From positions 302,551 through 366,550 of the forward strand of contig BQJJ01000003.1 in NCBI GenBank assembly GCA_021604645.1: DNA of 64,000 nucleotides, written 5' to 3'. How positions within the stretch are numbered: position 1 is the stretch's first letter; every line of letters begins with the position of its first letter. Below, piece after piece: positions 1 through 64,000 of the stretch. This DNA is from Methyloligella sp. GTDB lineage: Bacteria; Pseudomonadota; Alphaproteobacteria; Rhizobiales; HXMU1428-3. A program made the position numbers and the translations under genes. The notes beneath the pieces were generated by a model that had not been told where the DNA came from, did not search any database, and saw nothing but the letters and a program-made list of their open reading frames with translations.

Positions 1-126
1 ATTATCTTTTGCTTGCATAAGGCCCTGCATCAGCTTTTTTATTTAGCGAATCAATTAATAATTTACACGCTTAACAAGGCCACACTCAAATAAAGAGCAC
101 TCTTTTCATTGGCTTACACACAGTAA

Positions 127-361
127 GTTTTCTCTCATGGGCTATTTTTTCGCATCTGGCGCGAAAAGCCCACTTAAGCGCGATGCTAGGCACCAGATAG
201 GCTCCCTATTATATAAAGGCACCGGGCACTTTTTGTGCTTCTGATACCCACTAAGCATCCGCACTGGTGTCATTTTATCTGTGCTTCAGGTTGCCCAAAA
301 GCAACCGCACTGGCGCCATGCCCCTCATTCACAAGCAGGGTGAGCTCCTTCTTCGTATGGA
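127..361 (+). repeat. Mosaic of intergenic repeat modules (C, A, A, D)
   Basis: The first 455 bases hold no convincing gene. They contain repeat modules that recur elsewhere in the window. Module C (TTTCTCTCATGGGCTAT type) lies at 127-150. Hairpin module A lies at 235-264, partly decayed, and at 281-310. The second copy is perfect: outer arms GTGC/GCAC, bulge TTCA, inner arms GGTTGC/GCAACC, loop CCAAAA. Module D (GAGCTCCTTCTTCGT) lies at 342-356. The same modules appear at 22.7-24.0 kb in the same orientation. Confidence 0.7.
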
Positions 362-410
362 AAGATGGTATTTTTTAATATGAGGGGCTTGTATTTCTGG
401 GCAGGAAACT

Positions 411-446
411 GCTGTCGCAGGCTTCTTCTTGAAGACCTGCGACAGC
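411..446 (-). terminator. Hairpin downstream of ahcY
   Basis: A perfect 11-bp inverted repeat (GCTGTCGCAGG at 411-421, complement at 436-446, 14-nt loop) lies just past the ahcY stop. The T tract on the minus strand is weak (AGTTTCC), so this may be a weak terminator or an mRNA 3'-end stabiliser. Confidence 0.5.
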
Positions 447-455
447 TATATAGTC

Positions 456-1856
456 TTAGTAGCGGTAGTGTTCAGGCTTATAAGGGCCATCAACTTCTAC
501 GCCGATATAATCAGCTTGTTCTTTTGACAGTTTTGTCAATTTCACACCTAATTTTTCAAGGTGCAAGATAGCTACTTTTTCATCCAAGTTTTTAGGTAAT
601 ACATAAACTTCGTTTTTGTATTTGTCATTGTTGTCCCATAGCTCGATTTGAGCCAACACTTGGTTGGTAAAAGATGCGCTCATCACAAAACTTGGGTGAC
701 CAGTTGCACAAGCCAAATTCACCAAGCGGCCTTCAGCCAAGAGAATGAGGCGTTTGCCATCTGGGAATTCAACTTCGTCAACTTGCGGCTTCACATTATG
801 CCATTGGAAGTTTTTCAAGCCTGCAACTTGAATTTCACTATCAAAGTGACCGATGTTTGCAACAATCGCACGATCTTTCATGTCACGCATGTGATCGACA
901 GTGATTACATCTTTGTTGCCTGTTGTCGTCACAAAGATATCACCTTCAGAGGCAGCGGCTTCAAGTGTGTTTACTTCATAACCTTGCATTGCTGCTTGAA
1001 GTGCGCAGATTGGGTCAATTTCAGTAACAATCACACGAGCGCCCTGGCTGCGAAGACTTTCAGCAGAGCCTTTGCCCACATCACCAAATCCGCAAACCAC
1101 AGCAACTTTACCTGACATCATGACGTCAGTTGCGCGCTTGATGCCATCAACAAGGCTTTCGCGGCAACCATAAAGGTTATCAAACTTAGACTTGGTTACG
1201 CTGTCATTTACGTTGATAGCTGGGAACGGTAGGCGTCCCTGTTCAACCATTTGATAAAGACGGTGTACACCTGTTGTTGTTTCTTCAGATACGCCTTTGA
1301 TAGCGTCTCTTTGTTTTTCGAACCAGCCCGGGCTTTGTTCCAAGCGTTTTTTAATGGTAGCAAAAAGAACTTCTTCTTCTTCATTACCTGGATTATCAAG
1401 CACAGAAATATCTTTTTCAGCTTCAGCACCAAGAATGATGTAAATGGTTGCATCACCACCATCATCAAGGATCATGTTTGAAGTGCCACCATCTGACCAA
1501 TCAAAGATTTTATCAATGAAGTTCCAATATTCTTCAAGAGTTTCGCCTTTATGAGCGAAAACTGGAACGCCTTCTTTTGCAATAGCTGCGGCTGCATGAT
1601 CTTGCGTTGAGAAAATGTTGCATGATGCCCAACGTATATCAGCACCTAGCGCCTTTAGTGTTTGGATCAATACAGCTGTTTGAATTGTCATGTGCAGAGA
1701 GCCTGAAATACGTGCACCTTTTAGCGGTTGAGCTTCTTTATACTCTTCACGTATGGCCATAAGGCCTGGCATTTCTGTTTCTGCGATAGCAATTTCTTTA
1801 AATCCAAAATCAGCCAAGCTGATATCTGCGACTGCGTAGTCTGTAAATTCGGTCAT
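456..1856 (-). CDS. ahcY: Adenosylhomocysteinase (S-adenosylhomocysteine hydrolase)
   Basis: Cytosolic NAD-dependent enzyme of the activated-methyl cycle. It cleaves S-adenosylhomocysteine to adenosine and homocysteine and relieves product inhibition of methyltransferases. The 466-residue length suits the family. The NAD-binding motif GFGDVGKG is at residues 256-263, and the C terminus PYKPEHYRY is diagnostic. The start at 1856 is preferred over an in-frame ATG 18 codons upstream because AAAGGA lies about 6 nt before it. It is last in the chvI-chvG-hprK-EIIA-ptsH series, but a 180-bp gap with a promoter-like sequence suggests separate transcription. This neighbourhood is typical of Hyphomicrobiales. 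Confidence 0.97.
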
Positions 1857-1943
1857 CACTCGTCCTTTATTTAAGCTATTTTTGCCATTTCTGTGCGCGC
1901 AGGTATGCATGCGGAAAAAGGCCTATGGCTTTTATGCTAAAGC

Positions 1944-1972
1944 CTTATAATCTGGTCTTCGGAAAAGAGCAA
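1944..1972 (-). promoter_or_regulatory. Putative sigma-70-type promoter of ahcY
   Basis: On the minus strand, TTGCTC (-35 like) and TATAAG (-10 like) are separated by exactly 17 nt, about 90 nt upstream of the ahcY start. I saw no recognisable SAH or SAM-II riboswitch in the leader. Confidence 0.45.
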
Positions 1973-2038
1973 GAGGGATATAAAGAAAGTTTTATATGTT
2001 ATTTGTACAGAGTATTTCATGAAATGCGCCGCGGAGCA

Positions 2039-2320
2039 TTATTCACCCTCGTGAAATTTGGCTTCAATCAGGTTAATTAGAGCTTTTAAAGCTTCATCAC
2101 CTTCTGGTCCTTTAGCTTCAATAACAATTGAAGAACCTTGCGAAGCCGCTAGCATCATTAGACCCATGATTGAGCTACCGCCCACTGTTTGACCGTCTTT
2201 GGTCACATCAATTTCGGCGTTGTACTGACCTGCACATTTGACAAAGGCTGCTGACGCTCTGGCATGCAGGCCCTTTTTATTGCAAATTGTTACTTCTGCA
2301 ATTGTTGACTGATCTGTCAT
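2039..2320 (-). CDS. ptsH: Phosphocarrier protein HPr
   Basis: Small cytosolic phosphocarrier of the regulatory PTS. It takes phosphate from EI/EI-Ntr on a histidine and can be phosphorylated on serine by HprK. The catalytic His19 sits in GLHARASA. The regulatory serine is Ser50, in GGSSIMGLMM, aligning with Ser46 of classical HPr. At 93 residues it is slightly longer than the usual 85-90. GAGGGAAG precedes the ATG at good spacing. The gene lies downstream of EIIA-Man and hprK, the standard alphaproteobacterial arrangement, in which the PTS regulates rather than imports sugar. No PTS permease is present in the window. Confidence 0.95.
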   Translation of the reverse strand: MTDQSTIAEVTICNKKGLHARASAAFVKCAGQYNAEIDVTKDGQTVGGSSIMGLMMLAASQGSSIVIEAKGPEGDEALKALINLIEAKFHEGE

Positions 2321-2556
2321 CTTTTCTTCCCTCTCCCATCTGATGTCTTTTTAAAAAGGCACTCCCCAGTGTTCCTCTTTAAAATGGCATTTTGCCCCGA
2401 CATTTGATGGTTTAATTCTTAATTCCTTGCTTATTTATAGAGCAAACTCATTGCATTGCGCTTCTTATGATTTTCATCACTCACAAGCTATTGTATTAAA
2501 TGCTTACTCTTTATCTTTTGAGATTTATTGTTTGTTCGATAAGTTCATGATTTTTA

Positions 2557-2958
2557 TTATTTATCGCTTAAAACATGACTTGCAATTGAGATGTACTTTC
2601 TACCCGCTTCTTGCGCTTTTAAGATGACATCTTCAATGTTGCTTTCATTCCGGAGGCTGGCTAATTTAATTAGCAAAGGTAAATTTACCCCAGCGATCAC
2701 CTCAATTTTTGCATGATCCATGATTGAAATTGCTAAATTTGATGGTGTGCCACCAAACATGTCTGTTAACAATACAACCCCATCATTATTATCAACGCGG
2801 CCAATGGCATCAATGATGTCTTTACGGCGCATTTCCATATCATCGTCAGGACCAATAGATACAGTTTCTAAATTATCTTGAGGACCAACAACGTGCTCCA
2901 ACGCGGCTCTAAATTCTTCTGCCAGTCTCCCATGGGTGACAATAACAAGACCAATCAT
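2557..2958 (-). CDS. PTS EIIA component, mannose family (EIIA-Man)
   Basis: Cytosolic PTS protein of the mannose/fructose/sorbose EIIA family, 133 residues. It accepts phosphate from HPr on the histidine of VTHG (His9), close to the N terminus as expected. A single EIIA domain with no IIB, IIC or IID partner nearby indicates the regulatory branch of the alphaproteobacterial PTS, not sugar transport. The ATG at 2958 is chosen because GGGA precedes it; a TTG four codons upstream is in frame but would overlap that ribosome-binding site. It sits between hprK and ptsH, with gaps of about 160 and 240 bp. Confidence 0.9.
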   Translation of the reverse strand: MIGLVIVTHGRLAEEFRAALEHVVGPQDNLETVSIGPDDDMEMRRKDIIDAIGRVDNNDGVVLLTDMFGGTPSNLAISIMDHAKIEVIAGVNLPLLIKLASLRNESNIEDVILKAQEAGRKYISIASHVLSDK

Positions 2959-3119
2959 TATTTTTCCCAAATAACCTTTTTCAAATGACTACCATTTTCT
3001 TATATTGTTGTGATGCCAACATCTTTTAAAAGATTACATTGTCTATGATTGTGGCCTCTGGCAAGTTATTTTGTTTAATTCTTATCAATTTTTTATGAGA
3101 TTTGAAAAAAATGCGGCTT

Positions 3120-3584
3120 TTAACTGCTGAGAATCAAATTTAATTTATTCAAAGCTGAGGCTTCAAATGGATCAAGAAAAAAGAGTGGAAACACATGATC
3201 TTCGATGAGTTCAATTTCATTGACTTCATCTGGTAAGCGCTCAATTTCATGATATTTTTTGAGTTTTATAACAAAATCTATTGGGCTTTTTTCTAAATAA
3301 TCAAATGTTTTAATTCCCAAATGTCTGACTTCCAATAGCCCTTTTAGGGCTTCTGGGGCCTGCCCATATAATTTTTTCTGATTATTAACTATCTCTAACA
3401 CTATCTCAACTTGATCATCTGCTACAAGTTGAGCTGAGTTTTTTTCTGAAACAAAATGGGATGGTGGCATGATCAAACGAAGTGCCAGATCTGATTTTCC
3501 TGCTGCAGATGGCCCCAGCAAAAGAACACCTTTGCCGTTAATATTGATGAGAGTTCCATGTTGGATGGTTTTATGAATTGTCAT
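3120..3584 (-). CDS. hprK: HPr kinase/phosphorylase, short alphaproteobacterial form
   Basis: Bifunctional kinase/phosphorylase acting on the HPr serine. The 154 residues correspond to the C-terminal catalytic domain only; the N-terminal domain of firmicute HprK is absent, which is normal in Alphaproteobacteria. Walker A GPSAAGKS is at residues 24-31, followed by LVADDQV (53-59) and the HprK signature region around LLEVRHLGI. The start overlaps the end of chvG by 14 nt, so translation is probably coupled. With ptsH and the EIIA next in line, this is the canonical link between the ChvG/ChvI system and PTS regulation. Confidence 0.92.
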   Translation of the reverse strand: MTIHKTIQHGTLININGKGVLLLGPSAAGKSDLALRLIMPPSHFVSEKNSAQLVADDQVEIVLEIVNNQKKLYGQAPEALKGLLEVRHLGIKTFDYLEKSPIDFVIKLKKYHEIERLPDEVNEIELIEDHVFPLFFLDPFEASALNKLNLILSS

Positions 3585-5424
3585 CTTGTTTCAATTTATG
3601 AATAGCTGGTAACTCGATTACAAACCGTGCGCCTAAAGGTGGGCGGCTGCCAATTTGTTCTCTTGTTTCTGTTTGCGGTTGGCCTGGTTGGCTATATCTA
3701 TTTTCAGCTTTGATTGTTCCTTTGTGAGCGGAAATGATTTGCTGAGAAATGCTTAGCCCCAAGCCTGAGTTATTGCCAAACTCCTCACCTTCTGGTCGAT
3801 CAGTATAAAAGCGCTTAAAGATCTTGTCTAAATGTTCTGGAGGAATGCCAGGGCCTTCATCATCCACAAACAGGATGATTTTTCCATCCTTTCGTCTTGC
3901 CGTTACCCAAACATCCCCATCATCTGGAGAAAAAGACAAAGCATTTTCCAGCAAGTTAATGAGAACCTGACCCAGTCGGCTATCATGGCCTCGGAGTAAA
4001 TAGGCCCGCTCATCAGTGGCTTGGAAAACTTGCAACTTTACATCGGTTTTATTGCTTCGATGAATGTCGTTAAATACATTTAATGTTCCCTCTAGAACAT
4101 CTTTGATATTTAAAATGTCTGTATCTTCTCTGGCTAATTCGGCATCCAGACGCGAGGCATCTGAGATATCACTAATCAAACGATCTAATCGCTTTACATC
4201 ATTTTGGATAATATCAACTAAGCGCGTGCGTTGTTCATCGGTTTTAACTAATTCCAATGTTTCAGCAGCGCTGCGCAAGGAGGTTAAGGGATTTTTTAAT
4301 TCATGAGCTACATCTGCTGCAAAACTCTCAATGGCATCTAACCTTCTATAGAGGGCGGCTGTCATTTCACGAAATGAGCCTGATAATTGGCCAATTTCGT
4401 CATTTCTGTCTGTGTAATCAGGTATTTCTTCTCTTGCCTTAATACTTTCACCAACTCGTTTTGCTGCGGCTGATAGCCGGCGCATCGGCAAGGCGATATA
4501 TCTTGTAAGAAAGAGAGATGTAAGTAAGCTCACACCAAATGCCAGGACAGCAAGTCGTAAGATCGCTCGTCGTTCATTGCGAATGGTTTGCTCAACTCCC
4601 CCACCTTTTGTTGATAGCAATAAAACACCTAGGACACGTCGCAACCTTCTGATTGGCACCGCCACGGAGACGATGTGTTTGCCTTCAGTTGTGACGCGGA
4701 CCATAGGTGTTGCAGCACCTGCGCTTGCAGCGCCAACTTCATCGTAAACTTTTCCATCACCGATTGGGTCTTCTTTGTATATCGGCAGGTCGCTGTAAAA
4801 CAGCACACGCTTGAAAGCTTGCTCTATGCGGGAATAAAGACTTTTATCTTGATTTCCATTTGGGTTGAGCTGAGATTTTGGTTGTAGACCGCCTGAATAA
4901 AGCCTTTGGCTATCAATAATCAGAGTTTGATCTGAATCATAAATTCTCGCCCGTGTACCAGTTGGTTGTACCAATCTTCGCAATATTGGTGCAACACGTT
5001 CAGGGTCAATTGGGAATTCGAGAGATGTAAAAGCGTCTCCAGCGATAAACGGGGCGTCTGCGCCTGTTTCCAATAAACTATCTGGATCTACGATGATTTG
5101 ATCTGTATCGGCTGTAGCTGAAGCTGCTATCGCGCCAGCGATAATTTCACCTTGGGTTTGCAGACTTTCAACTTTTGCACCGATCAAGCCGGCGCGCAAT
5201 TGATTGAGGTATAGAATGCCCAGCATCAAAAACACGAGCGCAATCATATTTGAAATAAAGATCGTGCGACCAAGCGTTGAAAAGTTCAAGCTTGAACGAA
5301 ATGCTGAACGGAGGCGTACAAGGATTTTTTTTAATGTCATAAGGTAAGATTGACTGCTTGTTGGAGACAGAGACTTTATTGAATTTACAACTGTTTCTGG
5401 CTGCCACTTTTTACTCTGTGACAT
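3571..5424 (-). CDS. chvG: Sensor histidine kinase ChvG (ExoS/BvrS family)
   Basis: Membrane-bound histidine kinase of 617 residues that pairs with ChvI. In rhizobia, Agrobacterium and Brucella (ExoS, ChvG, BvrS) it senses acid or envelope state and controls envelope and virulence or symbiosis genes. A transmembrane segment near residues 54-74 is followed by a periplasmic sensing domain of about 210 residues. A second segment lies near 286-308, then HAMP, the H-box with His374 in FAADVAHELKNPLTSL, the N-box LINLLENALSF, and G-boxes DDEGPGIPPE and GLGLSISQQI. It follows chvI after a 134-bp gap that contains a terminator-like hairpin, and overlaps hprK by 14 nt. Confidence 0.94.
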   Translation of the reverse strand: MSQSKKWQPETVVNSIKSLSPTSSQSYLMTLKKILVRLRSAFRSSLNFSTLGRTIFISNMIALVFLMLGILYLNQLRAGLIGAKVESLQTQGEIIAGAIAASATADTDQIIVDPDSLLETGADAPFIAGDAFTSLEFPIDPERVAPILRRLVQPTGTRARIYDSDQTLIIDSQRLYSGGLQPKSQLNPNGNQDKSLYSRIEQAFKRVLFYSDLPIYKEDPIGDGKVYDEVGAASAGAATPMVRVTTEGKHIVSVAVPIRRLRRVLGVLLLSTKGGGVEQTIRNERRAILRLAVLAFGVSLLTSLFLTRYIALPMRRLSAAAKRVGESIKAREEIPDYTDRNDEIGQLSGSFREMTAALYRRLDAIESFAADVAHELKNPLTSLRSAAETLELVKTDEQRTRLVDIIQNDVKRLDRLISDISDASRLDAELAREDTDILNIKDVLEGTLNVFNDIHRSNKTDVKLQVFQATDERAYLLRGHDSRLGQVLINLLENALSFSPDDGDVWVTARRKDGKIILFVDDEGPGIPPEHLDKIFKRFYTDRPEGEEFGNNSGLGLSISQQIISAHKGTIKAENRYSQPGQPQTETREQIGSRPPLGARFVIELPAIHKLKQDDNS

Positions 5425-5479
5425 TTAATCCGTTCCTTAATTAAGGCTTTTTAAAACTCCAACAGTTTCTTTGTGCGTT

Positions 5480-5520
5480 AAAACTGTGTCTTTAAAACAT
5501 TGTTATGATTAAAGACACAG
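5480..5520 (-). terminator. Terminator/attenuator-like hairpin between chvI and chvG
   Basis: A perfect 12-bp inverted repeat (CTGTGTCTTTAA at 5484-5495, complement at 5509-5520, 13-nt loop). On the minus strand it is followed at once by TTTT (5480-5483). It has the form of an intrinsic terminator inside the chvI-chvG operon, where full termination would be unexpected. Partial termination would yield more ChvI than ChvG. Confidence 0.6.
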
Positions 5521-5558
5521 CTAAAGATTAAAGGCCAGTTTTTTCACGCTTTTGAGTT

Positions 5559-6263
5559 TTAAGCGTTTTTTTCTTTGAAGCGATAACCAACACCATAGAG
5601 TGTTTCGATCACATCAAAATTATCATCTACGACTTTGAATTTTTTGCGAAGACGTTTGATATGGCTGTCAATTGTTCTGTCATCCACATAAACCTGATCA
5701 TCGTAAGCTGCATCCATTAATGCGTCACGGCTTTTTACAACTCCTGGGCGCTGCGCCAATGATTGAAGGATCAAAAATTCTGTCACTGTTAGTGTGACCG
5801 GTTTGTTGTCCCATGTGCATGTGTGGCGTTCTTCATCCATCACCAATAGACCGCGCTCAAGTATGTTGCTTGCATCTTTTTGTACAGGCTCAATTGCTCT
5901 TGCAGCTGAACGGCGCATGATAGCTTTCACACGCTCTAGAAGTAATCTTTGAGAAAATGGCTTTTTGATATAATCATCTGCACCCATTTTCAAACCAAAA
6001 AGTTCGTCTATTTCTTCATCTTTCGATGTGAGGAAAATAACTGGTAATTCAGATTCCTGGCGCAAGCGGCGCAACAGTTCCATGCCATCCATACGCGGCA
6101 TTTTGATATCCAAAATAGCAAGGTCAGGTGGCTCGCTTGTTAAGCCCTCAAGGCCTGAAGCCCCGTCATTATAAGTGCGAACAAGATACCCTTCCGTTTC
6201 AAGAACTATACGGAGAGATGTAAGGATATTTCGATCATCATCTACAAGTGCTACTGTTGGCAT
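5559..6263 (-). CDS. chvI: Response regulator ChvI (OmpR family)
   Basis: DNA-binding response regulator, 234 residues, partner of ChvG. The receiver domain has acidic residues D8-D10, phosphoacceptor Asp52 in [13 protein letters not shown], and Lys in [10 protein letters not shown] winged-helix DNA-binding domain follows ([43 protein letters not shown]). Its protein sequence closely resembles the rhizobial ChvI/BvrR type, and it is divergent from pckA, which is classic for the order. AAGG precedes the ATG. Confidence 0.95.
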
Positions 6264-6298
6264 ATTTATAAGGGCCTTATTGTTATTCTAGATCACGT

Positions 6299-6395
6299 CA
6301 CTTTTTAAATTCAAAGACATGCTCTATTTCTTTGTTTAAGCGCATCTCTTTTCACAAAACCGGTTACCACTTTTGTGCGACACGCTCTTAAAATT
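6299..6395 (+). repeat. Rhizobial-type intergenic palindrome (modules H + B), 'empty' form
   Basis: The 690-bp chvI-pckA intergenic region contains module H (TTCAAAGACATGCTCTA at 6310-6326), followed by module B. Module B is a hairpin with arms CACAAAA (6353-6359) and TTTTGTG (6371-6377) around the core CCGGTTACCAC. The core AAAACCGG...CCACTTTT is a common palindrome in Hyphomicrobiales intergenic DNA. This copy lacks the internal module A found in the copies at 12.6 and 25.6 kb. Promoters of chvI and pckA must lie in this region, but I could not assign them reliably. Confidence 0.65.
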
Positions 6396-6954
6396 TATCT
6401 TTAAATACTCATATGCCGCGATAAGGTCTTTTTATGTAGATATTAAGGCAGCGCTTTAAAGTCGCCCTGAATGTTACTGCTTTTCAACTGAAAGGCAATA
6501 TTATTGACGCGAATTCCTTGTGTATGAATTGTGAGTTAGGCGATAATCTGGCAGGTTTGACGCTTTTTTCTGTTTCCATTGCCTAAAATTTAATCTTCCC
6601 TTTATTTTACACCCTATCTTTTTTCAGCACCTCATTATGTTTAACTTCACCTTCTTTTTGGTACTTTTCTCGCTCATTTATATGGGTTAAAGAAAGGCTT
6701 GCTCCACTTTTAAAATGGGAATATGTCGATTTTTTCGCCATTAATGCCTTAATTTTGTTAAAATGACGCTAGTTTACACAATTCGTGGGTTGAACATTTC
6801 TCTCCTGTGCAATAGTAAATTGGCTGAGGCATTTGTCATATATTTGAAATATAGCTTGCCCTTTTGGAAACAGAGTGAAAAATTGGTACATGGCCTTAGA
6901 TTAGTGCCACCCAATTTTAAAGTAACAGATATCCATTTTAGGAGTTGATTTGTC

Positions 6955-8568
6955 GTGACGTTAAAGGCGATTGATGGTGGTGCGAACAAGCATGTGACGT
7001 TCCCTATACGGGAACCAGGTACTATTCACCTAAATAACAGCCGCGCAGAGCTATATGATGTAGCTATCGAGCGTGGCGAAGGTAAACGGGCAGCAAACGG
7101 TGCCTTTGCTGTAACCACTGGACAACATACGGGCCGCTCAGCGAAAGACAAATATGTCGTTCGCGATGCATCTACCGAAGATACGATCTGGTGGGACAAT
7201 AGCGCTGCTATGACCCCTGAACAATTTGCAACCTTGAAAGAAGACTTTCTAGCGCATGCAAATAATCGCGAATTGTTTGTACAAGATTTATTCGCTGGCG
7301 CTGATCCTGTCCATAGGTTAAATAGCCGCATCTATTGTGAATTTGCCTGGCACGCTCTGTTTATCCAGCATCTAATGATTGAACCAAGTGCACAAGATAG
7401 AGAAAATTTTGACATTGGTTTCACCATTGTAGATCTCCCTAGCTTTAAAGCAGATCCTGCCCGTCACGGCACTCGCTCTGAAACTGTTATTGCTCTTGAT
7501 CTTGCAAACAAGCTTGTTCTTATTGGTGGCACTGAATATGCCGGTGAGATGAAAAAATCTGTTTTCTCTTATCTGAACTATATCCTTCCTGAAAAAAATA
7601 TTATGCCGATGCACTGCTCTGTTAATGAAGATGCTTCAGGCAACTCTGCTGTTTTCTTCGGCCTATCTGGTACGGGCAAGACAACTCTTTCAGCTGACCC
7701 TAAACGTCCACTTGTTGGTGATGACGAACATGGCTGGGCTCCTAACGGCGTCTTTAACTTTGAGGGTGGCTGCTATGCGAAGGCCATTCGCCTTTCTGAA
7801 GACGCTGAGCCAGAAATTTACGGCGCTATTAACCGCGAGCATGCGGTGATGGAAAATGTTGTTCTTAGTGATGCAGGCGTGCCTGATTTTGATGATGGCT
7901 CTTTAACTGAGAACACACGCGGTGCCTATCCTCTTGATTTCATTAAAGGTGCTAGCGAAACTGGCATGAGTGGCCAGCCTTTAAATATTGTTATGCTAAC
8001 AGCAGATGCTTTTGGTGTTTTGCCGCCAATTGCGAAACTCACACCAGCTCAAGCGATGTATCACTTCCTTTCAGGCTATACAGCTAAAGTTGCTGGTACT
8101 GAAAAAGGTGTCACAGAGCCGACTGCTACATTCTCTACATGTTTTGGTGCGCCATTTATGCCGCGTCATCCAAGTGTTTATGGCAACTTGCTTCGTGACT
8201 TGATTGCTGAGCATAAAGTTGATTGCTGGCTTGTTAATACCGGCTGGACTGGTGGCAAGTATGGTGTTGGTAATCGGATGCCTATTAAAGCGACGCGCCG
8301 CCTTCTTGATGCTGCCCTTGGTGGTAGCTTGAAATCTGCTCCTATGCGAGTTGATCCAATTTTTGGATTTGAAGTGCCTGAGCAAGTTGAAGGTCTTGAT
8401 GATCAATCAATTTTAACACCACGTGAGACTTGGGCTGACAAAGCTGAATATGATCAAGGTGCTGCTAAACTTGTTGAGATTTTCGTTGAGAATTTCAAGA
8501 AATTCGAGAGCCATGTGGCAGCTGATGTTAGAGCTGCTGCTCCTCAAATTCAGGATGCTGCTGAATAA
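6955..8568 (+). CDS. pckA: Phosphoenolpyruvate carboxykinase (ATP)
   Basis: ATP-dependent gluconeogenic enzyme converting oxaloacetate to PEP and CO2. At 537 residues it is full length. The kinase-1a P-loop GLSGTGKT is at 236-243, followed by DDEHGW and the characteristic NTGWTGG...YGVGNRM region. The start is GTG at 6955, with AGGAG 10 nt upstream; no upstream ATG is in frame. The gene is monocistronic, divergent from chvI with a 690-bp intergenic region, and ends in an intrinsic terminator. In rhizobia this gene is linked to the ChvI region and needed for growth on dicarboxylates, consistent with the TCA genes further on. Confidence 0.97.
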
Positions 8569-8592
8569 ATTTTCAGTTTCAAAGAATTAATT

Positions 8593-8622
8593 AAAGGTTG
8601 CTCTTTAGCGGCCTTTTTTTTT
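8593..8622 (+). terminator. Intrinsic terminator of pckA
   Basis: A 9-bp stem (AAAGGTTGC / GCGGCCTTT, two G-U pairs) with a 6-nt loop, followed by a run of T. Confidence 0.85.
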
Positions 8623-8757
8623 GCGCAATTTTTACTTAAAATTTTTAGCGTGGCTTTAACGCTTTTGTTTATATTTTGCGATTTGATCAATTTCATATTC
8701 TGTTTTTACAATACCCCTGTCTTTTCACTTCTGATTAATCAGCTTTGGAGGCCATAT

Positions 8758-9816
8758 ATGGTTCACTCATTTCTACTCCGCACTCCTTTTTATCTGAAGT
8801 GTTTTTTTCTTTCTCTCTTTTGTCTTTTTTCTTTATCAACTTTAGCATTTGCAGAAGCACCTCAAGCTCAGCTCAAACAACTCCCCACCTGCAAAGGTGT
8901 TAATCTCGTTGAAGAAATGCGGATTATTGAGCCTGAGCGGTATCAAAAATTAAAACGCGTTGCAGATATTGAGAAAAATTCAGATGCTGTTCTCTGGCGC
9001 ATTGATGGAACTGATGGTGCGCCCTCTTATTTATTTGGAACCATGCACACCACTGATCCTGAGGTCACGCAATTTAGCGAGCAAGCTAAAACAGCATTTA
9101 CTGAGGCTAAAGCTGTTGCTGTAGAAGTTGCTAATTTAGAACCAGCGCAAATTCAATCCTATATACAGAAAAACCCGGAACAGTTTTTTTCTCTCAAGGG
9201 ACCGAAATTGAATGATTACCTTAGTCAGGATGACTACAGTTATGTCATTGATTTAGCAGTGAAACAGGGCATGCCTAAAAATATGATCCCGCTCCTGAAG
9301 CCCTGGTTTGCTTATATTAGCTATTTTCAAATTCCTGGGTGTGAAGCTTTTCGCATGAGCAAAGGACTTGTCTCTCTTGATCAACACATCATTAAAAAAG
9401 CTAAATTATCCGGCAAACGACTGATTGGATTGGAAAGTTTAAATGATCAATTTTCAGCTTTCGACGCCCTTGCCCCAAAGCATCAAGTTACACTTTTGCA
9501 AGATGGAATTTTTCAACATAAGCGGATTAATGATTTTTACTTTACAGCTATGCAACTTTATAAATCTAGGCAAATTGGCATGATGATTCCGCTCTCGATC
9601 GCCTTTGGCAAGAATGAAGAAAAAACAACAGCGGCTATGGCGGAATTTCTTGAAATCATGGTGGTTAAACGCAACAAGCAAATGTTTGAGCATTCTCTTC
9701 CTCTTGTCAAAAAAGGAGGGGCTTTCATTGCTGTGGGGGCTCTTCACATGACAGGACGCCATGGCTTGGTTGAGGCATTCCGCAGTGCCGGTTACGACGT
9801 GACGAAAATAAACTAG
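8758..9816 (+). CDS. Exported TraB/GumN-family protein
   Basis: 352-residue protein of the TraB/PrgY/GumN family, thought to include metal-dependent peptidase-like (Tiki/TraB clan) proteins; the cellular role here is unknown. A signal peptide spans about residues 1-32, ending at LAFAEA. Family motifs are the N-terminal LFGTMHTTDP, the central KRLIGLESLNDQ and the C-terminal GGAFIAVGALHMTGRHGL. The ATG at 8758 is preferred to an earlier in-frame codon because GGAGG lies 6 nt upstream and it places a normal signal peptide at the N terminus. It is followed 68 bp later by another exported protein, possibly co-transcribed. Confidence 0.85.
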   Translation: MVHSFLLRTPFYLKCFFLSLFCLFSLSTLAFAEAPQAQLKQLPTCKGVNLVEEMRIIEPERYQKLKRVADIEKNSDAVLWRIDGTDGAPSYLFGTMHTTDPEVTQFSEQAKTAFTEAKAVAVEVANLEPAQIQSYIQKNPEQFFSLKGPKLNDYLSQDDYSYVIDLAVKQGMPKNMIPLLKPWFAYISYFQIPGCEAFRMSKGLVSLDQHIIKKAKLSGKRLIGLESLNDQFSAFDALAPKHQVTLLQDGIFQHKRINDFYFTAMQLYKSRQIGMMIPLSIAFGKNEEKTTAAMAEFLEIMVVKRNKQMFEHSLPLVKKGGAFIAVGALHMTGRHGLVEAFRSAGYDVTKIN

Positions 9817-9884
9817 GATTAGACCCAACGGGCAAACCCCACTTATTATCCCAGGCTCTTAGATAAACTTTTAAGGAATTCAAA

Positions 9885-10397
9885 ATGAGATCTTATATTT
9901 TACCTTTCACATTAATGAGTGTTTTATTTTTTAACTCTTCCCTTGTTCTTGCTAAAGAGGTTCAAAATAAAACTGCTGATACTGAGACGCTGACAGCTGC
10001 CAAAAAACTCGTTGATCATTTGATTGGCAGTACTTTTATTGAGCAAATGGCCAAACAATCCTGGGGTGCAATTGCCTCTGAGGTTAAATCCAAAAACCCT
10101 GATATTGATGCGGCTCAATTAGAAAACTTTAGATTGGCTTTTCTAGATTTACAAAAACAAAATATGGATGACATTCTTGCTGATACACCGCAAATCTATG
10201 CGCGCTATTACACCAAAGAAGAGCTCACACAACTTTATGAGTTTCAAACTTCACCTTTGGGAAAGAAAACTTTAGAAGTCACTCCTAAAATTATGGGAGA
10301 AATGATGCCTGTTATTCTTAAGAAAGTGCAGACTATTGCGCCACGCATTCAGCAATTAATGAGAGAGCGTATCAAAGAAAAAGGTTATAAGATCTAA
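9885..10397 (+). CDS. Exported DUF2059 family protein
   Basis: 170-residue protein with an N-terminal signal peptide (about 1-23, ending in LVLA). The body matches the DUF2059 pattern: a helical protein with a region near residues 105-130 containing YARYYTKEELTQLYEF followed by SPLGKK. Members are widespread, exported and uncharacterised. It is the second gene after the TraB-like protein and ends at a strong bidirectional terminator. No catalytic residues can be assigned. Confidence 0.75.
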   Translation: MRSYILPFTLMSVLFFNSSLVLAKEVQNKTADTETLTAAKKLVDHLIGSTFIEQMAKQSWGAIASEVKSKNPDIDAAQLENFRLAFLDLQKQNMDDILADTPQIYARYYTKEELTQLYEFQTSPLGKKTLEVTPKIMGEMMPVILKKVQTIAPRIQQLMRERIKEKGYKI

Positions 10398-10418
10398 TAA
10401 TTACAGCTACTTACAAAC

Positions 10419-10456
10419 AAAAAGGCGCGGTTTTTTTTTCGAAACCGCGCCTTTTT
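10419..10456. terminator. Bidirectional terminator between the DUF2059 gene and lpdA
   Basis: A 15-bp perfect stem including AAGGCGCGGTTT and its complement, with an A tract on one side and a T tract on the other. It therefore works on both strands, separating the convergent DUF2059 gene (+) and lpdA (-). Confidence 0.92.
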
Positions 10457-10492
10457 TAATATATTTTATTCAAACCATCTGAAGTTTCATTC

Positions 10493-11908
10493 TTACATAT
10501 GAATGGTGCGTTTGTCTGTTGCAAGGGCTGCTTCTTTGATCGCTTCAGTGAGTGTCGGGTGAGCGTGACACGTTCTAGCCAAGTCTTCAGCTGAGCCACC
10601 AAATTCCATTAACACAGTTGCTTCACCGATCATTTCACCTGCCATTGGGCCAACGATGTGAACGCCTAAAACACGGTCTGTTTTTTTATCAGCCAGAACT
10701 TTAACAAAACCATCTGTTTGATTGTTGGCTTTTGCACGTCCATTGGCCATAAACGGGAATTTACCGCTTACATAATCACGGCCTTCTTCCTTCAGCTCTT
10801 CTTCTGTTTTACCGACAGTTGCCACTTCAGGGTATGTATAAACAACACCAGGGATCAGATTGTAATTCACGTGGCCAGCTTGGCCCGCTAGGTTCTCAGC
10901 TAATGCTACGCCTTCTTCTTCAGCTTTGTGAGCTAGCATTGCCCCTTCAATAACGTCACCGATTGCAAAAATGCCTGGTACGTTTGTTTGGAACTTCTCA
11001 TCAACAGAGATACGTCCACGATTATCTTTCGCAACACCTAAGTCTTCTAGGCCTAAACCTTCCGTAAATGGCACGCGGCCAATGGCCACGAGAACTGAAT
11101 TTGTCTCAATCACTTCAGCGTCACCGCCATCTCTTGGTTCGATTGTGACTTTGGTTTTTCCTTTGGCTGATTTTGCTTTTTCAACGCCAGTTACTTTCGA
11201 GCCGAGCTTGAATTCGATGCCCTGCTTTTTCAATATTTTCTGGAACTGAGTAGCAACTTCAGTGTCCATGCCTGGCAAGATGCGATCAAGGAATTCGACA
11301 ACTGTCACTTTGGCTCCTAAACGGCGCCAAACTGAGCCTAGCTCAAGACCAATAACACCAGCACCTACAACAACCATATGATCTGGAACTTTGCCCAGCT
11401 CTAGCGCTCCAGTAGAAGAGACAACTGTTTTCTCATCAATCTCAATGCCTGGAATTTGCGCAACATCAGATCCTGTTGCAATACAGATGTTTTTTGACTT
11501 CAGGGTGGTTGTTTTACCATCATCAGCGGTCACGGTAACTTCACCAGCTTTTGAGATCTTACCCATTCCGTGAAAGGCGGTGATTTTATTCTTTTTAAAC
11601 AGAAACTCGATGCCGCTAACATTCCCATCGATGGTATCTGTTTTATGTTTCATCATGGCCGGCAAATCTAATTCAGGCTTCACTTTAATACCCAATTTAG
11701 CCATGCCGTGATTGGCTTCATCGAATAATTCTGAGGCGTGCAACAATGCTTTAGATGGAATGCAGCCGACGTTCAGGCAGGTTCCGCCGTGGGTTTTTCT
11801 TTTCTCAACTACAGCGACTTTCATGCCCAATTGTGCCGCGCGAATGGCGCAGACATAGCCCCCTGGACCAGAGCCAATAATTGTTAAATCAAATACTTGA
11901 TCGGACAT
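10493..11908 (-). CDS. lpdA: Dihydrolipoyl dehydrogenase (E3) of the 2-oxoglutarate dehydrogenase complex
   Basis: FAD-dependent E3 subunit that reoxidises dihydrolipoamide with NAD+. It has 471 residues. The FAD site GSGPGG is at 12-17, with the redox-active disulfide Cys44/Cys49 in [13 protein letters not shown]. The NAD site [13 protein letters not shown] is present, and the catalytic His of [10 protein letters not shown] lies near the C terminus. The gene is downstream of sucA, sucB and a small membrane protein on the same strand, so this E3 most likely serves 2-oxoglutarate dehydrogenase, though E3 can be shared with other complexes. A strong terminator follows. Confidence 0.96.
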
Positions 11909-12070
11909 GGTTTTCCCACCCTCAATTTATCTTATCGGTTTCTTGGCTCATAAAGACTGCTCTCATGTTTGAAAAATTTAAGAAGTAATCTTTGTAGTAT
12001 GAGCCTTTTTGTTTCATTTAAAGCTTTTGCTGTTTCAAGATAATTCCTTGAAAAGTTAAAGCGTTAAACC

Positions 12071-12541
12071 CTATGTTAAAATATCATCTTCATCACAACC
12101 GGCTGCGTAAAGCGCCAGGATTAGTGAAATTAAAATCATAATCGTTGAAGCAATCAAGCCGTATGTTCCATATGCTTCGATGCCATTTGCCATTAAGAGA
12201 TCATAGCCAACAAAACCTATGACCATTGTGATTGGTACCAACCAAAGAAATGGCACGGCCCATTCAGAGCGTAACAACATCAACAGACCACCAATGATGG
12301 CACCACCTATTGACGCCATCCAAAGGCCTGTGCGCCATATAGGGAAGCTATCTACCATTTCTTTAAATGCAGCGGGTAGTTGAGCAATGTATTCAGCGTT
12401 TCCCGTCGTGATCATATAATAATCAATAAGACCAAAAGCCCCCCAGATGATTGCCAGAAGACTGACAATCCAAAAAAGGAAGGTTGGCTTACCATCTTCC
12501 TTGATTGAATCGTTTTTGTTCACGGTTGTGTTTTCACTCAT
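12071..12541 (-). CDS. Small membrane protein between sucB and lpdA
   Basis: 156-residue protein with a polar N terminus of about 20 residues and four hydrophobic segments, near residues 20-42, 72-90, 93-115 and 124-147. It ends in an acidic tail (CDEDD). I do not recognise an experimentally characterised family. GAGGAAAAG precedes the ATG well. It lies between sucB and lpdA on the same strand, with a repeat element upstream (12563-12683) and 162 bp to lpdA. A role connected to the dehydrogenase complex is only inferred from position. Confidence 0.75.
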   Translation of the reverse strand: MSENTTVNKNDSIKEDGKPTFLFWIVSLLAIIWGAFGLIDYYMITTGNAEYIAQLPAAFKEMVDSFPIWRTGLWMASIGGAIIGGLLMLLRSEWAVPFLWLVPITMVIGFVGYDLLMANGIEAYGTYGLIASTIMILISLILALYAAGCDEDDILT

Positions 12542-12562
12542 AATCTTTTCCTCACTCTCTAG

Positions 12563-12683
12563 AGCATTCTCTTTTAGTGCTCCTTCGGTTGCCCACTAGC
12601 AACCGTCGCATTTTAGTGCTTCAGATTGCCTACTAACAACCGCACTATTCCCAAAACCGGCGTCCACTTTTGGGAGGAATGCT
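12563..12683 (+). repeat. Composite repeat: palindrome B carrying two A hairpins
   Basis: Outer arms AGCATTC (12563-12569) and GAATGCT (12677-12683) enclose two tandem A modules. The first has GGTTGC 12587-12592 and GCAACC 12599-12604; the second runs 12616-12645 with GTGC/GCAC outer arms. They are followed by the B hairpin, CCCAAAA 12650-12656 and TTTTGGG 12668-12674, around a CCGG core. The whole element occupies the gap between sucB and the small membrane gene, so it would be transcribed within the operon. Confidence 0.75.
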
Positions 12684-12714
12684 AAAATTCTGGATTGCGA
12701 GATACCCTTATATA

Positions 12715-13920
12715 TTAGAGATCAAGCACCAGACGCTGTGGATCCTCAAGTGCTTCTTTTACACGCACAAGGAAGGTCACAGCTCCTTTTCCATCTACAA
12801 TACGGTGATCGTAAGACAGAGCCAAATACATCATTGGGCGAATTTTAATTTCTCCATCCACAACGATTGGGCGCTTTTCGATGCGATGCATGCCTAAAAT
12901 GCCCGATTGCGGAGCATTAAGAATTGGTGTTGACATAAGCGATCCATAAACACCACCATTTGAAATGGTAAATGTGCCGCCCTGCATTTCATCAATACCA
13001 AGCTTGCCATCACGTGCGCGAATGCCAAAGTCACCGATTGTTTTTTCAATGCCAGCTAAGCTTAATTCATCTGCGTCGCGAACAACAGGGACAACCAAAC
13101 CTTTTGGTGTGCCAACAGCTACAGCTACGTGATAATAATTTTTATAGATGATGTCGTTGCCATCAATTTCAGCGTTAACTTCAGGAACATCTTTCAACGC
13201 CTGGATACAAGCCTTAACAAACAGCCCCATAAATCCTAGTTTTACGCCATGTTTCTTCTCGAATAGATCTTTATAATCTTTTCTAAGTTCCATTACCGCT
13301 GTCATATCGACATCGTTAAAGGTTGTCAGCATTGCTGCTGTTGATTGCGCATCTTTCAGACGACGTGCAATTGTTTGACGAAGTTTCGTCATACGAACGC
13401 GTTCTTCGCGCGGCGCATCATCGGCACTTGAAGGTGCACGTGCTGCGACAGCTGGAGCTGCATTCTTTTGAGCGCCGCCTTGTTCGATGGCACTTAAGAT
13501 ATCTTCTTTCAGCACTTGGCCACGTCTGCCAGAGCCATTTACACTTGCTGGATCAATATTATTTTCTTTGGCCAGCTTTCCAGCTGATGGGCTTGGCGGC
13601 ATATCGTCATTTGCAGCTGCTGCTTTTTCTTCTTTTTTCGGACTTTCAGCTTTTGCTGCTGGTGCGGCAACGGCTGCTGCTTCACCTTCTGCGATGGCGC
13701 CAAGAAGAGCGCCAACTTCAACGGTGTCTCCTTCTTCAACTTCAATCGCTCCCATTACTCCTGCCACTGGTGATGGCACTTCAACGGTTACTTTATCAGT
13801 TTCTAATTCAACGAGGGGCTCATCAACATTGACGGCCTCGCCAGGCTTTTTAAACCATTGCCCAATGGTTGCTTCAGTGACACTTTCACCAAGAGTTGGA
13901 ACTCTTATTTCTGTTGACAT
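12715..13920 (-). CDS. sucB: Dihydrolipoyl succinyltransferase (E2 of 2-oxoglutarate dehydrogenase)
   Basis: Core E2 subunit, 401 residues, transferring succinyl to CoA. The N-terminal lipoyl domain carries Lys43 in [11 protein letters not shown]. An Ala/Lys-rich linker spans about 80-105, and the E3/E1-binding domain near 108-145 contains [13 protein letters not shown]. The catalytic acyltransferase domain ends in SYDHRIVDG with His372 and Asp376. It is 33 bp downstream of sucA on the same strand, clearly co-transcribed. GAGGG precedes the ATG. Confidence 0.97.
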
Positions 13921-13953
13921 TGTATTGCCCTCATATTTGCAATTTCATCAAAA

Positions 13954-16932
13954 TTATACAGTTAGTGCCTCATCTAAGAAGGCATTGAGTTGTGCCATGT
14001 GCCGGCTCATCATGCCAGTTGCAGTGGATGCACTTGCCGCACGTCCCACATAAGATGGACGTTTGGTTTTGGCACCAGTGTGATCCAAGACCCACTCAAT
14101 ATTACTTTCAACAAAGCTCCAAGCGCCCATGTTTTTAGGCTCTTCCTGACACCAGATGACATCTGCATCTTTAAAGCGCGATAGCTCTTGAGCCAAAGCG
14201 CGTGCCGGGAATGGATAGAGTTGTTCAACACGCATTAGATAAACGTCTTTTATGCCGCGTTTTTCGCGTTCTTCGAATAAGTCATAATAAACCTTACCTG
14301 TACACAAGACCACGCGCTTGATTTTTTCATCAGCAACGAGCTTATCTTTTTTATCTGATGCCAATTCAGCGTCATCCCACAAAACACGGTGGAAAGTTGA
14401 GTCTGGACCGAATTCATCTAAACGAGATATCACACGTTTGTGCCGCAACAATGATTTTGGCGTCATCAGAATAAGTGGTTTTCTAAATTTGCGGTGTAGT
14501 TGACGGCGCAGAATATGGAAATAGTTCGCCGGCGTTGTACAGTTGGCTACTTGCCAGTTATCTTCAGCAGACAATTGTAAATACCGCTCGAGACGCGCTG
14601 AAGAGTGTTCTGGTCCCTGGCCTTCATAACCGTGAGGCAGCATCACAACCAAGCCCGACATACGAAGCCATTTGCGCTCGCCAGAACATAAGAACTGATC
14701 AAATATAACCTGGGCGCCATTGGCAAAGTCACCAAATTGAGCTTCCCACATTGTCAGTGCCTGTGGTTCTGCCAGACTATAGCCATATTCAAAGCCAAGC
14801 ACCGCTTCTTCAGAAAGACTGGAGTTGATGACCTCAAAATGACCTTGGGTCTCCGAGATGTTATTTAGAGGTGTATATTTATCTTCATTTTCCTGATCAA
14901 GCAAAACTGAATGGCGATGAGAGAAAGTGCCACGTTCACAATCTTGGCCTGAAAGGCGAACTCTGAAGCCTTCATTGACCAGTGAACCATAGGCTAAATG
15001 TTCTGCCATGCCCCAATCAATGCCAGCTTCATCATCGATCATTTTTCTGCGTTTTTTAACCAGGCGCCCGATGGTTTTATGGATTTTAAAACCTTCCGGG
15101 ATTTCGGTGATTTTATTACCAATATTTCTTAGTTCATCCAGTTCAACGCCTGTTTCACCACGCCGCGCATCATCTTCAGCAAAACCAATCGCAGACCAAC
15201 GGCCATCAAGCCAATCTGCTTTGTTTGGTTTGTAATCTTCACCAGCAGAAAACTCGACATCGAGCATTGCGCGCACTTCACCGCGCATGGCTTCAACTTC
15301 GTCTTTGGTCATCACACCTTCTTTGACGAGTTGTTCTGAATAGAGCTCGATGACAGATGGATGAGATCTGATTTTCTTATACATCAATGGCTGTGTGAAT
15401 GACGGCTCATCGCCTTCATTGTGGCCAAATCGGCGATAGCAGAACATATCAATTACAACTGGTAATTGGAATTTCTGACGATATTCAACAGCCACTTTGG
15501 CAGCAAAAACCACTGCTTCAGGATCATCACCATTGACGTGGAAAATTGGTGCATTCACTGTTCTTGCTACATCTGATGGATATGGAGATGAACGCGAGAA
15601 ATGAGGGCTTGTTGTAAAGCCAATTTGGTTATTTACGATAAAGTGGATTGAACCGGCCGTTCTATGTCCCACCAAACCAGAGAGACCAAAGCATTCAGCA
15701 ACAACACCCTGGCCGGCAAAAGCGGCATCACCGTGAAGGAGCAATGGTAGTACGGTTGTTCTATCCACCCTGCCCTTTTCATTTTTCACACCATGTAGAT
15801 CTTGCTTCGCGCGTGCTTTGCCAAGCACAACAGGATTAACAATTTCAAGGTGAGATGGGTTTGCTGTTAGTGACAAATGAACTGAGTTGCCGTCAAATTC
15901 ACGGTCGCTTGAAGCACCTAAGTGATATTTCACATCTCCAGAACCTTCAACATCATCAGGATTAGAAGACCCGCCTCTAAATTCGTTAAACACAGCGCGG
16001 AACGGCTTGCTCATCACGTTACATAAAACGTTTAGGCGACCACGGTGTGGCATGCCTAGGATGATGTCTTTTACACCAAGGTTACCACCACGTTTGATGA
16101 TTTGTTCAAGTGCAGGCACCAAGGCTTCACCGCCATCCAAGCCAAATCGTTTTGTTCCTGTATATTTTACATCGAGGAATTTCTCAAAGCCTTCAGATTC
16201 CATCAGCTTATAAAGAATGGCTTTTTTGCCTTCAGGCGTGAAGCTGATGGCTTTATCTTTGCCTTCAATGCGTTCCTGGATCCAGGCCTTTTGCTCTGGA
16301 TCAGAAATGTGCATGAATTCCACACCGACATTGTGGCAATAAGTTCTTTTCAAGATCGCCATGATCTCGTTCATTGTTGCGGTCTCAAGCCCCAACACAT
16401 GATCAAGAAAGATTGGACGGTCCATATCAGCTGCTGTGAAACCATAGCTTTCAGGTTGTAGTTCTGTGTGCGCTGTTTTTTCAGCCAGACCAAGCGGATC
16501 AAGGTTCGCACCTAAATGACCACGAACACGATAAGCGCGAATGAGCATAAGGGCGCGAACACTGTCTTTAATGGCCCCTTGAGCTTCGCTTTCCGAAATT
16601 TCAGCGCCAGTTGATTTTGCGCGTTGATTTATTTTTTTATCAAGATCTTTTTCAACGGCACCCCAATTACCATCCATTGCCGAAATCAGTTCGCCATTGG
16701 CAGCAATTGGCCAATTATCTTTTTTCCAGCTTGGGCCTTCAGAATTTTTATTGGCGTTGGCCATTGCTTCAATATCGGCTGGTTGCAAGCCCTCGAAAAA
16801 GCCTGCCCACTCATCTGATACTGATGTGGGGTTAGTTGACCATTTGGCATATAGTTCTTCTATATAACCAGCATTTGCCCCATATAAAAATGAGGTCTTT
16901 AAGAAAGCATCATTTTCTTCATTTCGCGCCAT
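13954..16932 (-). CDS. sucA: 2-oxoglutarate dehydrogenase E1 component
   Basis: Thiamine-diphosphate-dependent E1 subunit, 992 residues, decarboxylating 2-oxoglutarate and succinylating the lipoyl group of SucB. The N-terminal E2-binding segment includes YIEELYAKW. The HRGRLNVL motif and the ThDP/Mg site (NGDDPEAV...FCYRRFGHNEGDEPSFTQP) are intact, as are the transketolase-like C-terminal half (LPHGYEGQGPEHSSARLER) and the terminal WCQEEPKNMGAW segment. Its start is 281 bp downstream of sucD, across a region with tandem repeats and hairpins, so it may have its own promoter. AAGGA lies about 11 nt before the ATG. Confidence 0.97.
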   Translation of the reverse strand: MARNEENDAFLKTSFLYGANAGYIEELYAKWSTNPTSVSDEWAGFFEGLQPADIEAMANANKNSEGPSWKKDNWPIAANGELISAMDGNWGAVEKDLDKKINQRAKSTGAEISESEAQGAIKDSVRALMLIRAYRVRGHLGANLDPLGLAEKTAHTELQPESYGFTAADMDRPIFLDHVLGLETATMNEIMAILKRTYCHNVGVEFMHISDPEQKAWIQERIEGKDKAISFTPEGKKAILYKLMESEGFEKFLDVKYTGTKRFGLDGGEALVPALEQIIKRGGNLGVKDIILGMPHRGRLNVLCNVMSKPFRAVFNEFRGGSSNPDDVEGSGDVKYHLGASSDREFDGNSVHLSLTANPSHLEIVNPVVLGKARAKQDLHGVKNEKGRVDRTTVLPLLLHGDAAFAGQGVVAECFGLSGLVGHRTAGSIHFIVNNQIGFTTSPHFSRSSPYPSDVARTVNAPIFHVNGDDPEAVVFAAKVAVEYRQKFQLPVVIDMFCYRRFGHNEGDEPSFTQPLMYKKIRSHPSVIELYSEQLVKEGVMTKDEVEAMRGEVRAMLDVEFSAGEDYKPNKADWLDGRWSAIGFAEDDARRGETGVELDELRNIGNKITEIPEGFKIHKTIGRLVKKRRKMIDDEAGIDWGMAEHLAYGSLVNEGFRVRLSGQDCERGTFSHRHSVLLDQENEDKYTPLNNISETQGHFEVINSSLSEEAVLGFEYGYSLAEPQALTMWEAQFGDFANGAQVIFDQFLCSGERKWLRMSGLVVMLPHGYEGQGPEHSSARLERYLQLSAEDNWQVANCTTPANYFHILRRQLHRKFRKPLILMTPKSLLRHKRVISRLDEFGPDSTFHRVLWDDAELASDKKDKLVADEKIKRVVLCTGKVYYDLFEEREKRGIKDVYLMRVEQLYPFPARALAQELSRFKDADVIWCQEEPKNMGAWSFVESNIEWVLDHTGAKTKRPSYVGRAASASTATGMMSRHMAQLNAFLDEALTV

Positions 16933-16988
16933 AACCCAATATTCCTTGAAAAAAGCCGCATATATATTCTTTGTATTTCATACGAAAA

Positions 16989-17010
16989 CACAATCACTTC
17001 ACAATCACTT
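16989..17010. promoter_or_regulatory. Tandem 11-bp direct repeat upstream of sucA
   Basis: Two perfect, adjoining copies of CACAATCACTT on the plus strand (AAGTGATTGTG on the sucA strand), centred about 70 nt upstream of the sucA start. An 11-bp period matches about one helical turn, as expected for a dimeric regulator's site. The regulator is unknown. Confidence 0.35.
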
Positions 17011-17130
17011 TTTGGTTTATGGGTATCTAGCAACTTTAAAGCTGCTTTATTTGCGCCTTTTTATGGGTGCCATTTCATAAGTATAAAGGTTCATAAATAA
17101 ATATGCCCATAAGCCTCAATGATTTTTTAT

Positions 17131-17171
17131 GCAGGCCAATTTTGAAAAATTGCCCTATAAAACTGGCCTGC
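17131..17171. other. Intercistronic hairpin between sucD and sucA
   Basis: Arms GCAGGCCAATTTT (17131-17143) and AAAACTGGCCTGC (17159-17171) pair over 13 positions with one mismatch and a 15-nt loop. No T tract follows on the minus strand, so an mRNA-stabilising or processing structure is more likely than a terminator. Confidence 0.5.
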
Positions 17172-17184
17172 ATCATTCTTCTCA

Positions 17185-17217
17185 TCATTATCAATTCAGA
17201 TAATGATAGTCATTATC
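17185..17217. promoter_or_regulatory. Fur-box-like palindrome / alternative hairpins at the sucD stop
   Basis: GATAATGATAGTCATTATC at 17199-17217 matches the classical 19-bp enterobacterial Fur consensus at 18 of 19 positions. It overlaps the sucD stop codon. A third arm, TCATTATC at 17185-17192, can pair with the same GATAATGA (17199-17206), so two hairpins compete for it. Either protein binding or RNA structure could explain the symmetry. Confidence 0.4.
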
Positions 17218-18088
17218 CCTTTAGAACATCAACCAAAGTTGTGCCTAGTGAAGCTGGGCTATCAGCAACTGCGATACCGGCTGATTTCATAGCTTCGATT
17301 TTGTCGCCTGCGCCACCTTTACCGCCAGATACAATCGCACCAGCGTGCCCCATTGTGCGGCCTGGAGGTGCTGTTACACCGGCAATAAAGCCAACTACTG
17401 GCTTCTTAACAGAATTTTGCTTGAGGAATTCAGCTGCATCTTCTTCTGCTGAACCACCAATTTCACCAATCATGATGATGCTTTCAGTTTCTTCATCCGC
17501 CAAGAACATTTCTAGAATGTCGATGAACTCAGTTCCCTTCACTGGGTCACCGCCAATACCAACACATGTTGTTTGGCCAAGACCTGCAGCTGATGTTTGA
17601 CCAACAGCTTCATATGTCAATGTCCCTGAGCGAGAAAGAATGCCCACTTTACCGCGCTTATGAATGTGACCTGGCATAATACCGATTTTACATTCATCTG
17701 GTGTGATTACACCTGGGCAGTTAGGGCCGATAAGACGTGTTTTAGAGCCTTCAAGTGCCCGTTTCACTTTTACCATATCCATCACTGGAATGCCTTCAGT
17801 GATACAGATAGCAAGTGGAATTTCAGCATCAATCGCTTCTAGGATAGCGTCACCAGCAAATGGTGGCGGTACATAGATAGCTGTCGCATTGGCGCCAGTT
17901 TTATCCATTGCTTCATGAACTGAATTGAAAATTGGCAAATCAAGATGTTCGCCGCCACCTTTACCAGGTGTTACACCGCCAACCATTTGCGTGCCATATG
18001 CAATCGCTTGTTCTGAGTGGAATGTGCCTTGGCTACCTGTGAAACCTTGGCAGATTACTTTTGTATCTTTATTTACGAGAATTGACAT
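17213..18088 (-). CDS. sucD: Succinyl-CoA synthetase alpha subunit
   Basis: Alpha subunit (291 residues) of the TCA enzyme interconverting succinyl-CoA and succinate with ATP or GTP formation. The N-terminal CoA-binding fold contains [12 protein letters not shown], the ligase core contains [11 protein letters not shown], and the phosphohistidine is His248 in [18 protein letters not shown]. It starts directly after the sucC stop (TAA then ATG, no gap), so the two subunits are translationally linked. The stop lies inside a Fur-box-like palindrome and is followed in frame by a second stop. Confidence 0.97.
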
Positions 18089-19288
18089 TTACGCTGCCTC
18101 CTTCACTGCTGCCACAATTTTTTGTGCAGCGTCAGCCAAATTGTCTGCCGGAATAATGGCAAGGCTTGAGCCCGCTAGAATTTCCTTACCTTTTTCAACG
18201 TTTGTACCCTCAAGGCGAACAACCAATGGAACTTTTAAGTCCATTTCAGTTGCTGCTGCAATCACACCTTCTGCGATCACATCACAACGCATGATGCCAC
18301 CAAAGATATTTACTAGAATACCTTTTACATTCTCATCAGACAGAATGATTTTAAACGCTTCAGTTACTTTTTCTTTTGTGGCGCCGCCGCCTACGTCAAG
18401 AAAGTTCGCTGGCTCTTCACCATAAAGCTTGATGATGTCCATAGTAGCCATTGCGAGACCAGCGCCGTTCACCATGCAACCAATACTGCCATCTAGCTTG
18501 ATGTATGAAAGGTCATATTTTGACGCTTCAACTTCAGCTGCATCTTCTTCTTCAAGATCGCGAAGTTCCATAATATCAGGGTGACGATACAGTGAATTAC
18601 CATCAAAGCCAATTTTAGCGTCAAGACATTTAAGTGTGTTTTCTTTTGTAACCACTAATGGGTTGATCTCAAGAAGTGCCATGTCTTTTTCAGTGAAAGC
18701 TTTGTAAAGAGCTGCACCAATTTTAGCAACTTGCTTGGCAAGATCACCATGCAAGTTTAGAGCGCCTGCTAATTTACGGCCATGCAGAGGCATAAACCCT
18801 GTTGCTGGATCAACTGAAAAAGTGATGATTTTTTCAGGAGTTTCTTCTGCAACAGCTTCAATGTCCATGCCACCTTCGGTTGACGCCACGAATGCAACGC
18901 GAGATGTGTCACGATCAACTAAAATTGAAAGATAAAGCTCATCAGCGATGTCTGTACCGTCTTCGATATAGAGGCGGTTAACTTGCTTGCCTTCAGGCCC
19001 TGTTTGATGAGTAACCAAAACCTTACCAAGCATTTCAGCTGCATTTGCTTCAACTTCATCAACAGAGTGAGCCAGACGCACGCCGCCAGCTGCATCTGCA
19101 TCTAAGCCTTTAAATTTACCTTTACCGCGTCCACCAGCGTGGATTTGAGACTTTACAACCCATAGTGGGCCACCCAGTTCTTGAGCTGCCGCTCTTGCTT
19201 CAGCTGGTGTGAAGGCAATGCCGCCCTTTGATACAGGAACACCAAATTCCTTTAACACCGCTTTACCTTGATATTCATGAATATTCAT
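18089..19288 (-). CDS. sucC: Succinyl-CoA synthetase beta subunit
   Basis: Beta subunit, 399 residues, with an N-terminal ATP-grasp fold ([32 protein letters not shown]) and a C-terminal ligase domain ([15 protein letters not shown]). The ATG at 19288 is chosen because the protein then begins with the family-typical MNIHEYQ and AAGG lies 8 nt upstream; a start nine codons earlier is possible but atypical. It follows mdh by 72 bp across a GC-rich hairpin and abuts sucD. Confidence 0.97.
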
Positions 19289-19336
19289 ATGTTTTGCCTT
19301 TTTAGCTTTTTCCAATTCCCAGGATCAGAATAAGAT

Positions 19337-19356
19337 AAGGCGGCTTACGCCGCCTT
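19337..19356 (-). other. Hairpin between mdh and sucC
   Basis: A compact 8-bp stem, AAGGCGGC / GCCGCCTT, with a TTAC loop, lies directly after the mdh stop. On the minus strand the tail is ATCTTATTC, not a true T run, so this is probably a partial terminator or stabiliser within an mdh-sucCD operon. Confidence 0.5.
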
Positions 19357-19360
19357 TAAA

Positions 19361-20341
<981 letters not shown>

Positions 20342-20656
20342 TTATAATGTCATTCATTATAATGCCATTTATCTGGAGCTCATTATTCTCTTACATTTCT
20401 TTATGCAAGAGTTTTCTCCAAACAAACTTCAACTCGGTATGCGTGTGTGGTTAGCTTGAAACTGGGCGCGGCGCAAGGTCGCAGGCTGGAAAAAAACCTC
20501 AGTTCGTGATTTTTTTTACAAGAAAGTCCAATTTCACTCTGATTCCACGTACAATACTACCTCTTTTTGTGAAATCATCACTAGTTTACTTACGCGAAAT
20601 CACTCACTCTCAACAACTATTACGCGTTTTTTTAATTTTTTTAGTGAAAAATTATT

Positions 20657-21781
20657 TTAAGATTTTGTGCTTTCAACATCTTTTTCGTCTTCAACTAAAT
20701 GGGCACCGCGTTGCATTTCTATCAACCGAGAGGCAGTTCTCTCAAATAAAAAGGCATTATCACCCTCTTCATATAGCAGATTCGGCTCCACTTCTGCTGA
20801 GGCAACTAGGCGCACCTGACTGTCATATATCGTATCAATTAATGTGATAAATCTTCGCGCCTGATCTCTTTGAGCGGCCCCTAATTTCGGAATATCTTCG
20901 ATAAAAATCGTGTGATATTTTTCGACTAAAGTCAAATAATCATCACGACCAATTGGCTTTCCACACAGATCATGAAAGGTAAATCTTGCGACCCCGTTCA
21001 ACGCTTCCGGCACAATTAACGTTCTCCCTTTCACGATAATTTGCGCCTGCTTTCCTTCAGCTTTTCCGGTAATATGCTGCCACAGTCTACATAGGTTTTC
21101 ATCAGCTAATTGATCATTTGGGCTAAAGAAAAGCTTAGACCCTTCCAGCTCTCTTAAGCGAAAATCAATTGGAGAGACCACTTCATGGGTCATCATTTTA
21201 CCGTTTAACATCTCAATAAAGGGGAGGAACAGCTGCCTGTTTAGCCCGTCTTTATACAAATCCTCGATCAGGCAGTTCGACGTGGCGACTAATACAACCC
21301 CCTCTTTAAACAAGGCATCAAAAAGACGGCCTAAGATCATCGCATCTGCAATATCCGTTACATAAAACTCATCAAAACAGAGCAATTTGGCATCTTTTGC
21401 GATTTTTTCAGCGACCAAGGGCACGGGATCACCTTCGTGAGACTGCCTAAATTTATTGATTTGATCATGGACCAAAGCCATGAACTCATTGAAATGAAAC
21501 CTTTTTTTTGGCTCAAAAGAAACGCTTTCAAAAAACAAATCCATCAACATGGTTTTACCACGTCCAACACCACCAAACAGATATAGTCCCTTTGGTGCTG
21601 TCTCTGTCGCATCTTTCCGGCCGAAAATGCTTGATAAAATTCCATTTTCTGGCGGTTCATAAGAGGAAAGACGTTTTTCTAAACTGTTTAAATTCTGCAC
21701 AGCCAAAGCCTGAGCGTCATCTGAAGTTATTGCTCCAGATGCAATCTGACTTTGATAATAGTGAAGAAAGTCGCTTGCCAC
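20657..21781 (-). CDS. zapE: AFG1/ZapE-family ATPase
   Basis: P-loop ATPase of the AFG1-like family, about 374 residues. ZapE in E. coli acts at the division ring; the mitochondrial homologue works in protein quality control. Walker A is in [13 protein letters not shown], followed by KRFHFNEFM, Walker B in [18 protein letters not shown], and sensor regions [10 protein letters not shown] and [18 protein letters not shown]-like residues. The start is uncertain. GTG at 21781 has GAGG 8 nt upstream and gives the usual N terminus; an in-frame TTG at 21835 is the only alternative upstream. Placement next to mdh-sucCD is common in this order. The 325 bp to the next gene hold nothing I can identify. 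Confidence 0.88.
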
Positions 21782-22106
21782 TCTTGATGCCTCAATTATG
21801 CTGAAATCCGCCTTGCCACATGCCTTAATTAACAAGGGCTAACCAATTGCCTCTTCAGCGTCAAGGGATACCCACTAAAGTAGCTCTATTTTACCCTTTT
21901 ATGAGGTGTTATTTGCTTCGTAAATATTAGCTTTAAGCTATGCAATAAACGCAGCCCTGGCATGCCAGCATTTCGCACAGATTTTGTTGGTATAATCATT
22001 GCGAGATCATAATTATAAGTCATGCTCAATTCAAATTTAAGATGAAACTCTATGGTTCATTTTTACTCATGATTTGTAGCTAATTGTTTAATAATTGGAG
22101 GTTCCT

Positions 22107-22688
22107 ATGGGATCTGTCTCATTTAATGGGGGACATTTTCGCAAGCTTTGGAACGTGGAACTTGAAGAATTTCGCGACCATTTATTGCGCCTTAGCTCAG
22201 AAAGTCGGCATCTTAGGTTTGGTGCTGAAGTTTCTGATACATTTATTGAAGACTACGCCTCGCATGCGCTTGATAGCAATTGCCGTGTTTGGGGCTTTTT
22301 TGGCCCCCGCGGTAATTTACGTGGCACAGGTGAGCTAAAAAGCTTTCCAAAAAAACCTGACTGCGCTGAAGCTGCTTTTACTGTTGAAGATCGCTATCGC
22401 GGGCAGGGCGTCGGCTCAGAGTTACTTAGCCGAATTATTCGCTCTGCTCGAAATCGCGATATTCATCACCTTTATCTAAACTGCCTTAGTGAAAACCTTG
22501 TGATGCAGAGTGTTGCTCGCAAATTTCAAGCTGACCTAACATTTGATCAAGGCGATGTGGTTTGCGATTTAAAACCTAGCCATGCCACGGCCCTTACCCG
22601 TCTTGGTGAAGTTATTGAAGATAGCAGCGGCCTAGTTTATGGCGTTCTGGATCTACAGCACCGCTGGGTAGATTCTCATCTACAATAA
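22107..22688 (+). CDS. GNAT family N-acetyltransferase
   Basis: 193-residue protein with a GNAT fold. The acetyl-CoA-binding motif A is VEDRYRGQGVGSELLSRII (Q/RxxGxG/A type), followed by LYLNCLSENLVMQSVARKF. The substrate is unknown. The ATG at 22107 follows GGAGG by 6 nt, so the in-frame TTG four codons earlier is rejected. It stands alone, divergent from zapE, and its stop is followed immediately by a mosaic repeat cluster. Confidence 0.85.
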   Translation: MGSVSFNGGHFRKLWNVELEEFRDHLLRLSSESRHLRFGAEVSDTFIEDYASHALDSNCRVWGFFGPRGNLRGTGELKSFPKKPDCAEAAFTVEDRYRGQGVGSELLSRIIRSARNRDIHHLYLNCLSENLVMQSVARKFQADLTFDQGDVVCDLKPSHATALTRLGEVIEDSSGLVYGVLDLQHRWVDSHLQ

Positions 22689-22972
22689 TTTCTCTCACGG
22701 CTATACTTTTTTAGTGGCACTTCAGGTTGCCCACCAGCAACCGCGCTGCTTTAAAAGCAAGCCCTACGAGGGGCGTCGCTTTTTTGCGATCAGCTTATCC
22801 GTACTCGCTGTGTTCCTTTCGGGCTGATCTTGTGCGCCGGACTTCGCTGACGCTTCGCCATGTCCCTCAGCCCGAAGTGGACTGAGCTCCTTCTTCGTTC
22901 AGTTGCCCACCTGCAACCGTCGCTGCAACGGTGCCAGTTTAAACGTCAGACCTCCGAGAGGCGGTGCTTAGG
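22689..22972 (+). repeat. Mosaic repeat cluster, GNAT-arsC interval
   Basis: Modules in order: C (TCTCTCACGGCTATACT, about 22691-22716), A (22716-22746; arms 22725-22730 and 22737-22742), G (22761-22779), F (GATCAGC 22788-22794 pairing with GCTGATC 22823-22829), E (GCGCCGGAC...CCATGT, about 22834-22864), D (GAGCTCCTTCTTCGTT, about 22885-22900), a truncated A (22901-22918) and a second G (22951-22972). The last one runs into the stop codon of the neighbouring arsC-like gene. The order matches the full copy at 23.66-23.88 kb. Confidence 0.7.
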
Positions 22973-23429
22973 CTGGATCGTTAAACTCTTTTGATGTGGT
23001 TAGAAACTCATCTACTTTGTTGCGTATCATTGTAAACACGTCTTCAAAGTCATCGTAGACTTTTGGGTCATCCAATGGGGTTGCTGCTGGATCTGGAAAC
23101 GGCCAGTGATACACAACAGGGGCGCCTGGCCATACGGGGCAGGTTTCGTTTGCTGCATTATCACACACTGTTATAACCAAGTGCATTTGGGGTGCACCTT
23201 CAGCCTCAAACTCATCCCAGCTTTTTGATCGTGCATCTGTTACAGAAATTCCATGCTTTTCAAGTGTTTCCAATGCAACAGGGTTCACCAAACCTGTTGG
23301 TTTTGAACCAGCGCTATAAGCTTTCCATTTATCACCAGCAATATGATTGATATAGGCTTCGCTTAAAATAGAGCGCGCGCTATTGCCGGTACACAAGATT
23401 AAAACATTTCTTTGTTTTGGAGTTTCCAT
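22968..23429 (-). CDS. arsC: Arsenate reductase / low-molecular-weight tyrosine phosphatase family (ArsC-like)
   Basis: 153-residue protein of the thioredoxin-coupled ArsC / LMW-PTPase family. The phosphate loop CTGNSARS starts at Cys13. A second cysteine region, VCDNAANETCPVWPG, carries the redox cysteines expected of arsenate reductases, and HWPFPDPA supplies the acid loop. Arsenate reduction to arsenite is the likely function. There is no arsR, acr3 or arsB beside it, which is unusual. It is flanked on both sides by mosaic repeats, and its stop codon lies within repeat-like sequence, so this short segment may have been rearranged. Confidence 0.85.
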   Translation of the reverse strand: METPKQRNVLILCTGNSARSILSEAYINHIAGDKWKAYSAGSKPTGLVNPVALETLEKHGISVTDARSKSWDEFEAEGAPQMHLVITVCDNAANETCPVWPGAPVVYHWPFPDPAATPLDDPKVYDDFEDVFTMIRNKVDEFLTTSKEFNDPA

Positions 23430-23533
23430 AGGCTTGGCCCTTTAAAAAATGAGATAGTGAGCGTTTATCAAACTTTGATTTGAGGAAATCAGTCTTGGCT
23501 ATATGTCATTTTCACGACAGTGATATGACAAGT

Positions 23534-23974
23534 TTTCTCTCACGGCTATTCCAAGCGCTTGGGCCTCCGAGAGGCGGTGCTAAGCACCGGACGCCTCTGG
23601 CGTCATGTCCTAATGCTCTAAGTAAAGCATTACTCCTTCTTCGTTTATTTAACTTTTTAGATTTTTCTCACAGCTATACTTTTTTAATGGCGCTTCAGGT
23701 TGCCCACAAGCAACCGCGCTTCCGTAGCTGCAGGCCCTCCGAGGGGTGGCATTTTTTGAGATCAGCTTATCTGTGCTCGCTAAAGCTCCGCTCAGGCTGA
23801 TCTTATGCACCGGACGCCTATGGCGTCATGTTTTAATGCTCTAATTAGAGCATTACTCCTTCTTCGTTTATTTAACTTTTTTGGTTTCTCTCACAGCTAT
23901 AGTTTTTTAATGGCACTTCGGATGCCCACAAAGCATCCGCTTTTCTTGGCTTCAGATGCCCACACAGCATCCGC
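23534..23974 (+). repeat. Mosaic repeat cluster with a full-length ~220-bp unit
   Basis: The 555-bp arsC-pentapeptide interval is mostly repeats. Unit 1 (23534-23658) has modules C, G, E and D, and lacks A and F. Unit 2 (23662-23881) is complete: C, A (23690-23719, perfect with GCGC/GCGC outer arms), G (23733-23750), F (arms 23760-23766 and 23796-23802), E and D. Unit 3 (about 23885-23974) is C followed by two A modules with GATGC/GCATC arms. The E+D parts of units 1 and 2 (23584-23658 and 23807-23881) are near-identical 75-bp direct repeats. Confidence 0.8.
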
Positions 23975-23984
23975 ATAGCCCACG

Positions 23985-25490
23985 CTATTTCATTTTTAGG
24001 TGGTTGCGCAGGCCGAGAATGAACATGCCTATCATTGAGAGTTGCAAGAATAATTGCAAGAGAGCCAGGAAGGTTACGTTGCTTTTTTCAGCAGCTTTTT
24101 GCCTTGCTTCACCAAGACTGCCGGTGATGATTTCATCGTCATTTTCTAGGTTAGTGAATAATCTGGATTGGTCTTTTGAAACCGCTTTGGGTTTTCGGAA
24201 ATATTTATGTTCTATCTGTACAAAATTATCCAAACAACTATGCGCCCGTCCGACCTTGTCACTATAGCCCTCGCTTAAGAAAAACAGTGCATTGTTTAGT
24301 GAGATTGTTTTTGCAGCTTCAAAGGTTGTTAAAGTTTGTTCGTTTTGGCATTTACCCGCCATGAAAGCAGGAGAACTTGCTAAATAGATATAGCTAAAGC
24401 CATAAAGAACCGCGACCCAGCAAATCACTGGTCTTGAAAGTGAGCGGCCAAAATTTGAGCTAATTTCATAAGCGGCGCCAAAACAATATCGCAAGAACCC
24501 TGTTGGGAATTCTTTGATCTTATCTTTCATATGGCGGCGCGCTCTTATTTCGCCAGCAAAAAATGCTCGTTCTCTTTGTTGATCTCCCGCTTCTTTAGCT
24601 AAAGTTCGTAGCGAGCGAAAGTTCAATTCATCATCACGATTTCGGCGGTAGTTAACGGCTTGTTTAATGGAATGTTTGACACGGTTCATCGCCCATTCCG
24701 TCCAAACCAAATCGTTAAAGAAAAATTTGCGGCGGCGGCGAGATTCTTTTTTTGTTGACCTTACGACATTTCGAATGCTTGGGCTGAAACAGCTTTTTTT
24801 CGGCGCTGGCAGAACTTCTACATTTGTTATTCGCGGGGTTTGTTTAAAGCTAGCGTCTTTGAAGCTTGGCACCTGGTTGATGAACTTTGCATCCGTTAGA
24901 GCAAATGTTTTCTCGGCGGAGATAGCTTCAAAATTTGAAGATTTTAAAAACTTGCTGTTCTCAAAGGTTGCAAAGCTTGCAAACTCAGTTTGGTGAAAGC
25001 CCGCATAAGCTCTGAAAAGTGCGCCTTGAAACCAGGCTGCTTCTTCAAATTTTGCATTACTGAACCAAGCCGTTGCATGAAAATCTGCTTTATTGAATAG
25101 AGCTATACCTTTTAGGTTTGCATGATCAAACCGCACGTCACCAGGGAAAATGAAATCTCTGAAATCAATGTTAATCCCATGAACAGGTACTTTTTTCTCG
25201 TTTGTGTATTTTTCATCCAAACGGTGTTTGGCTTTGGCTTTGTTTGTACAGCTATCGCCGCAGATAAATTCGATGTGCGAGAAATCAACAAGGGCGCGGT
25301 CTAACCAGGCCTGGGTGACTTCATTTAAGCCTCTGGTATGATAACAATTTTTTTCGAAATCAAATTCTGTAGTGATATCCCACTTGCCCAATTTTATGAG
25401 CTTTTGTTTGCGGCGGAGCAGCCGAATAGCCCATATATTCCAGGCTGTTTTGCCCTTCAGGTATAGATATATTGACTTTTGCTGGTTCAT
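23985..25490 (-). CDS. Pentapeptide-repeat membrane protein
   Basis: 501-residue protein. The N-terminal 110 residues are unassigned. Residues of about 118-200 are pentapeptide-like repeats with F or L every fifth position (FNKADFHATAWFSNAKFEEA), predicting a right-handed beta-helix. A charged region follows (KKESRRRRKFF...). Two hydrophobic segments lie near 355-380 (VICWVAVLYGFSYIYLASS) and at the C terminus (LFLQLSMIGMFILGL), predicting a membrane protein. Function is unknown; some pentapeptide proteins of this shape carry ion-channel-like segments, but I cannot show a selectivity motif. Mosaic repeats flank both sides. Confidence 0.75.
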   Translation of the reverse strand: MNQQKSIYLYLKGKTAWNIWAIRLLRRKQKLIKLGKWDITTEFDFEKNCYHTRGLNEVTQAWLDRALVDFSHIEFICGDSCTNKAKAKHRLDEKYTNEKKVPVHGINIDFRDFIFPGDVRFDHANLKGIALFNKADFHATAWFSNAKFEEAAWFQGALFRAYAGFHQTEFASFATFENSKFLKSSNFEAISAEKTFALTDAKFINQVPSFKDASFKQTPRITNVEVLPAPKKSCFSPSIRNVVRSTKKESRRRRKFFFNDLVWTEWAMNRVKHSIKQAVNYRRNRDDELNFRSLRTLAKEAGDQQRERAFFAGEIRARRHMKDKIKEFPTGFLRYCFGAAYEISSNFGRSLSRPVICWVAVLYGFSYIYLASSPAFMAGKCQNEQTLTTFEAAKTISLNNALFFLSEGYSDKVGRAHSCLDNFVQIEHKYFRKPKAVSKDQSRLFTNLENDDEIITGSLGEARQKAAEKSNVTFLALLQLFLQLSMIGMFILGLRNHLKMK

Positions 25491-25504
25491 TCTCTGCTCG
25501 GCCA

Positions 25505-25634
25505 GAGCATGTCACTTATTATTAAATTAAAGAACATGCTCAATCTTTTAGTTGAAGCGTGTCATTTTTTGCTTCAGATGCCCACAAAGCATCCGCAAAA
25601 CCTAAAACCGGTATACACTTTTAGGTGACACGCT
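25505..25634 (+). repeat. Composite palindrome H + B with an embedded A hairpin
   Basis: Module H is itself a palindrome here: GAGCATGT (25505-25512) and ACATGCTC (25534-25541). Next come outer arms AGCGTGTCA (25556-25564) and TGACACGCT (25626-25634), a perfect 9 bp. These enclose an A hairpin (25571-25596, GATGC/GCATC arms) and the B hairpin CCTAAAA/TTTTAGG (25601-25607, 25619-25625) around a CCGG core. Compared with 6.3 kb, this is the same element with module A added. Confidence 0.8.
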
Positions 25635-25724
25635 CTAGTTCATTCGATTTTTTCGAATCACTTCATAATAGCAGATCACAGAGTCGTGAAAGTTAATTTG
25701 CATTAACATTCTTAAGAAAAAATA

Positions 25725-26129
25725 TTAATTTTTAGGAGGAGAGGGGCGAGAGAATAAAAACACGCACACACAGATCAAAACTAAGACCTGTATAAGTATG
25801 ATATAAAGGGGAACATTTAGGAGATAGCTAATTAATAAAGCTGCTCCCATTGATATGGCCGCCATGAATTTGGCTTTGTAGGATATGGCACCGTGGCGCT
25901 GCCAATCTTTAATTGGCGGGCTTAATTTAGGATGCGTCATCAACCAATTGTGCAATTTTTCAGAACTTTGAGAAAAACAAAAGGCTGCCAATAATAAAAA
26001 GGGAGTTGTGGGCAAAAGAGGCAAGGGAATACCAATAAGCCCTAAAAGAAGCGCAATGCCCCCCGCAAGCGCCCAAAGAGAACGCCGAAAATGACGTTTA
26101 CTTTTCAACTTTGCTCCTCTTTTCAACAT
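25725..26129 (-). CDS. DUF454 (YbaN-type) inner membrane protein
   Basis: Up to 134 residues. The N-terminal half contains a hydrophobic segment with the DUF454 hallmark GLIGIPLPLLPTTPFLLLAAFCFSQSS (positions about 33-59). HNWLMTHPKLSPPIKDW then precedes two further membrane segments. Function unknown. Two starts compete: the ATG at 26129, and a TTG at 26108 preceded by GAGGAG at ideal spacing; the latter may be the true start. Confidence 0.8.
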   Translation of the reverse strand: MLKRGAKLKSKRHFRRSLWALAGGIALLLGLIGIPLPLLPTTPFLLLAAFCFSQSSEKLHNWLMTHPKLSPPIKDWQRHGAISYKAKFMAAISMGAALLISYLLNVPLYIILIQVLVLICVCVFLFSRPSPPKN

Positions 26130-26212
26130 GTGCGGTGTTCTTTCACTCTTGATTTCGTTCAGTTCTTTAATTTGTGTTTATTGCCCATCCTATTTGTCCA
26201 GGCAGAAAGACT

Positions 26213-26875
26213 TTACCAAGGCAACTCATAACCTTCTGCATGCCAAAATGAGCCTGTTTGCTCAATTGTTAGTGTGTCCATGCGCTCTATGAGCCCTTTT
26301 GCAGAAACCTCTGGTGGTGTTGGTCCGGCAAAATTGACCATTTCTGTTGCAACATATCCTGGGTGAAGAAGAAATAAAGCAATACCGCGTGGCTCTAAGT
26401 CGATTGAAAGATTTTTACCGGCCATGTTCACGGCAGCTTTAGAGATACGATAACCATAATTCCCGCCGCCGCCATTATCTGTCATGGAACCAACACGAGA
26501 ACTGATAATGCCAACTTTACTTCCCCTGGCCATGAGTTGAGAGAGAAGGTGAGTGACCCTTAACGGCCCTAATGTGTTCACTTCAAACTGACGGCGCATG
26601 CGATCGTAATCCATATCGAGCATATCTTCAGATGTGAGAATGCCAGAATTGTTAATAAGAGTATCAACCGTTATATCACCTAAATCTCGCTTGAACTTTA
26701 GAACTTTATCACCATCAGTTACGTCAACATCAGAATGGACATCAACTTCAAGAGCGTCTAATGCATCTGAGCTTTTGCGAACGGCTGCTATGACTGTGTC
26801 ACCGCGTTCCTTATAAATTTTAGCCAATTCCAAACCAATTCCGCGATTGGCACCTGTGATTACAATGTTTGCCAT
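26213..26875 (-). CDS. Short-chain dehydrogenase/reductase (SDR)
   Basis: 220-residue classical SDR. The cofactor motif is TGANRGIG (7-14), with NNSG at 75-78, Ser125/Ser126, and the catalytic Tyr142-x3-Lys146 in YGYRISKAAVNM. It resembles the CsgA/C-factor-like short SDRs (truncated C terminus ending in FWHAEGYELPW). The substrate cannot be predicted. It stands alone on the minus strand between the DUF454 and DUF2939 genes. Confidence 0.85.
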   Translation of the reverse strand: MANIVITGANRGIGLELAKIYKERGDTVIAAVRKSSDALDALEVDVHSDVDVTDGDKVLKFKRDLGDITVDTLINNSGILTSEDMLDMDYDRMRRQFEVNTLGPLRVTHLLSQLMARGSKVGIISSRVGSMTDNGGGGNYGYRISKAAVNMAGKNLSIDLEPRGIALFLLHPGYVATEMVNFAGPTPPEVSAKGLIERMDTLTIEQTGSFWHAEGYELPW

Positions 26876-27015
26876 TAGTGGCCTTCTTTCTAGGTCTTCT
26901 TATTATTCTTTATCTTTTACATTCTAACTGGCAATAGCACAGTTAGGTCAGAAATTCACCTGCCACTCACTTGTGACAGGTGAATTAATTGTGATGTTTT
27001 AAACTCTTTAAGTTC

Positions 27016-27762
27016 TTAAAAAGTCGGGACGATTTTACTTAACTTCCAATCCATATCAACAAAGCTCATGCCGGCAATCACATCTGCTTTTCTGGCTGTT
27101 GGAGATTTTGCTAAGCCCACTTCGAAATTCAACGGACCATTAAACGTGATGCTTTTAATGTTATTTAAGCCATATTGAGTTTTGGCTGAAGAGCCTGATT
27201 TTTTAGCGCTATTTTTATTAATGGTCTCGGACAAATCTTTTCCGTATGTGCCTAGTGCATTTCCAACCAGCTCTTTACCACCAGGTATTTTACCAGCGAT
27301 TTCATTGGCTTTGTCTAAAATCCCGCCTAATAGGCCGCCACTTGAATTATCTCCATCATTATTGCCAGCATTGTTTTTTCTTAAGTTTTGCACCAAACCG
27401 CCAATTCCTAAATCAGCTGTGTTGATGTTGCCCCCTTGATTGGCCAACATGATGATGCCTTTTGGAGTGACATAGGCATCCAGGATTTTCTCAACCAATT
27501 GCGGAGCGAACTCTCCGGCCAACTGCCCCATGATTGCGCCTTCAATGCCTTGGCTTTTTGTTTGGTTACCAATTTCTTTTTTTACGCGCTTGGTCACGGG
27601 CTCACGGAGTGATGAGCGCACACTTTGCCAGGCTATTTTGTTTTGCAACTTAGATTCATCTTTTACTTTCACGCCATCAGCGATTTGATAAAGCGAGTAA
27701 GCTGGCCAGGCCATATAAAATCCGGCGGCCAAAATAATGGCGAATAGAATTATCTTTTTCAT
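27016..27762 (-). CDS. DUF2939 family protein
   Basis: 248 residues with one N-terminal membrane segment or uncleaved signal (2-21). It is followed by the typical DUF2939 start: Y-x-LYQIADGVKVKDESKLQNKIAWQSVRSSLREPV. The middle (about 125-160) is low-complexity Gly/Asn-rich (NNAGNNDGDNSSGGLLGG). The C-terminal part (VDMDWKLSKIVP) is conserved in the family. Function unknown; likely periplasm-facing and anchored to the inner membrane. Confidence 0.75.
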   Translation of the reverse strand: MKKIILFAIILAAGFYMAWPAYSLYQIADGVKVKDESKLQNKIAWQSVRSSLREPVTKRVKKEIGNQTKSQGIEGAIMGQLAGEFAPQLVEKILDAYVTPKGIIMLANQGGNINTADLGIGGLVQNLRKNNAGNNDGDNSSGGLLGGILDKANEIAGKIPGGKELVGNALGTYGKDLSETINKNSAKKSGSSAKTQYGLNNIKSITFNGPLNFEVGLAKSPTARKADVIAGMSFVDMDWKLSKIVPTF

Positions 27763-27956
27763 TTTAAATCCCTCAACAAGTTTTGTTTGACCTTTAATCA
27801 GAAGTCGATCACTTTAATTGGTGATAGCGATTGTTTTATGACTTCACTATTTTGTCAATTTTATTCACCATGATTATAATCTATTTAGAGCAATGATAAG
27901 CTTTTTATTTCTTATTTAATTCTCAGCAATTTAGTCATTTAAGGGAGCACACCTCA

Positions 27957-28673
27957 ATGGTCGTTTTACAGAAATTTGGTCCTCATTTTGGTGTTCCAGA
28001 TCCTAGTCCATTTGTTATGAAGCTTGAGACTTATTTGCGCTTAGCTAATATTGATTACACGCCAGTGAATGCTGATTTACGTAAAGCGCCAAAAGGAAAA
28101 CTGCCTTGTATTGAAATGGACGGCAAGATCATTCCTGACAGTTATTTTGCTATTGAGGCATTGAAGGAGAAATTTGGTGATCCGCTGGCTAGTGGCTTAA
28201 CCGAGCTTCAATTAGCACAGCATCATATGTTCAGAGTCGGACTTGAGAACCATACTTATTTTATGTTGTTTCCTTATCGTTGGCTGCACCCTCAAAATGC
28301 ACCCACAATGCAAAAAGCGTTTTTTGGTAAAATGGGCTTACCTGGCAAATTGATATTTAAAATCGTTCAACGAGACATGCGCCGCACGGTACATGGTCAA
28401 GGCATGTTGCGTCATAGCTGGGAAGAGATCGACAGTATGATTGCTGTAGATATTAAAGCTCTTGAAACTTTGTTGGATGAGAAACCGTTTTTTGGTGGTG
28501 ATGAGCCGAAAGAAATTGATGCCACGACCTTCAGTTATGTAGCGAATATGCTAGTGCCAGAAATTGACACACCATTTCGCAAGCTTGCTCGCGCGTCGCG
28601 CCCCTTGATTGATTATCACAATCGCATGACGGAAAAAGTCTTTCCGGATTATAAAGATACAATGATCATCTAA
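27957..28673 (+). CDS. Glutathione S-transferase family protein, metaxin/Faxc-like
   Basis: 238-residue protein with a GST-like thioredoxin fold (residues 1-75; SPFVMKLETYLRLANIDY...KGKLPCIEMDGK.IPDS) and an all-alpha C-terminal domain (WEEIDSMIAVDIKALETLLDEKPFFGGDEPKEIDATTF). The pattern fits the Tom37/metaxin/Faxc branch rather than classical GSTs. Substrate unknown; detoxification is a family-level guess. A perfect inverted repeat spans its stop codon. Confidence 0.8.
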   Translation: MVVLQKFGPHFGVPDPSPFVMKLETYLRLANIDYTPVNADLRKAPKGKLPCIEMDGKIIPDSYFAIEALKEKFGDPLASGLTELQLAQHHMFRVGLENHTYFMLFPYRWLHPQNAPTMQKAFFGKMGLPGKLIFKIVQRDMRRTVHGQGMLRHSWEEIDSMIAVDIKALETLLDEKPFFGGDEPKEIDATTFSYVANMLVPEIDTPFRKLARASRPLIDYHNRMTEKVFPDYKDTMII

Positions 28674-28687
28674 GAAGTGATCATTGT
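28659..28687 (+). terminator. Hairpin spanning the GST stop codon
   Basis: Perfect 10-bp arms ACAATGATCA (28659-28668) and TGATCATTGT (28678-28687) enclose the TAA stop in a 9-nt loop. An A/T-rich tail follows (TATTTAAGGG, later ATATTTTTT). This is a possible terminator between the convergent GST and hisG genes. Confidence 0.45.
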
Positions 28688-28723
28688 TATTTAAGGGACT
28701 ATATTTTTTAAGGAATAGTGTTT

Positions 28724-29431
28724 TTAAGCGGGATCGCCGTTTAGTTTGGACATAATATCTAAGCGAATTTCGGCAGCCCCGCCGCTCCATTCAGCCGCTC
28801 GTGAGGCAACCAGGTTGGCTTCTGATTTTAGCATCAATCCATCATCCAGAATACGTAGATGATTGGCCTCAAGAGTTTCACCCGTTGATGTGATATCCAC
28901 AATCAAATCTGCGGTTCCTCCCATAGGCGTTCCTTCTGTTGCGCCTAAGCTTTCAACAATTCTGTAGCCAGCAACAGCTTTTTTAGTGAAAAACTGACGG
29001 GTTAAGTTCATATATTTCGTGGCCACTTTTAAGCGCCGCTTGTGACGCCTGCGGAATTCCATGGCCATTTCTTCCAGATCCGCCATGGTGTGTACATCTA
29101 ACCAGCAATCAGGGACTGCGACGACAACATCGGCGAACCCAAAGCCAAGTCTTTTCAGAAACTCAACTTTTTGATCAACGCCAATGATATTTTCGCGCAC
29201 CAGATCTTCTCCCGTGACGCCCATATGGATTTGACCCGTTTTCAATTGATAGGCAATTTCTGAAGCTGATAGATAAACGATATCAACATCATCATAACCT
29301 TCGATTTCACCCTGATAGCCACGATCATGACCAATTTTTTGGAGGTTTAATCCTCTGGCTCTGAAGAAATTGGAGGTTTCCTCCATTAAACGGCCTTTGG
29401 AGGGAACGGCGATTGTTAATGTTTCCGTCAT
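28724..29431 (-). CDS. hisG: ATP phosphoribosyltransferase catalytic subunit, short form
   Basis: First enzyme of histidine synthesis, joining PRPP and ATP. At 235 residues it is the short form, which lacks the regulatory ACT-like domain and needs HisZ. Motifs include the N-terminal IAVPSKGRL, the TGEDLV region and the PRPP-binding DLIVDITSTGETLEAN. Its start overlaps the end of hisZ by 4 nt (ATGA type), so the two subunits are translationally coupled. Confidence 0.95.
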   Translation of the reverse strand: MTETLTIAVPSKGRLMEETSNFFRARGLNLQKIGHDRGYQGEIEGYDDVDIVYLSASEIAYQLKTGQIHMGVTGEDLVRENIIGVDQKVEFLKRLGFGFADVVVAVPDCWLDVHTMADLEEMAMEFRRRHKRRLKVATKYMNLTRQFFTKKAVAGYRIVESLGATEGTPMGGTADLIVDITSTGETLEANHLRILDDGLMLKSEANLVASRAAEWSGGAAEIRLDIMSKLNGDPA

Positions 29432-30654
29432 AGCACGTCTCCATCAATTAAGGCTGCGAGCCGATCTAGATTTATTGCGGCACCGATGGCTGGAATGTTT
29501 TTTGGAAGTCCAAGACTATGTAAGAGATGATCATAACGACCACCGCCAGCGATATGCCCTTCAGGGCCCATATTATGTTTTTCAATTTGGAAAACGAAAC
29601 CGGTGTAATATTCAAATTTGCGGCCGAACTCAGCTGTGAACTCTGCGTTACATAAATCGATGTCTGCGTTTGATAACAGCTCAATTCGTTTCTGATAACG
29701 ATCGAGCGCTTTTGTGAGATCGAGGCCGGCTGTTTCAGCCAGATCTTGTAACCGCGCCCCCACTGCTTTGGGCGGTGCTGAAATTTCTAGATATTTTTTT
29801 ATAATATCTATTTTTTCTGGCTCAAGTGGTTCTGACGTCAGGTCAGCTGCTTTTGCGATCAGTTGATTTGTGATTTCTTCTAATGTGCGCGCGCCGATTA
29901 GTGGAATGGCTTTGGCCGCTAAATATTCACCAACATGTTGTTCAGCTTCTTTTGGAGATTCATTGATGATTTTTTTCAATAAGCTGCGGAGCTCATTTTC
30001 ATATTCTAAGTTATGAGGCTCGCTTAATTGCGTTAAGATATTTTGAAAGTCTTCATGGCGCCAAAAATTTTCAGCAAGGCGTTTTCTCCAACGATCGGGC
30101 ATATCGATGGCATCGAGCAGTGCGAAGAACAGACCCAAATCCCCCATGCGGATGTTAAAGTCTGTTGTGCCAACTTCTTTTAAAGCCTCTAATGTGAGCT
30201 TTAGAACTTCGACTTCTGCTTTTTCTTTTTCTTCTTTACCAAAAATTTCAATGCCAGCCTGACGAAACTCTCTTGTGTTTCCGTGAGCCGGGACTGACTG
30301 ATCGCCCTCTTCTTCAGACGACGCTGGCTCTTCATATGGGTAGCGGAAGGTTGGTCCAGAATAGTAATAGCGGGCTTTTTCAGCAGATTGTTCTTCGCAG
30401 CGTTCAATATATACACGGGCTGCTGGTACTGTTAAATCTGGGCGCAGGCAAAGCTCATCGCCGTTGATGTCAGAAAAAACATACGTTCTTCCGCGAATGG
30501 CTTCACCAATTTGCTGAAGGTAGACATCTGCTGGTTGCATGATGGCCGGATCAATATGCTCAAATCCAGCTTTTTCAAATGTCTTTGAAACCTTGTCTTC
30601 AAGGGTTTTCATTGTGTTTAGATCTGGGATCGCGCTTGCTGACATATCGTTCAT
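29428..30654 (-). CDS. hisZ: ATP phosphoribosyltransferase regulatory subunit
   Basis: 408-residue paralogue of histidyl-tRNA synthetase that acts as the allosteric, histidine-sensing partner of short HisG. It retains a class II synthetase core (RPDLTVPAARVYIE; GRKFEYYTGFVFQIE; GGGRYDHLLHSLG) but no anticodon-binding domain. It lies 3 nt after hisS and overlaps hisG by 4 nt. The first ATG is used; a second, three codons later, is possible. Confidence 0.92.
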   Translation of the reverse strand: MNDMSASAIPDLNTMKTLEDKVSKTFEKAGFEHIDPAIMQPADVYLQQIGEAIRGRTYVFSDINGDELCLRPDLTVPAARVYIERCEEQSAEKARYYYSGPTFRYPYEEPASSEEEGDQSVPAHGNTREFRQAGIEIFGKEEKEKAEVEVLKLTLEALKEVGTTDFNIRMGDLGLFFALLDAIDMPDRWRKRLAENFWRHEDFQNILTQLSEPHNLEYENELRSLLKKIINESPKEAEQHVGEYLAAKAIPLIGARTLEEITNQLIAKAADLTSEPLEPEKIDIIKKYLEISAPPKAVGARLQDLAETAGLDLTKALDRYQKRIELLSNADIDLCNAEFTAEFGRKFEYYTGFVFQIEKHNMGPEGHIAGGGRYDHLLHSLGLPKNIPAIGAAINLDRLAALIDGDVL

Positions 30655-30657
30655 GGG

Positions 30658-32181
30658 TTAGCCCGCCTCATTATTTCCAAGAGCTTTTTCTCTGGCTTCA
30701 AGCATCTCTTTGACTGTTGCAACCAACTCATCATTGCCGACTGTCTTTTGGGCGACACGTGCTTCGCGCCATTCTTTATTATCTTCAATTTCTTTCGACA
30801 TCTCTGCACCAGCATCCATATCTTTAATCGTCACTTTGCCTTCAGATCTTTCATCTTCCCCCTGGATGACGACCAAGGAAGCAGCGCGTTTGTCAGCGTA
30901 TTTCAATTGCGCGCGCATACCAGACGTGCCCAAATATAGCTCTGACTTCACACCAGCGCCCCGTAAATTTTGCACCATGGCCTGGTAATCACCTTTGTTT
31001 TCCTGGTCCATGACCAAGACTACAACGGGGCTCATTAATTTTTCATGCTCGAGTTTGCCGAGTGCTTCTAGAGCAGCGTAGGCGCGTGAGACGCCGATGG
31101 AAAAGCCAGTTGCTGGCACTTTTGTGCCTTTAAATCTTGCGACGAGACCATCATAGCGGCCACCACCACCTAATGAGCCGAAGCGGACCAATTGGCCATC
31201 TTCGTTTTTATGCTCAAAGGTTAACTCTGCTTCCATCACAGGGCCGGTATAATAATCAAGGCCACGCACAATTGTTGGGTCAAAGCGCACACGGTCTGCT
31301 TTAAAACCACCGGCACTTAAAAGATCATCGATGTCTCTTAATTCTTTCAACCCTTCCTGGCCTATTTCACTGCTTGCCACCAAGCTTTCCAAATTACCAA
31401 GAACATCTGTGCGTTGATCTGAACTTGCTGCTAGGTACGCTAGAATTTGATCGATTTGTTTTGGCTCCAGCCCAGCGCCTTTTGTAAAGTCACCACTTTC
31501 ATCTTTCCGCCCTTCGCCCAGAAGCAACTGCACACCTTCTTGACCAAGACGTTCGAGCTTATCAATGGCTCGTAGAACTGTGAGGCGCTGCAGTTCATTT
31601 TCTTCAGCGCTTGGATTAATGCCCGCACTTTCAAGGACGCCGTCTAGAATTTTGCGATTGTTCATGGTGATTTGATAATCACCACGTTTTAGGCCTAAAT
31701 GCTCAAGGCTGTCAGCGCCTAACATGGCAAGTTCAGCATCGGCTGCAACACTATCTGCGCCTACGCTATCAGCATCAAACTGAGTGAATTGACGAAAACG
31801 GCCTGGGCCTGGTTTTTCATTGCGCCAAACTGAGCCAGTTTGATACCGGCGAAATGGCTTTGGCAAGCCATCATAATTTGCGGCTACAAATCTGGCTAGC
31901 GGTGCTGTTAAGTCGTATCTTAAGGAGACCCAATCACCGTCCTCATCTTCTTCAAATGAGAAGACACCCGCGTTTGGCCGGTCTTGATCTGGTAGGAATT
32001 TACCTAAGCAATCCGAATATTCAAATGCAGGTGTCTCTAGGGCCTCGAAACCATAGAGCTCATAGATCTCTTTGAGTTTGGCCAACATGTTATTCATCGC
32101 GCTGATTTCGTTTGCGCGTATGTCTCGCATGCCTTTGGGCAGGCGGGGCTTTGGTCGAAAGGTCTTTTGCTTCTTAGCCAT
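30658..32181 (-). CDS. hisS: Histidyl-tRNA synthetase
   Basis: Class II aminoacyl-tRNA synthetase, 507 residues, of the longer Hyphomicrobiales type. Motif 1 lies near FEALETPAFEYS. Motif 2 is RYQTGSVWRNEKPGPGRFRQF. The histidine-specific LDYYTGPVMEAEL and GGGGRYDGLVARF follow, and the C-terminal anticodon-binding domain starts near VVLVMDQENK. It heads a hisS-hisZ-hisG operon, joining tRNA charging and histidine synthesis, a standard arrangement in this group. The start and promoter region show no T-box-like leader. Confidence 0.96.
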   Translation of the reverse strand: MAKKQKTFRPKPRLPKGMRDIRANEISAMNNMLAKLKEIYELYGFEALETPAFEYSDCLGKFLPDQDRPNAGVFSFEEDEDGDWVSLRYDLTAPLARFVAANYDGLPKPFRRYQTGSVWRNEKPGPGRFRQFTQFDADSVGADSVAADAELAMLGADSLEHLGLKRGDYQITMNNRKILDGVLESAGINPSAEENELQRLTVLRAIDKLERLGQEGVQLLLGEGRKDESGDFTKGAGLEPKQIDQILAYLAASSDQRTDVLGNLESLVASSEIGQEGLKELRDIDDLLSAGGFKADRVRFDPTIVRGLDYYTGPVMEAELTFEHKNEDGQLVRFGSLGGGGRYDGLVARFKGTKVPATGFSIGVSRAYAALEALGKLEHEKLMSPVVVLVMDQENKGDYQAMVQNLRGAGVKSELYLGTSGMRAQLKYADKRAASLVVIQGEDERSEGKVTIKDMDAGAEMSKEIEDNKEWREARVAQKTVGNDELVATVKEMLEAREKALGNNEAG

Positions 32182-32315
32182 TTGAATATCTGATATATTT
32201 TTCTATAAAAAGGTTGCTCGCGGTTCTACCTGATCCGCTGCTTTGGGGCAAGTGTTAAGGGGGTGAAACGACCTAAATAACACGCGCTTTTTCCATTAAC
32301 TCACCTTAGAGTGGA

Positions 32316-33053
32316 TTAATCAGCCAAAATTTCAGCTACATGGCGAACTTCTAAGTTATGGCCTTCCTTAGCCAATTTGCCGCCAATATTCATTAAACAA
32401 CCCAAATCCACCCCAGTTAACACATCTATATTGGCATTTTTAATGTGATTTACCTTGGTTTCAACCATCGCATTTGAGATTTCATCAAATTTCACAGAGA
32501 ACAAACCTCCAAAACCGCAACATTCTTCATTGGCAGCTAATTCGATAATTTCTGCATCTTTGATTGTGTTTAAAAGCTGAAGAGGTGCTGTAAGTTTCAT
32601 CTCTCTGCGAGCTGAACAACTTTCATGGTAAGCGATTTTACCTTTAAATTCTGTGTTGACCTGTTTTAGATCTTTTTGATGGTAAAGGAAATCCGTGAGT
32701 TCGTAAGTGCGTGCACTTAAGCTTAGGGCCTTTTCATGCCACTTATCAGAAGTATCTGATGGATCTTCAAACAGCGTTTTCACATGATGTTTTAGCATCC
32801 CAGCGCAAGATGCTGAAGGGACAACTACGGCTTCGCAATTTTGAAACGCCTCTATCGTTACTTTGGCAATCTCTTTTGCCTCATTTTTGCAGCCAGAATT
32901 GTAAGCTGGCTGTCCACAACAGGTCTGTTTAGGGATAGTAACTTTGCAGCCTGATTGCTCTAGCAGTTTCACAGCTGCAAAACCAACCTCTGGCCGTGTC
33001 AAATCTACTAAACAGCTGACGAAAAGTCCGATATTACTAGATGATTTATTCAT
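32316..33053 (-). CDS. LutA/YkgE-type Fe-S oxidoreductase subunit
   Basis: 245-residue protein with two CCG domains: CCGQPAYNSGC near residue 44 and ECCGFGGLFSVKF near residue 180. This is the fold of LutA, the heterodisulfide-reductase-like subunit of the LutABC lactate utilisation complex. No lutB or lutC is adjacent, so assignment to lactate oxidation is uncertain. A 7-bp hairpin (AGGGTCT / AGACCCT, 33071-33091) lies in its leader. It sits 134 bp upstream of hisS on the same strand. The GlcF protein further on shares the CCG domain type. Confidence 0.8.
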   Translation of the reverse strand: MNKSSSNIGLFVSCLVDLTRPEVGFAAVKLLEQSGCKVTIPKQTCCGQPAYNSGCKNEAKEIAKVTIEAFQNCEAVVVPSASCAGMLKHHVKTLFEDPSDTSDKWHEKALSLSARTYELTDFLYHQKDLKQVNTEFKGKIAYHESCSARREMKLTAPLQLLNTIKDAEIIELAANEECCGFGGLFSVKFDEISNAMVETKVNHIKNANIDVLTGVDLGCLMNIGGKLAKEGHNLEVRHVAEILAD

Positions 33054-33213
33054 TATTTCTCGTTAAAACTAGGGTCTAGGGTCAAGACCCTGTTGTAATT
33101 TATAAAAAATCATTAATTCGTTGTATCGTAAACTTAATTTTTAGAACTATAATTAAGTCTCAAACGTCTTGGATGTTTCTTCATAGAACCAATCCGAATA
33201 CAGGATATGTTAA

Positions 33214-34536
33214 ATGGATAATCAAGAAAGTGCAAAGATGCACTCAACTCCCCAAAATCAACAATTTGAGGCTTTTGAAAGCCGTGCTGAAATATTGGGC
33301 GAACTCCATGCGCGACCATTTGAGAAAGTGACTGTTCCGCGCCGCGTTTTCTTAATGGCATTTTTGACCACGAAAGATGATGCGCAAATTGATAGAGAAA
33401 ACATCAAGCAACTGGCACTCACACACGGTATGGCACCGCCTGCTGAGACAGCTAACTTTCATAGTTTGACCATTGGTAAGTGGAACTTTCGCTGGGAACA
33501 GCACAATGAATTTACAAGCTATCGCTGGGATATTGAAGATAGTGAAGGGGATGATTTTAGGGGAGATGATGGCGCGCGGCTTTTGTCTGAACTTGATTTT
33601 AATCCGCCAGGGAAATTGATTGTTGCCACTCAACTGAAGGTGACGAAAGACATTCATCCTGTCAGTGACTATGAAGAAATCTTCAATCCCAATAGCCTTT
33701 GCATGATTAATACTGACCGGGGCAAGAGCCGGGTCATAACTGACTTCCAGGTTGATACGATGGGCTTTACCAGATTTATAATTGAAGATCATGGTATGAG
33801 CCAATTTCGCGCCGGTGCACTTGTTCAACGGGTTTTAGAAGTTGAAACTTACCGAACGCTTGCCCTCCTTGGTTTACCAATTGCCAAAAAAGCGCTGCCT
33901 GTTGTGAACGCAACACAAGATGGCCTTGCCCAATTAACAGCAGAAATTGCTGCAGCTGAATCCATTGAAGATAATCATAAACTCCTGCATAAACTTACCG
34001 ATTTAGCGGCAAAATTAGAAGCACAAGCGGCGGCAACATCTTTTCGTTTTGGTGCATCAGTTGCCTATAATGATATTATCATGTCTCGTTTGCAGGCTAT
34101 GCATGAAGCGCCGGTTGATGGGGCGCGTCGGTTTTCAAGTTTTTTTCGCAGGCGACTTTCTCCTGCGATTTCAACATGTTCTATGGTGGAACAAAGGCAG
34201 ACTGCTCTGTCTCGTAAATTAATGCGAACGGCTGAGCTGTTGCGCACACGGATTCAATTTGAGCTTGAGCAGCAAAACCGGGACTTGCTCACATCTATGA
34301 ACAAGCGAGCTCGCTTGCAGCTACGGTTACAACAAACTGTTGAAGGACTTTCAGTCGCGGCGGTGAGTTATTATATCGTGGGGCTCATTAAATATATGAC
34401 AGAGGGTCTTTATAAATCAGGCCTGACATTTGGCATCAGCCCGACATTGCTCACTGCGGTTTCTGTTCCGTTTGTTATCTTTGCTATGTGGATGGTGACA
34501 CGGCAAATTCATAAAAAATTTGCAGAGCATGATTAA
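33214..34536 (+). CDS. DUF3422 family membrane-anchored protein
   Basis: 440-residue protein of the DUF3422 family. The hallmark ELHARPFEKV lies near residues 29-38. There are long helical stretches near 220-280 and 320-375, then two C-terminal hydrophobic segments (VAAVSYYIVGLIKYMTEG; LLTAVSVPFVIFAMWMV), predicting a soluble body anchored at its C terminus. Function unknown. AGGA lies 8 nt before the ATG. It is monocistronic, with a strong terminator shared with the convergent cytochrome gene. Confidence 0.85.
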   Translation: MDNQESAKMHSTPQNQQFEAFESRAEILGELHARPFEKVTVPRRVFLMAFLTTKDDAQIDRENIKQLALTHGMAPPAETANFHSLTIGKWNFRWEQHNEFTSYRWDIEDSEGDDFRGDDGARLLSELDFNPPGKLIVATQLKVTKDIHPVSDYEEIFNPNSLCMINTDRGKSRVITDFQVDTMGFTRFIIEDHGMSQFRAGALVQRVLEVETYRTLALLGLPIAKKALPVVNATQDGLAQLTAEIAAAESIEDNHKLLHKLTDLAAKLEAQAAATSFRFGASVAYNDIIMSRLQAMHEAPVDGARRFSSFFRRRLSPAISTCSMVEQRQTALSRKLMRTAELLRTRIQFELEQQNRDLLTSMNKRARLQLRLQQTVEGLSVAAVSYYIVGLIKYMTEGLYKSGLTFGISPTLLTAVSVPFVIFAMWMVTRQIHKKFAEHD

Positions 34537-34565
34537 AAAAAGAGGAGCCTTAAGGCTCCTCTTTT
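34537..34565. terminator. Bidirectional terminator
   Basis: A perfect 12-bp stem (AAAAGAGGAGCC and complement) with a TTAA loop, with A and T tracts on either side. It serves the convergent DUF3422 and cytochrome c genes. Confidence 0.92.
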
Positions 34566-34588
34566 GAATTCATATTAAAGAAAAAAGC

Positions 34589-35026
34589 TTATTTTGCTTC
34601 TTCTTTTGGCGCTTCTTCTTTAGCTGATGCTAGTGATTTGAAGTAAGCAATGATTGCATTGCGATCTTTTTCTTTACGTAGACCACCAAATGCCATTTTT
34701 GTGCCTTTTAAGAACTTTCTTGGCTTTTCTAGGAAAGCTGCAAGATTTGCCTCATCCCATACCAGGCCTTCAGCTGCTTTTGCTTTCACAGCATCTGAGT
34801 ATGAATAACCTTCTGCAGCACCAGCTTTACGACCAACGATATTTAGAAGGTGAGGTCCAGCTTTGTTTTTAGCTTCGTCAACTACGTGGCATGCCTTACA
34901 CTTTTTAAAGACTTTTGAGCCCTTTTTAATTAGCTTAGCTTCATCTGCGTGAGCTGTAGTTGAAATTGTTCCTGAAACTGAAATCGCTAAAATTGCGGCG
35001 CCGAGGATGGCGGTAAATTTGCTCAT
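34589..35026 (-). CDS. Class I cytochrome c (cytochrome c2/c550 type)
   Basis: 145-residue exported cytochrome. A signal peptide spans 1-27 (ends TTAHA). The haem site is CKACH with Cys43, Cys46 and axial His47; the axial Met is in GTKMAFGGLR. The tail is a Lys/Glu/Ala-rich low-complexity segment (AKEEAPKEEAK). It probably carries electrons in the periplasm between the bc1 complex and a terminal oxidase, inferred from family only. The 640 bp between this gene and the divergent glcD (35027-35668) contain a fragment resembling repeat module D (CTCCTTCGTTTATTTACT near 35321) and otherwise nothing I can assign. Confidence 0.88.
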   Translation of the reverse strand: MSKFTAILGAAILAISVSGTISTTAHADEAKLIKKGSKVFKKCKACHVVDEAKNKAGPHLLNIVGRKAGAAEGYSYSDAVKAKAAEGLVWDEANLAAFLEKPRKFLKGTKMAFGGLRKEKDRNAIIAYFKSLASAKEEAPKEEAK

Positions 35027-35668
35027 GTTTTTTCCCTTACTATAAATTATCCCTCTAAATTATGCTTATAAAATAGAGTGCAGCTTATTGGTTGCTTATT
35101 TTTATCCCTTTTATTCTATTGTCTGAAGAGGATAAAAATAAGGTGCCGAAGTTATAACTTCCCTTATCTTTGTTTATTTACACTGCTCATGTTCACAATT
35201 AAAGAAGAAAATATGGCATGATTTTGGATAAAATTAAAAATCGCTAACTGGATCACACCATTCGTTTTTTACATCTATGGCTTCATTTACTCTTTACAGG
35301 ACCTAATTCATTTAAATTCTCCTTCGTTTATTTACTCAAATGACACCACATGCCAACACCCTCATACTCTTCGAACAAAACTTACTAATTCACTAAATAT
35401 TACAACCACTTAACTGAACGCAAACTTCTTTCTTCAAACTCGCTTATATTCTCTCTTTTGCATATACCTGCATGCCTTAGTATGCGACAGAATATTCGTT
35501 AGTATTTGCTTGTATTGTTTGCACCCCCACCTATTAACCTTTATTATTTTTGAAATGGGGAAAGTCTTTAAGCATTCATGATGGTTACAGCTGGTGACTT
35601 TATGTCACACGTAAACTATCGCTTTAATTTCTTATGCTTCCTCATCTTGAGTGAATAGAAGGTCCTTG

Positions 35669-37141
35669 ATGGGTATATTTAGTAAATTACAGGAAAAGAT
35701 TAAGTCGGCCATCCCACGATCTGTGATCCGGGATCTATCTGAAGTTTTAAAATCTGAACAAATTGTTTTGGATCAGGCTGGTTTGCAGGCGTTTGAAACA
35801 GACGCTCTTACGGCTATTCAAGTGCTTCCCTTTGTGGTTGTCATGCCTGAAAGCACTGATGATGTTGCCGCTATTGCTAAAATTTCTCATAAATATGATG
35901 TCCCCATGGTTCCGCGCGGTGCTGGAACGTCTCTTGCGGGTGGTGCCATTCCTTTATCAAACGCGATTGTTGTTTGTCTTTCTCGTATGAACAAAATTCT
36001 TGATATTGACTTGATGAACCGCTCTGCCAAAGTTCAGGCTGGTGTAACGAACCTTGCTATTAGCGCCGCTGTTGACCGTGATGGTTTTTTCTATGCACCT
36101 GACCCATCCAGCCAGCTTTCTTGTACAATTGCCGGCAATATTGCCATGAATTCTGGTGGTGCGCATTGTCTGAAATATGGCGTGACGACCCACAATATTC
36201 TTGGGGTTAAACTGGTGACCGCCGAGGGAAAAATTCTTGAATTTGGCGGCTCGTTCCTTGACCCGGCTGGTTATGATTTCCTGAGTTTGATTGTTGGCTC
36301 TGAAGGTGGACTTGGCATTGTCACCGAAGCAACTGTGATGCTCCGCGCTAAACCTGAGGGTGCTCGTCCTCTACTGCTGGGATTTGAGAGCCATGAGCAA
36401 GCGGGTGATTGTGTGGCTGCCATCATCGGGAAAGGTTATTTACCTGTTGCGATTGAATTTATGGATAAGCCTGCCATCAAAGCTTGTGAAGAGCATGCCC
36501 GCGCTGGCTACCCCCTTGATGTTGAAGCTCTTTTAATTATCGAATTTGAAGGGGCTGATGAGGAAATTGATGCGTCTTTTCAGCAAATTTTACGAATTGC
36601 CAGTGAATTTAAACCGGTTCACAAGCGAATAGCAGGCACCGCCGAAGAAGCCGAAGCCATTTGGCTTGGACGGAAATCTGCTTTTGGCGCGATTGGACGT
36701 ATTTCAGAATATTTATGCATGGATGGGGTTATTCCTTTATCAAAACTGTCGCATGTTCTTTCTAAAATTACGGAAATTTGCAACTCTTATAAATTCCAGG
36801 TTTCTAATATTTTTCATGCTGGTGACGGCAACCTGCATCCTCTTATTCTTTATGATGCCAATCGTACGGGAGAATTTCAAAGAGTTGAGAAATGTGGTGC
36901 CGAAATTTTGGAGCTTTGCGTTATGGCTGGTGGTTGTATCACCGGTGAACATGGTGTTGGGCTTGAAAAGAGAGACTTGATGAGTTTGCAGTTTTCTGAA
37001 ACCGATTTGATCAACCAGATGCGTGTTAAATTATTATTTGACCCTAACTGGGTGCTCAATCCTGATAAAGTTTTCCCCCTAGAACTTGCCGAGACCTTTC
37101 GCCGTGATGAGAGCTCATCATCTGATGGGGAGACTGCTTAA
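35669..37141 (+). CDS. glcD: Glycolate oxidase subunit GlcD (FAD-linked)
   Basis: 490-residue FAD-linked oxidase of the PCMH/FAD-oxidase C family. The FAD-binding region includes VPRGAGTSLAGGAIP, CTIAGNIAMNSGGAHCLKYG and GSEGGLGIVTEA. The C terminus has HAGDGNLHP and GGCITGEHGVG. It oxidises glycolate (possibly D-lactate) to the 2-oxo acid with GlcE and GlcF. The ATG at 35669 is preferred because AGAAGG lies 6 nt upstream; an in-frame codon six earlier lacks this. First gene of glcDEF. Confidence 0.95.
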   Translation: MGIFSKLQEKIKSAIPRSVIRDLSEVLKSEQIVLDQAGLQAFETDALTAIQVLPFVVVMPESTDDVAAIAKISHKYDVPMVPRGAGTSLAGGAIPLSNAIVVCLSRMNKILDIDLMNRSAKVQAGVTNLAISAAVDRDGFFYAPDPSSQLSCTIAGNIAMNSGGAHCLKYGVTTHNILGVKLVTAEGKILEFGGSFLDPAGYDFLSLIVGSEGGLGIVTEATVMLRAKPEGARPLLLGFESHEQAGDCVAAIIGKGYLPVAIEFMDKPAIKACEEHARAGYPLDVEALLIIEFEGADEEIDASFQQILRIASEFKPVHKRIAGTAEEAEAIWLGRKSAFGAIGRISEYLCMDGVIPLSKLSHVLSKITEICNSYKFQVSNIFHAGDGNLHPLILYDANRTGEFQRVEKCGAEILELCVMAGGCITGEHGVGLEKRDLMSLQFSETDLINQMRVKLLFDPNWVLNPDKVFPLELAETFRRDESSSSDGETA

Positions 37142-37142
37142 C

Positions 37143-38363
37143 ATGCAAGACATGCTGACCCCCCTTGTTGACCGGGATTTGAAAGATATGATCCTTGATG
37201 CCAAGGACAAGGGAACTTCTCTTGAGATTTTAGGTCACGGAACAAAACGAATGATTGGGCGATATTCTGAAAAGAATGCCCCTCTTACAATGCGCCGTTT
37301 TAGTGAAGTCACTCTTTATGAGCCAAGTGAATTGGTACTTTCAGCCAGGGCTGGTACACCAATTGCTGAAGTTGAACGAGAACTTAAGGGCTATGGTCAA
37401 CATCTGCCTTTTGAGTATCTCGACTTTTCAAAACTTTTTGAAACAGAGCCAGGCTATGGCACCATAGGGGCTTTGTTTGCCACCAATTTTTCCGGCTCGC
37501 GCCGTCTGTTAAAGGGCAGTGCAAGAGACCACCTTATTGGAGTTAAAGCCATTAATGGCCGCGGTGAAAGTTTTTCATCTGGTGGCCGTGTAATGAAGAA
37601 TGTTGCGGGCTATGATCTCACTAAATTAATGGCTAACAGTTGGGGCACTTTAGCGGTGATGACTGAAGTTACGATTAAGCTGTTGCCAACACCGCCTTCT
37701 GAATGCACGTTGTTTCTCTATGGCCTTGAAGAGGATATTGCGCTTGAAGCCTTACGCTCAGCTATTGCAACACCATTTGAAGTTTCTGGAGCTGTACACT
37801 TAAATAGAAACCATGCTTTTCCTTGTCTTGAAGGTGTAACTTATGTTCAGGATAAAGCGGTGACTGCCATTCGGCTTGAAAACACACCGAAATCACTTGC
37901 CTATCGAAGCGAAAAAATTAGAGAGCTTCTTTCAGCTTTTGGTGAACTTTTCTACATTGATGAACCTGAAAGCAAGTTATTTTGGCAGAACATGCGCCAA
38001 CTTGCTTTTCTTGTTAACCGAGAAGATGCTATCTGGCGCGTATCGACGTCTCCTCATCGGGCGTTTCAATCTGCGCGTCAAATTAAGAAACTCGTTGATA
38101 GCCAAATTTCATATGATTGGGGCGGCGGTTTGTTATGGATTTCAACCCGCGGCGTTGCTGATATGGGAAGCAGTGACATTCGTAGAATTATCGCACAAGC
38201 AGGCGGTCATGCCACTTTGATTTACCCTGGTGAAGATGCCAATCAACCAGTTAGTCCATTTCACCCTCTTGACCCAGCGCATATGCAACTGACCAAGGGC
38301 TTGAAGACGATGTTTGATCCAGCTGGTGTGCTTAACCCAGGCCGCATGTATGACGGGGTTTAA
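37143..38363 (+). CDS. glcE: Glycolate oxidase subunit GlcE
   Basis: 406-residue FAD-binding subunit, a shortened relative of GlcD. The conserved region includes GYGTIGALFATNFSGSRRLLKGSARDHLIG and GRVMKNVAGYDLTKLMANSWG. The C terminus is typical (FDPAGVLNPGRMY). The ATG at 37143 lies one nucleotide after the glcD stop, with GGGAG upstream, so translation is coupled; longer in-frame starts inside glcD are rejected. Three nucleotides separate it from glcF. Confidence 0.93.
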   Translation: MQDMLTPLVDRDLKDMILDAKDKGTSLEILGHGTKRMIGRYSEKNAPLTMRRFSEVTLYEPSELVLSARAGTPIAEVERELKGYGQHLPFEYLDFSKLFETEPGYGTIGALFATNFSGSRRLLKGSARDHLIGVKAINGRGESFSSGGRVMKNVAGYDLTKLMANSWGTLAVMTEVTIKLLPTPPSECTLFLYGLEEDIALEALRSAIATPFEVSGAVHLNRNHAFPCLEGVTYVQDKAVTAIRLENTPKSLAYRSEKIRELLSAFGELFYIDEPESKLFWQNMRQLAFLVNREDAIWRVSTSPHRAFQSARQIKKLVDSQISYDWGGGLLWISTRGVADMGSSDIRRIIAQAGGHATLIYPGEDANQPVSPFHPLDPAHMQLTKGLKTMFDPAGVLNPGRMYDGV

Positions 38364-38366
38364 TTA

Positions 38367-39713
38367 ATGAAAACTGAATTTACGAAACGCCAGCTTCGCA
38401 ACTCTGACACGCAGCTTGCCAATGACATTTTACGGCGGTGTGTTCATTGCGGCCTTTGCACAGCGACTTGCTCAAGCTATGTTGTTTTAGGCGATGAGCG
38501 TGATAGCCCTCGTGGCCGGATTTATATGATTAAAGAGATGTTGGAAACAGGGGCTGCACCCGACCAATCTCTCACAACCCATATGGACCGTTGCCTGACG
38601 TGTCTTTCATGCATGACGACTTGTCCCTCTGGTGTTGACTATATGCACCTTTCGGATTTGGCCCGAAAAGAAATTGAGACCAGAGGTCATCGCCCACTAA
38701 AACAAAGATTTATCCGCCGCCTTTTGAGCGAAACTCTTCCTTATCCGAAACGATTATCTCTTTCTTTAACACTTGGTTCTTTAGCGCGCCCCTTTCGCTC
38801 CCTCATTGCTAAGATGGGATTTAAAGAAATTGTCGCCATGCTAGAGCTTTTACCCAAGCGCGCTAAGCGTACCGCAGAATTTAAAGGTGGCGGCATCGCG
38901 CGGCCAAGAGGCCCTCAATTAAAACGGGTTCTCTTAATGACTGGCTGCGCTCAAAAAGTCATTCGCCCAGCAATAAATGATGCAAGCATCCGCTTGATGG
39001 CACGCCAAGGCATTGAAGTTGTGATTTCAAAAGACGCAGGATGTTGCGGTGCTATGGATCAACATATGGGGCGTGAAAAGGAAGCGATTGACCACGCTAT
39101 GCGCAACTTCAAAGCTTGGCAAGCTCTTGAAGACGATGATCCAATTGACGGGATCGTCATGAATGCATCTGGCTGCGGTACATCTGTGAAAGATTATGAT
39201 CACCTCTTATCAAAACAAAAGGGAATTGCAGAGGAAGTTAAAAAATTCACTGACAAGGTTTTTGATATCAGTGAATTTCTTATTGATTATGATTTGAGAA
39301 CTACTGAACAGTGGACTGACCTTAAAATCGCTGTTCATATGCCGTGCTCTATGATGCATGGGCAACGCCTCACTCACCAGCCCTTTGAACTTTTACAAAA
39401 TGCTGGTTTTACTGTTATGGCATTGGATGAGCCCCATATTTGTTGCGGCTCGGCTGGTACCTATAATATTCTACAACCTGAAATCGCTACATCTCTTGGC
39501 ACTCGTAAAGCTGAACATATTAAACGAGTAAAGCCTGATATCGTTGCGACAGGCAATCTTGGTTGCCTTACTCAGATGTCTCATCATTCAGATACACCGG
39601 TTGTTCATTTTGTTGAACTTCTCGATTGGGCTTATGGTGGCCCTTGCCCTGAAGGCGTTGAACACCTTCAGCATCGTGTTGATCGCCTCAAAACTGCTGA
39701 AACAGGTCACTAG
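38367..39713 (+). CDS. glcF: Glycolate oxidase iron-sulfur subunit GlcF
   Basis: 448-residue subunit with two [4Fe-4S] ferredoxin motifs, CVHCGLCTATC near residue 26 and CLTCLSCMTTCPSG near 77. Two CCG domains follow (DAGCCGAMDQH; HICCGSAGTYN). It passes electrons from the GlcD/GlcE flavins to the quinone pool. It completes glcDEF in the usual order. With glyoxylate as product, it links photorespiratory-type or algal glycolate to central carbon metabolism. No glcC, glcB or permease is adjacent. Confidence 0.95.
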   Translation: MKTEFTKRQLRNSDTQLANDILRRCVHCGLCTATCSSYVVLGDERDSPRGRIYMIKEMLETGAAPDQSLTTHMDRCLTCLSCMTTCPSGVDYMHLSDLARKEIETRGHRPLKQRFIRRLLSETLPYPKRLSLSLTLGSLARPFRSLIAKMGFKEIVAMLELLPKRAKRTAEFKGGGIARPRGPQLKRVLLMTGCAQKVIRPAINDASIRLMARQGIEVVISKDAGCCGAMDQHMGREKEAIDHAMRNFKAWQALEDDDPIDGIVMNASGCGTSVKDYDHLLSKQKGIAEEVKKFTDKVFDISEFLIDYDLRTTEQWTDLKIAVHMPCSMMHGQRLTHQPFELLQNAGFTVMALDEPHICCGSAGTYNILQPEIATSLGTRKAEHIKRVKPDIVATGNLGCLTQMSHHSDTPVVHFVELLDWAYGGPCPEGVEHLQHRVDRLKTAETGH

Positions 39714-39720
39714 AGACTGT

Positions 39721-39765
39721 CACTTTGTTTTGAATTCAAAAGACATGCTCTACTTTTTTGTTTTG
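39721..39765 (+). repeat. Isolated module H of the intergenic palindrome family
   Basis: TCACTTTG...GAATTCAAAAGACATGCTCTACTTTTTTGTTTTG-type sequence, closely matching 6299-6338 and, more loosely, 25511-25555. The B half is absent here, so this looks like a partial copy between glcF and the CheZ-like gene. Confidence 0.55.
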
Positions 39766-39965
39766 CCGTACAATTCTTCCGATCCTCGCTTTGCTCCGGT
39801 TAGATTGTGCTCTAATGCCAAAAATTAAACTTTTTTTATAAAATTAGCCACAATTTTGAGCTTTTATGCCTTTTTATGGCCTGAATCTGACCACGAATGA
39901 ACTTCTTGTTAGGATTCTTGTGACTATTGTTAATCTCTTACTAAGTTTTTGGGAGATTTAACCTC

Positions 39966-40709
39966 ATGAGTCGGGCTTTTCGTATTGAACGCTACATAGA
40001 CCCAAATGATGAACAGTCATTTGAAGAAGATAATAATGATAAGCGTCATAAAGAAATTATGGATGCCTTGAGTGTTCTGCAAAAATCAATTTCACAAGGC
40101 GTTAGCCTTAAAGAGGGTGATGGGGGCAATTCTGAAAAAGTGAGCAATTTACTCACTGATGAAGTTGAAGAAAAGCGTGAAGAGTTAAACCAACTCAGAC
40201 ATGAGATGGGCGAAATTTACAAGGCCATTCATGATACAAAAACACAAATCATGACAATTAAAGAAAGCGGTGCTGATGGCCATGAAATGGCTCGCGCGGC
40301 TGAAGAGTTGAGCTTGATTGTAAAAGGCACAGAAGAAGCAACAAACAATATTCTTCATGCTGCTGAAACTGTTGAGACCAATGCAGGCAACCTTGTTGCT
40401 AGCTTACAGGATGAGTCTCAGCAAGCGTTAGCTTGTGAAATTCAAGAGCAGACCGTTGGTATTTTTGAAGCCTGTAACTTTCAGGATTTAACCGGCCAAC
40501 GCATTACCAAGGTTGTTAAGACCTTTTGTTTTATTGAAGCTCGAATACTCAAGATGATTGAAATTTGGGGTGGCCCAGATAAGTTCCTTGGCATCTCTGC
40601 TGAAGAATTGGAAAGCCGTCAGGGGGATAATGCTCTTCTCAATGGCCCAGCTTTAATGGATGAAGAAAGCATTGCCAATCAAGATGATATTGACGCTTTG
40701 TTTGATTAA
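39966..40709 (+). CDS. CheZ-like protein phosphatase
   Basis: 247-residue, mostly helical protein. The C-terminal third has the CheZ signature ACNFQDLTGQRITKVV, with the candidate catalytic glutamine at Gln173, and a terminal DDIDALFD peptide like the CheY-binding tails of CheZ. Coiled-coil-rich helices span about 70-165. CheZ dephosphorylates CheY-P at the flagellar motor or chemoreceptors, but no chemotaxis or flagellar gene lies in the window. The partner response regulator is therefore unknown. GGGAG lies 11 nt before the ATG; a strong terminator follows. Confidence 0.82.
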   Translation: MSRAFRIERYIDPNDEQSFEEDNNDKRHKEIMDALSVLQKSISQGVSLKEGDGGNSEKVSNLLTDEVEEKREELNQLRHEMGEIYKAIHDTKTQIMTIKESGADGHEMARAAEELSLIVKGTEEATNNILHAAETVETNAGNLVASLQDESQQALACEIQEQTVGIFEACNFQDLTGQRITKVVKTFCFIEARILKMIEIWGGPDKFLGISAEELESRQGDNALLNGPALMDEESIANQDDIDALFD

Positions 40710-40729
40710 TCCATTTTAAAACTACTCAT

Positions 40730-40765
40730 AAAAAAGGGTGCCTTAATTTTAAGGCACCCTTTTTT
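40730..40765. terminator. Bidirectional terminator after the CheZ-like gene
   Basis: A near-perfect palindrome with stem AAAAAGGGTGCCTTAA and its complement, A tract before and T tract after. It separates the CheZ-like gene (+) from the convergent small membrane gene (-). Confidence 0.92.
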
Positions 40766-40769
40766 AGTG

Positions 40770-40943
40770 GCGCTTCAGGTTGCCCACAAGCAACCGCGCT
40801 GTTTAGTGGTACTTCAGGTTGAATTTTCTTTGCTCCAGATATGCACTACACATCCGCATAAAACAACCGCGTTTTTTTATCTGCGCTTCAGTTGCCCACA
40901 AACAACCGCGCTGGCCAAAATCGATATCGGTTCTGGGGCGGAA
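40770..40943 (+). repeat. Cluster of A hairpins, one nested in another, plus a decayed B
   Basis: A perfect A module lies at 40770-40799 (GCGC/GCGC outer, GGTTGC/GCAACC inner, loop CCACAA). A second runs from 40805 to 40874 but is split. Its left arm, GGTTG (40817-40821), and right arm, CAACC (40864-40868), are separated by about 42 nt that contain another, diverged A module (40832-40857). A third A lies at 40883-40911. Decayed B-like sequence (CCAAAATCGATATCGG) follows at 40916-40931. Confidence 0.75.
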
Positions 40944-40961
40944 TGATTTAGGCTTTAGAGC

Positions 40962-41276
40962 TTAATTTAGAAATATTTCTATCTTTTTGCGCTTACGGCC
41001 GATCCAATAAAGCCAACTACCAACAAGACCTAAAGCAAACCAGGCTGGTAATAAAAATGCCCACTGAAAAACAGGATCCCAAACAAGTGGGTGGAGACTG
41101 GTACTAATTAGATTTTCCAGAAATTTGAAACTCGCCTCATTTAGAGCCGTCCAATGGCCTCCAAGTGAAGTAATCGAAATATTACCGTCATTTGCCATGG
41201 TTTTCGTGCCATCGTAGACCAACGCTATAAAACCAAGGATTAATATCCATAATCCAACTATTCTTAATATGAACAT
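40962..41276 (-). CDS. Small membrane protein, two predicted segments
   Basis: 104 residues. An N-terminal hydrophobic segment (about 2-22) and a second (about 70-92, FLLPAWFALGLVGSWLYWIG) flank a polar loop. The C terminus is basic (RKRKKIEIF). Similar small membrane proteins occur in Hyphomicrobiales, but I cannot name a function. It is alone, convergent with the CheZ-like gene. Upstream, 41277-41726 is A/T-rich with no gene or clear site. Confidence 0.65.
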   Translation of the reverse strand: MFILRIVGLWILILGFIALVYDGTKTMANDGNISITSLGGHWTALNEASFKFLENLISTSLHPLVWDPVFQWAFLLPAWFALGLVGSWLYWIGRKRKKIEIFLN

Positions 41277-41726
41277 GTTGCTAATCTTCTTAAAAAATTA
41301 TTTGTGAATAAAATCTACTATTTCTGAGTCTCTCTCTCTTGTCTATTTTTGAACACAATTATTTTTATGCGTTTTAATATGGCTTTTACATAATTTAGAG
41401 TGTGTTAACTCATTTTTTTCAAAGTCGTTCTTGCGTCTCAGCTCGACATGAGTATAGTCCCAGTTTCGAAATACATTTTGTTTGATGAAACTCTCAATTT
41501 CTTAATGAGAATTAAAATTTTCATCTGCATGCATTTCGAAGTTTAAAAATCCGTGCCTATTACACAACTAATGCACAACTCAATGCCAAACTCTGCATAT
41601 CCCATGCCAATTTGCGTTTGCGTAGTGCATTTTTGTCACTGTAGCATTTATGAGACCGTAAGTCTGGTTTTTATTTAGCCATGGTTTATTTTGGTCCGTA
41701 TTTTTTGATCGGGTTTTAAAATGATA

Positions 41727-41816
41727 GGAGAGGTGGCCGAGTGGTCGAAGGCGCACGCCTGGAAAGTGTGTAGGCGGGTAACCGTCTCGAGGGTTCGAAT
41801 CCCTCTCTCTCCGCCA
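41727..41816 (+). tRNA. tRNA-Ser (anticodon GGA)
   Basis: A 90-nt tRNA with an encoded CCA end. The acceptor GGAGAGG (41727-41733) pairs with TCTCTCC. The D arm is TGGCCGAGTGGTCGAAGGC-like. The anticodon stem CACGC/GTGTG carries the loop CTGGAAA, so the anticodon is GGA, reading UCC/UCU. The long variable arm is typical of serine, and the T arm is GAGGG-TTCGAAT-CCCTC. It is not followed by an integrase or a duplicate of its 3' end, so there is no sign of an integrated island. Confidence 0.97.
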
Positions 41817-41929
41817 TTTTTTGTTTGCACTTTGCTCCCCCCCCTGCAACCCAATGCACTGCGGCTCTGAGTTAGAACCATCCTCTAAAACCTCCTCTCT
41901 GTTACTTGGACCTTTTGATCGTTGATAAT

Positions 41930-42682
41930 TCAATTCAATCTAAGTTCATTTCCATCCGAAAGCAGTTTTATTCCATCTTCAGAAAATGACAGCGCTGTCT
42001 TGGAGTAGCGACGATTGTCATCAAACAAATGACTATATTTCGCGACGATTGCGTCTGCCTCTGCCCTTGTTTCTGTCTTGATAAACTCTTCATGAAACGC
42101 GAAAGACTTTTGCAATTCGGTATAGTGACTTGTGAGAGCATGCAGCGTTCGTAATTCTCTATCAATTCCCTCATTTTCGTTTAAAGCCTGTTTAAGCTCT
42201 TTCGAATATGGGTAATCAGAGGGGAGGATAATTTTTCCTTCACTATTATAAGTAATCTCTTCTGGGGCGTGCGGGATGTTATATTTTTCTAACAACTCAT
42301 TAAACCGCTCTTCGGCATGGGCCGTCAGGGCTTTTAAGTTCTCGGCATTTGGTAAAAGTAGCGGAATATCATCTAGATTTATTCTCTCTTTTTGAGGATT
42401 AGGTGAGAAATATTCGTCCAAGTTTATTTCTTGTGCCCCTTTAGAGGTGCTTAAAATAACGGACTGGCTGGCATTCTGTTTTTCTTGCAAAGCCAATAGT
42501 GTGTTTTGAACATCATTCGTTACCAACGGAGATGCTGGTTTTTCCTTTGACTGGGAAATATTTTCCTCATGAATAGAAAATTTTTCCGCTTTGTTTTTTT
42601 GCAAATCAGTCGGTGAAATTGTTTTTTTAGACGTAGGCGATTGATAATGATGGATATTAAAAGTGTTTGTGTGCAATTGCAT
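41930..42682 (-). CDS. Hypothetical protein of 250 residues
   Basis: Not recognised. The first 100 residues are polar and low in hydrophobicity (QSPTSKKTISPTD; QSKEKPASP), suggesting disorder. Residues of about 115-225 are predicted helical (LKALTAHAEERFNELLEKYNI; LKQALNENEGIDRELRTLHALTSHYTELQKSF). No signal peptide or membrane segment is visible. GGAG lies 8 nt before the ATG, supporting a real gene. It lies between tRNA-Ser and the RidA/NTF2 pair with no operon partner. Confidence 0.6.
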   Translation of the reverse strand: MQLHTNTFNIHHYQSPTSKKTISPTDLQKNKAEKFSIHEENISQSKEKPASPLVTNDVQNTLLALQEKQNASQSVILSTSKGAQEINLDEYFSPNPQKERINLDDIPLLLPNAENLKALTAHAEERFNELLEKYNIPHAPEEITYNSEGKIILPSDYPYSKELKQALNENEGIDRELRTLHALTSHYTELQKSFAFHEEFIKTETRAEADAIVAKYSHLFDDNRRYSKTALSFSEDGIKLLSDGNELRLN

Positions 42683-42790
42683 GAGCAGAACTCCGTGTTT
42701 AAAATTGCGGTTCTATTAAAATAAGCAATTTGCACGCCAAATATTCATTATTACAGATGTACAGTAAGACATTGATATACTATCTCTATA

Positions 42791-42837
42791 ATTAGCTCAG
42801 TAATCGAGAGAAAGTAATTACTCTCTCTCGAGCTAAT
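42791..42837. other. Strong imperfect hairpin downstream of the NTF2-like gene
   Basis: Inner arms CGAGAGAAAGTAA (42805-42817) and TTACTCTCTCTCG (42818-42830) pair with one mismatch. Outer arms ATTAGCT (42791-42797) and AGCTAAT (42831-42837) extend the stem across a 7-nt bulge. It begins 3 nt after the NTF2 stop on the minus strand. No T tract is present, so it may be an mRNA end structure rather than a standard terminator. Confidence 0.5.
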
Positions 42838-42840
42838 TTG

Positions 42841-43230
42841 TTATACTGCTTTAAGAAAAGCTCTATCTAAAATTCCAGTTTCTGCGTGCTGCTTGATAGA
42901 AGTGATAAGGTTTTTATGCACTGTCCAGAGATGAGTAAAGGGGATTTCTAATATCTCTGATGTTGGTGAAAGCTTCGCTATATATCGCCCGATGATCACT
43001 ACTTTTTCCCCTTCACTTAGCCCCACATCTCTTTCAAGAGAAAAACTTTCAAACATAGGAATAAGTTTAGCAAAAAAATTATCATAGACTTCACGCCTTC
43101 CTTTATAAACTCCACTTAAAGGATAGGTGCTGCAGACATGAAATAGAATATCTTCATGGAATAGTTCTGGATCCCTGGTTTCATACCATTTGTTTACAAT
43201 TTCTGCTGGCGTTATGATGTTTTGTTCCAT
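42841..43230 (-). CDS. SnoaL/NTF2-like protein
   Basis: 129-residue cone-shaped NTF2-like fold protein of the SnoaL/ketosteroid-isomerase-like group. Typical features are the N-terminal helix ending in IVNKWYETRDPELFHEDILFHV, GVYKGRREVYDNFFAKLIPMF, and the final strands FTHLWTVHKNLITSIKQHAETG. It has no signal peptide, unlike the RidA-like gene it follows; the two overlap by one nucleotide (TAATG). Substrate or binding partner unknown. Confidence 0.75.
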   Translation of the reverse strand: MEQNIITPAEIVNKWYETRDPELFHEDILFHVCSTYPLSGVYKGRREVYDNFFAKLIPMFESFSLERDVGLSEGEKVVIIGRYIAKLSPTSEILEIPFTHLWTVHKNLITSIKQHAETGILDRAFLKAV

Positions 43231-43685
43231 TAATTTTTCACCCTTGCCACGATTTTAATCTCTGTAACGAATTCTTTTTCCCATAGGCGATCAACGTCAA
43301 TTGCGGTCCAGGTAGGATAGGGTTCTTTTTGTAAATATTTTGAGCGGACTTTTAGGAAAATTTCTTTTTGGCCTTCTAAGTCTGTGTGAAAGCTTGTCAT
43401 GTCAATTACATCTGCCCAACTCAAACCAGCTTCGTTCAAGACTTTTTCGACATTATTAAACATCGTCACGTAAGCGGCTTTTAAAGCTTCTTTTGATTGA
43501 TTTGTTGGCTGCGCTGTGTTTCCAGAAAGGTAAACCGTATTGCCAACTTTTAGACCTGGTGACATTTTATATTCTTTGGTCCATTCCATACCTTTTGGGG
43601 TTAGGGCTTTAATATCATCTGCCAAAGAGGGAGTTGTGCTTAGTAAAAGAGGTAGTGTTAACGCAAAGGCTATTTTATGTTTCAT
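43230..43685 (-). CDS. Exported RidA (YjgF/Rid)-family protein
   Basis: 151-residue Rid-family protein with an N-terminal signal peptide (about 1-22, ending SLA), so it is probably periplasmic, unlike cytosolic RidA. Family features are VYLSGNTAQP, MFNNVEKVLNEAGLSWADVI, and the C-terminal strand TEIKIVARV. Where RidA has the catalytic Arg in a PxR motif, this protein reads YPTWTAIDV, with Trp in place of Arg. Enamine/imine deaminase activity is therefore doubtful. The ATG at 43685 is preferred over 43691 because AGGA then lies 7 nt upstream. It is divergent from a LysR regulator. Confidence 0.82.
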   Translation of the reverse strand: MKHKIAFALTLPLLLSTTPSLADDIKALTPKGMEWTKEYKMSPGLKVGNTVYLSGNTAQPTNQSKEALKAAYVTMFNNVEKVLNEAGLSWADVIDMTSFHTDLEGQKEIFLKVRSKYLQKEPYPTWTAIDVDRLWEKEFVTEIKIVARVKN

Positions 43686-43743
43686 CGCCATTTCCTATAA
43701 ATTTGATTTGGTAGATGATCAAATTATCGGAATGACAAACATA

Positions 43744-43770
43744 ATTGAAATTGATAGTGTTGATTTCAAT
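43744..43770. promoter_or_regulatory. LysR-type operator (T-N11-A) in the ridA-lysR interval
   Basis: ATTGAAAT (43744-43751), an 11-nt spacer and ATTTCAAT (43763-43770) form a perfect inverted repeat with the T-N11-A core of LysR-type binding sites. The right arm overlaps the proposed ATG (43769) of the LysR gene, suggesting autorepression. The left part lies about 60 bp upstream of the RidA-like gene. Confidence 0.6.
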
Positions 43771-44698
43771 GATCAACGAAAATGAACTTAGAAAAATTGA
43801 CCTCAATCTGCTTTTAATCTTTTCCTCCCTTATGAAGGAAAGGAGTGTCACTGTTGCTGCGCAAAAACTTTATCTTGGCCAGCCTGCCGTTAGCATGGCT
43901 CTCAAGAGATTGAGAATTGTCTTCCATGATCCTTTATTCATACGTGAAAAGGGGCAACTAACTCCTAGTAAGCGGGCTGAAGACCTTTATGACATCATTG
44001 AACCTGCTCTTGAAAACTTACAATCTGCGCTTCGCCCCATTGCACCTTTTGACCCAGCAACAGTCAAAATTGAATTTAGACTAGGCATGTATGATGATAT
44101 GGAGATGGCACTAATGCCAGAGCTTTTGCCTCATTTATCAAAGCTCGCTCCTGGCATAGAAATATCAGTCCATCGAGCTGATCTGTATCAAGTCGTCGAT
44201 TTACTTGAGGCCCAAAAAATCGACATTGCAATTTCTCATTACCGTAACCTACCTAAATGGGCTATGCATGAAGTCATCAGCCAAGCCTCTTTTACAACAG
44301 TCTATGACCCCAAAGTTCTATCTCTGACTTCCCCTATTCGTCTTAAAGATTTTTTAGAAGCTGAACATTTGCTAGTGAGTTTTAATGGAGAGAGAAGCGG
44401 TTGGATTGATGATGCTTTAGCTGCCTCAGGTGAACGACGGAAAATTTCATATATAACGCCACATTTTGCGTCCGTTCCTTTCATCCTTAAAGGCACACCT
44501 TATATAGCAACACTTCCGACATATGTTGCAAAGCGCTGCGCTAATTTTTTTGACTTGGCCCTTTCAGAGCCCCCAATCGACTATGAACTTGCTGATATCA
44601 GCCTCAACTGGCACAGACGTTTTGATAATGATCCTGTTCATAGCTGGATACGAGATCAAATCCGATTTATCTATGACCAAGTCATTCTGAATGACTGA
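43769..44698 (+). CDS. LysR family transcriptional regulator
   Basis: 309-residue regulator with an N-terminal winged HTH (DLNLLLIFSSLMKERSVTVAAQKLYLGQPAVSMALKRLR...DPLFIRE) and a periplasmic-binding-like effector domain (about 90-300). It belongs to the NodD/LinR-like branch with the DLNLL start. It is divergent from the RidA/NTF2 pair, with an 83-bp gap and a symmetrical T-N11-A site, so it very probably controls that pair. The effector is unknown. The ATG at 43769 is favoured by protein alignment, although no strong ribosome site precedes it. Confidence 0.85.
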   Translation: MINENELRKIDLNLLLIFSSLMKERSVTVAAQKLYLGQPAVSMALKRLRIVFHDPLFIREKGQLTPSKRAEDLYDIIEPALENLQSALRPIAPFDPATVKIEFRLGMYDDMEMALMPELLPHLSKLAPGIEISVHRADLYQVVDLLEAQKIDIAISHYRNLPKWAMHEVISQASFTTVYDPKVLSLTSPIRLKDFLEAEHLLVSFNGERSGWIDDALAASGERRKISYITPHFASVPFILKGTPYIATLPTYVAKRCANFFDLALSEPPIDYELADISLNWHRRFDNDPVHSWIRDQIRFIYDQVILND

Positions 44699-44921
44699 AA
44701 ATAATGAACAATTTTACGTCTCTTATTTGATCTTTTTCATTAAAACTCAGGGTTCTACTCTTTCACTCATTGATGAATAATTGCGCACAAAATATAGGCT
44801 CTGGTTAAAAAACGGGCAGGTTTCAAGGCTGTTTCCAGTGTAAAAGCTGCATAAAATTCGTTCAGGGTGATTATTTTGCGGGCTTTTTGTAAAATTCTTC
44901 AAATTTATCAATTTTTAAGAG

Positions 44922-44938
44922 TTGGCATAAGGGTTGCG
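44922..44938 (+). promoter_or_regulatory. Sigma-54 promoter upstream of the NarK-like transporter
   Basis: TTGGCATAAGGGTTGCG has GG (44924-44925) and GC (44936-44937) separated by exactly 10 nt, matching the -24/-12 consensus TGGCAC-N5-TTGC. The start of transcription would fall near 44949, about 54 nt before the ATG at 45003. Such a promoter implies RpoN and an enhancer-binding protein such as NtrC. The rest of 44699-45002 shows no certain activator site. Confidence 0.65.
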
Positions 44939-45002
44939 AAAGAGTGACCATAATTTAGCTGCTTGCCTATTTTTCGGGCGGCCCTCTTTCGTTGGAGATA
45001 AA

Positions 45003-46481
45003 ATGTCTGAGACCTCTTCCACACGTCTTAATCTGTTTTCATTTGAGCCTAAGATTAAAACTTTGCACTTAACCTGGATTGCATTTTTTATCAGCTTCTA
45101 TGTCTGGTTTAACTTTGCGCCTTTACTCTCATCTATTCGAGAGACCTTTGACTTGTCTGATCAAGACATCAAGGCCCTTCTTATTTTAAACGTTGCCCTC
45201 ACCATCCCAGCGCGCATCGCTATTGGTATTGCTGTTGATCGTTTTGGTCCTCGCATCACCTATAGTTCACTGCTCACTCTTTCTGGTTTGTTATGTTTGG
45301 CCTTTGCCTTCGCGCAAGATTTTCAGACCTTGGCTATTACACGATTTTTACTTGGCTTTGTCGGCGCTGGTTTTGTGATTGGCATTCGTATGGTTGGTGA
45401 ATGGTTCCCCGCCAAACAAGTTGGTATTGCTGAAGGCATTTATGGGGGCTGGGGTAATTTTGGCTCAGCCGCTGCTGCGATGTCTATTCCGACCATTGCT
45501 CTTTTTTATGGCGGTGATGATGGGTGGCGTTATGCTGTAGCGTCGACTGGTGTGATTGCGATTATTTATGGTGTTATTTATTTATTTTCAGTTAGTGACA
45601 CACCTAAGGGTGCGACATACTTCAAGCCAAAGAAAGCTGGTGCACTTGAAGTGACCAGTAAAGGTGACTTCTTCTTATATATCATCATGCAGGCTCCATT
45701 ACTTTTAGCTCTGGCTGTACTCACTTGGAAACTTGGCCCGTCGAATTTAAAGATGATTGATGGAACGAGCGAAATGGTTATTTATGGCGTTCTTGTGCTT
45801 TTATATACATATCAGGTCTTCCAGGCATACCGCATTAACAAGGATATTTTCACAACTGAAGTTGATGACATACACAAATATGAGTTCCGCCAAGTGGCTG
45901 TTCTGAACCTTGCTTACCTGGTTACTTTTGGATCTGAGTTGGCGGTTGTATCTATGTTGCCGTTGTTCTTTAAAGATACATTTGGTCTTAGTCAGGTTCT
46001 TGCTGGATTGCTTGCTTCTGGTTATGCCTTTATGAACCTGGCGGCGCGTCCGGGTGGTGGTTATATTTCAGATAAGTATGGACGCCGGAAAACTTTGCTT
46101 ATTCTACTTGCTGGATTGACAGTTGGTTATTTTGGTATGTCTCAGATTAATTCTGAATTCTGGCTGCCTCTTGCAGTTGTCATGACCATGTGTTGCTCGT
46201 TCTTCGTGCAAGCCGGTGAAGGGGCAGTATTCGCCATGGTTCCGATAATTAAGCGCCGGATGACCGGTCAGATTGCTGGTATGGTAGGAGCTTATGGTAA
46301 TGTGGGAGCGGTTTGTTTCTTAACTGTGCTTTCATTTGTTGAGCCGCAAATCTTCTTCCTTGTGATTGCTGCAGCGGCTATTTTCACCTTCATTATTACG
46401 TTCTTCTTCTTGAAAGAACCTGAAGGTCAGATGGCTGAAGTGATGCCTGATGGCTCTGTGCAGATGATTGACGTCACTTAA
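45003..46481 (+). CDS. MFS transporter, nitrate/nitrite porter (NarK/NasA) family
   Basis: 492-residue inner-membrane transporter with about 12 predicted segments. The nitrate-porter signature lies near [21 protein letters not shown]; the second half has [16 protein letters not shown]. The loop between the halves is expanded (about 205-300), with extra membrane segments possible. It probably imports nitrate or nitrite for assimilation. The ATG at 45003 is used because GGAG lies 6 nt upstream; a longer in-frame ORF from 44934 starts inside the sigma-54 promoter and is rejected. A kinase/phosphatase gene follows across a terminator. No nitrate or nitrite reductase lies in the window. Confidence 0.88.
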
Positions 46482-46514
46482 CATGTAGATAGCCTATTTA
46501 CGATAAACTGAAAG

Positions 46515-46548
46515 AAGGCCCGCACTTTGATTGAATGCGGGCCTTTTT
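46515..46548 (+). terminator. Intrinsic terminator after the NarK-like gene
   Basis: A 10-bp perfect stem (AAGGCCCGCA and complement) with an 11-nt loop and TTTTT. The downstream kinase therefore depends on readthrough or a promoter in 46549-46612. Confidence 0.88.
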
Positions 46549-46612
46549 CCAAATAAGCTATTTTGTTCCTCACAATAGATTTAGAGTTTTGGAAGAATGG
46601 AGACCGATTTAA

Positions 46613-48316
46613 ATGAGACTTCCTGAAATTTCTATCGGCCAATATTCTGACAAAGGCTTGAAGGACCGTAATGATGATTCATACGGTGTTGTTATGCCAG
46701 AGCCCCCATTGCTGATGAACAAGGGAATTGCCATGGCGATTGCCGATGGCATGAGCACCAGTGAAGCGGCGAAAGAAGCCAGTGAAAGCTGTATCAAAAG
46801 CTTTTTGATGGATTATTACTCCACACATGACAGCTGGACTGTTCAGACATCAGTTGCACGTGTGCTCAATGCAACGAACCGCTGGCTTTATGGACAAGGT
46901 CAAACACAATATTTATCTGACCGAGGCATGGTTAGCACATTTTCTGGCTTGGTTCTCAAATCTGGTATTGCTTATATCTTTCACGCGGGGGACAGTCGCA
47001 TTTCGCTATTACGGCAAGGTTCCGTTGAGCCTTTGACCAATGAACATCGCACACGGCTCTCTCGCAGTGAGGAAGTGCTTTCTCGTGCCTTTGGGATCGA
47101 CCCTGAATTAGAGATCGATTATAAATCTCTCCCCCTTAGAGATGATGACATTCTTATTTTCACAACGGATGGCATTCATGATTTTGTTAGCTCGCAAGAG
47201 ATCATTTCAACCATTCAAAAAGAAGATGATTTAAACAATGTTGCGAAAGCCCTTTCTCTACTCGCCATAGAGAATGGCAGCGAAGACAATGTGACTTGCC
47301 AGATTGTGAGGGTGACTAAAGTTGGTGAAGCCGATGCGAATTCCCGGCAGACTATTTTGGCCTCATTGCCCTTCCCTCCTGATCTTGAGCCTGGAGCAAA
47401 GTTTGAGGGCTATGAAATCATCAAGCTTTTGCATGCAAGTAACAAAACACAGATTTATTTGGCTGCTATTGAAGCGACCGGACAACGTGTTGTTTTAAAA
47501 ACACCTTCAGTAAATTTTGAAGATGACCCTTTATATATTGAGCACTTTACTCGTGAAGAGTGGATTGGACGTTCGCTTAATTCGGATCATGTTGTAAAGG
47601 TGATTGAACCGGCTGGGCAAAGACGTGCTCTTTATTACACAACGGAACATATTGAAGGCACTACGCTTGCTCAATGGATGAATGATAATCCTGAGCCAAC
47701 AGTGCATGAAGTGCGTGAGATTATTGTTCAAATTGCTAAAGGTTTGCGAGCTTTTCATCGCAAAGAAATGCTGCACCAAGACCTTAAGCCAGACAATATC
47801 ATGATTGATAAAAATGGTGTTGTGAAACTGGTTGACTTTGGCTCGACTTGGGTTGCGGGCTTAGAGGAAATTACACGGTCAGATGATTTGCAAATGCGCG
47901 GCACGGTTGATTATACAGCGCCCGAATATCATTTGGGCGTGAAACCAAGCAACAAAGCTGACATCTATTCACTTGGTGTTTTGGCTTATGAAATGCTGTG
48001 CCACAAACTCCCTTTCGGGAAGGGGTTTGCAACGAAGGGGGCCGTCGACAAGTTAAAACATACCCTTGCCCATCACCACCGTGATGATATTCCATATTGG
48101 ATTTCTGCTGCGCTCCGCAAAGCTGTTCGGCGCAACCCTTCGTTTCGGTATGATACCCTTTCAGAATTTGAACAGGACCTTTACAAACCTAATCCCAAAT
48201 TTTTAAATGAAAGCCATATCCCATTAATTGAGAAAAACCCAATCGCTTTTTGGAAGACCGTTTCATTAATTTTGTTTGTTATTAATTTGGTTTTGTTGTT
48301 CCAGTTCTTTGGCTAA
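46613..48316 (+). CDS. PP2C phosphatase-Ser/Thr kinase fusion, membrane anchored
   Basis: 567-residue bifunctional protein. Residues of about 5-240 are a PP2C domain (KGLKDRNDDSYG; IADGMSTSEAAKEA; FHAGDSRISLLR; FTTDGIHDFV). Residues of about 262-530 are a Hanks-type kinase: VVLKTPS lysine, catalytic Asp390 in LHQDLKPDN, DFG in VDFGST, and APEY. The glycine-rich loop is degenerate (LLHASNKTQIYLA). A single C-terminal membrane segment (SLILFVINLVLLFQFF) anchors it. Such fusions are often found beside nitrate transporter genes in Proteobacteria, so control of nitrate uptake is likely but unproven. GGAG precedes the ATG. Confidence 0.88.
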   Translation: MRLPEISIGQYSDKGLKDRNDDSYGVVMPEPPLLMNKGIAMAIADGMSTSEAAKEASESCIKSFLMDYYSTHDSWTVQTSVARVLNATNRWLYGQGQTQYLSDRGMVSTFSGLVLKSGIAYIFHAGDSRISLLRQGSVEPLTNEHRTRLSRSEEVLSRAFGIDPELEIDYKSLPLRDDDILIFTTDGIHDFVSSQEIISTIQKEDDLNNVAKALSLLAIENGSEDNVTCQIVRVTKVGEADANSRQTILASLPFPPDLEPGAKFEGYEIIKLLHASNKTQIYLAAIEATGQRVVLKTPSVNFEDDPLYIEHFTREEWIGRSLNSDHVVKVIEPAGQRRALYYTTEHIEGTTLAQWMNDNPEPTVHEVREIIVQIAKGLRAFHRKEMLHQDLKPDNIMIDKNGVVKLVDFGSTWVAGLEEITRSDDLQMRGTVDYTAPEYHLGVKPSNKADIYSLGVLAYEMLCHKLPFGKGFATKGAVDKLKHTLAHHHRDDIPYWISAALRKAVRRNPSFRYDTLSEFEQDLYKPNPKFLNESHIPLIEKNPIAFWKTVSLILFVINLVLLFQFFG

Positions 48317-48328
48317 GACCATTAATTT

Positions 48329-48817
48329 CTAATGCTTGATATCAGTACGTTCTGATAGAGCCATGAGTGTGCCTGTCATTGAAGCGATAAGTTTTTTCTC
48401 TTCACCCTGCAACGCAAATGCTTTGGCTTCTGCTACTGTTATAGTTCTTCCTGGTTTGATCACGTTTGCTTCGAACTGAAAGTTATCCCCTTTTGCGGGA
48501 GATAAGAGATTTGTTTTAAACTCCACAGTTAAAACGGCAGCTGTTGGGTCCATCAAGGTAAAGGCTGCGTAACCACAAGCACTATCTAAAGCGGTTGTGA
48601 TGATGCCTGCGTGGATGAAACCATGTTGTTGTGTGTATAATTGATTAAAGGGCATAGAGAGTTCGATTTTGCCCGGCTCAATTTTGCTCATGGTTATGTT
48701 CAGGCTGGCCATGCATTGTTGGCGGTCAAAACTATTCTGAACGCGCGCTTTAAAATTTTCATCCTGAGGGGTGAAGGCTTTTGACATATTGCACTTTCCA
48801 TTCTTTTGGGTTTTCAT
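48329..48817 (-). CDS. PaaI-type hotdog thioesterase
   Basis: 152-162 residues, hotdog fold of the PaaI group: QQHGFIHAGIITTALDSACGYAAF contains the catalytic region, and VLTVEFKTNLLSPAKGD follows. PaaI enzymes hydrolyse aromatic or acyl-CoA thioesters. If the first ATG (48817) is used, it overlaps the AraC gene stop (ATGA); a second ATG at 48787 gives a more typical N terminus. It is the last gene of the hybrid kinase-RR-AraC-thioesterase series, opposite the CoA-ligase/ABC cluster, and so may act on the same CoA esters. Confidence 0.85.
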   Translation of the reverse strand: MKTQKNGKCNMSKAFTPQDENFKARVQNSFDRQQCMASLNITMSKIEPGKIELSMPFNQLYTQQHGFIHAGIITTALDSACGYAAFTLMDPTAAVLTVEFKTNLLSPAKGDNFQFEANVIKPGRTITVAEAKAFALQGEEKKLIASMTGTLMALSERTDIKH

Positions 48818-49707
48818 TTCCAGAATAGAGTTCTTAAATTGTCATCCTTATGGTTGTCTTGTAAAATTTGGACACGCATGTTTTTTATTGCGTCTGTCCA
48901 ATTTTTAGAAAATTCGCCAGGTGGCCTCCCGACAATTGTTTTAAACTCTTTGCTAAAATGCGATTGATCAACATAATCACTTCCTATGAGCTCATGGATA
49001 AAATCAGGTGATTGAAGTTTATCGGAAGAGTGAAGGACATTTGAAAGCACATGTTTTAACCGCTTTATCGTCAATAACTTTTTAGGGGCTAAGCCAAAAG
49101 TTGTTATTGTTTTTCTTTGTAATGTTCTTTGAGAAATAGAGAGGTGGTCTGCAAGGTCTTGTGTGCGGATATTTTGCCCAACACCTTCATAAAGCGGCGC
49201 AAGTTCTTTTAAAGAGATCTCTATAGAAGCATTTGAATTGATTAGTCTATTTTTCACTTCACGACATAATTGAGAGAACAAAGATGGGCATTGATTAAAA
49301 CTCCCCTCTTCTATCATTATTTGTTTTTGAGCTTGGATGGCACTACTCAAAATCTGCGGAGATATGTGTTTTAAGGCGTTTTCACATGCATAATTAAACC
49401 TAACACCGAAGAGCCATCCTGAAAATTTTTCATTCCGTTTTTTATGACTGCTTGTTGGTTTTTTGATGGATATTTTGGGATATGAAAAAGTTTCATTTAA
49501 AGAGGGAGTTTTTACAGCATCAGGATAATAGAACGTTAGGTCTGTGGTATTTGAGGCAAAAATCGTTTGATTGATATTTGTTAAATCGCCCTCATCTTTC
49601 AAGCAATAGATGCTCTCAACAAAACCATCAAATTCAGTCGTTGGTTTGAACTCTGCGTAAAAACTCTTTGCTGTTATTAATTGATTTTTGACAATGACGC
49701 TCAACAT
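48814..49707 (-). CDS. AraC family transcriptional regulator
   Basis: 297-residue protein with a C-terminal double-HTH AraC domain (about 185-275: LADHLSISQRTLQRKTITTFGLAPKKLL; DYVDQSHFSKEFKTIVGRPPGEF). The N-terminal 170 residues are a divergent sensing domain resembling DUF6597-type N termini, with no identifiable ligand site. It starts 11 bp after the response regulator stop and overlaps the thioesterase start, so all are co-transcribed. It may control the divergent ABC/ligase operon. Confidence 0.82.
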   Translation of the reverse strand: MLSVIVKNQLITAKSFYAEFKPTTEFDGFVESIYCLKDEGDLTNINQTIFASNTTDLTFYYPDAVKTPSLNETFSYPKISIKKPTSSHKKRNEKFSGWLFGVRFNYACENALKHISPQILSSAIQAQKQIMIEEGSFNQCPSLFSQLCREVKNRLINSNASIEISLKELAPLYEGVGQNIRTQDLADHLSISQRTLQRKTITTFGLAPKKLLTIKRLKHVLSNVLHSSDKLQSPDFIHELIGSDYVDQSHFSKEFKTIVGRPPGEFSKNWTDAIKNMRVQILQDNHKDDNLRTLFWK

Positions 49708-49718
49708 ATCATCAAGAC

Positions 49719-50471
49719 TTAACTCCAGATAACCTGACTTACAAATAGATAACCGGCTCCATAAACTGTTTTGATCAACACTGGATTTCTTGGGTCATCT
49801 TCTAGTTTTGACCGCAACCTTGAAATTCTTACATCTACACTTCGGTCAAAGTTTAAATCCGGATCATCCGTGATCTGATCAAGGATTTGAGACCTTGAAA
49901 GAAGCCGGTTGGGATTGTCGACAAAAATCTTTAAAATTGCCGCTTCTCCGTGAGAGAGATAAATTGTTTGCGTTTCTTTTAGAACTTCCCCGACCCAACT
50001 CAATTTATAGGTGTTGAAATCTATTTCCCAATTTCCGAAAGCAGCGATCACATTTGATTTTTCCGAGGCGATTGTTCGCCTTGTTCTTCGCAGTACGGCA
50101 TGCACCCTGGCTACAACTTCATTTGGCTCGAAGGGTTTTACAACGTAATCATCGGCCCCTAATTTTAGGGCGGTTATCTTTTCATCTGCGTCAGACCGAC
50201 CTGAAATGATGATTGTAGCTGCCTGGGTTGAGGAGATGATGGCGTCCATTAATTTCATACCGTCTTGATCAGGCAAGCCTAAATCAACAAGACACACATC
50301 AGGCTTGATTTTGTCCAGAACACTTAAGAAAGACGCTCCATTACCAAAGCTCGACGTGCGAAAGCCGTCTTGCTGCAATGATGTTTGCAACAGAGCTGAG
50401 ATATCTGGATCATCTTCTATTATAGCTACATGGCTATCGTTTTTATTGTCTACCATTTGGGTTCTGACCAT
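49719..50471 (-). CDS. Response regulator, OmpR/PhoB family
   Basis: About 250 residues. The receiver domain has the acidic pair in IIEDDPD, phosphoacceptor Asp63 in CLVDLGLPDQDG, and the KPF motif. It is followed by a winged-helix DNA-binding domain (LSHGEAAILKIFVDNPNRLLSRSQIL; RSVDVRISRLRSKLEDDP; IKTVYGAGYLF). Start uncertain: ATG at 50471 or five codons later; neither has a strong ribosome site. It lies 36 bp downstream of a hybrid kinase that probably phosphorylates it. Confidence 0.9.
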   Translation of the reverse strand: MVRTQMVDNKNDSHVAIIEDDPDISALLQTSLQQDGFRTSSFGNGASFLSVLDKIKPDVCLVDLGLPDQDGMKLMDAIISSTQAATIIISGRSDADEKITALKLGADDYVVKPFEPNEVVARVHAVLRRTRRTIASEKSNVIAAFGNWEIDFNTYKLSWVGEVLKETQTIYLSHGEAAILKIFVDNPNRLLSRSQILDQITDDPDLNFDRSVDVRISRLRSKLEDDPRNPVLIKTVYGAGYLFVSQVIWS

Positions 50472-50507
50472 TTATTTTTAGTATTATATTTAAAACAGTT
50501 ATACGAT

Positions 50508-52538
50508 TTAGTTTGTCAATGATTGGTGAATGGTGTTGAGTAATTTTGTATTATCAAAAGGTTTCCTCAATGTCTCAAATTCCTTGACGGCATCACACCA
50601 AATTTGATCTGTCTCAGCCAAACCACTCATCAGTATGATTTTCATATCGGGGAGTATTTTTTTCGTTGTTCTAGCGAGATCTAGGCCATTAATAGACCCT
50701 GGCATTGTGATATCTGAGATCACCAATTCAATTTCTTCTACAACATTCAATATTTCTAATGCTTCGGCGCCTGAGGCTGCCTCTATGATTGTTAGATCTG
50801 CATTTCTAAGTACATAGCGTATATTTTCCCTGATATCTGCCTGGTCTTCTACTACCAATATTGGGCCAATAGTACTAGATATTTTCAAAGTTGATACATC
50901 TTTATCTTCTTTGATCACAATATCTTCTTGGCCAATGTTCATTGCAGGCAGTTTTAGATGGACTTTTGCCCCTTTTCCCAACTCACTTTCAATCCAGATA
51001 TCACCGCCAGATTGAAGCGCAAAACCTTGAACCATTGAGAGGCCAAGCCCTGTGCCAGCACCTCTTTCCTTTGTGGTAAAAAAAGGTTGATAGGCATTTT
51101 CAAGCATTTCGTCATCAAAGCCGTGACCATTATCAGATATGGTCACGATTAAACTGTCTGGTTTTTCTGCTGTTAGGGCTATTTCTATTTTTCCGTACCC
51201 TCCTGGAAGTGCATCTCTTGCGTTAAATAATAGATTGATAACAGCATCCTGAAAGGCACTTTCATCGATGAAGGCTGTCATTGATGCATCTGGCATTTCT
51301 AAATTTAACTGGATGCTTGGCGGTAGATTAGGAACAGCCAGACCATAGAGCTCTCGAAGAACGCGGCTTACATTTGTTGCCCGTGGCTCTAGAGCTCGGC
51401 GTCTTGAGAAGGCAACCAAACTTTCCATAATCCGAGCTGCTCTTCGCGCTGCTTTTTTGGTTGAAATAATTGTGTTTTCAGCGTCATCATCCTCACTATC
51501 ACCTAACTGCTCATGTAATCGCGATAAATTTCCAAGGACAATGGTCAGAATGTTATTGAGGTCATGGGCCAGACCGCCTGTTAATTGAGTTACTGCCTCT
51601 AAACGTTGCGCGTTAATGATTGAATTTGCGACTTTGCGTTGATCAGTTATATCAGTCGACAGAACAAAAAGACCGATGACTTCGCCTTTCTGATTTTTTT
51701 CTGGTGTAAAAATAACTCTCACAGCGTGATCTGGCTGAGCCTCTGTGGGGTTATCATATTCAGTTGATATGGTTTCTCCGCCTAAGGATTGTTCCAGAAA
51801 TGGTTTGAGGTAAGTGAAAATATCGTTTGGAAAAATATCTTCCATTTTTTCACCGACAACTTCTTTTTTTGCGCTGTTTTTCGGAATCCCCCAAATTTCA
51901 GGTAATCTCAAATTAGAAAAGCGGTAAACTAAATTTCGATCTAAATAGGCAATGTGTGCTGGAAGGGATTTATTTATAACCTGCAACCGGTCTTCAGATG
52001 CAGTAAGAGCATATTTCACTTCTTCCAAAGCCCGGTTTGCTGCCAAGAGTTGTCTATTGGTTTCGGAAAGACGGGCAGAATCTTGTAATAATCGATCAGA
52101 TAAAAATTCTGATCGCTCTTTTAATAACTCTTCTTGATTCTTTTGCGCCGTTACGTCCGTATAAACCGCAACCCATCCTCCGTTTTTTAAGGGATGTCCT
52201 TCTACGGCAATGCTTGTTCCGTTCGGGCGTTTTCGTTCTAAATAATGAGGCTCGAACATACGGGCTCTGTTCACCCGTTCTTCGACTAGTTTGTCTATGT
52301 CACCAGGTCCATATTCTCCCTTGGTTGCCAGGAATTTCACAACGTCTTCAAAGGTTGACCCTCTTTTAACTAAACCATTGGGAAGGCTATATATTTCTAC
52401 AAAACGACGGTTCCAGGCTACCAGTTCTAGATTTGAGTCATAGATGGTTACCCCTTGCTGGATCAGGTTTAAGCCACTTTCAATTAGTGAAATATCTTGC
52501 TCGGTTAAAGCACCGTCATTTTGCCAGAGTGATGGCAT
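50508..52538 (-). CDS. Hybrid sensor histidine kinase with two PAS domains and a receiver
   Basis: 676-residue cytosolic sensor without membrane segments. An N-terminal PAS-7-type domain (about 15-130: LIQQGVTIYDSNLELVAWNRRFVEIYSLP), a short coiled coil and a second PAS (about 185-300) precede the kinase core with His325 in LTGGLAHDLNNIL. The ATPase domain contains VTISDNGHGFDDEML and GTGLGLSMVQGF. The C-terminal receiver contains LVISDITMPG. The ATG at 52538, with GGGAGGA just upstream, is chosen over an in-frame TTG. It is divergent from livG across 264 bp, which suggests control of the import/ligase operon. The signal is unknown. Confidence 0.9.
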   Translation of the reverse strand: MPSLWQNDGALTEQDISLIESGLNLIQQGVTIYDSNLELVAWNRRFVEIYSLPNGLVKRGSTFEDVVKFLATKGEYGPGDIDKLVEERVNRARMFEPHYLERKRPNGTSIAVEGHPLKNGGWVAVYTDVTAQKNQEELLKERSEFLSDRLLQDSARLSETNRQLLAANRALEEVKYALTASEDRLQVINKSLPAHIAYLDRNLVYRFSNLRLPEIWGIPKNSAKKEVVGEKMEDIFPNDIFTYLKPFLEQSLGGETISTEYDNPTEAQPDHAVRVIFTPEKNQKGEVIGLFVLSTDITDQRKVANSIINAQRLEAVTQLTGGLAHDLNNILTIVLGNLSRLHEQLGDSEDDDAENTIISTKKAARRAARIMESLVAFSRRRALEPRATNVSRVLRELYGLAVPNLPPSIQLNLEMPDASMTAFIDESAFQDAVINLLFNARDALPGGYGKIEIALTAEKPDSLIVTISDNGHGFDDEMLENAYQPFFTTKERGAGTGLGLSMVQGFALQSGGDIWIESELGKGAKVHLKLPAMNIGQEDIVIKEDKDVSTLKISSTIGPILVVEDQADIRENIRYVLRNADLTIIEAASGAEALEILNVVEEIELVISDITMPGSINGLDLARTTKKILPDMKIILMSGLAETDQIWCDAVKEFETLRKPFDNTKLLNTIHQSLTN

Positions 52539-52763
52539 ATATCCTCCCAATTAAACACAAGCTCGCATTATTATACTTTTTGACGAGTTATTGAATTATA
52601 ATGGGATAAAATTGGAGATGGCAATCAGTTTTAAAATTTTTCATTACCTAAAAATTTTCTAACTAATTTTCGAAGAAATGAGCCGTTATTTGGTTAGCGC
52701 AACAAATCGTAACAATTGTGAAATTTTAATGCAACGTCACTCCGGCATAGTCAATGAAACGAA

Positions 52764-52783
52764 AGCATTCATTAAGAAATGCT
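52764..52783. promoter_or_regulatory. Small inverted repeat upstream of livG
   Basis: AGCATT (52764-52769) and AATGCT (52778-52783) lie just before the livG ribosome-binding site. This could be an operator or a short leader hairpin. Evidence is weak. Confidence 0.25.
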
Positions 52784-52802
52784 ATTGGGAGGACATACTG
52801 GG

Positions 52803-53582
52803 ATGCTACTAAGCGTCGATAATATTAATTTGTCTTTTGGCGGCTTAAAGGCACTAAAAGATGTCGATTTTTCAGTTAAAGAAGCTGAGGTTTTTTCTAT
52901 TATAGGCCCCAATGGAGCGGGTAAGACGTCAATGTTGAATTGTATTTCTGGGCGCTATAAGCCGCAACAGGGAACAATTAAATTTGGCAAGAATCAAAAA
53001 AACCTTATTCCTTTGAAACCCAATCACAGAGCTGATTTGGGAATTGGCCGCACATTTCAAAACCTGGCTCTTTTCGGGCACATGACGGTGCTTGAAAACA
53101 TTATGGTTGGCCGACACCATTTATTGAAAAACAATTTTCTTACAGGCATGGCTTATTGGCTTGGCGCTCAAACTGAAGAGCTCGACCATCGCCGTGAAAT
53201 TGAAGATGTCATTGATTTTCTCGAAATCCAGCATATCCGGAACTCTGTTGCCGGAACGCTTTCTTATGGATTGCGCAAACGTGTTGAACTGGCGCGTGCT
53301 GTAGCGTTACGACCAAAGCTAGTTTTGTTAGATGAGCCAATGGCTGGCATGAACCAAGAAGAAAAAGAAGATATGGCTCGCTTTATCATTGACCTCAATG
53401 AAGAGTGGGGCATGACGGTGATTATGATTGAGCATGATATGGGAGTTGTTATGGATATTTCTCATCGTGTGATGGTTTTGGATTTTGGACAAAAGGTGTG
53501 TGAAGGATTGCCTGACGAAGTTATGGAAAATGAACATGTGCAGAAAGCTTATCTCGGTGTTGAAATTGAGGAGTACGCATAA
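52803..53582 (+). CDS. livG: Branched-chain-type ABC transporter ATP-binding protein (LivG)
   Basis: 259-residue ATPase. Walker A is GPNGAGKTS, the signature is LSYGLRKRVELARA (a LivG-style variant), Walker B is LVLLDEPMAGM, and the H-loop is IEHDMGVVM. The ATG at 52803 follows GGGAGGA by about 10 nt, so an upstream in-frame ATG (52779) is rejected. The stop overlaps the next gene's start by one nucleotide (TAATG). It is first in a seven-gene plus-strand cluster that carries two CoA-ligase-like genes, so the imported substrate is probably a carboxylic acid rather than an amino acid. Confidence 0.92.
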   Translation: MLLSVDNINLSFGGLKALKDVDFSVKEAEVFSIIGPNGAGKTSMLNCISGRYKPQQGTIKFGKNQKNLIPLKPNHRADLGIGRTFQNLALFGHMTVLENIMVGRHHLLKNNFLTGMAYWLGAQTEELDHRREIEDVIDFLEIQHIRNSVAGTLSYGLRKRVELARAVALRPKLVLLDEPMAGMNQEEKEDMARFIIDLNEEWGMTVIMIEHDMGVVMDISHRVMVLDFGQKVCEGLPDEVMENEHVQKAYLGVEIEEYA

Positions 53583-55504
53583 TGGCTTTTGATCCTAACT
53601 TAGACACTCTTCCAAAACTTTTATTACATAACGCTGAAAACTTTGGTTCAGAAACAGCTCTTCGTGAAAAAACCTTCGGAATTTGGAAAAGCCAAACCTG
53701 GGAAGATTATAACCGGAATGCAAAACGAATTGCAGCTGGTCTTAGCACTCTTGGAGTGGCGAGTGATGATGTGGTGGCACTTATTGGTGACAACCGCCCT
53801 GACTGGGTTGCAGGTGAAGTAGCTATTCATTCTCTCGGCGCTATATCAATTGGGTTATATCGTGATTTGATGGAAGACGAACTTGCTTATTTAATTGAAT
53901 ATTCTCAAGCCAAGGTGGTTTTGGCAGAAGATGAAGAGCAAGTTGATAAGTTCCTGAACCTCAGTGATCGGTTAACGTCGCTTGAATATATTGTCTATGA
54001 AGACCCGCGCGGAATGCGGAAATATGAAGATAGCAAGCTCATTAGCCTCGAGGAATTGCGCAAAAAGGGAGATACCCTCCTTCAGCACAATCAAAATTGG
54101 TATGAAAATAAAGTGGCGGAGACTGATGGTGAAAAACTTGCCATTTTGTGCACCACTTCAGGTACGACCAGTCATCCCAAGCTGGCTATGATTTCTGCGG
54201 CAGCGCTTGTTCGGCACTGCCATGACTATTTATCTGTCGCCCCGATGGAAGAAACTGATGAGTATGTTTCGAATTTGCCGTTGCCGTGGATCATGGAACA
54301 AATTTATGCTCTTGGGAAATCTCTGATCTCTCGTATGACTGTCAACTTTGTTGAAGAAGGGGAAACCCTGATGTCTGACTTCAGGGAAATAGGACCGAAT
54401 TTTGTTTTGTTTGCGCCTCGAGTTTGGGAGCAAATTGCTGCTGATGTGCATTCTCGTATGATGGACTCTTCCTGGATTAACCAAAAACTTTATAACTGGT
54501 TGAGCAAAAGAGGGATGAAAGCTTTTGAAGCTGGGAAAACGGACTGGCTTGCACAAAAATTTCTTTATGACCAACTGAAAGACCGCCTTGGTCTTACTAA
54601 TGTCAAATCAGCGGCAACCGGCGGCGCTGCTCTCGGCCCTGATACATTTAAATTCTTCCTAGCTATGGGTGTGCCACTTCGTCAGCTTTATGGTCAGACA
54701 GAATTGATGGGGGCCTACACTATTCATGAAAAAGATGATGTGGATTTTGACACTGTTGGTATTCCATTTACCGATGATATTAAAGTTTCCATCAAAGACC
54801 CTGACGAAGAAGGTATTGGCGAGATCATCTCTGAAAACCGAAATCGTTTTATGGGCTATTACAAAAATGAAGACGCCACTGCAGAAGATTTGCGTGATGG
54901 CATAATGTATACTGGTGATGCCGGTTATTATAATGATGCTGGGCATCTCGTCGTTATTGATCGCATTGCAGATCTGGCTGTTATGTCTTCAGGTTTGAAA
55001 TTCTCACCTCAATTTATTGAAAACAAACTAAAGTTTTGCCCTTACATCGGCGAGGCTGTGATTTTGGGAGCAGGGCGAGATTATCTGGCTGCTATGGTCT
55101 GCATTCGTTATTCGATTGTTTCCAAGTGGGCCGAGAAAAATCGCATTTCTTTTACCACTTATACGGACCTTTCTGCACGCGAAGAAGTTTACAAACTTCT
55201 TAGAAAAGAACTTCTTGAAATTAATAAGACGCTTCCAAAAGCGCAGCAGATCAAGAAATTTGTACTTCTTTACAAAGAGCTTGACCCTGATGATGGGGAA
55301 CTCACACGGACCCGTAAGGTGCGGCGGAGTGTGATCAATGAAAAATATGGTGAGATCATCGATACGATTTATTCGGATCAAAGCCATGTAGATATTGATA
55401 CGACCATCACGTTCCAGGATGGAACCAAGCAACGTATTCAGACCACTCTTGAAGTGGAAAATCTTGCCGGATCTGGCGATCAAATAATGCAAGCGGCGGA
55501 GTAA
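53582..55504 (+). CDS. AMP-dependent (long-chain-type) acyl-CoA synthetase
   Basis: 640-residue adenylate-forming enzyme of the long-chain acyl-CoA synthetase type. The AMP-binding P-loop is TTSGTTSHPK (near residue 195), followed by FAPRVWEQI, GGAALGPDTFKFFLAMG, LYGQTELMG, YTGDAGYYNDAGHLVVIDR, and a C-terminal basic segment (LTRTRKVRR). It converts a carboxylate to its acyl-CoA with ATP. It is embedded between livG and livH with overlapping or 4-nt junctions, so activation is probably coupled to import. The substrate cannot be inferred further. Confidence 0.9.
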   Translation: MAFDPNLDTLPKLLLHNAENFGSETALREKTFGIWKSQTWEDYNRNAKRIAAGLSTLGVASDDVVALIGDNRPDWVAGEVAIHSLGAISIGLYRDLMEDELAYLIEYSQAKVVLAEDEEQVDKFLNLSDRLTSLEYIVYEDPRGMRKYEDSKLISLEELRKKGDTLLQHNQNWYENKVAETDGEKLAILCTTSGTTSHPKLAMISAAALVRHCHDYLSVAPMEETDEYVSNLPLPWIMEQIYALGKSLISRMTVNFVEEGETLMSDFREIGPNFVLFAPRVWEQIAADVHSRMMDSSWINQKLYNWLSKRGMKAFEAGKTDWLAQKFLYDQLKDRLGLTNVKSAATGGAALGPDTFKFFLAMGVPLRQLYGQTELMGAYTIHEKDDVDFDTVGIPFTDDIKVSIKDPDEEGIGEIISENRNRFMGYYKNEDATAEDLRDGIMYTGDAGYYNDAGHLVVIDRIADLAVMSSGLKFSPQFIENKLKFCPYIGEAVILGAGRDYLAAMVCIRYSIVSKWAEKNRISFTTYTDLSAREEVYKLLRKELLEINKTLPKAQQIKKFVLLYKELDPDDGELTRTRKVRRSVINEKYGEIIDTIYSDQSHVDIDTTITFQDGTKQRIQTTLEVENLAGSGDQIMQAAE

Positions 55505-55508
55505 TATT

Positions 55509-56402
55509 ATGAACTGGTCTTTATTATCTCAATTATTAATTAATGGCGTCGTTGTTGGTATGCTTTATGGCGTCGTGGCGATGTGCTTTGTACTCATTTA
55601 TAAATCAACTCAAGTTGTGAACTTTGCTCAGGGTGAGTTTTTAGTCCTTGGCGCTTGGGTTTGCTTGTGGCTTGTTGTTGATATGGAACTGCACTTTGCT
55701 GCTGCGTTTCTTTTCACTCTCGTCTTCATGACAATCTTTGGCATCATATTACAGATGGTTGTGTTGCGACCTCTTATTGGTGAACCCATTATCTCGGTGA
55801 TTATGGTGACGATTGGTTTATCTATCTTTTTCCAATCTCTAATGAACTGGATTTTTGGCAATTCGGCGGTGGCCTTTCCGCAAGTGTTTGAGACACAAAG
55901 CGTAGAACTGTTTGGTTTGAATATTGAAACAGCTTATCTGTTTAGTCTTGTCATTTCGGTATTCATCATGCTCGGGTTTTTCTACTTCTTCAAATATTCA
56001 CGCTATGGCCTGGCAATGCGTGCAACGGCATTTGACCAACAGGTTGCTCAAAGCTTGGGGATCTCGGTGAAAAGCGTTTTCGCTATGGCGTGGGCAATTT
56101 CAGCTGTTGTTTCTGGCATAGCCGGCATTGTGATTGGTCTGGTTAATTCAGTTTCATCTGCTCTGGCCTTTATCGGCATTAAAGTTTTCCCGGCTGTTAT
56201 TTTGGGAGGGCTTGACTCAATCATTGGCGCTGTTGTCGGCGGTGTCATTATTGGGATGCTTGAAAATGGCGCTGAGTTTGTTGATGGCCAATATTTACAT
56301 TGGGGCAATCTTTATACGATCGCACCGTTTTACATTCTAATTATTGTTTTGATGATCAAACCCTACGGGCTGTTTGGCACCAAAGATATTGAACGCATTT
56401 AA
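55509..56402 (+). CDS. livH: Branched-chain-type ABC permease LivH
   Basis: 297-residue inner-membrane permease with about 8 hydrophobic segments. Typical LivH features are the N-terminal NGVVVGMLYGVVAMCFVLIYKSTQVVNFAQGEF and the central ALAFIGIKVFPAVILGGLDSIIGAVVGG. It starts 4 nt after the synthetase stop; GGAG is within the end of that gene. It forms the channel with LivM. Confidence 0.93.
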   Translation: MNWSLLSQLLINGVVVGMLYGVVAMCFVLIYKSTQVVNFAQGEFLVLGAWVCLWLVVDMELHFAAAFLFTLVFMTIFGIILQMVVLRPLIGEPIISVIMVTIGLSIFFQSLMNWIFGNSAVAFPQVFETQSVELFGLNIETAYLFSLVISVFIMLGFFYFFKYSRYGLAMRATAFDQQVAQSLGISVKSVFAMAWAISAVVSGIAGIVIGLVNSVSSALAFIGIKVFPAVILGGLDSIIGAVVGGVIIGMLENGAEFVDGQYLHWGNLYTIAPFYILIIVLMIKPYGLFGTKDIERI

Positions 56403-56414
56403 GGGAGCGAACAC

Positions 56415-57485
56415 ATGTCTTCAACTTCACTAAGACCTTGCGGTGATTTTCGCACCACTTATAAGGCAGACCAATCTTTATTTCCGACCAAGTGGATCTT
56501 TCGTTGGAGTGTTATTGGCTTGTTGGTTTTATTATGCTCACCGTTACTGGTTGACGAGTATATTATTAGCCTACTCATTCTTGTTGGTATTTATGGCATT
56601 GCCGCTTTAGGGCTCAATGTTTTGGTCGGGATGACCGGTCAGATTAGTCTTGGCCACTCAGCATTTTTTGGCTTTGGCGCTTTTTCTTCTGCCTGGCTTA
56701 ACACAACGACTGAGATCCCTGTGTTAATTACCATTCCTCTTGCGGGTCTTATGACCACTGCCGTTGGTTTGATTTTCGGCATACCAGCGGCTCGTATTAA
56801 AGGGCTTTACTTAGCGATTGCCACTTTAGCTTCTCAATTTATCTTGGAAGACTTTTTTGCCAGGGCTAATTGGTTTACTGGCGGATCTTCTGGGTCAGTT
56901 GCTGAGACAGCTATGTTCTTTGGCATCCCTCTTGATACTGATATTCGCTTTTTCTATCTGGTATTGTTCTGGACAGTTGTTAGCTGTATTGCCGTTGCTA
57001 ACCTTAAACGTTCTCGTGATGGGCGTGCTTTGGTTGCGGTGAGAGATCATTATCTTTCTGCTGAAATTATGGGTATTAACCTCACAAAATACCGCATTCT
57101 TGCATTTGGTATTTCCAGCTTTTTTGCTGGCCTTGGTGGTGCTTTGTTTGGTCACTATCTTGGTTATGTATCAGCTGAAGGTTTTACCATCATTCTTTCT
57201 ATTCAATTTCTTGCCATGATTATTATTGGCGGCCTTGGCTCTGTACCTGGCGCGATAATGGGAGCGGTCTTTATTGTTCTGTTACCAGAAGTTATGGAAG
57301 CACTTGTTTCACTCGTTATTAGTTCTGCTCCGATTTTCTCGGGGCTGGAATCTGGCAAAGCCTATATCAAAGAAATGTCAATTGGCGCTGCCATTATTCT
57401 TTTCCTAATTTTTGAACCGGATGGTTTGGCTCATCGTTGTGGTCAGATCCGCAAATCGATCAAGCTTTATCCGTTCTCATATTAG
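56415..57485 (+). CDS. livM: Branched-chain-type ABC permease LivM
   Basis: 356-residue permease with about 9-10 membrane segments. Typical LivM sequences are LNVLVGMTGQISLGHSAFFGFGAF and the EAA-like LAMIIIGGLGSVPGAIMGA. It lies 12 bp after livH with AAGGGAG before its ATG. An N-terminal cytoplasmic stretch of about 25 residues precedes the first segment. A terminator-like hairpin follows. Confidence 0.93.
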   Translation: MSSTSLRPCGDFRTTYKADQSLFPTKWIFRWSVIGLLVLLCSPLLVDEYIISLLILVGIYGIAALGLNVLVGMTGQISLGHSAFFGFGAFSSAWLNTTTEIPVLITIPLAGLMTTAVGLIFGIPAARIKGLYLAIATLASQFILEDFFARANWFTGGSSGSVAETAMFFGIPLDTDIRFFYLVLFWTVVSCIAVANLKRSRDGRALVAVRDHYLSAEIMGINLTKYRILAFGISSFFAGLGGALFGHYLGYVSAEGFTIILSIQFLAMIIIGGLGSVPGAIMGAVFIVLLPEVMEALVSLVISSAPIFSGLESGKAYIKEMSIGAAIILFLIFEPDGLAHRCGQIRKSIKLYPFSY

Positions 57486-57492
57486 GTTCTTT

Positions 57493-57523
57493 AGACGGGT
57501 CAATTACTTATGGCCCGTCTTTT
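57493..57523 (+). terminator. Terminator-like hairpin between livM and livK
   Basis: A 9-bp stem (AGACGGGTC / GGCCCGTCT, one G-U pair) with a 10-nt loop and TTTT. livK probably has its own promoter or depends on readthrough. Confidence 0.7.
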
Positions 57524-57576
57524 AAAAAAGTTGAGGGAGATCTCAACATTCATGTTGTCCACTGGGAGGAAAAAAT

Positions 57577-58809
57577 ATGAAATCCATTGTTAAATTAGCG
57601 GCAGGTGTTGCAGTTGCTTCACTTGGCGTGACCACAGCTAAAGCTGACAGTATTTTTGTCGGCAATTTAGTTGACTATACTGGCCCAACAGCTTTTGTTG
57701 GCAAGCACTATGGTCCTGGCATTAAAGATGCTCTTGACTATATTAATGCTAATGGTGGCATTAGTGGCACCAAGATTGAATATGAGCAAGTTGACTATGC
57801 TTATAAAGTGCCTGCTGCGATTGCGACTTACAAACGCTGGAAATCACGCAAGAAAATGGTTGCTTTACAAGGCTGGGGAACTGGTGACACTGAAGCTCTG
57901 ATCACGTTTGTTGCTAAAGATAAAGTGCCTGTTTGGTCTGCGTCTTACTCTGGTCACCTAACAGATCCAACTGGTAAAAACCCAAAAACAAAAAAACCAG
58001 CTCCTTATAACTTCTTTTATGGCCCTAGCTATACTGATGGTTGCCGTGCTCTTGTTCAATGGGCAGCATCTGACGCAAAAGCTAAGGGAATTAAAGACCC
58101 TAAATTTGTGCATACTGGTGATAACCACCCTTATCCGAATGCACCTAAAGAAGGTTGTGCACTCTATGCAAAAGAACTTGGATTTAAAGTGCTATCACCA
58201 ATTGTTGTGCCACTGAAACCAGGTGACTTTAAAGCTCAATGTTTGACCATTAAAGAATCTGGCGCTCAATATGCCTGGATTGGTAACCTTGGCGGTTCTG
58301 TGATTTCACTTCTAAAATCATGCAACACTGTTGGTACTGATGTGACTTACATTGCTAATGTTTGGGCTGGTGATCACCTTACAATTAAGGCATCAGGTGC
58401 TAAAGATTTTCGCTTCCCTTCAGCTTCACCTTTCTGGGATTCAAAAGCCAAAGGTATGGGGCTTATTCGTAAAATCCATGCAGCTGGTAGCTATGATAAA
58501 TCAATCACACCTACACACCACTATGTCCGTGCGATCTGCTCTGTATATTACATGAAAGAAGCCATGGAATGGGCAAAAGCTAATGGTGGCCTAACTGGTG
58601 AAAACATCAAAAAAGGCATGTATGTGAAGAAAGACTGGGTACCTGTTGGTCTCGAAGAAGTTTGCCTTCCTTCAACATGGTCAGCAACTGACCACCGCGG
58701 AACAACTGTTGTATCTATCAACAAAGGTTCTCTTATTGATGGCAAAGCCAAGATTGAACTTGAAACTAACGTTACTCTTCCACGTCGTGATGACTGGATT
58801 GGTTTCTAA
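57577..58809 (+). CDS. livK: Branched-chain-type periplasmic substrate-binding protein (LivK)
   Basis: 410-residue type I periplasmic binding protein. A signal peptide spans 1-23 (ends TTAKA). The mature part has FVGNLVDYTGPTAFVGKHYGPGIKDALDYINANGG and ALQGWGTGDTEAL. It is larger than amino-acid LivK proteins and resembles those linked to aromatic or other carboxylate uptake clusters. GGGAGG is well placed before the ATG. Terminator-like hairpins on both sides suggest high, separate expression. Confidence 0.9.
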   Translation: MKSIVKLAAGVAVASLGVTTAKADSIFVGNLVDYTGPTAFVGKHYGPGIKDALDYINANGGISGTKIEYEQVDYAYKVPAAIATYKRWKSRKKMVALQGWGTGDTEALITFVAKDKVPVWSASYSGHLTDPTGKNPKTKKPAPYNFFYGPSYTDGCRALVQWAASDAKAKGIKDPKFVHTGDNHPYPNAPKEGCALYAKELGFKVLSPIVVPLKPGDFKAQCLTIKESGAQYAWIGNLGGSVISLLKSCNTVGTDVTYIANVWAGDHLTIKASGAKDFRFPSASPFWDSKAKGMGLIRKIHAAGSYDKSITPTHHYVRAICSVYYMKEAMEWAKANGGLTGENIKKGMYVKKDWVPVGLEEVCLPSTWSATDHRGTTVVSINKGSLIDGKAKIELETNVTLPRRDDWIGF

Positions 58810-58822
58810 AGACTGATGTGTT

Positions 58823-58856
58823 GTTGGCCTGCCATTTAACTCATGAGCAGGCCAAC
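58823..58856 (+). terminator. Hairpin between livK and livF
   Basis: A perfect 10-bp stem (GTTGGCCTGC and complement) with a 14-nt loop, followed by a T-rich tail (CTTCTTGTTTTATTT). A partial terminator or mRNA-stabilising structure. Confidence 0.6.
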
Positions 58857-58894
58857 ACTTCTTGTTTTATTTAATTTTTTAAAAGGCAATTTTC

Positions 58895-59737
58895 ATGCTT
58901 AAGCTTGATGAAGATAGTGACCGTGCTGCTGGTCCTGACAAGGCCTCTGATACCGTTCTCTCAGTAGATAATATTGAGGTTGTTTATAATGATTATGTTT
59001 TAGTGCTTCGCGGTCTTAGCCTGCAGGTTGCTAAAGGATCTATCACTGCGCTGCTTGGTGCAAATGGTGCTGGTAAATCAACAACCCTTAAGGCTATTTC
59101 CGGACTCTTAAAAAGTGAAGATGGAGAGGTGACGCGCGGCTCTATTTCATTTGAAGATAAAAAACTACAACATATGGACCCGGAAAACATTGTTCGTTCT
59201 GGCGTGTTTCAAGTTATGGAGGGACGTAGAATTGTTCAGGACATGACAGTCCTGGAGAATTTGAAACTAGGGGCATTTACTCGCAAAGACAGATCTAACG
59301 TCGCAGATGATATTGAGTTGGTTTATTCTTATTTTCCTCGTTTGAAAGAACGTCATGGTTTGGCTGGTTACCTTTCTGGCGGCGAACAACAAATGCTTGC
59401 GATTGGACGCGCCATGATGGCGAGACCAAAGCTTATTCTTATGGATGAACCTTCTATGGGGTTGTCGCCTCTCCTCGTGAAAGAAGTCTTCACAATTATT
59501 AAACGACTAAATAAAGAACTTGGTGTTTCCATTCTTTTGGTTGAGCAGAATGCCGCGATGGCGCTGCAAGTGGCTCAACATGGTTACATTATGGAAAATG
59601 GAAAAATCGTTCTGGATGGTACGGCAGATGAGTTACGGGAGAATGAAGATATTAAAGAATTTTATCTCGGCGGTGGTGGGGAGCGCAAAAGCTTCAAAAA
59701 CTTACGATCTTTCAAACGACGCAAGCGCTGGTTATAA
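58895..59737 (+). CDS. livF: Branched-chain-type ABC transporter ATP-binding protein (LivF)
   Basis: 280-residue ATPase. Walker A is GANGAGKST, the signature is LSGGEQQMLAIGRA, Walker B is LILMDEPSMGLSP, and the H-loop region is LVEQNAAMAL. It carries about 20 extra N-terminal residues and a basic C-terminal tail (FKNLRSFKRRKRWL) not seen in typical LivF. It precedes the PaaK-like gene by 13 bp. Confidence 0.92.
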   Translation: MLKLDEDSDRAAGPDKASDTVLSVDNIEVVYNDYVLVLRGLSLQVAKGSITALLGANGAGKSTTLKAISGLLKSEDGEVTRGSISFEDKKLQHMDPENIVRSGVFQVMEGRRIVQDMTVLENLKLGAFTRKDRSNVADDIELVYSYFPRLKERHGLAGYLSGGEQQMLAIGRAMMARPKLILMDEPSMGLSPLLVKEVFTIIKRLNKELGVSILLVEQNAAMALQVAQHGYIMENGKIVLDGTADELRENEDIKEFYLGGGGERKSFKNLRSFKRRKRWL

Positions 59738-59750
59738 TAAAGGAGACACT

Positions 59751-61013
59751 ATGTCATTGGCATCAAATATAAAAACTGATGTTCCTTTGTTAGAGCGCCG
59801 CTCTCATGAAGAACGGTCAGCTTCGCAAGATCAACAATTGCATCACTTACTAACTTCTACCATTCAGTATATTCCTTATTACCAAAAAGCATTTGCAAAT
59901 ATTGATCTCTCACATATTCATGATCGAAAAAGTTTGGAATTACTTCCGATCATTCGCAAGGATTCTCTCATTGAATTGCAAGCAAATGCACCTCCCTTTG
60001 GAGGACATTTACCTGACGGCTTAAAGGAAGCTGACTATCTGTTTGCTTCTCCGGGCCCTATTTATGAACCGGGGTTTATGAATGCAGAATATTGGTCTGT
60101 TGTTTCGGCTCTTCAGGCTGCGAACTTTACCGAAGATGATGTGATCTTTAATACATTTTCTTATCATTTAACACCTGGTGCCTGGATTTTTGATAGTGGC
60201 GCGCGCGCAATTGGTTGCCCTGTCATACCGGTTGGCAGTGCCCCGCGAGATTTACAAATTCAAGCGCTTGATCATTATCGGCCTACTGCTTATTGCGGCA
60301 CACCTGATTATTTAAAACAATTGATTAGTTTCGTTGAAACGGATGGTACAAAACCACTTTCAATTAAAAAGGCAATGGTTTCTGGTGGCGCTCTCACACC
60401 ATCTCTTCGTGAATTTTTCGATGAGAAAAATGTTGAAGTTCTTCAATGTTATGCCACAGCCGAAGTTGGGGTAATTGCCTATGAAAGTCCAGCGCGAGAT
60501 GGTCTGATTGTTAATGAAGATGTGATTTTAGAAATCATTGATCCTGACACAGGTAAGTCTCAACCGCCTGGACTTGTTGGTGAAGTTGTTGTGACCAAAC
60601 TTCGTGGAAGTTATCCGCTTATCCGTTTTGGTACGGGAGATCTATCTTGTTTGGTGGAAGGGAACAGCCCTTGCGGTCGCACCTCTCCTCGAATTCAAGG
60701 CTGGCTTGGCCGCGCGGACATGACGACAAAAATTAAAGGTATGTTTGTTCGCCCGACACAAATAAACAGTCTTGTTTCACAACTGCCTGTTTTAGAGCGC
60801 GCTCGTCTCATTGTTGATCGTGATAATGACAAAGATAAATCCATTTTGCATTGCGAATTGTCTCCGGCCGAAATTCAAGACCGTGATGAAGATGAAATAG
60901 AAAATTTAATTGGTCAAAAATTTAGGGACCTTTGTCACATTCGAGCATCTATTTCCGTCGTTCCCTTAGGCACTCTTCCCGACGACGGAAAAATCATTGT
61001 TGATTTAAGATAA
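59751..61013 (+). CDS. PaaK-like (phenylacetate-CoA ligase family) protein
   Basis: 420-residue adenylate-forming-enzyme homologue of the PaaK family. Family features are YIPYYQKAFANIDLSHIHD, FNTFSYHLTPGAW, YCGTPDYLKQL, MVSGGALTPSLREFF, CYATAEVGVIAYES, LIRFGTGDLS, a GRAD hinge, and the C-terminal Lys of LPDDGK. The usual Ser/Thr/Gly-rich P-loop (SSGTTG) is replaced by ASPGPIYEP, so ATP binding may differ. ATG 59751 has AAAGGAG upstream; a much longer in-frame ORF beginning inside livF is rejected. It closes the import cluster and is followed by a terminator. Confidence 0.82.
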   Translation: MSLASNIKTDVPLLERRSHEERSASQDQQLHHLLTSTIQYIPYYQKAFANIDLSHIHDRKSLELLPIIRKDSLIELQANAPPFGGHLPDGLKEADYLFASPGPIYEPGFMNAEYWSVVSALQAANFTEDDVIFNTFSYHLTPGAWIFDSGARAIGCPVIPVGSAPRDLQIQALDHYRPTAYCGTPDYLKQLISFVETDGTKPLSIKKAMVSGGALTPSLREFFDEKNVEVLQCYATAEVGVIAYESPARDGLIVNEDVILEIIDPDTGKSQPPGLVGEVVVTKLRGSYPLIRFGTGDLSCLVEGNSPCGRTSPRIQGWLGRADMTTKIKGMFVRPTQINSLVSQLPVLERARLIVDRDNDKDKSILHCELSPAEIQDRDEDEIENLIGQKFRDLCHIRASISVVPLGTLPDDGKIIVDLR

Positions 61014-61028
61014 TCAATCAACAATTTT

Positions 61029-61069
61029 ACCAGATGGCTTCTCCCCCTAGAGCGAGCCATCTGGTTTTT
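61029..61069 (+). terminator. Terminator of the liv/ligase cluster
   Basis: An 11-bp perfect stem (ACCAGATGGCT and complement, 61029-61039 and 61055-61065) followed by TTTTT and another T-rich run. It separates the cluster from the convergent liu genes. Confidence 0.85.
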
Positions 61070-61073
61070 CTTT

Positions 61074-61865
61074 TTATTCATTTAACCAAGGTGCTGGTTG
61101 TTTATTGAAAAAAGCGTCGATGCCTGCCATAGCTTCTTTGCTTTCCCATCTATCAGCTAGTTGGTTGGCTGTATATTCTGCCATTTCACTCGGTGCACTT
61201 CCCCCTAATTGCTGACAAAGAGTTTTAGCGCTTGCTATGGCACCTGGTGCACATTTTAAAATGGCCTGGATTTCCTCTTCAACAGCCTTTTCTAAATCGG
61301 CCTCATCAACGGCTGTTGTGACAAGACCTGACCTCATGGCGAAATCAGCCGTAAATGCTTTACCTGAATAAAAAACTTGTCTTGCGAAATTTTCGCCCAT
61401 ACGCGCGACAACAAAAGGACCTATGGTTGCAGGGATGAGACCTAGCTTGGTTTCTGTTAATGCGAATTTAGATTTGTTGTTGGCGATTACGACATCTGCA
61501 ACAGCCATCATGCCGACACCACCGCCATAAGCAGAGCCTTGCACTTTCGCGATTAAAAATTTAGGAAGTGAATTTAAAGCACCTAGCATAGTGGCAAGGG
61601 CACGGCTTTCTTGCATTTTTCCATCTCTGTCTTTCTCCATTTGAGACTGCATCCACTTCAGATCCCCGCCGGCGCAAAATGATTTACCATTAGCTGCCAA
61701 GACAACAGCTCTGACTGATGTATCAATCCCCAACTGCTCTGCAGCTATGGTCAGCTCTTTAATCATTAAGCTATTCAGAGCATTATGTTTTTCAACGCGG
61801 TTCAATGTGATGGTTGAGATGCCGCGTTTGTCCTGCTCTAGTTGAATGGTTTCAAAATTTGTCAT
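61074..61865 (-). CDS. liuC: Enoyl-CoA hydratase family, probable 3-methylglutaconyl-CoA hydratase
   Basis: 263-residue crotonase-fold protein. The oxyanion-hole loops are SFCAGGDLKWM and GSAYGGGVGMMAVAD; the catalytic Glu region LTETKLGLIPATIGPFV is characteristic of AUH/LiuC-type methylglutaconyl-CoA hydratases. It acts in leucine degradation, one step before HMG-CoA lyase, whose gene is 18 bp upstream. The start uses the first ATG. Confidence 0.88.
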   Translation of the reverse strand: MTNFETIQLEQDKRGISTITLNRVEKHNALNSLMIKELTIAAEQLGIDTSVRAVVLAANGKSFCAGGDLKWMQSQMEKDRDGKMQESRALATMLGALNSLPKFLIAKVQGSAYGGGVGMMAVADVVIANNKSKFALTETKLGLIPATIGPFVVARMGENFARQVFYSGKAFTADFAMRSGLVTTAVDEADLEKAVEEEIQAILKCAPGAIASAKTLCQQLGGSAPSEMAEYTANQLADRWESKEAMAGIDAFFNKQPAPWLNE

Positions 61866-61883
61866 ATCAGGCGTTCAACTTCC

Positions 61884-62768
61884 TTAGTTATTATTGGCTA
61901 TGTTTTGTGCCAAATAATCTTCGGCTTTTTGCAGTTTTTTCATATCCAAACCGGTGCTATAACCTTCTGCATGTAACATTTCAGCAAGAGGTTTGGTGGA
62001 CAAGTTCCCTTTCGCTCCAGGTGCATAAGGACAACCACCTAAGCCACCAACTGCACTGTCATAGGTTGTTACGCCATATTCCAGACTGGCCTGCACATTG
62101 TCTAAAGCCCTGCCGTTAGTGTCATGATAGTGGCCAGCAAGTTGGCTGTCTGGCACAGTTTTTAAAACAGCTTCCAGCATTTTTGATATCAATTCAGGAG
62201 TGCCTTTCCCGATCGTGTCGCCGAGTGAGACTTCATAGCAGCCCATTTCCAGAAGTTGTTCAGCGACTAGCTTCACCGCGTCTGGCGAAATGTCCCCTTC
62301 ATAGGGACAACCTGCTACGCATGACACATAAGCTCGAACAGGCACGTTAGCTGCAAGCCCGGCTTTGACGACAGGGAGGAAGCGGTCCAAACTTTCTTTG
62401 ATAGAGCAATTGATATTTTTTTGGCTAAATGTTTCTGAAGCTGATCCAAAAATAGCGACTTCTTCCACGTTGGCTTCAATGGCTTTCTCAAAGCCTTTCA
62501 TATTGGGCGTTAATGCTGCGTATGTTACATTGGCATTACGGTTGATGGCTGAGAGCACTTCAGTTGCATCCGCCATTTGCGGGACCCATTTGGGGGAGAC
62601 AAAACTTGTCACCTCAATTTTTTCAAAACCGACATCTGATAACAGATTGACAAGTTCAACCTTTTGTTTAGTCGCGATCAACTCTTTTTCATTTTGCAAA
62701 CCGTCTCTTGGGCCGACTTCATATATTCTTATCTTTGTTGAACCATTACTCATTTTCTGCTCGCTCAT
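61884..62768 (-). CDS. mvaB: Hydroxymethylglutaryl-CoA lyase
   Basis: 294-residue TIM-barrel lyase that splits HMG-CoA into acetyl-CoA and acetoacetate. The N-terminal catalytic motif is YEVGPRDGLQNE, the metal ligands are in GHYHDTNG, and the signature loop carries the catalytic cysteine in GLGGCPYAPGAKGN. Its start overlaps the end of the upstream ligase gene by 23 nt (or 8 nt if the second ATG at 62753 is used). With the hydratase downstream it forms the last steps of leucine breakdown. Confidence 0.94.
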   Translation of the reverse strand: MSEQKMSNGSTKIRIYEVGPRDGLQNEKELIATKQKVELVNLLSDVGFEKIEVTSFVSPKWVPQMADATEVLSAINRNANVTYAALTPNMKGFEKAIEANVEEVAIFGSASETFSQKNINCSIKESLDRFLPVVKAGLAANVPVRAYVSCVAGCPYEGDISPDAVKLVAEQLLEMGCYEVSLGDTIGKGTPELISKMLEAVLKTVPDSQLAGHYHDTNGRALDNVQASLEYGVTTYDSAVGGLGGCPYAPGAKGNLSTKPLAEMLHAEGYSTGLDMKKLQKAEDYLAQNIANNN

Positions 62769-64000
62769 ATTCTTCTCTTGCTTGCTCTCTTAAAGTCCGC
62801 CTGATTATTTTCCCTGTATTCGTCAAAGGTAACTGGCTTAGAAACTCAATTTCTCTTGGGTATTCATATGAGGCGAGATGATCTTTAACGAAGGCTTGTA
62901 TTTCTTCCACGAGCTGTTCTGAGGCTTTTTCTTTTTCGTGCAATACAATGTAAGCTTTGACAATTTCTGTGCGTAGTTTATCTGGCTTGCCAACTACAGC
63001 GACCATATAAACAGAAGGGTGTTTGATGATTGTTTCTTCAATTTCTCCTGGCCCAATACGATAGCCAGCTGATGTGATGACATCATCATCGCGGCCGACA
63101 AATCTAATCCAGCCGTCCTCTTCATATTGTCCGACATCACCGGTGAGAAGATAGTTATGAAGAAATTTATTTTGCGTTGCGTCTTCATTATTCCAATAAT
63201 GAAGAAACATTACCGGATCTTTTCTTTTCACGGCAATTAAACCTTGCTCGCGCAATGAGCAATCACTGCCGTCTTGGCGAAGAACTTTCACAACATGACC
63301 TGGTACAGGGCGGCCCATAATTCCTGGTCTAGCTTCCATCATAGAGGCGCATGATGAGATGATTAGATTACATTCAGTTTGGCCGTAGAATTCATTGATA
63401 TTCACGCCGAGTGTTTCTTTACCCCAGCCTAACAAATCTGTTCCCAACGTTTCGCCGCCACTTGCAATGGTGCGTAATTTTAGCGGATAGACATTAGCGT
63501 CATAGTTCGTATTTCGTAACATTTTCAGTGCGGTAGATGGCATGAAGACATTTGTCACATTGCATTTTGACATCAACTCAAACGCGGCTTCACCGGTGAA
63601 TTTTTTAAATCTACCAGCGACAACTGGTACACCGTGATGCAAGGCAGGAAGGAGTACATCTAATAAGCCACCAATCCAGGCCCAATCAGCTGGGGTCCAG
63701 ATGACATCTTCTGATTTCGGAAAGAAATCATGGCTCATTTCCATACCAGGCAAGTGGCCTAATAAAACACGGTGTGCATGCAGCGCACCTTTGGATGGCC
63801 CTGTTGTTCCAGAGGTGTAAATGATCAAAGCTGGGTCATCAGCTTTGGTTTTAAGGGAAGTGAACTCTTCACTCGCCCCTTCAAGGAGAGAATTAAAATC
63901 AAGAGTATGAAAATTAAGGGCTTGTTTTTCTTCCTCAGTTAGCTCTTCATTGATAAGAACCGTTAACTGCTCATAAGCTTTAGAGCTCATCTGATTTAAT
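62746..64000 (-). CDS. AMP-dependent acyl-CoA synthetase (acetyl/acetoacetyl-CoA synthetase-like), partial
   Basis: The reading frame stays open to the window end, so the 5' part is missing; judging from the position of the P-loop, roughly 120 residues are not shown. Visible are the P-loop YTSGTTGPSKGALHAH, WTPADWAWIGG (acetyl-CoA-synthetase-like WxTPADxxW), FYGQTECNL, LTGDVGQYEEDGWIRFVGRDDDVI, the A8 hinge GYRIGPGEIE, and the C-terminal catalytic Lys in LPLTNTGKIIRR. An in-frame ATG at 63990 is internal, not the start. As the gene upstream of mvaB and liuC, it may activate isovalerate, acetoacetate or another short acid. Confidence 0.88.
   Translation of the reverse strand, partial: LNQMSSKAYEQLTVLINEELTEEEKQALNFHTLDFNSLLEGASEEFTSLKTKADDPALIIYTSGTTGPSKGALHAHRVLLGHLPGMEMSHDFFPKSEDVIWTPADWAWIGGLLDVLLPALHHGVPVVAGRFKKFTGEAAFELMSKCNVTNVFMPSTALKMLRNTNYDANVYPLKLRTIASGGETLGTDLLGWGKETLGVNINEFYGQTECNLIISSCASMMEARPGIMGRPVPGHVVKVLRQDGSDCSLREQGLIAVKRKDPVMFLHYWNNEDATQNKFLHNYLLTGDVGQYEEDGWIRFVGRDDDVITSAGYRIGPGEIEETIIKHPSVYMVAVVGKPDKLRTEIVKAYIVLHEKEKASEQLVEEIQAFVKDHLASYEYPREIEFLSQLPLTNTGKIIRRTLREQAREEYERAENE

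What the first reader, a model, noticed from the sequence alone, without database searches (positions are those of the whole stretch)
22689..23974. About 220-bp mosaic unit (order C-A-G-F-E-D) repeated around arsC
A full unit lies at 23662-23881; partial units lie at 22689-22972, 23534-23658, 23885-23974 and 127-361. The order of parts is conserved while individual parts are missing. The E+D parts at 23584 and 23807 are near-identical over 75 bp. Each part is itself largely palindromic (for example F: GATCAGC...GCTGATC). This resembles a non-coding mosaic element with its own internal logic, possibly transcribed or mobilised in trans.
Basis: partly seen in the sequence, partly recalled or inferred. 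Interest (0 to 1): 0.6.

Follow-up and report, generated by a model that had tools for sequence, protein, structure and literature searches.

The report
Nested hairpin repeats oriented by replication
The patchwork repeat near arsC is one of about 200 copies in this bacterial genome of a four-hairpin, RNA-like element whose hairpin loops have been filled by further small hairpin elements, and almost every copy points the same way relative to DNA replication, which suggests a way of spreading at the replication fork that no known enzyme in these genomes explains.

Summary
Parts C, G, E and D form one ~120-bp element ("S"): conserved single-stranded joints separate four hairpins, P1-P4. Part A sits in the P1 loop and part F in the P2 loop. 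A also occurs alone, in loops of other A copies, and in loops of another palindrome family. Sampling 35% of the genome gives 79 S and 159 A (about 220 and 450 per genome). S has overwhelming covariation: 30 of 32 pairs change on both sides. Excess G.U over A.C pairs shows that the folding strand is the minus strand of the window. Copies are locked to replication-scale strand asymmetry (S 78/79, A 152/159), independently of gene direction; contig-level locking recurs in a second species. Sites are occupied in one species and empty in a relative. The proposed RAYT helper is not supported: seven sister genomes, several rich in these repeats, lack Y1 transposases, and the two RAYT genes here carry different flanking repeats. 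Best reading: non-autonomous mobile hairpin mosaics inserted at single-stranded sites of the lagging-strand template by an unidentified activity. This is a new variant of the BIME/REP kind.

The parts
133..357 (-). S element (diverged copy), two A hairpins in its P3 loop
   Evidence: R1 match 278-356; TCTCATGGGCTAT at 133 and CTCCTTCTTCG near 345 read from sequence
231..268 (+). A hairpin (GATAC/GCATC type), in the P3 loop of the S at 133-357
277..314 (+). A hairpin (GTTGC/GCAAC type), in the same P3 loop
12568..12650 (+). two tandem A hairpins
22691..22898 (-). S element, complete, with A in the P1 loop and F in the P2 loop
   Evidence: R1 72.1 bits; inserts
22706..22751 (+). A hairpin in the P1 loop
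22781..22833 (+). F hairpin in the P2 loop
22898..22972 (.). A-like hairpin followed by an S fragment (CCTCCGAGAGGCGGTGC joint)
23536..23644 (-). S element, complete, no inserts (P1 is the bare palindrome CCAAGCGCTTGG)
   Evidence: R1 102.4 bits, E 2.1e-23; the empty state of the P1 loop
23664..23867 (-).
   Evidence: R1 43.7 bits, E 2e-8; inserts
23679..23724 (+). A hairpin in P1
23752..23807 (+). F hairpin in P2
23885..23974 (-). truncated S (RNA 3' end only) running into two A hairpins
25504..25636 (.). H palindrome (AGAGCATGTC..GACACGCTCT with an AAAACCGG..CACTTTT hairpin) with an A hairpin (25565-25602) in its loop
40759..40916 (+). two A hairpins, the first directly after a terminator T-run

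Best explanation
S, A and F are non-autonomous mobile hairpin elements forming an interspersed mosaic. SHOWN: (1) S is a four-hairpin element that folds, as RNA or ssDNA, on the strand opposite the window + strand. (2) A and F hairpins occupy the loops of S hairpins; A also occupies loops of other A hairpins and of the H palindrome. (3) Copies lie on one strand relative to chromosome-scale strand asymmetry, with rpoB on the A strand in the two best-resolved cases, and regardless of gene direction. (4) Sites occupied in one species are empty in a relative. (5) The four hairpins of S vary independently of each other. INFERRED: insertion occurs at the replication fork, into single-stranded places of the lagging-strand template (hairpin loops, pyrimidine tracts), because fork direction is the natural chromosome-scale property that could set orientation independently of genes. 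The moving form would be the A-tailed minus-strand (RNA-like) hairpin. The enzyme is unknown; it is not a RAYT/Y1, an IS91-type Y2 or an RVT_1 reverse transcriptase encoded in the well-covered genomes. My split: mobile mosaic with replication-set orientation 0.85; insertion into lagging-template ssDNA 0.5; RNA rather than ssDNA intermediate 0.3.
For: Covariation: 93.8% of cells paired vs 72.3% shuffled, 30/32 pairs with double changes, score 0.469 vs 0.153. Folding strand: a conserved G.U pair in 64 of 69 copies, G.U 120 vs A.C 56 elsewhere; in A, A.C 66 vs G.T 23 on the + strand; the minus strand folds better in 305 of 360 A copies vs 48 for the plus strand. Loop insertions: 25 nested A-in-A arrangements; inserts in 22 P2, 13 P1, 3 P3 and 3 P4 loops of 79 S. 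Orientation: S 78/79, A 152/159, 112 of 119 1-kb clusters wholly locked, while coding is 51% on that strand and T-runs are only 74:26; repeated in G002, e.g. 17 of 18 on a >1.1-Mb contig and all 45 listed S contig-consistent. Leading-strand markers: rpoB agrees in G000 and G002; the 16S contig agrees. Polymorphism: S at L237:5299-5510 vs a bare site in G000, and other sites. Hairpins P1-P4 uncorrelated across copies.
Against: No mobilising enzyme identified. No clean target duplication seen; intergenic divergence blurs most junctions. S copies are at most 91% alike, median 64%, so there is no burst of fresh copies and activity may be old. rpoB in G007 is discordant with the one A copy on its contig, and G004 is unresolved. 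In G018 the S-like copies form inverted pairs and are not strand-consistent. Occupied/empty sites could partly reflect deletions. The chromosome is in 27 contigs, so origin and terminus were not placed.
Confidence: 0.55

Rival explanations
1. RAYT/Y1 single-strand transposition in trans: a REP-associated tyrosine transposase cuts and pastes the hairpins in lagging-strand ssDNA.
For: Two RAYT-like genes in this genome; IS608/ISDra2 are known to target the lagging-strand template (PMC6006769), which would give orientation bias.
Against: No Y1_Tnp in any of the seven congeners, including 99%-complete G002 with 83 exact A cores and at least 59 S. Own RAYTs sit among unrelated AATTACGGTGACAGT repeats with no strong A/S copy near. 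GT[AG]G foot in only 60/327 A copies. The better-folding strand is the opposite of the lagging template.
Confidence: 0.07
2. Maintained by selection, not by insertion bias: S/A are functional polar elements (chromosome-polarity signals like KOPS, or RNA hairpins in transcripts), and wrongly oriented copies are lost.
For: Stems stay 94% paired although copies differ by about 36%. Orientation is as strict as for KOPS-type signals (own knowledge). Preference for gene 3' ends and for gaps where the RNA-like strand is sense: 31/235 vs 14/221 gaps, p=0.018.
Against: Present/absent between species of 75-91% local identity. Loop-in-loop nesting looks like serial insertion. Transcript function does not predict orientation by replication. 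S was not detected in about 90% of the sampled order.
Confidence: 0.22
3. Retroposition of a small hairpin RNA by a reverse transcriptase, SINE-like.
For: The RNA-like strand ends A-rich next to a T-tract; S remnants keep the RNA 3' end more often than the 5' end (about 13 vs 2).
Against: No RVT_1 in G000, G001, G002, G003, G005 or G007. The truncation count is biased because the 3' end is more conserved, and A-A recombination can produce the same remnants.
Confidence: 0.1
4. Decayed protein-coding DNA, or chance low-complexity.
For: None beyond a 106-aa unconserved ORF across the unit.
Against: Covariation, genome-wide copies, mostly intergenic placement.
Confidence: 0.01

Closest known systems
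BIMEs of enterobacteria and RIME (Rhizobium-specific intergenic mosaic elements, Osteras et al. 1995)
   Same: Intergenic mosaics of palindromic modules in fixed order with optional parts; RIME is also from Hyphomicrobiales.
   Different: Four-hairpin covarying core, loop-in-loop nesting and near-absolute replication orientation.
GTAG REPs / REPINs with RAYT (PMC3733652, PMC3116915, PMC6006769)
   Same: High-copy 20-40-nt extragenic hairpins (A).
   Different: No GT[AG]G foot in most copies, no cognate RAYT, no inverted REPIN pairs noted in this genus.
CGTC REPs of Alphaproteobacteria (PMC3733652)
   Same: Abundant in Alphaproteobacteria and apparently lacking a dedicated transposase.
   Different: A has a two-tier stem with a TTCA bulge and no CGTC end.
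Palindromic and hairpin repeats of organelle DNA (Volvox PMC2670323, sponges PMC2800124)
   Same: Hairpin elements inserted inside other hairpin elements (Volvox); mechanism unknown.
   Different: Bacterial chromosome; RNA-like multi-hairpin core; orientation follows replication.
IS200/IS605 ssDNA transposition (IS608, ISDra2)
   Same: Works-like comparison: ssDNA, hairpins, lagging-strand template.
   Different: No Y1 transposase in most carriers; no element-encoded protein.

Membership tests
GTAG REP / REPIN | short (20-40 nt) extragenic palindrome in high copy | tested here: met
   A: 159 copies in 1.26 Mb
GTAG REP / REPIN | GT[AG]G tetranucleotide at the foot of the stem | tested here: not met
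   60 of 327 copies
GTAG REP / REPIN | cognate RAYT in the genome, flanked by the same repeats | tested here: not met
   within the genus, RAYTs only in G000, flanked by AATTACGGTGACAGT repeats
CGTC REP | CGTC-tagged 8-9-bp stem with 4-5-nt loop | tested here: not met
   A consensus TTTAGTGGCGCTTCAGGTTGCCCACTAGCAACCGC
BIME/RIME-type mosaic element | intergenic, ordered palindromic modules, some missing | tested here: met
BIME/RIME-type mosaic element | sequence homology to RIME1/RIME2 | not tested
   RIME sequences not held; no S match in the plasmid collection
MITE | terminal inverted repeats and target-site duplication | tested here: inconclusive
   no obvious TIR in S; junctions show a T/C-rich left flank and no clear duplication
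IS200/IS605-type ssDNA element | Y1 HUH transposase in the carrier genome | tested here: not met
   absent from seven congeners
RT-dependent retroelement | reverse transcriptase in the carrier genome | tested here: not met
   no RVT_1 in six of eight genomes, including G000 and G002
known Rfam RNA family | match above gathering score | tested here: not met
KOPS-like polarity signal | strand-locked to replication | tested here: met
KOPS-like polarity signal | bound by FtsK or similar and affecting segregation | not testable with these tools
   GGGNAGGG itself is not skewed here, 30 vs 27

The most novel reading that the evidence does not exclude
A transposase-free, RNA-borne spreading mechanism at the replication fork: structured hairpin RNAs with A-rich 3' ends act as, or are captured like, Okazaki-fragment primers at pyrimidine tracts and hairpin loops of the lagging-strand template, and are copied into the chromosome by ordinary DNA polymerases. 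This would explain orientation, T-tract junctions, RNA-strand covariation and the lack of a reverse transcriptase or transposase. Nothing here shows it directly.
Probability: 0.1. Interest if true: 0.9.

Novelty: new variant of a known kind. Interest (0 to 1): 0.62.

Why it matters
How tiny palindromic repeats spread without their own enzyme is an old open question in bacteria and in organelles. This family offers an unusually clean handle: near-absolute orientation with replication, hairpins inside hairpin loops, a covarying RNA-like core detected in 31 of 297 sampled genomes of the order, and carrier genomes without the usual suspects (Y1, Y2, RVT_1). It also warns that a RAYT in the genome is not evidence that it moves the resident repeats.

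Tried and rejected
RAYT as helper: rejected. RVT_1 reverse transcriptase: absent from most carriers. IS91-type Y2: only a 31-residue match on a small contig of G000. Carriage by viruses: no exact A or S pattern in viral contigs. Plasmids: no match to S. Known RNA family: none. KOPS octamer as a polarity control: not skewed in this genome. Orientation as a by-product of gene direction or T-run skew: rejected. The 5'-truncation excess as proof of reverse transcription: not accepted, because detection is biased and A-A recombination makes similar remnants. Literature searches found no description of S or A; the library is partial and the original RIME paper is not held.

Full report
Observation. 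The unit at 23655-23885 has 56 matches at E<=0.01 in its own 3.57-Mb genome (G000), with only 40 of 246 candidates scored. The named genomes found with the A core are Hyphomicrobiales MAGs (OFTM213, HXMU1428-3, OFTM288) and one labelled Rhodomicrobium sp., about 72-94% identical to G000 in long shared stretches.

Anatomy. The copy at 23536-23644 is the bare element. Part A is a ~40-nt two-tier hairpin (consensus) and part F a ~50-nt hairpin. In the sample, 22 of 79 S copies carry a long insert in the P2 loop (mostly F), 13 in P1 (mostly A), 3 in P3 and 3 in P4. One of the P4 inserts is an A in reverse.

Nesting. A copies also sit in loops of other A copies: 25 such structures (from the sample and relatives), where the inserted hairpin with its roughly six-pyrimidine leader starts right after CCAC or TTGC of the outer loop and ends just before the outer GCAAC/GCATC. 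A also sits in the loop of a third palindrome family, H, in the window at 25504-25636, and at one site in a relative S appears to lie within an H-like palindrome. So the mosaic is largely hairpins placed in hairpin loops.

Structure. A covariance model of S (R1) finds 79 copies in the sample, about 220 per genome by extrapolation. On their alignment 93.8% of pair cells are paired (shuffled mean 72.3%), 30 of 32 pairs change on both sides, and the covariation score is 0.469 against 0.153 shuffled and 0.03-0.08 when partners are slid. This alignment was fitted to the structure, so it leans towards it, but stem pairs with four or more standard pair types each are hard to explain otherwise. The strand that folds is the minus strand: one pair is G.U in 64 of 69 copies; elsewhere G.U outnumbers A.C 120 to 56. 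In A, A.C on the + strand (G.U on the minus strand) outnumbers G.T 66 to 23, and the minus strand folds better in 305 of 360 copies against 48.

Independent hairpins. Distances between copies computed on P1, P2, P3 and P4 are uncorrelated (Mantel r from -0.01 to 0.11, none significant at 0.05), while the joints correlate weakly with P1 and P4. P1 and P4 differ at 0.61 and 0.55 of positions between copies, the joints at 0.21. Some S copies at syntenic sites of two species carry quite different hairpins. Exchange between copies, or saturation, is the likely reason; I could not separate the two.

Orientation. The A strand has negative AT skew in 152 of 159 copies, and S agrees in 78 of 79. The one reversed S, in L062, contains an A that is also reversed, suggesting a local inversion. 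Counted as 1-kb clusters, 112 of 119 are wholly locked. Coding sequence is 51% on that strand, so gene direction does not explain it. Intergenic T6 runs are 74:26, too weak to explain it (p=1e-8). In G002, exact A cores are 17 to 1 on a >1.1-Mb contig and uniform on the other contigs, and all 45 listed S copies agree within contigs. GC skew agrees with AT skew where it is strong. rpoB lies on the A strand in G000 (C3) and G002 (C1); in G007 it disagrees with the single A copy on its contig, and G004 is unresolved. The 16S fragment on C18 agrees. I infer replication direction; origin and terminus were not located.

Mobility. Against OFTM213 (G003), several sites are occupied in one genome and short or bare in the other, for example S at L237:5299-5510 versus a gap of -1 in G000. 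S follows T/C-rich sequence already present in the empty site. No clear target duplication was seen. Copies are diverged (best 91%, median 64%), so activity is not obviously recent.

Distribution. The exact A core occurs in 7 of 8 genomes of the genus and in none of 53 others of the order. S occurs in all 8 and, more divergently, in other families of the order: 31 of 297 sampled genomes, 14 of 122 genera, some in tandem arrays. In G032 the copies are strand-consistent within contigs; in G018 they form inverted pairs. None was found in viral contigs or plasmids, and no Rfam family matches.

Helper enzymes. G000 has two proteins just above the NCBIfam REP-associated tyrosine transposase cut-off, but their genes are flanked by AATTACGGTGACAGTTTACTTAATT repeats, and no congener has a Y1 domain. 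RVT_1 is absent from six of the eight genomes, including G000 and G002. Y2 transposase is absent apart from a fragment.

Mechanism. The simplest account is insertion of hairpin elements at single-stranded places of the lagging-strand template (loops, pyrimidine tracts), which would set orientation. The active molecule would be the minus-strand hairpin, RNA-like by its wobble pairs. An excess of S remnants keeping the RNA 3' end (about 13 to 2) hints at copying from that end, but detection is biased and A-A recombination gives similar remnants. The main rival is selection for orientation or RNA structure; gene-context preferences (convergent gaps, sense with lagging-strand genes, p=0.018) fit some functional filtering on top.

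Known relatives. It works like an interspersed mosaic element (BIME/RIME) and, in nesting, like the palindromic repeats of Volvox organelle DNA, where palindromes are found inserted within palindromes (PMC2670323). It fails the defining features of RAYT-linked REPs tested here. Kinship with RIME could not be tested.

Noticed in passing
window 25504-25636; also 6302-6337 and 39728-39763: A further palindrome family (AGAGCATGTC..GACATGCTCT with a TTAAAACCGGAATCCACTTTTAA hairpin) that hosts A insertions; recalled as widespread in Hyphomicrobiales but not checked.
   Followed up: partly
G000:C1:11100-16000 (L031, L032, L033): Two RAYT-like transposase genes about 3.5 kb apart with their own AATTACGGTGACAGTTTACTTAATT flanking repeats, among small uncharacterised ORFs; within its genus found only in this genome.
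   Followed up: partly
G018 (e.g. C59:7031-7251, C12:13771-13984): In another family, S-like elements occur as inverted head-to-head pairs rather than strand-locked single copies.
   Followed up: no
G126:C12:47304-47827: Tandem array of at least five S-like elements with a period near 104 bp.
   Followed up: no
G000 sampled stretches, e.g. C1, C5, C6, C9, C10: GC skew is near zero while AT skew stays clear, so the two skews are uncoupled over much of the chromosome.
   Followed up: no
L099:73-300 vs C4:60001 stretch, position 18025: An S copy appears to have been lost by recombination between two A hairpins, leaving a chimeric A.
   Followed up: partly
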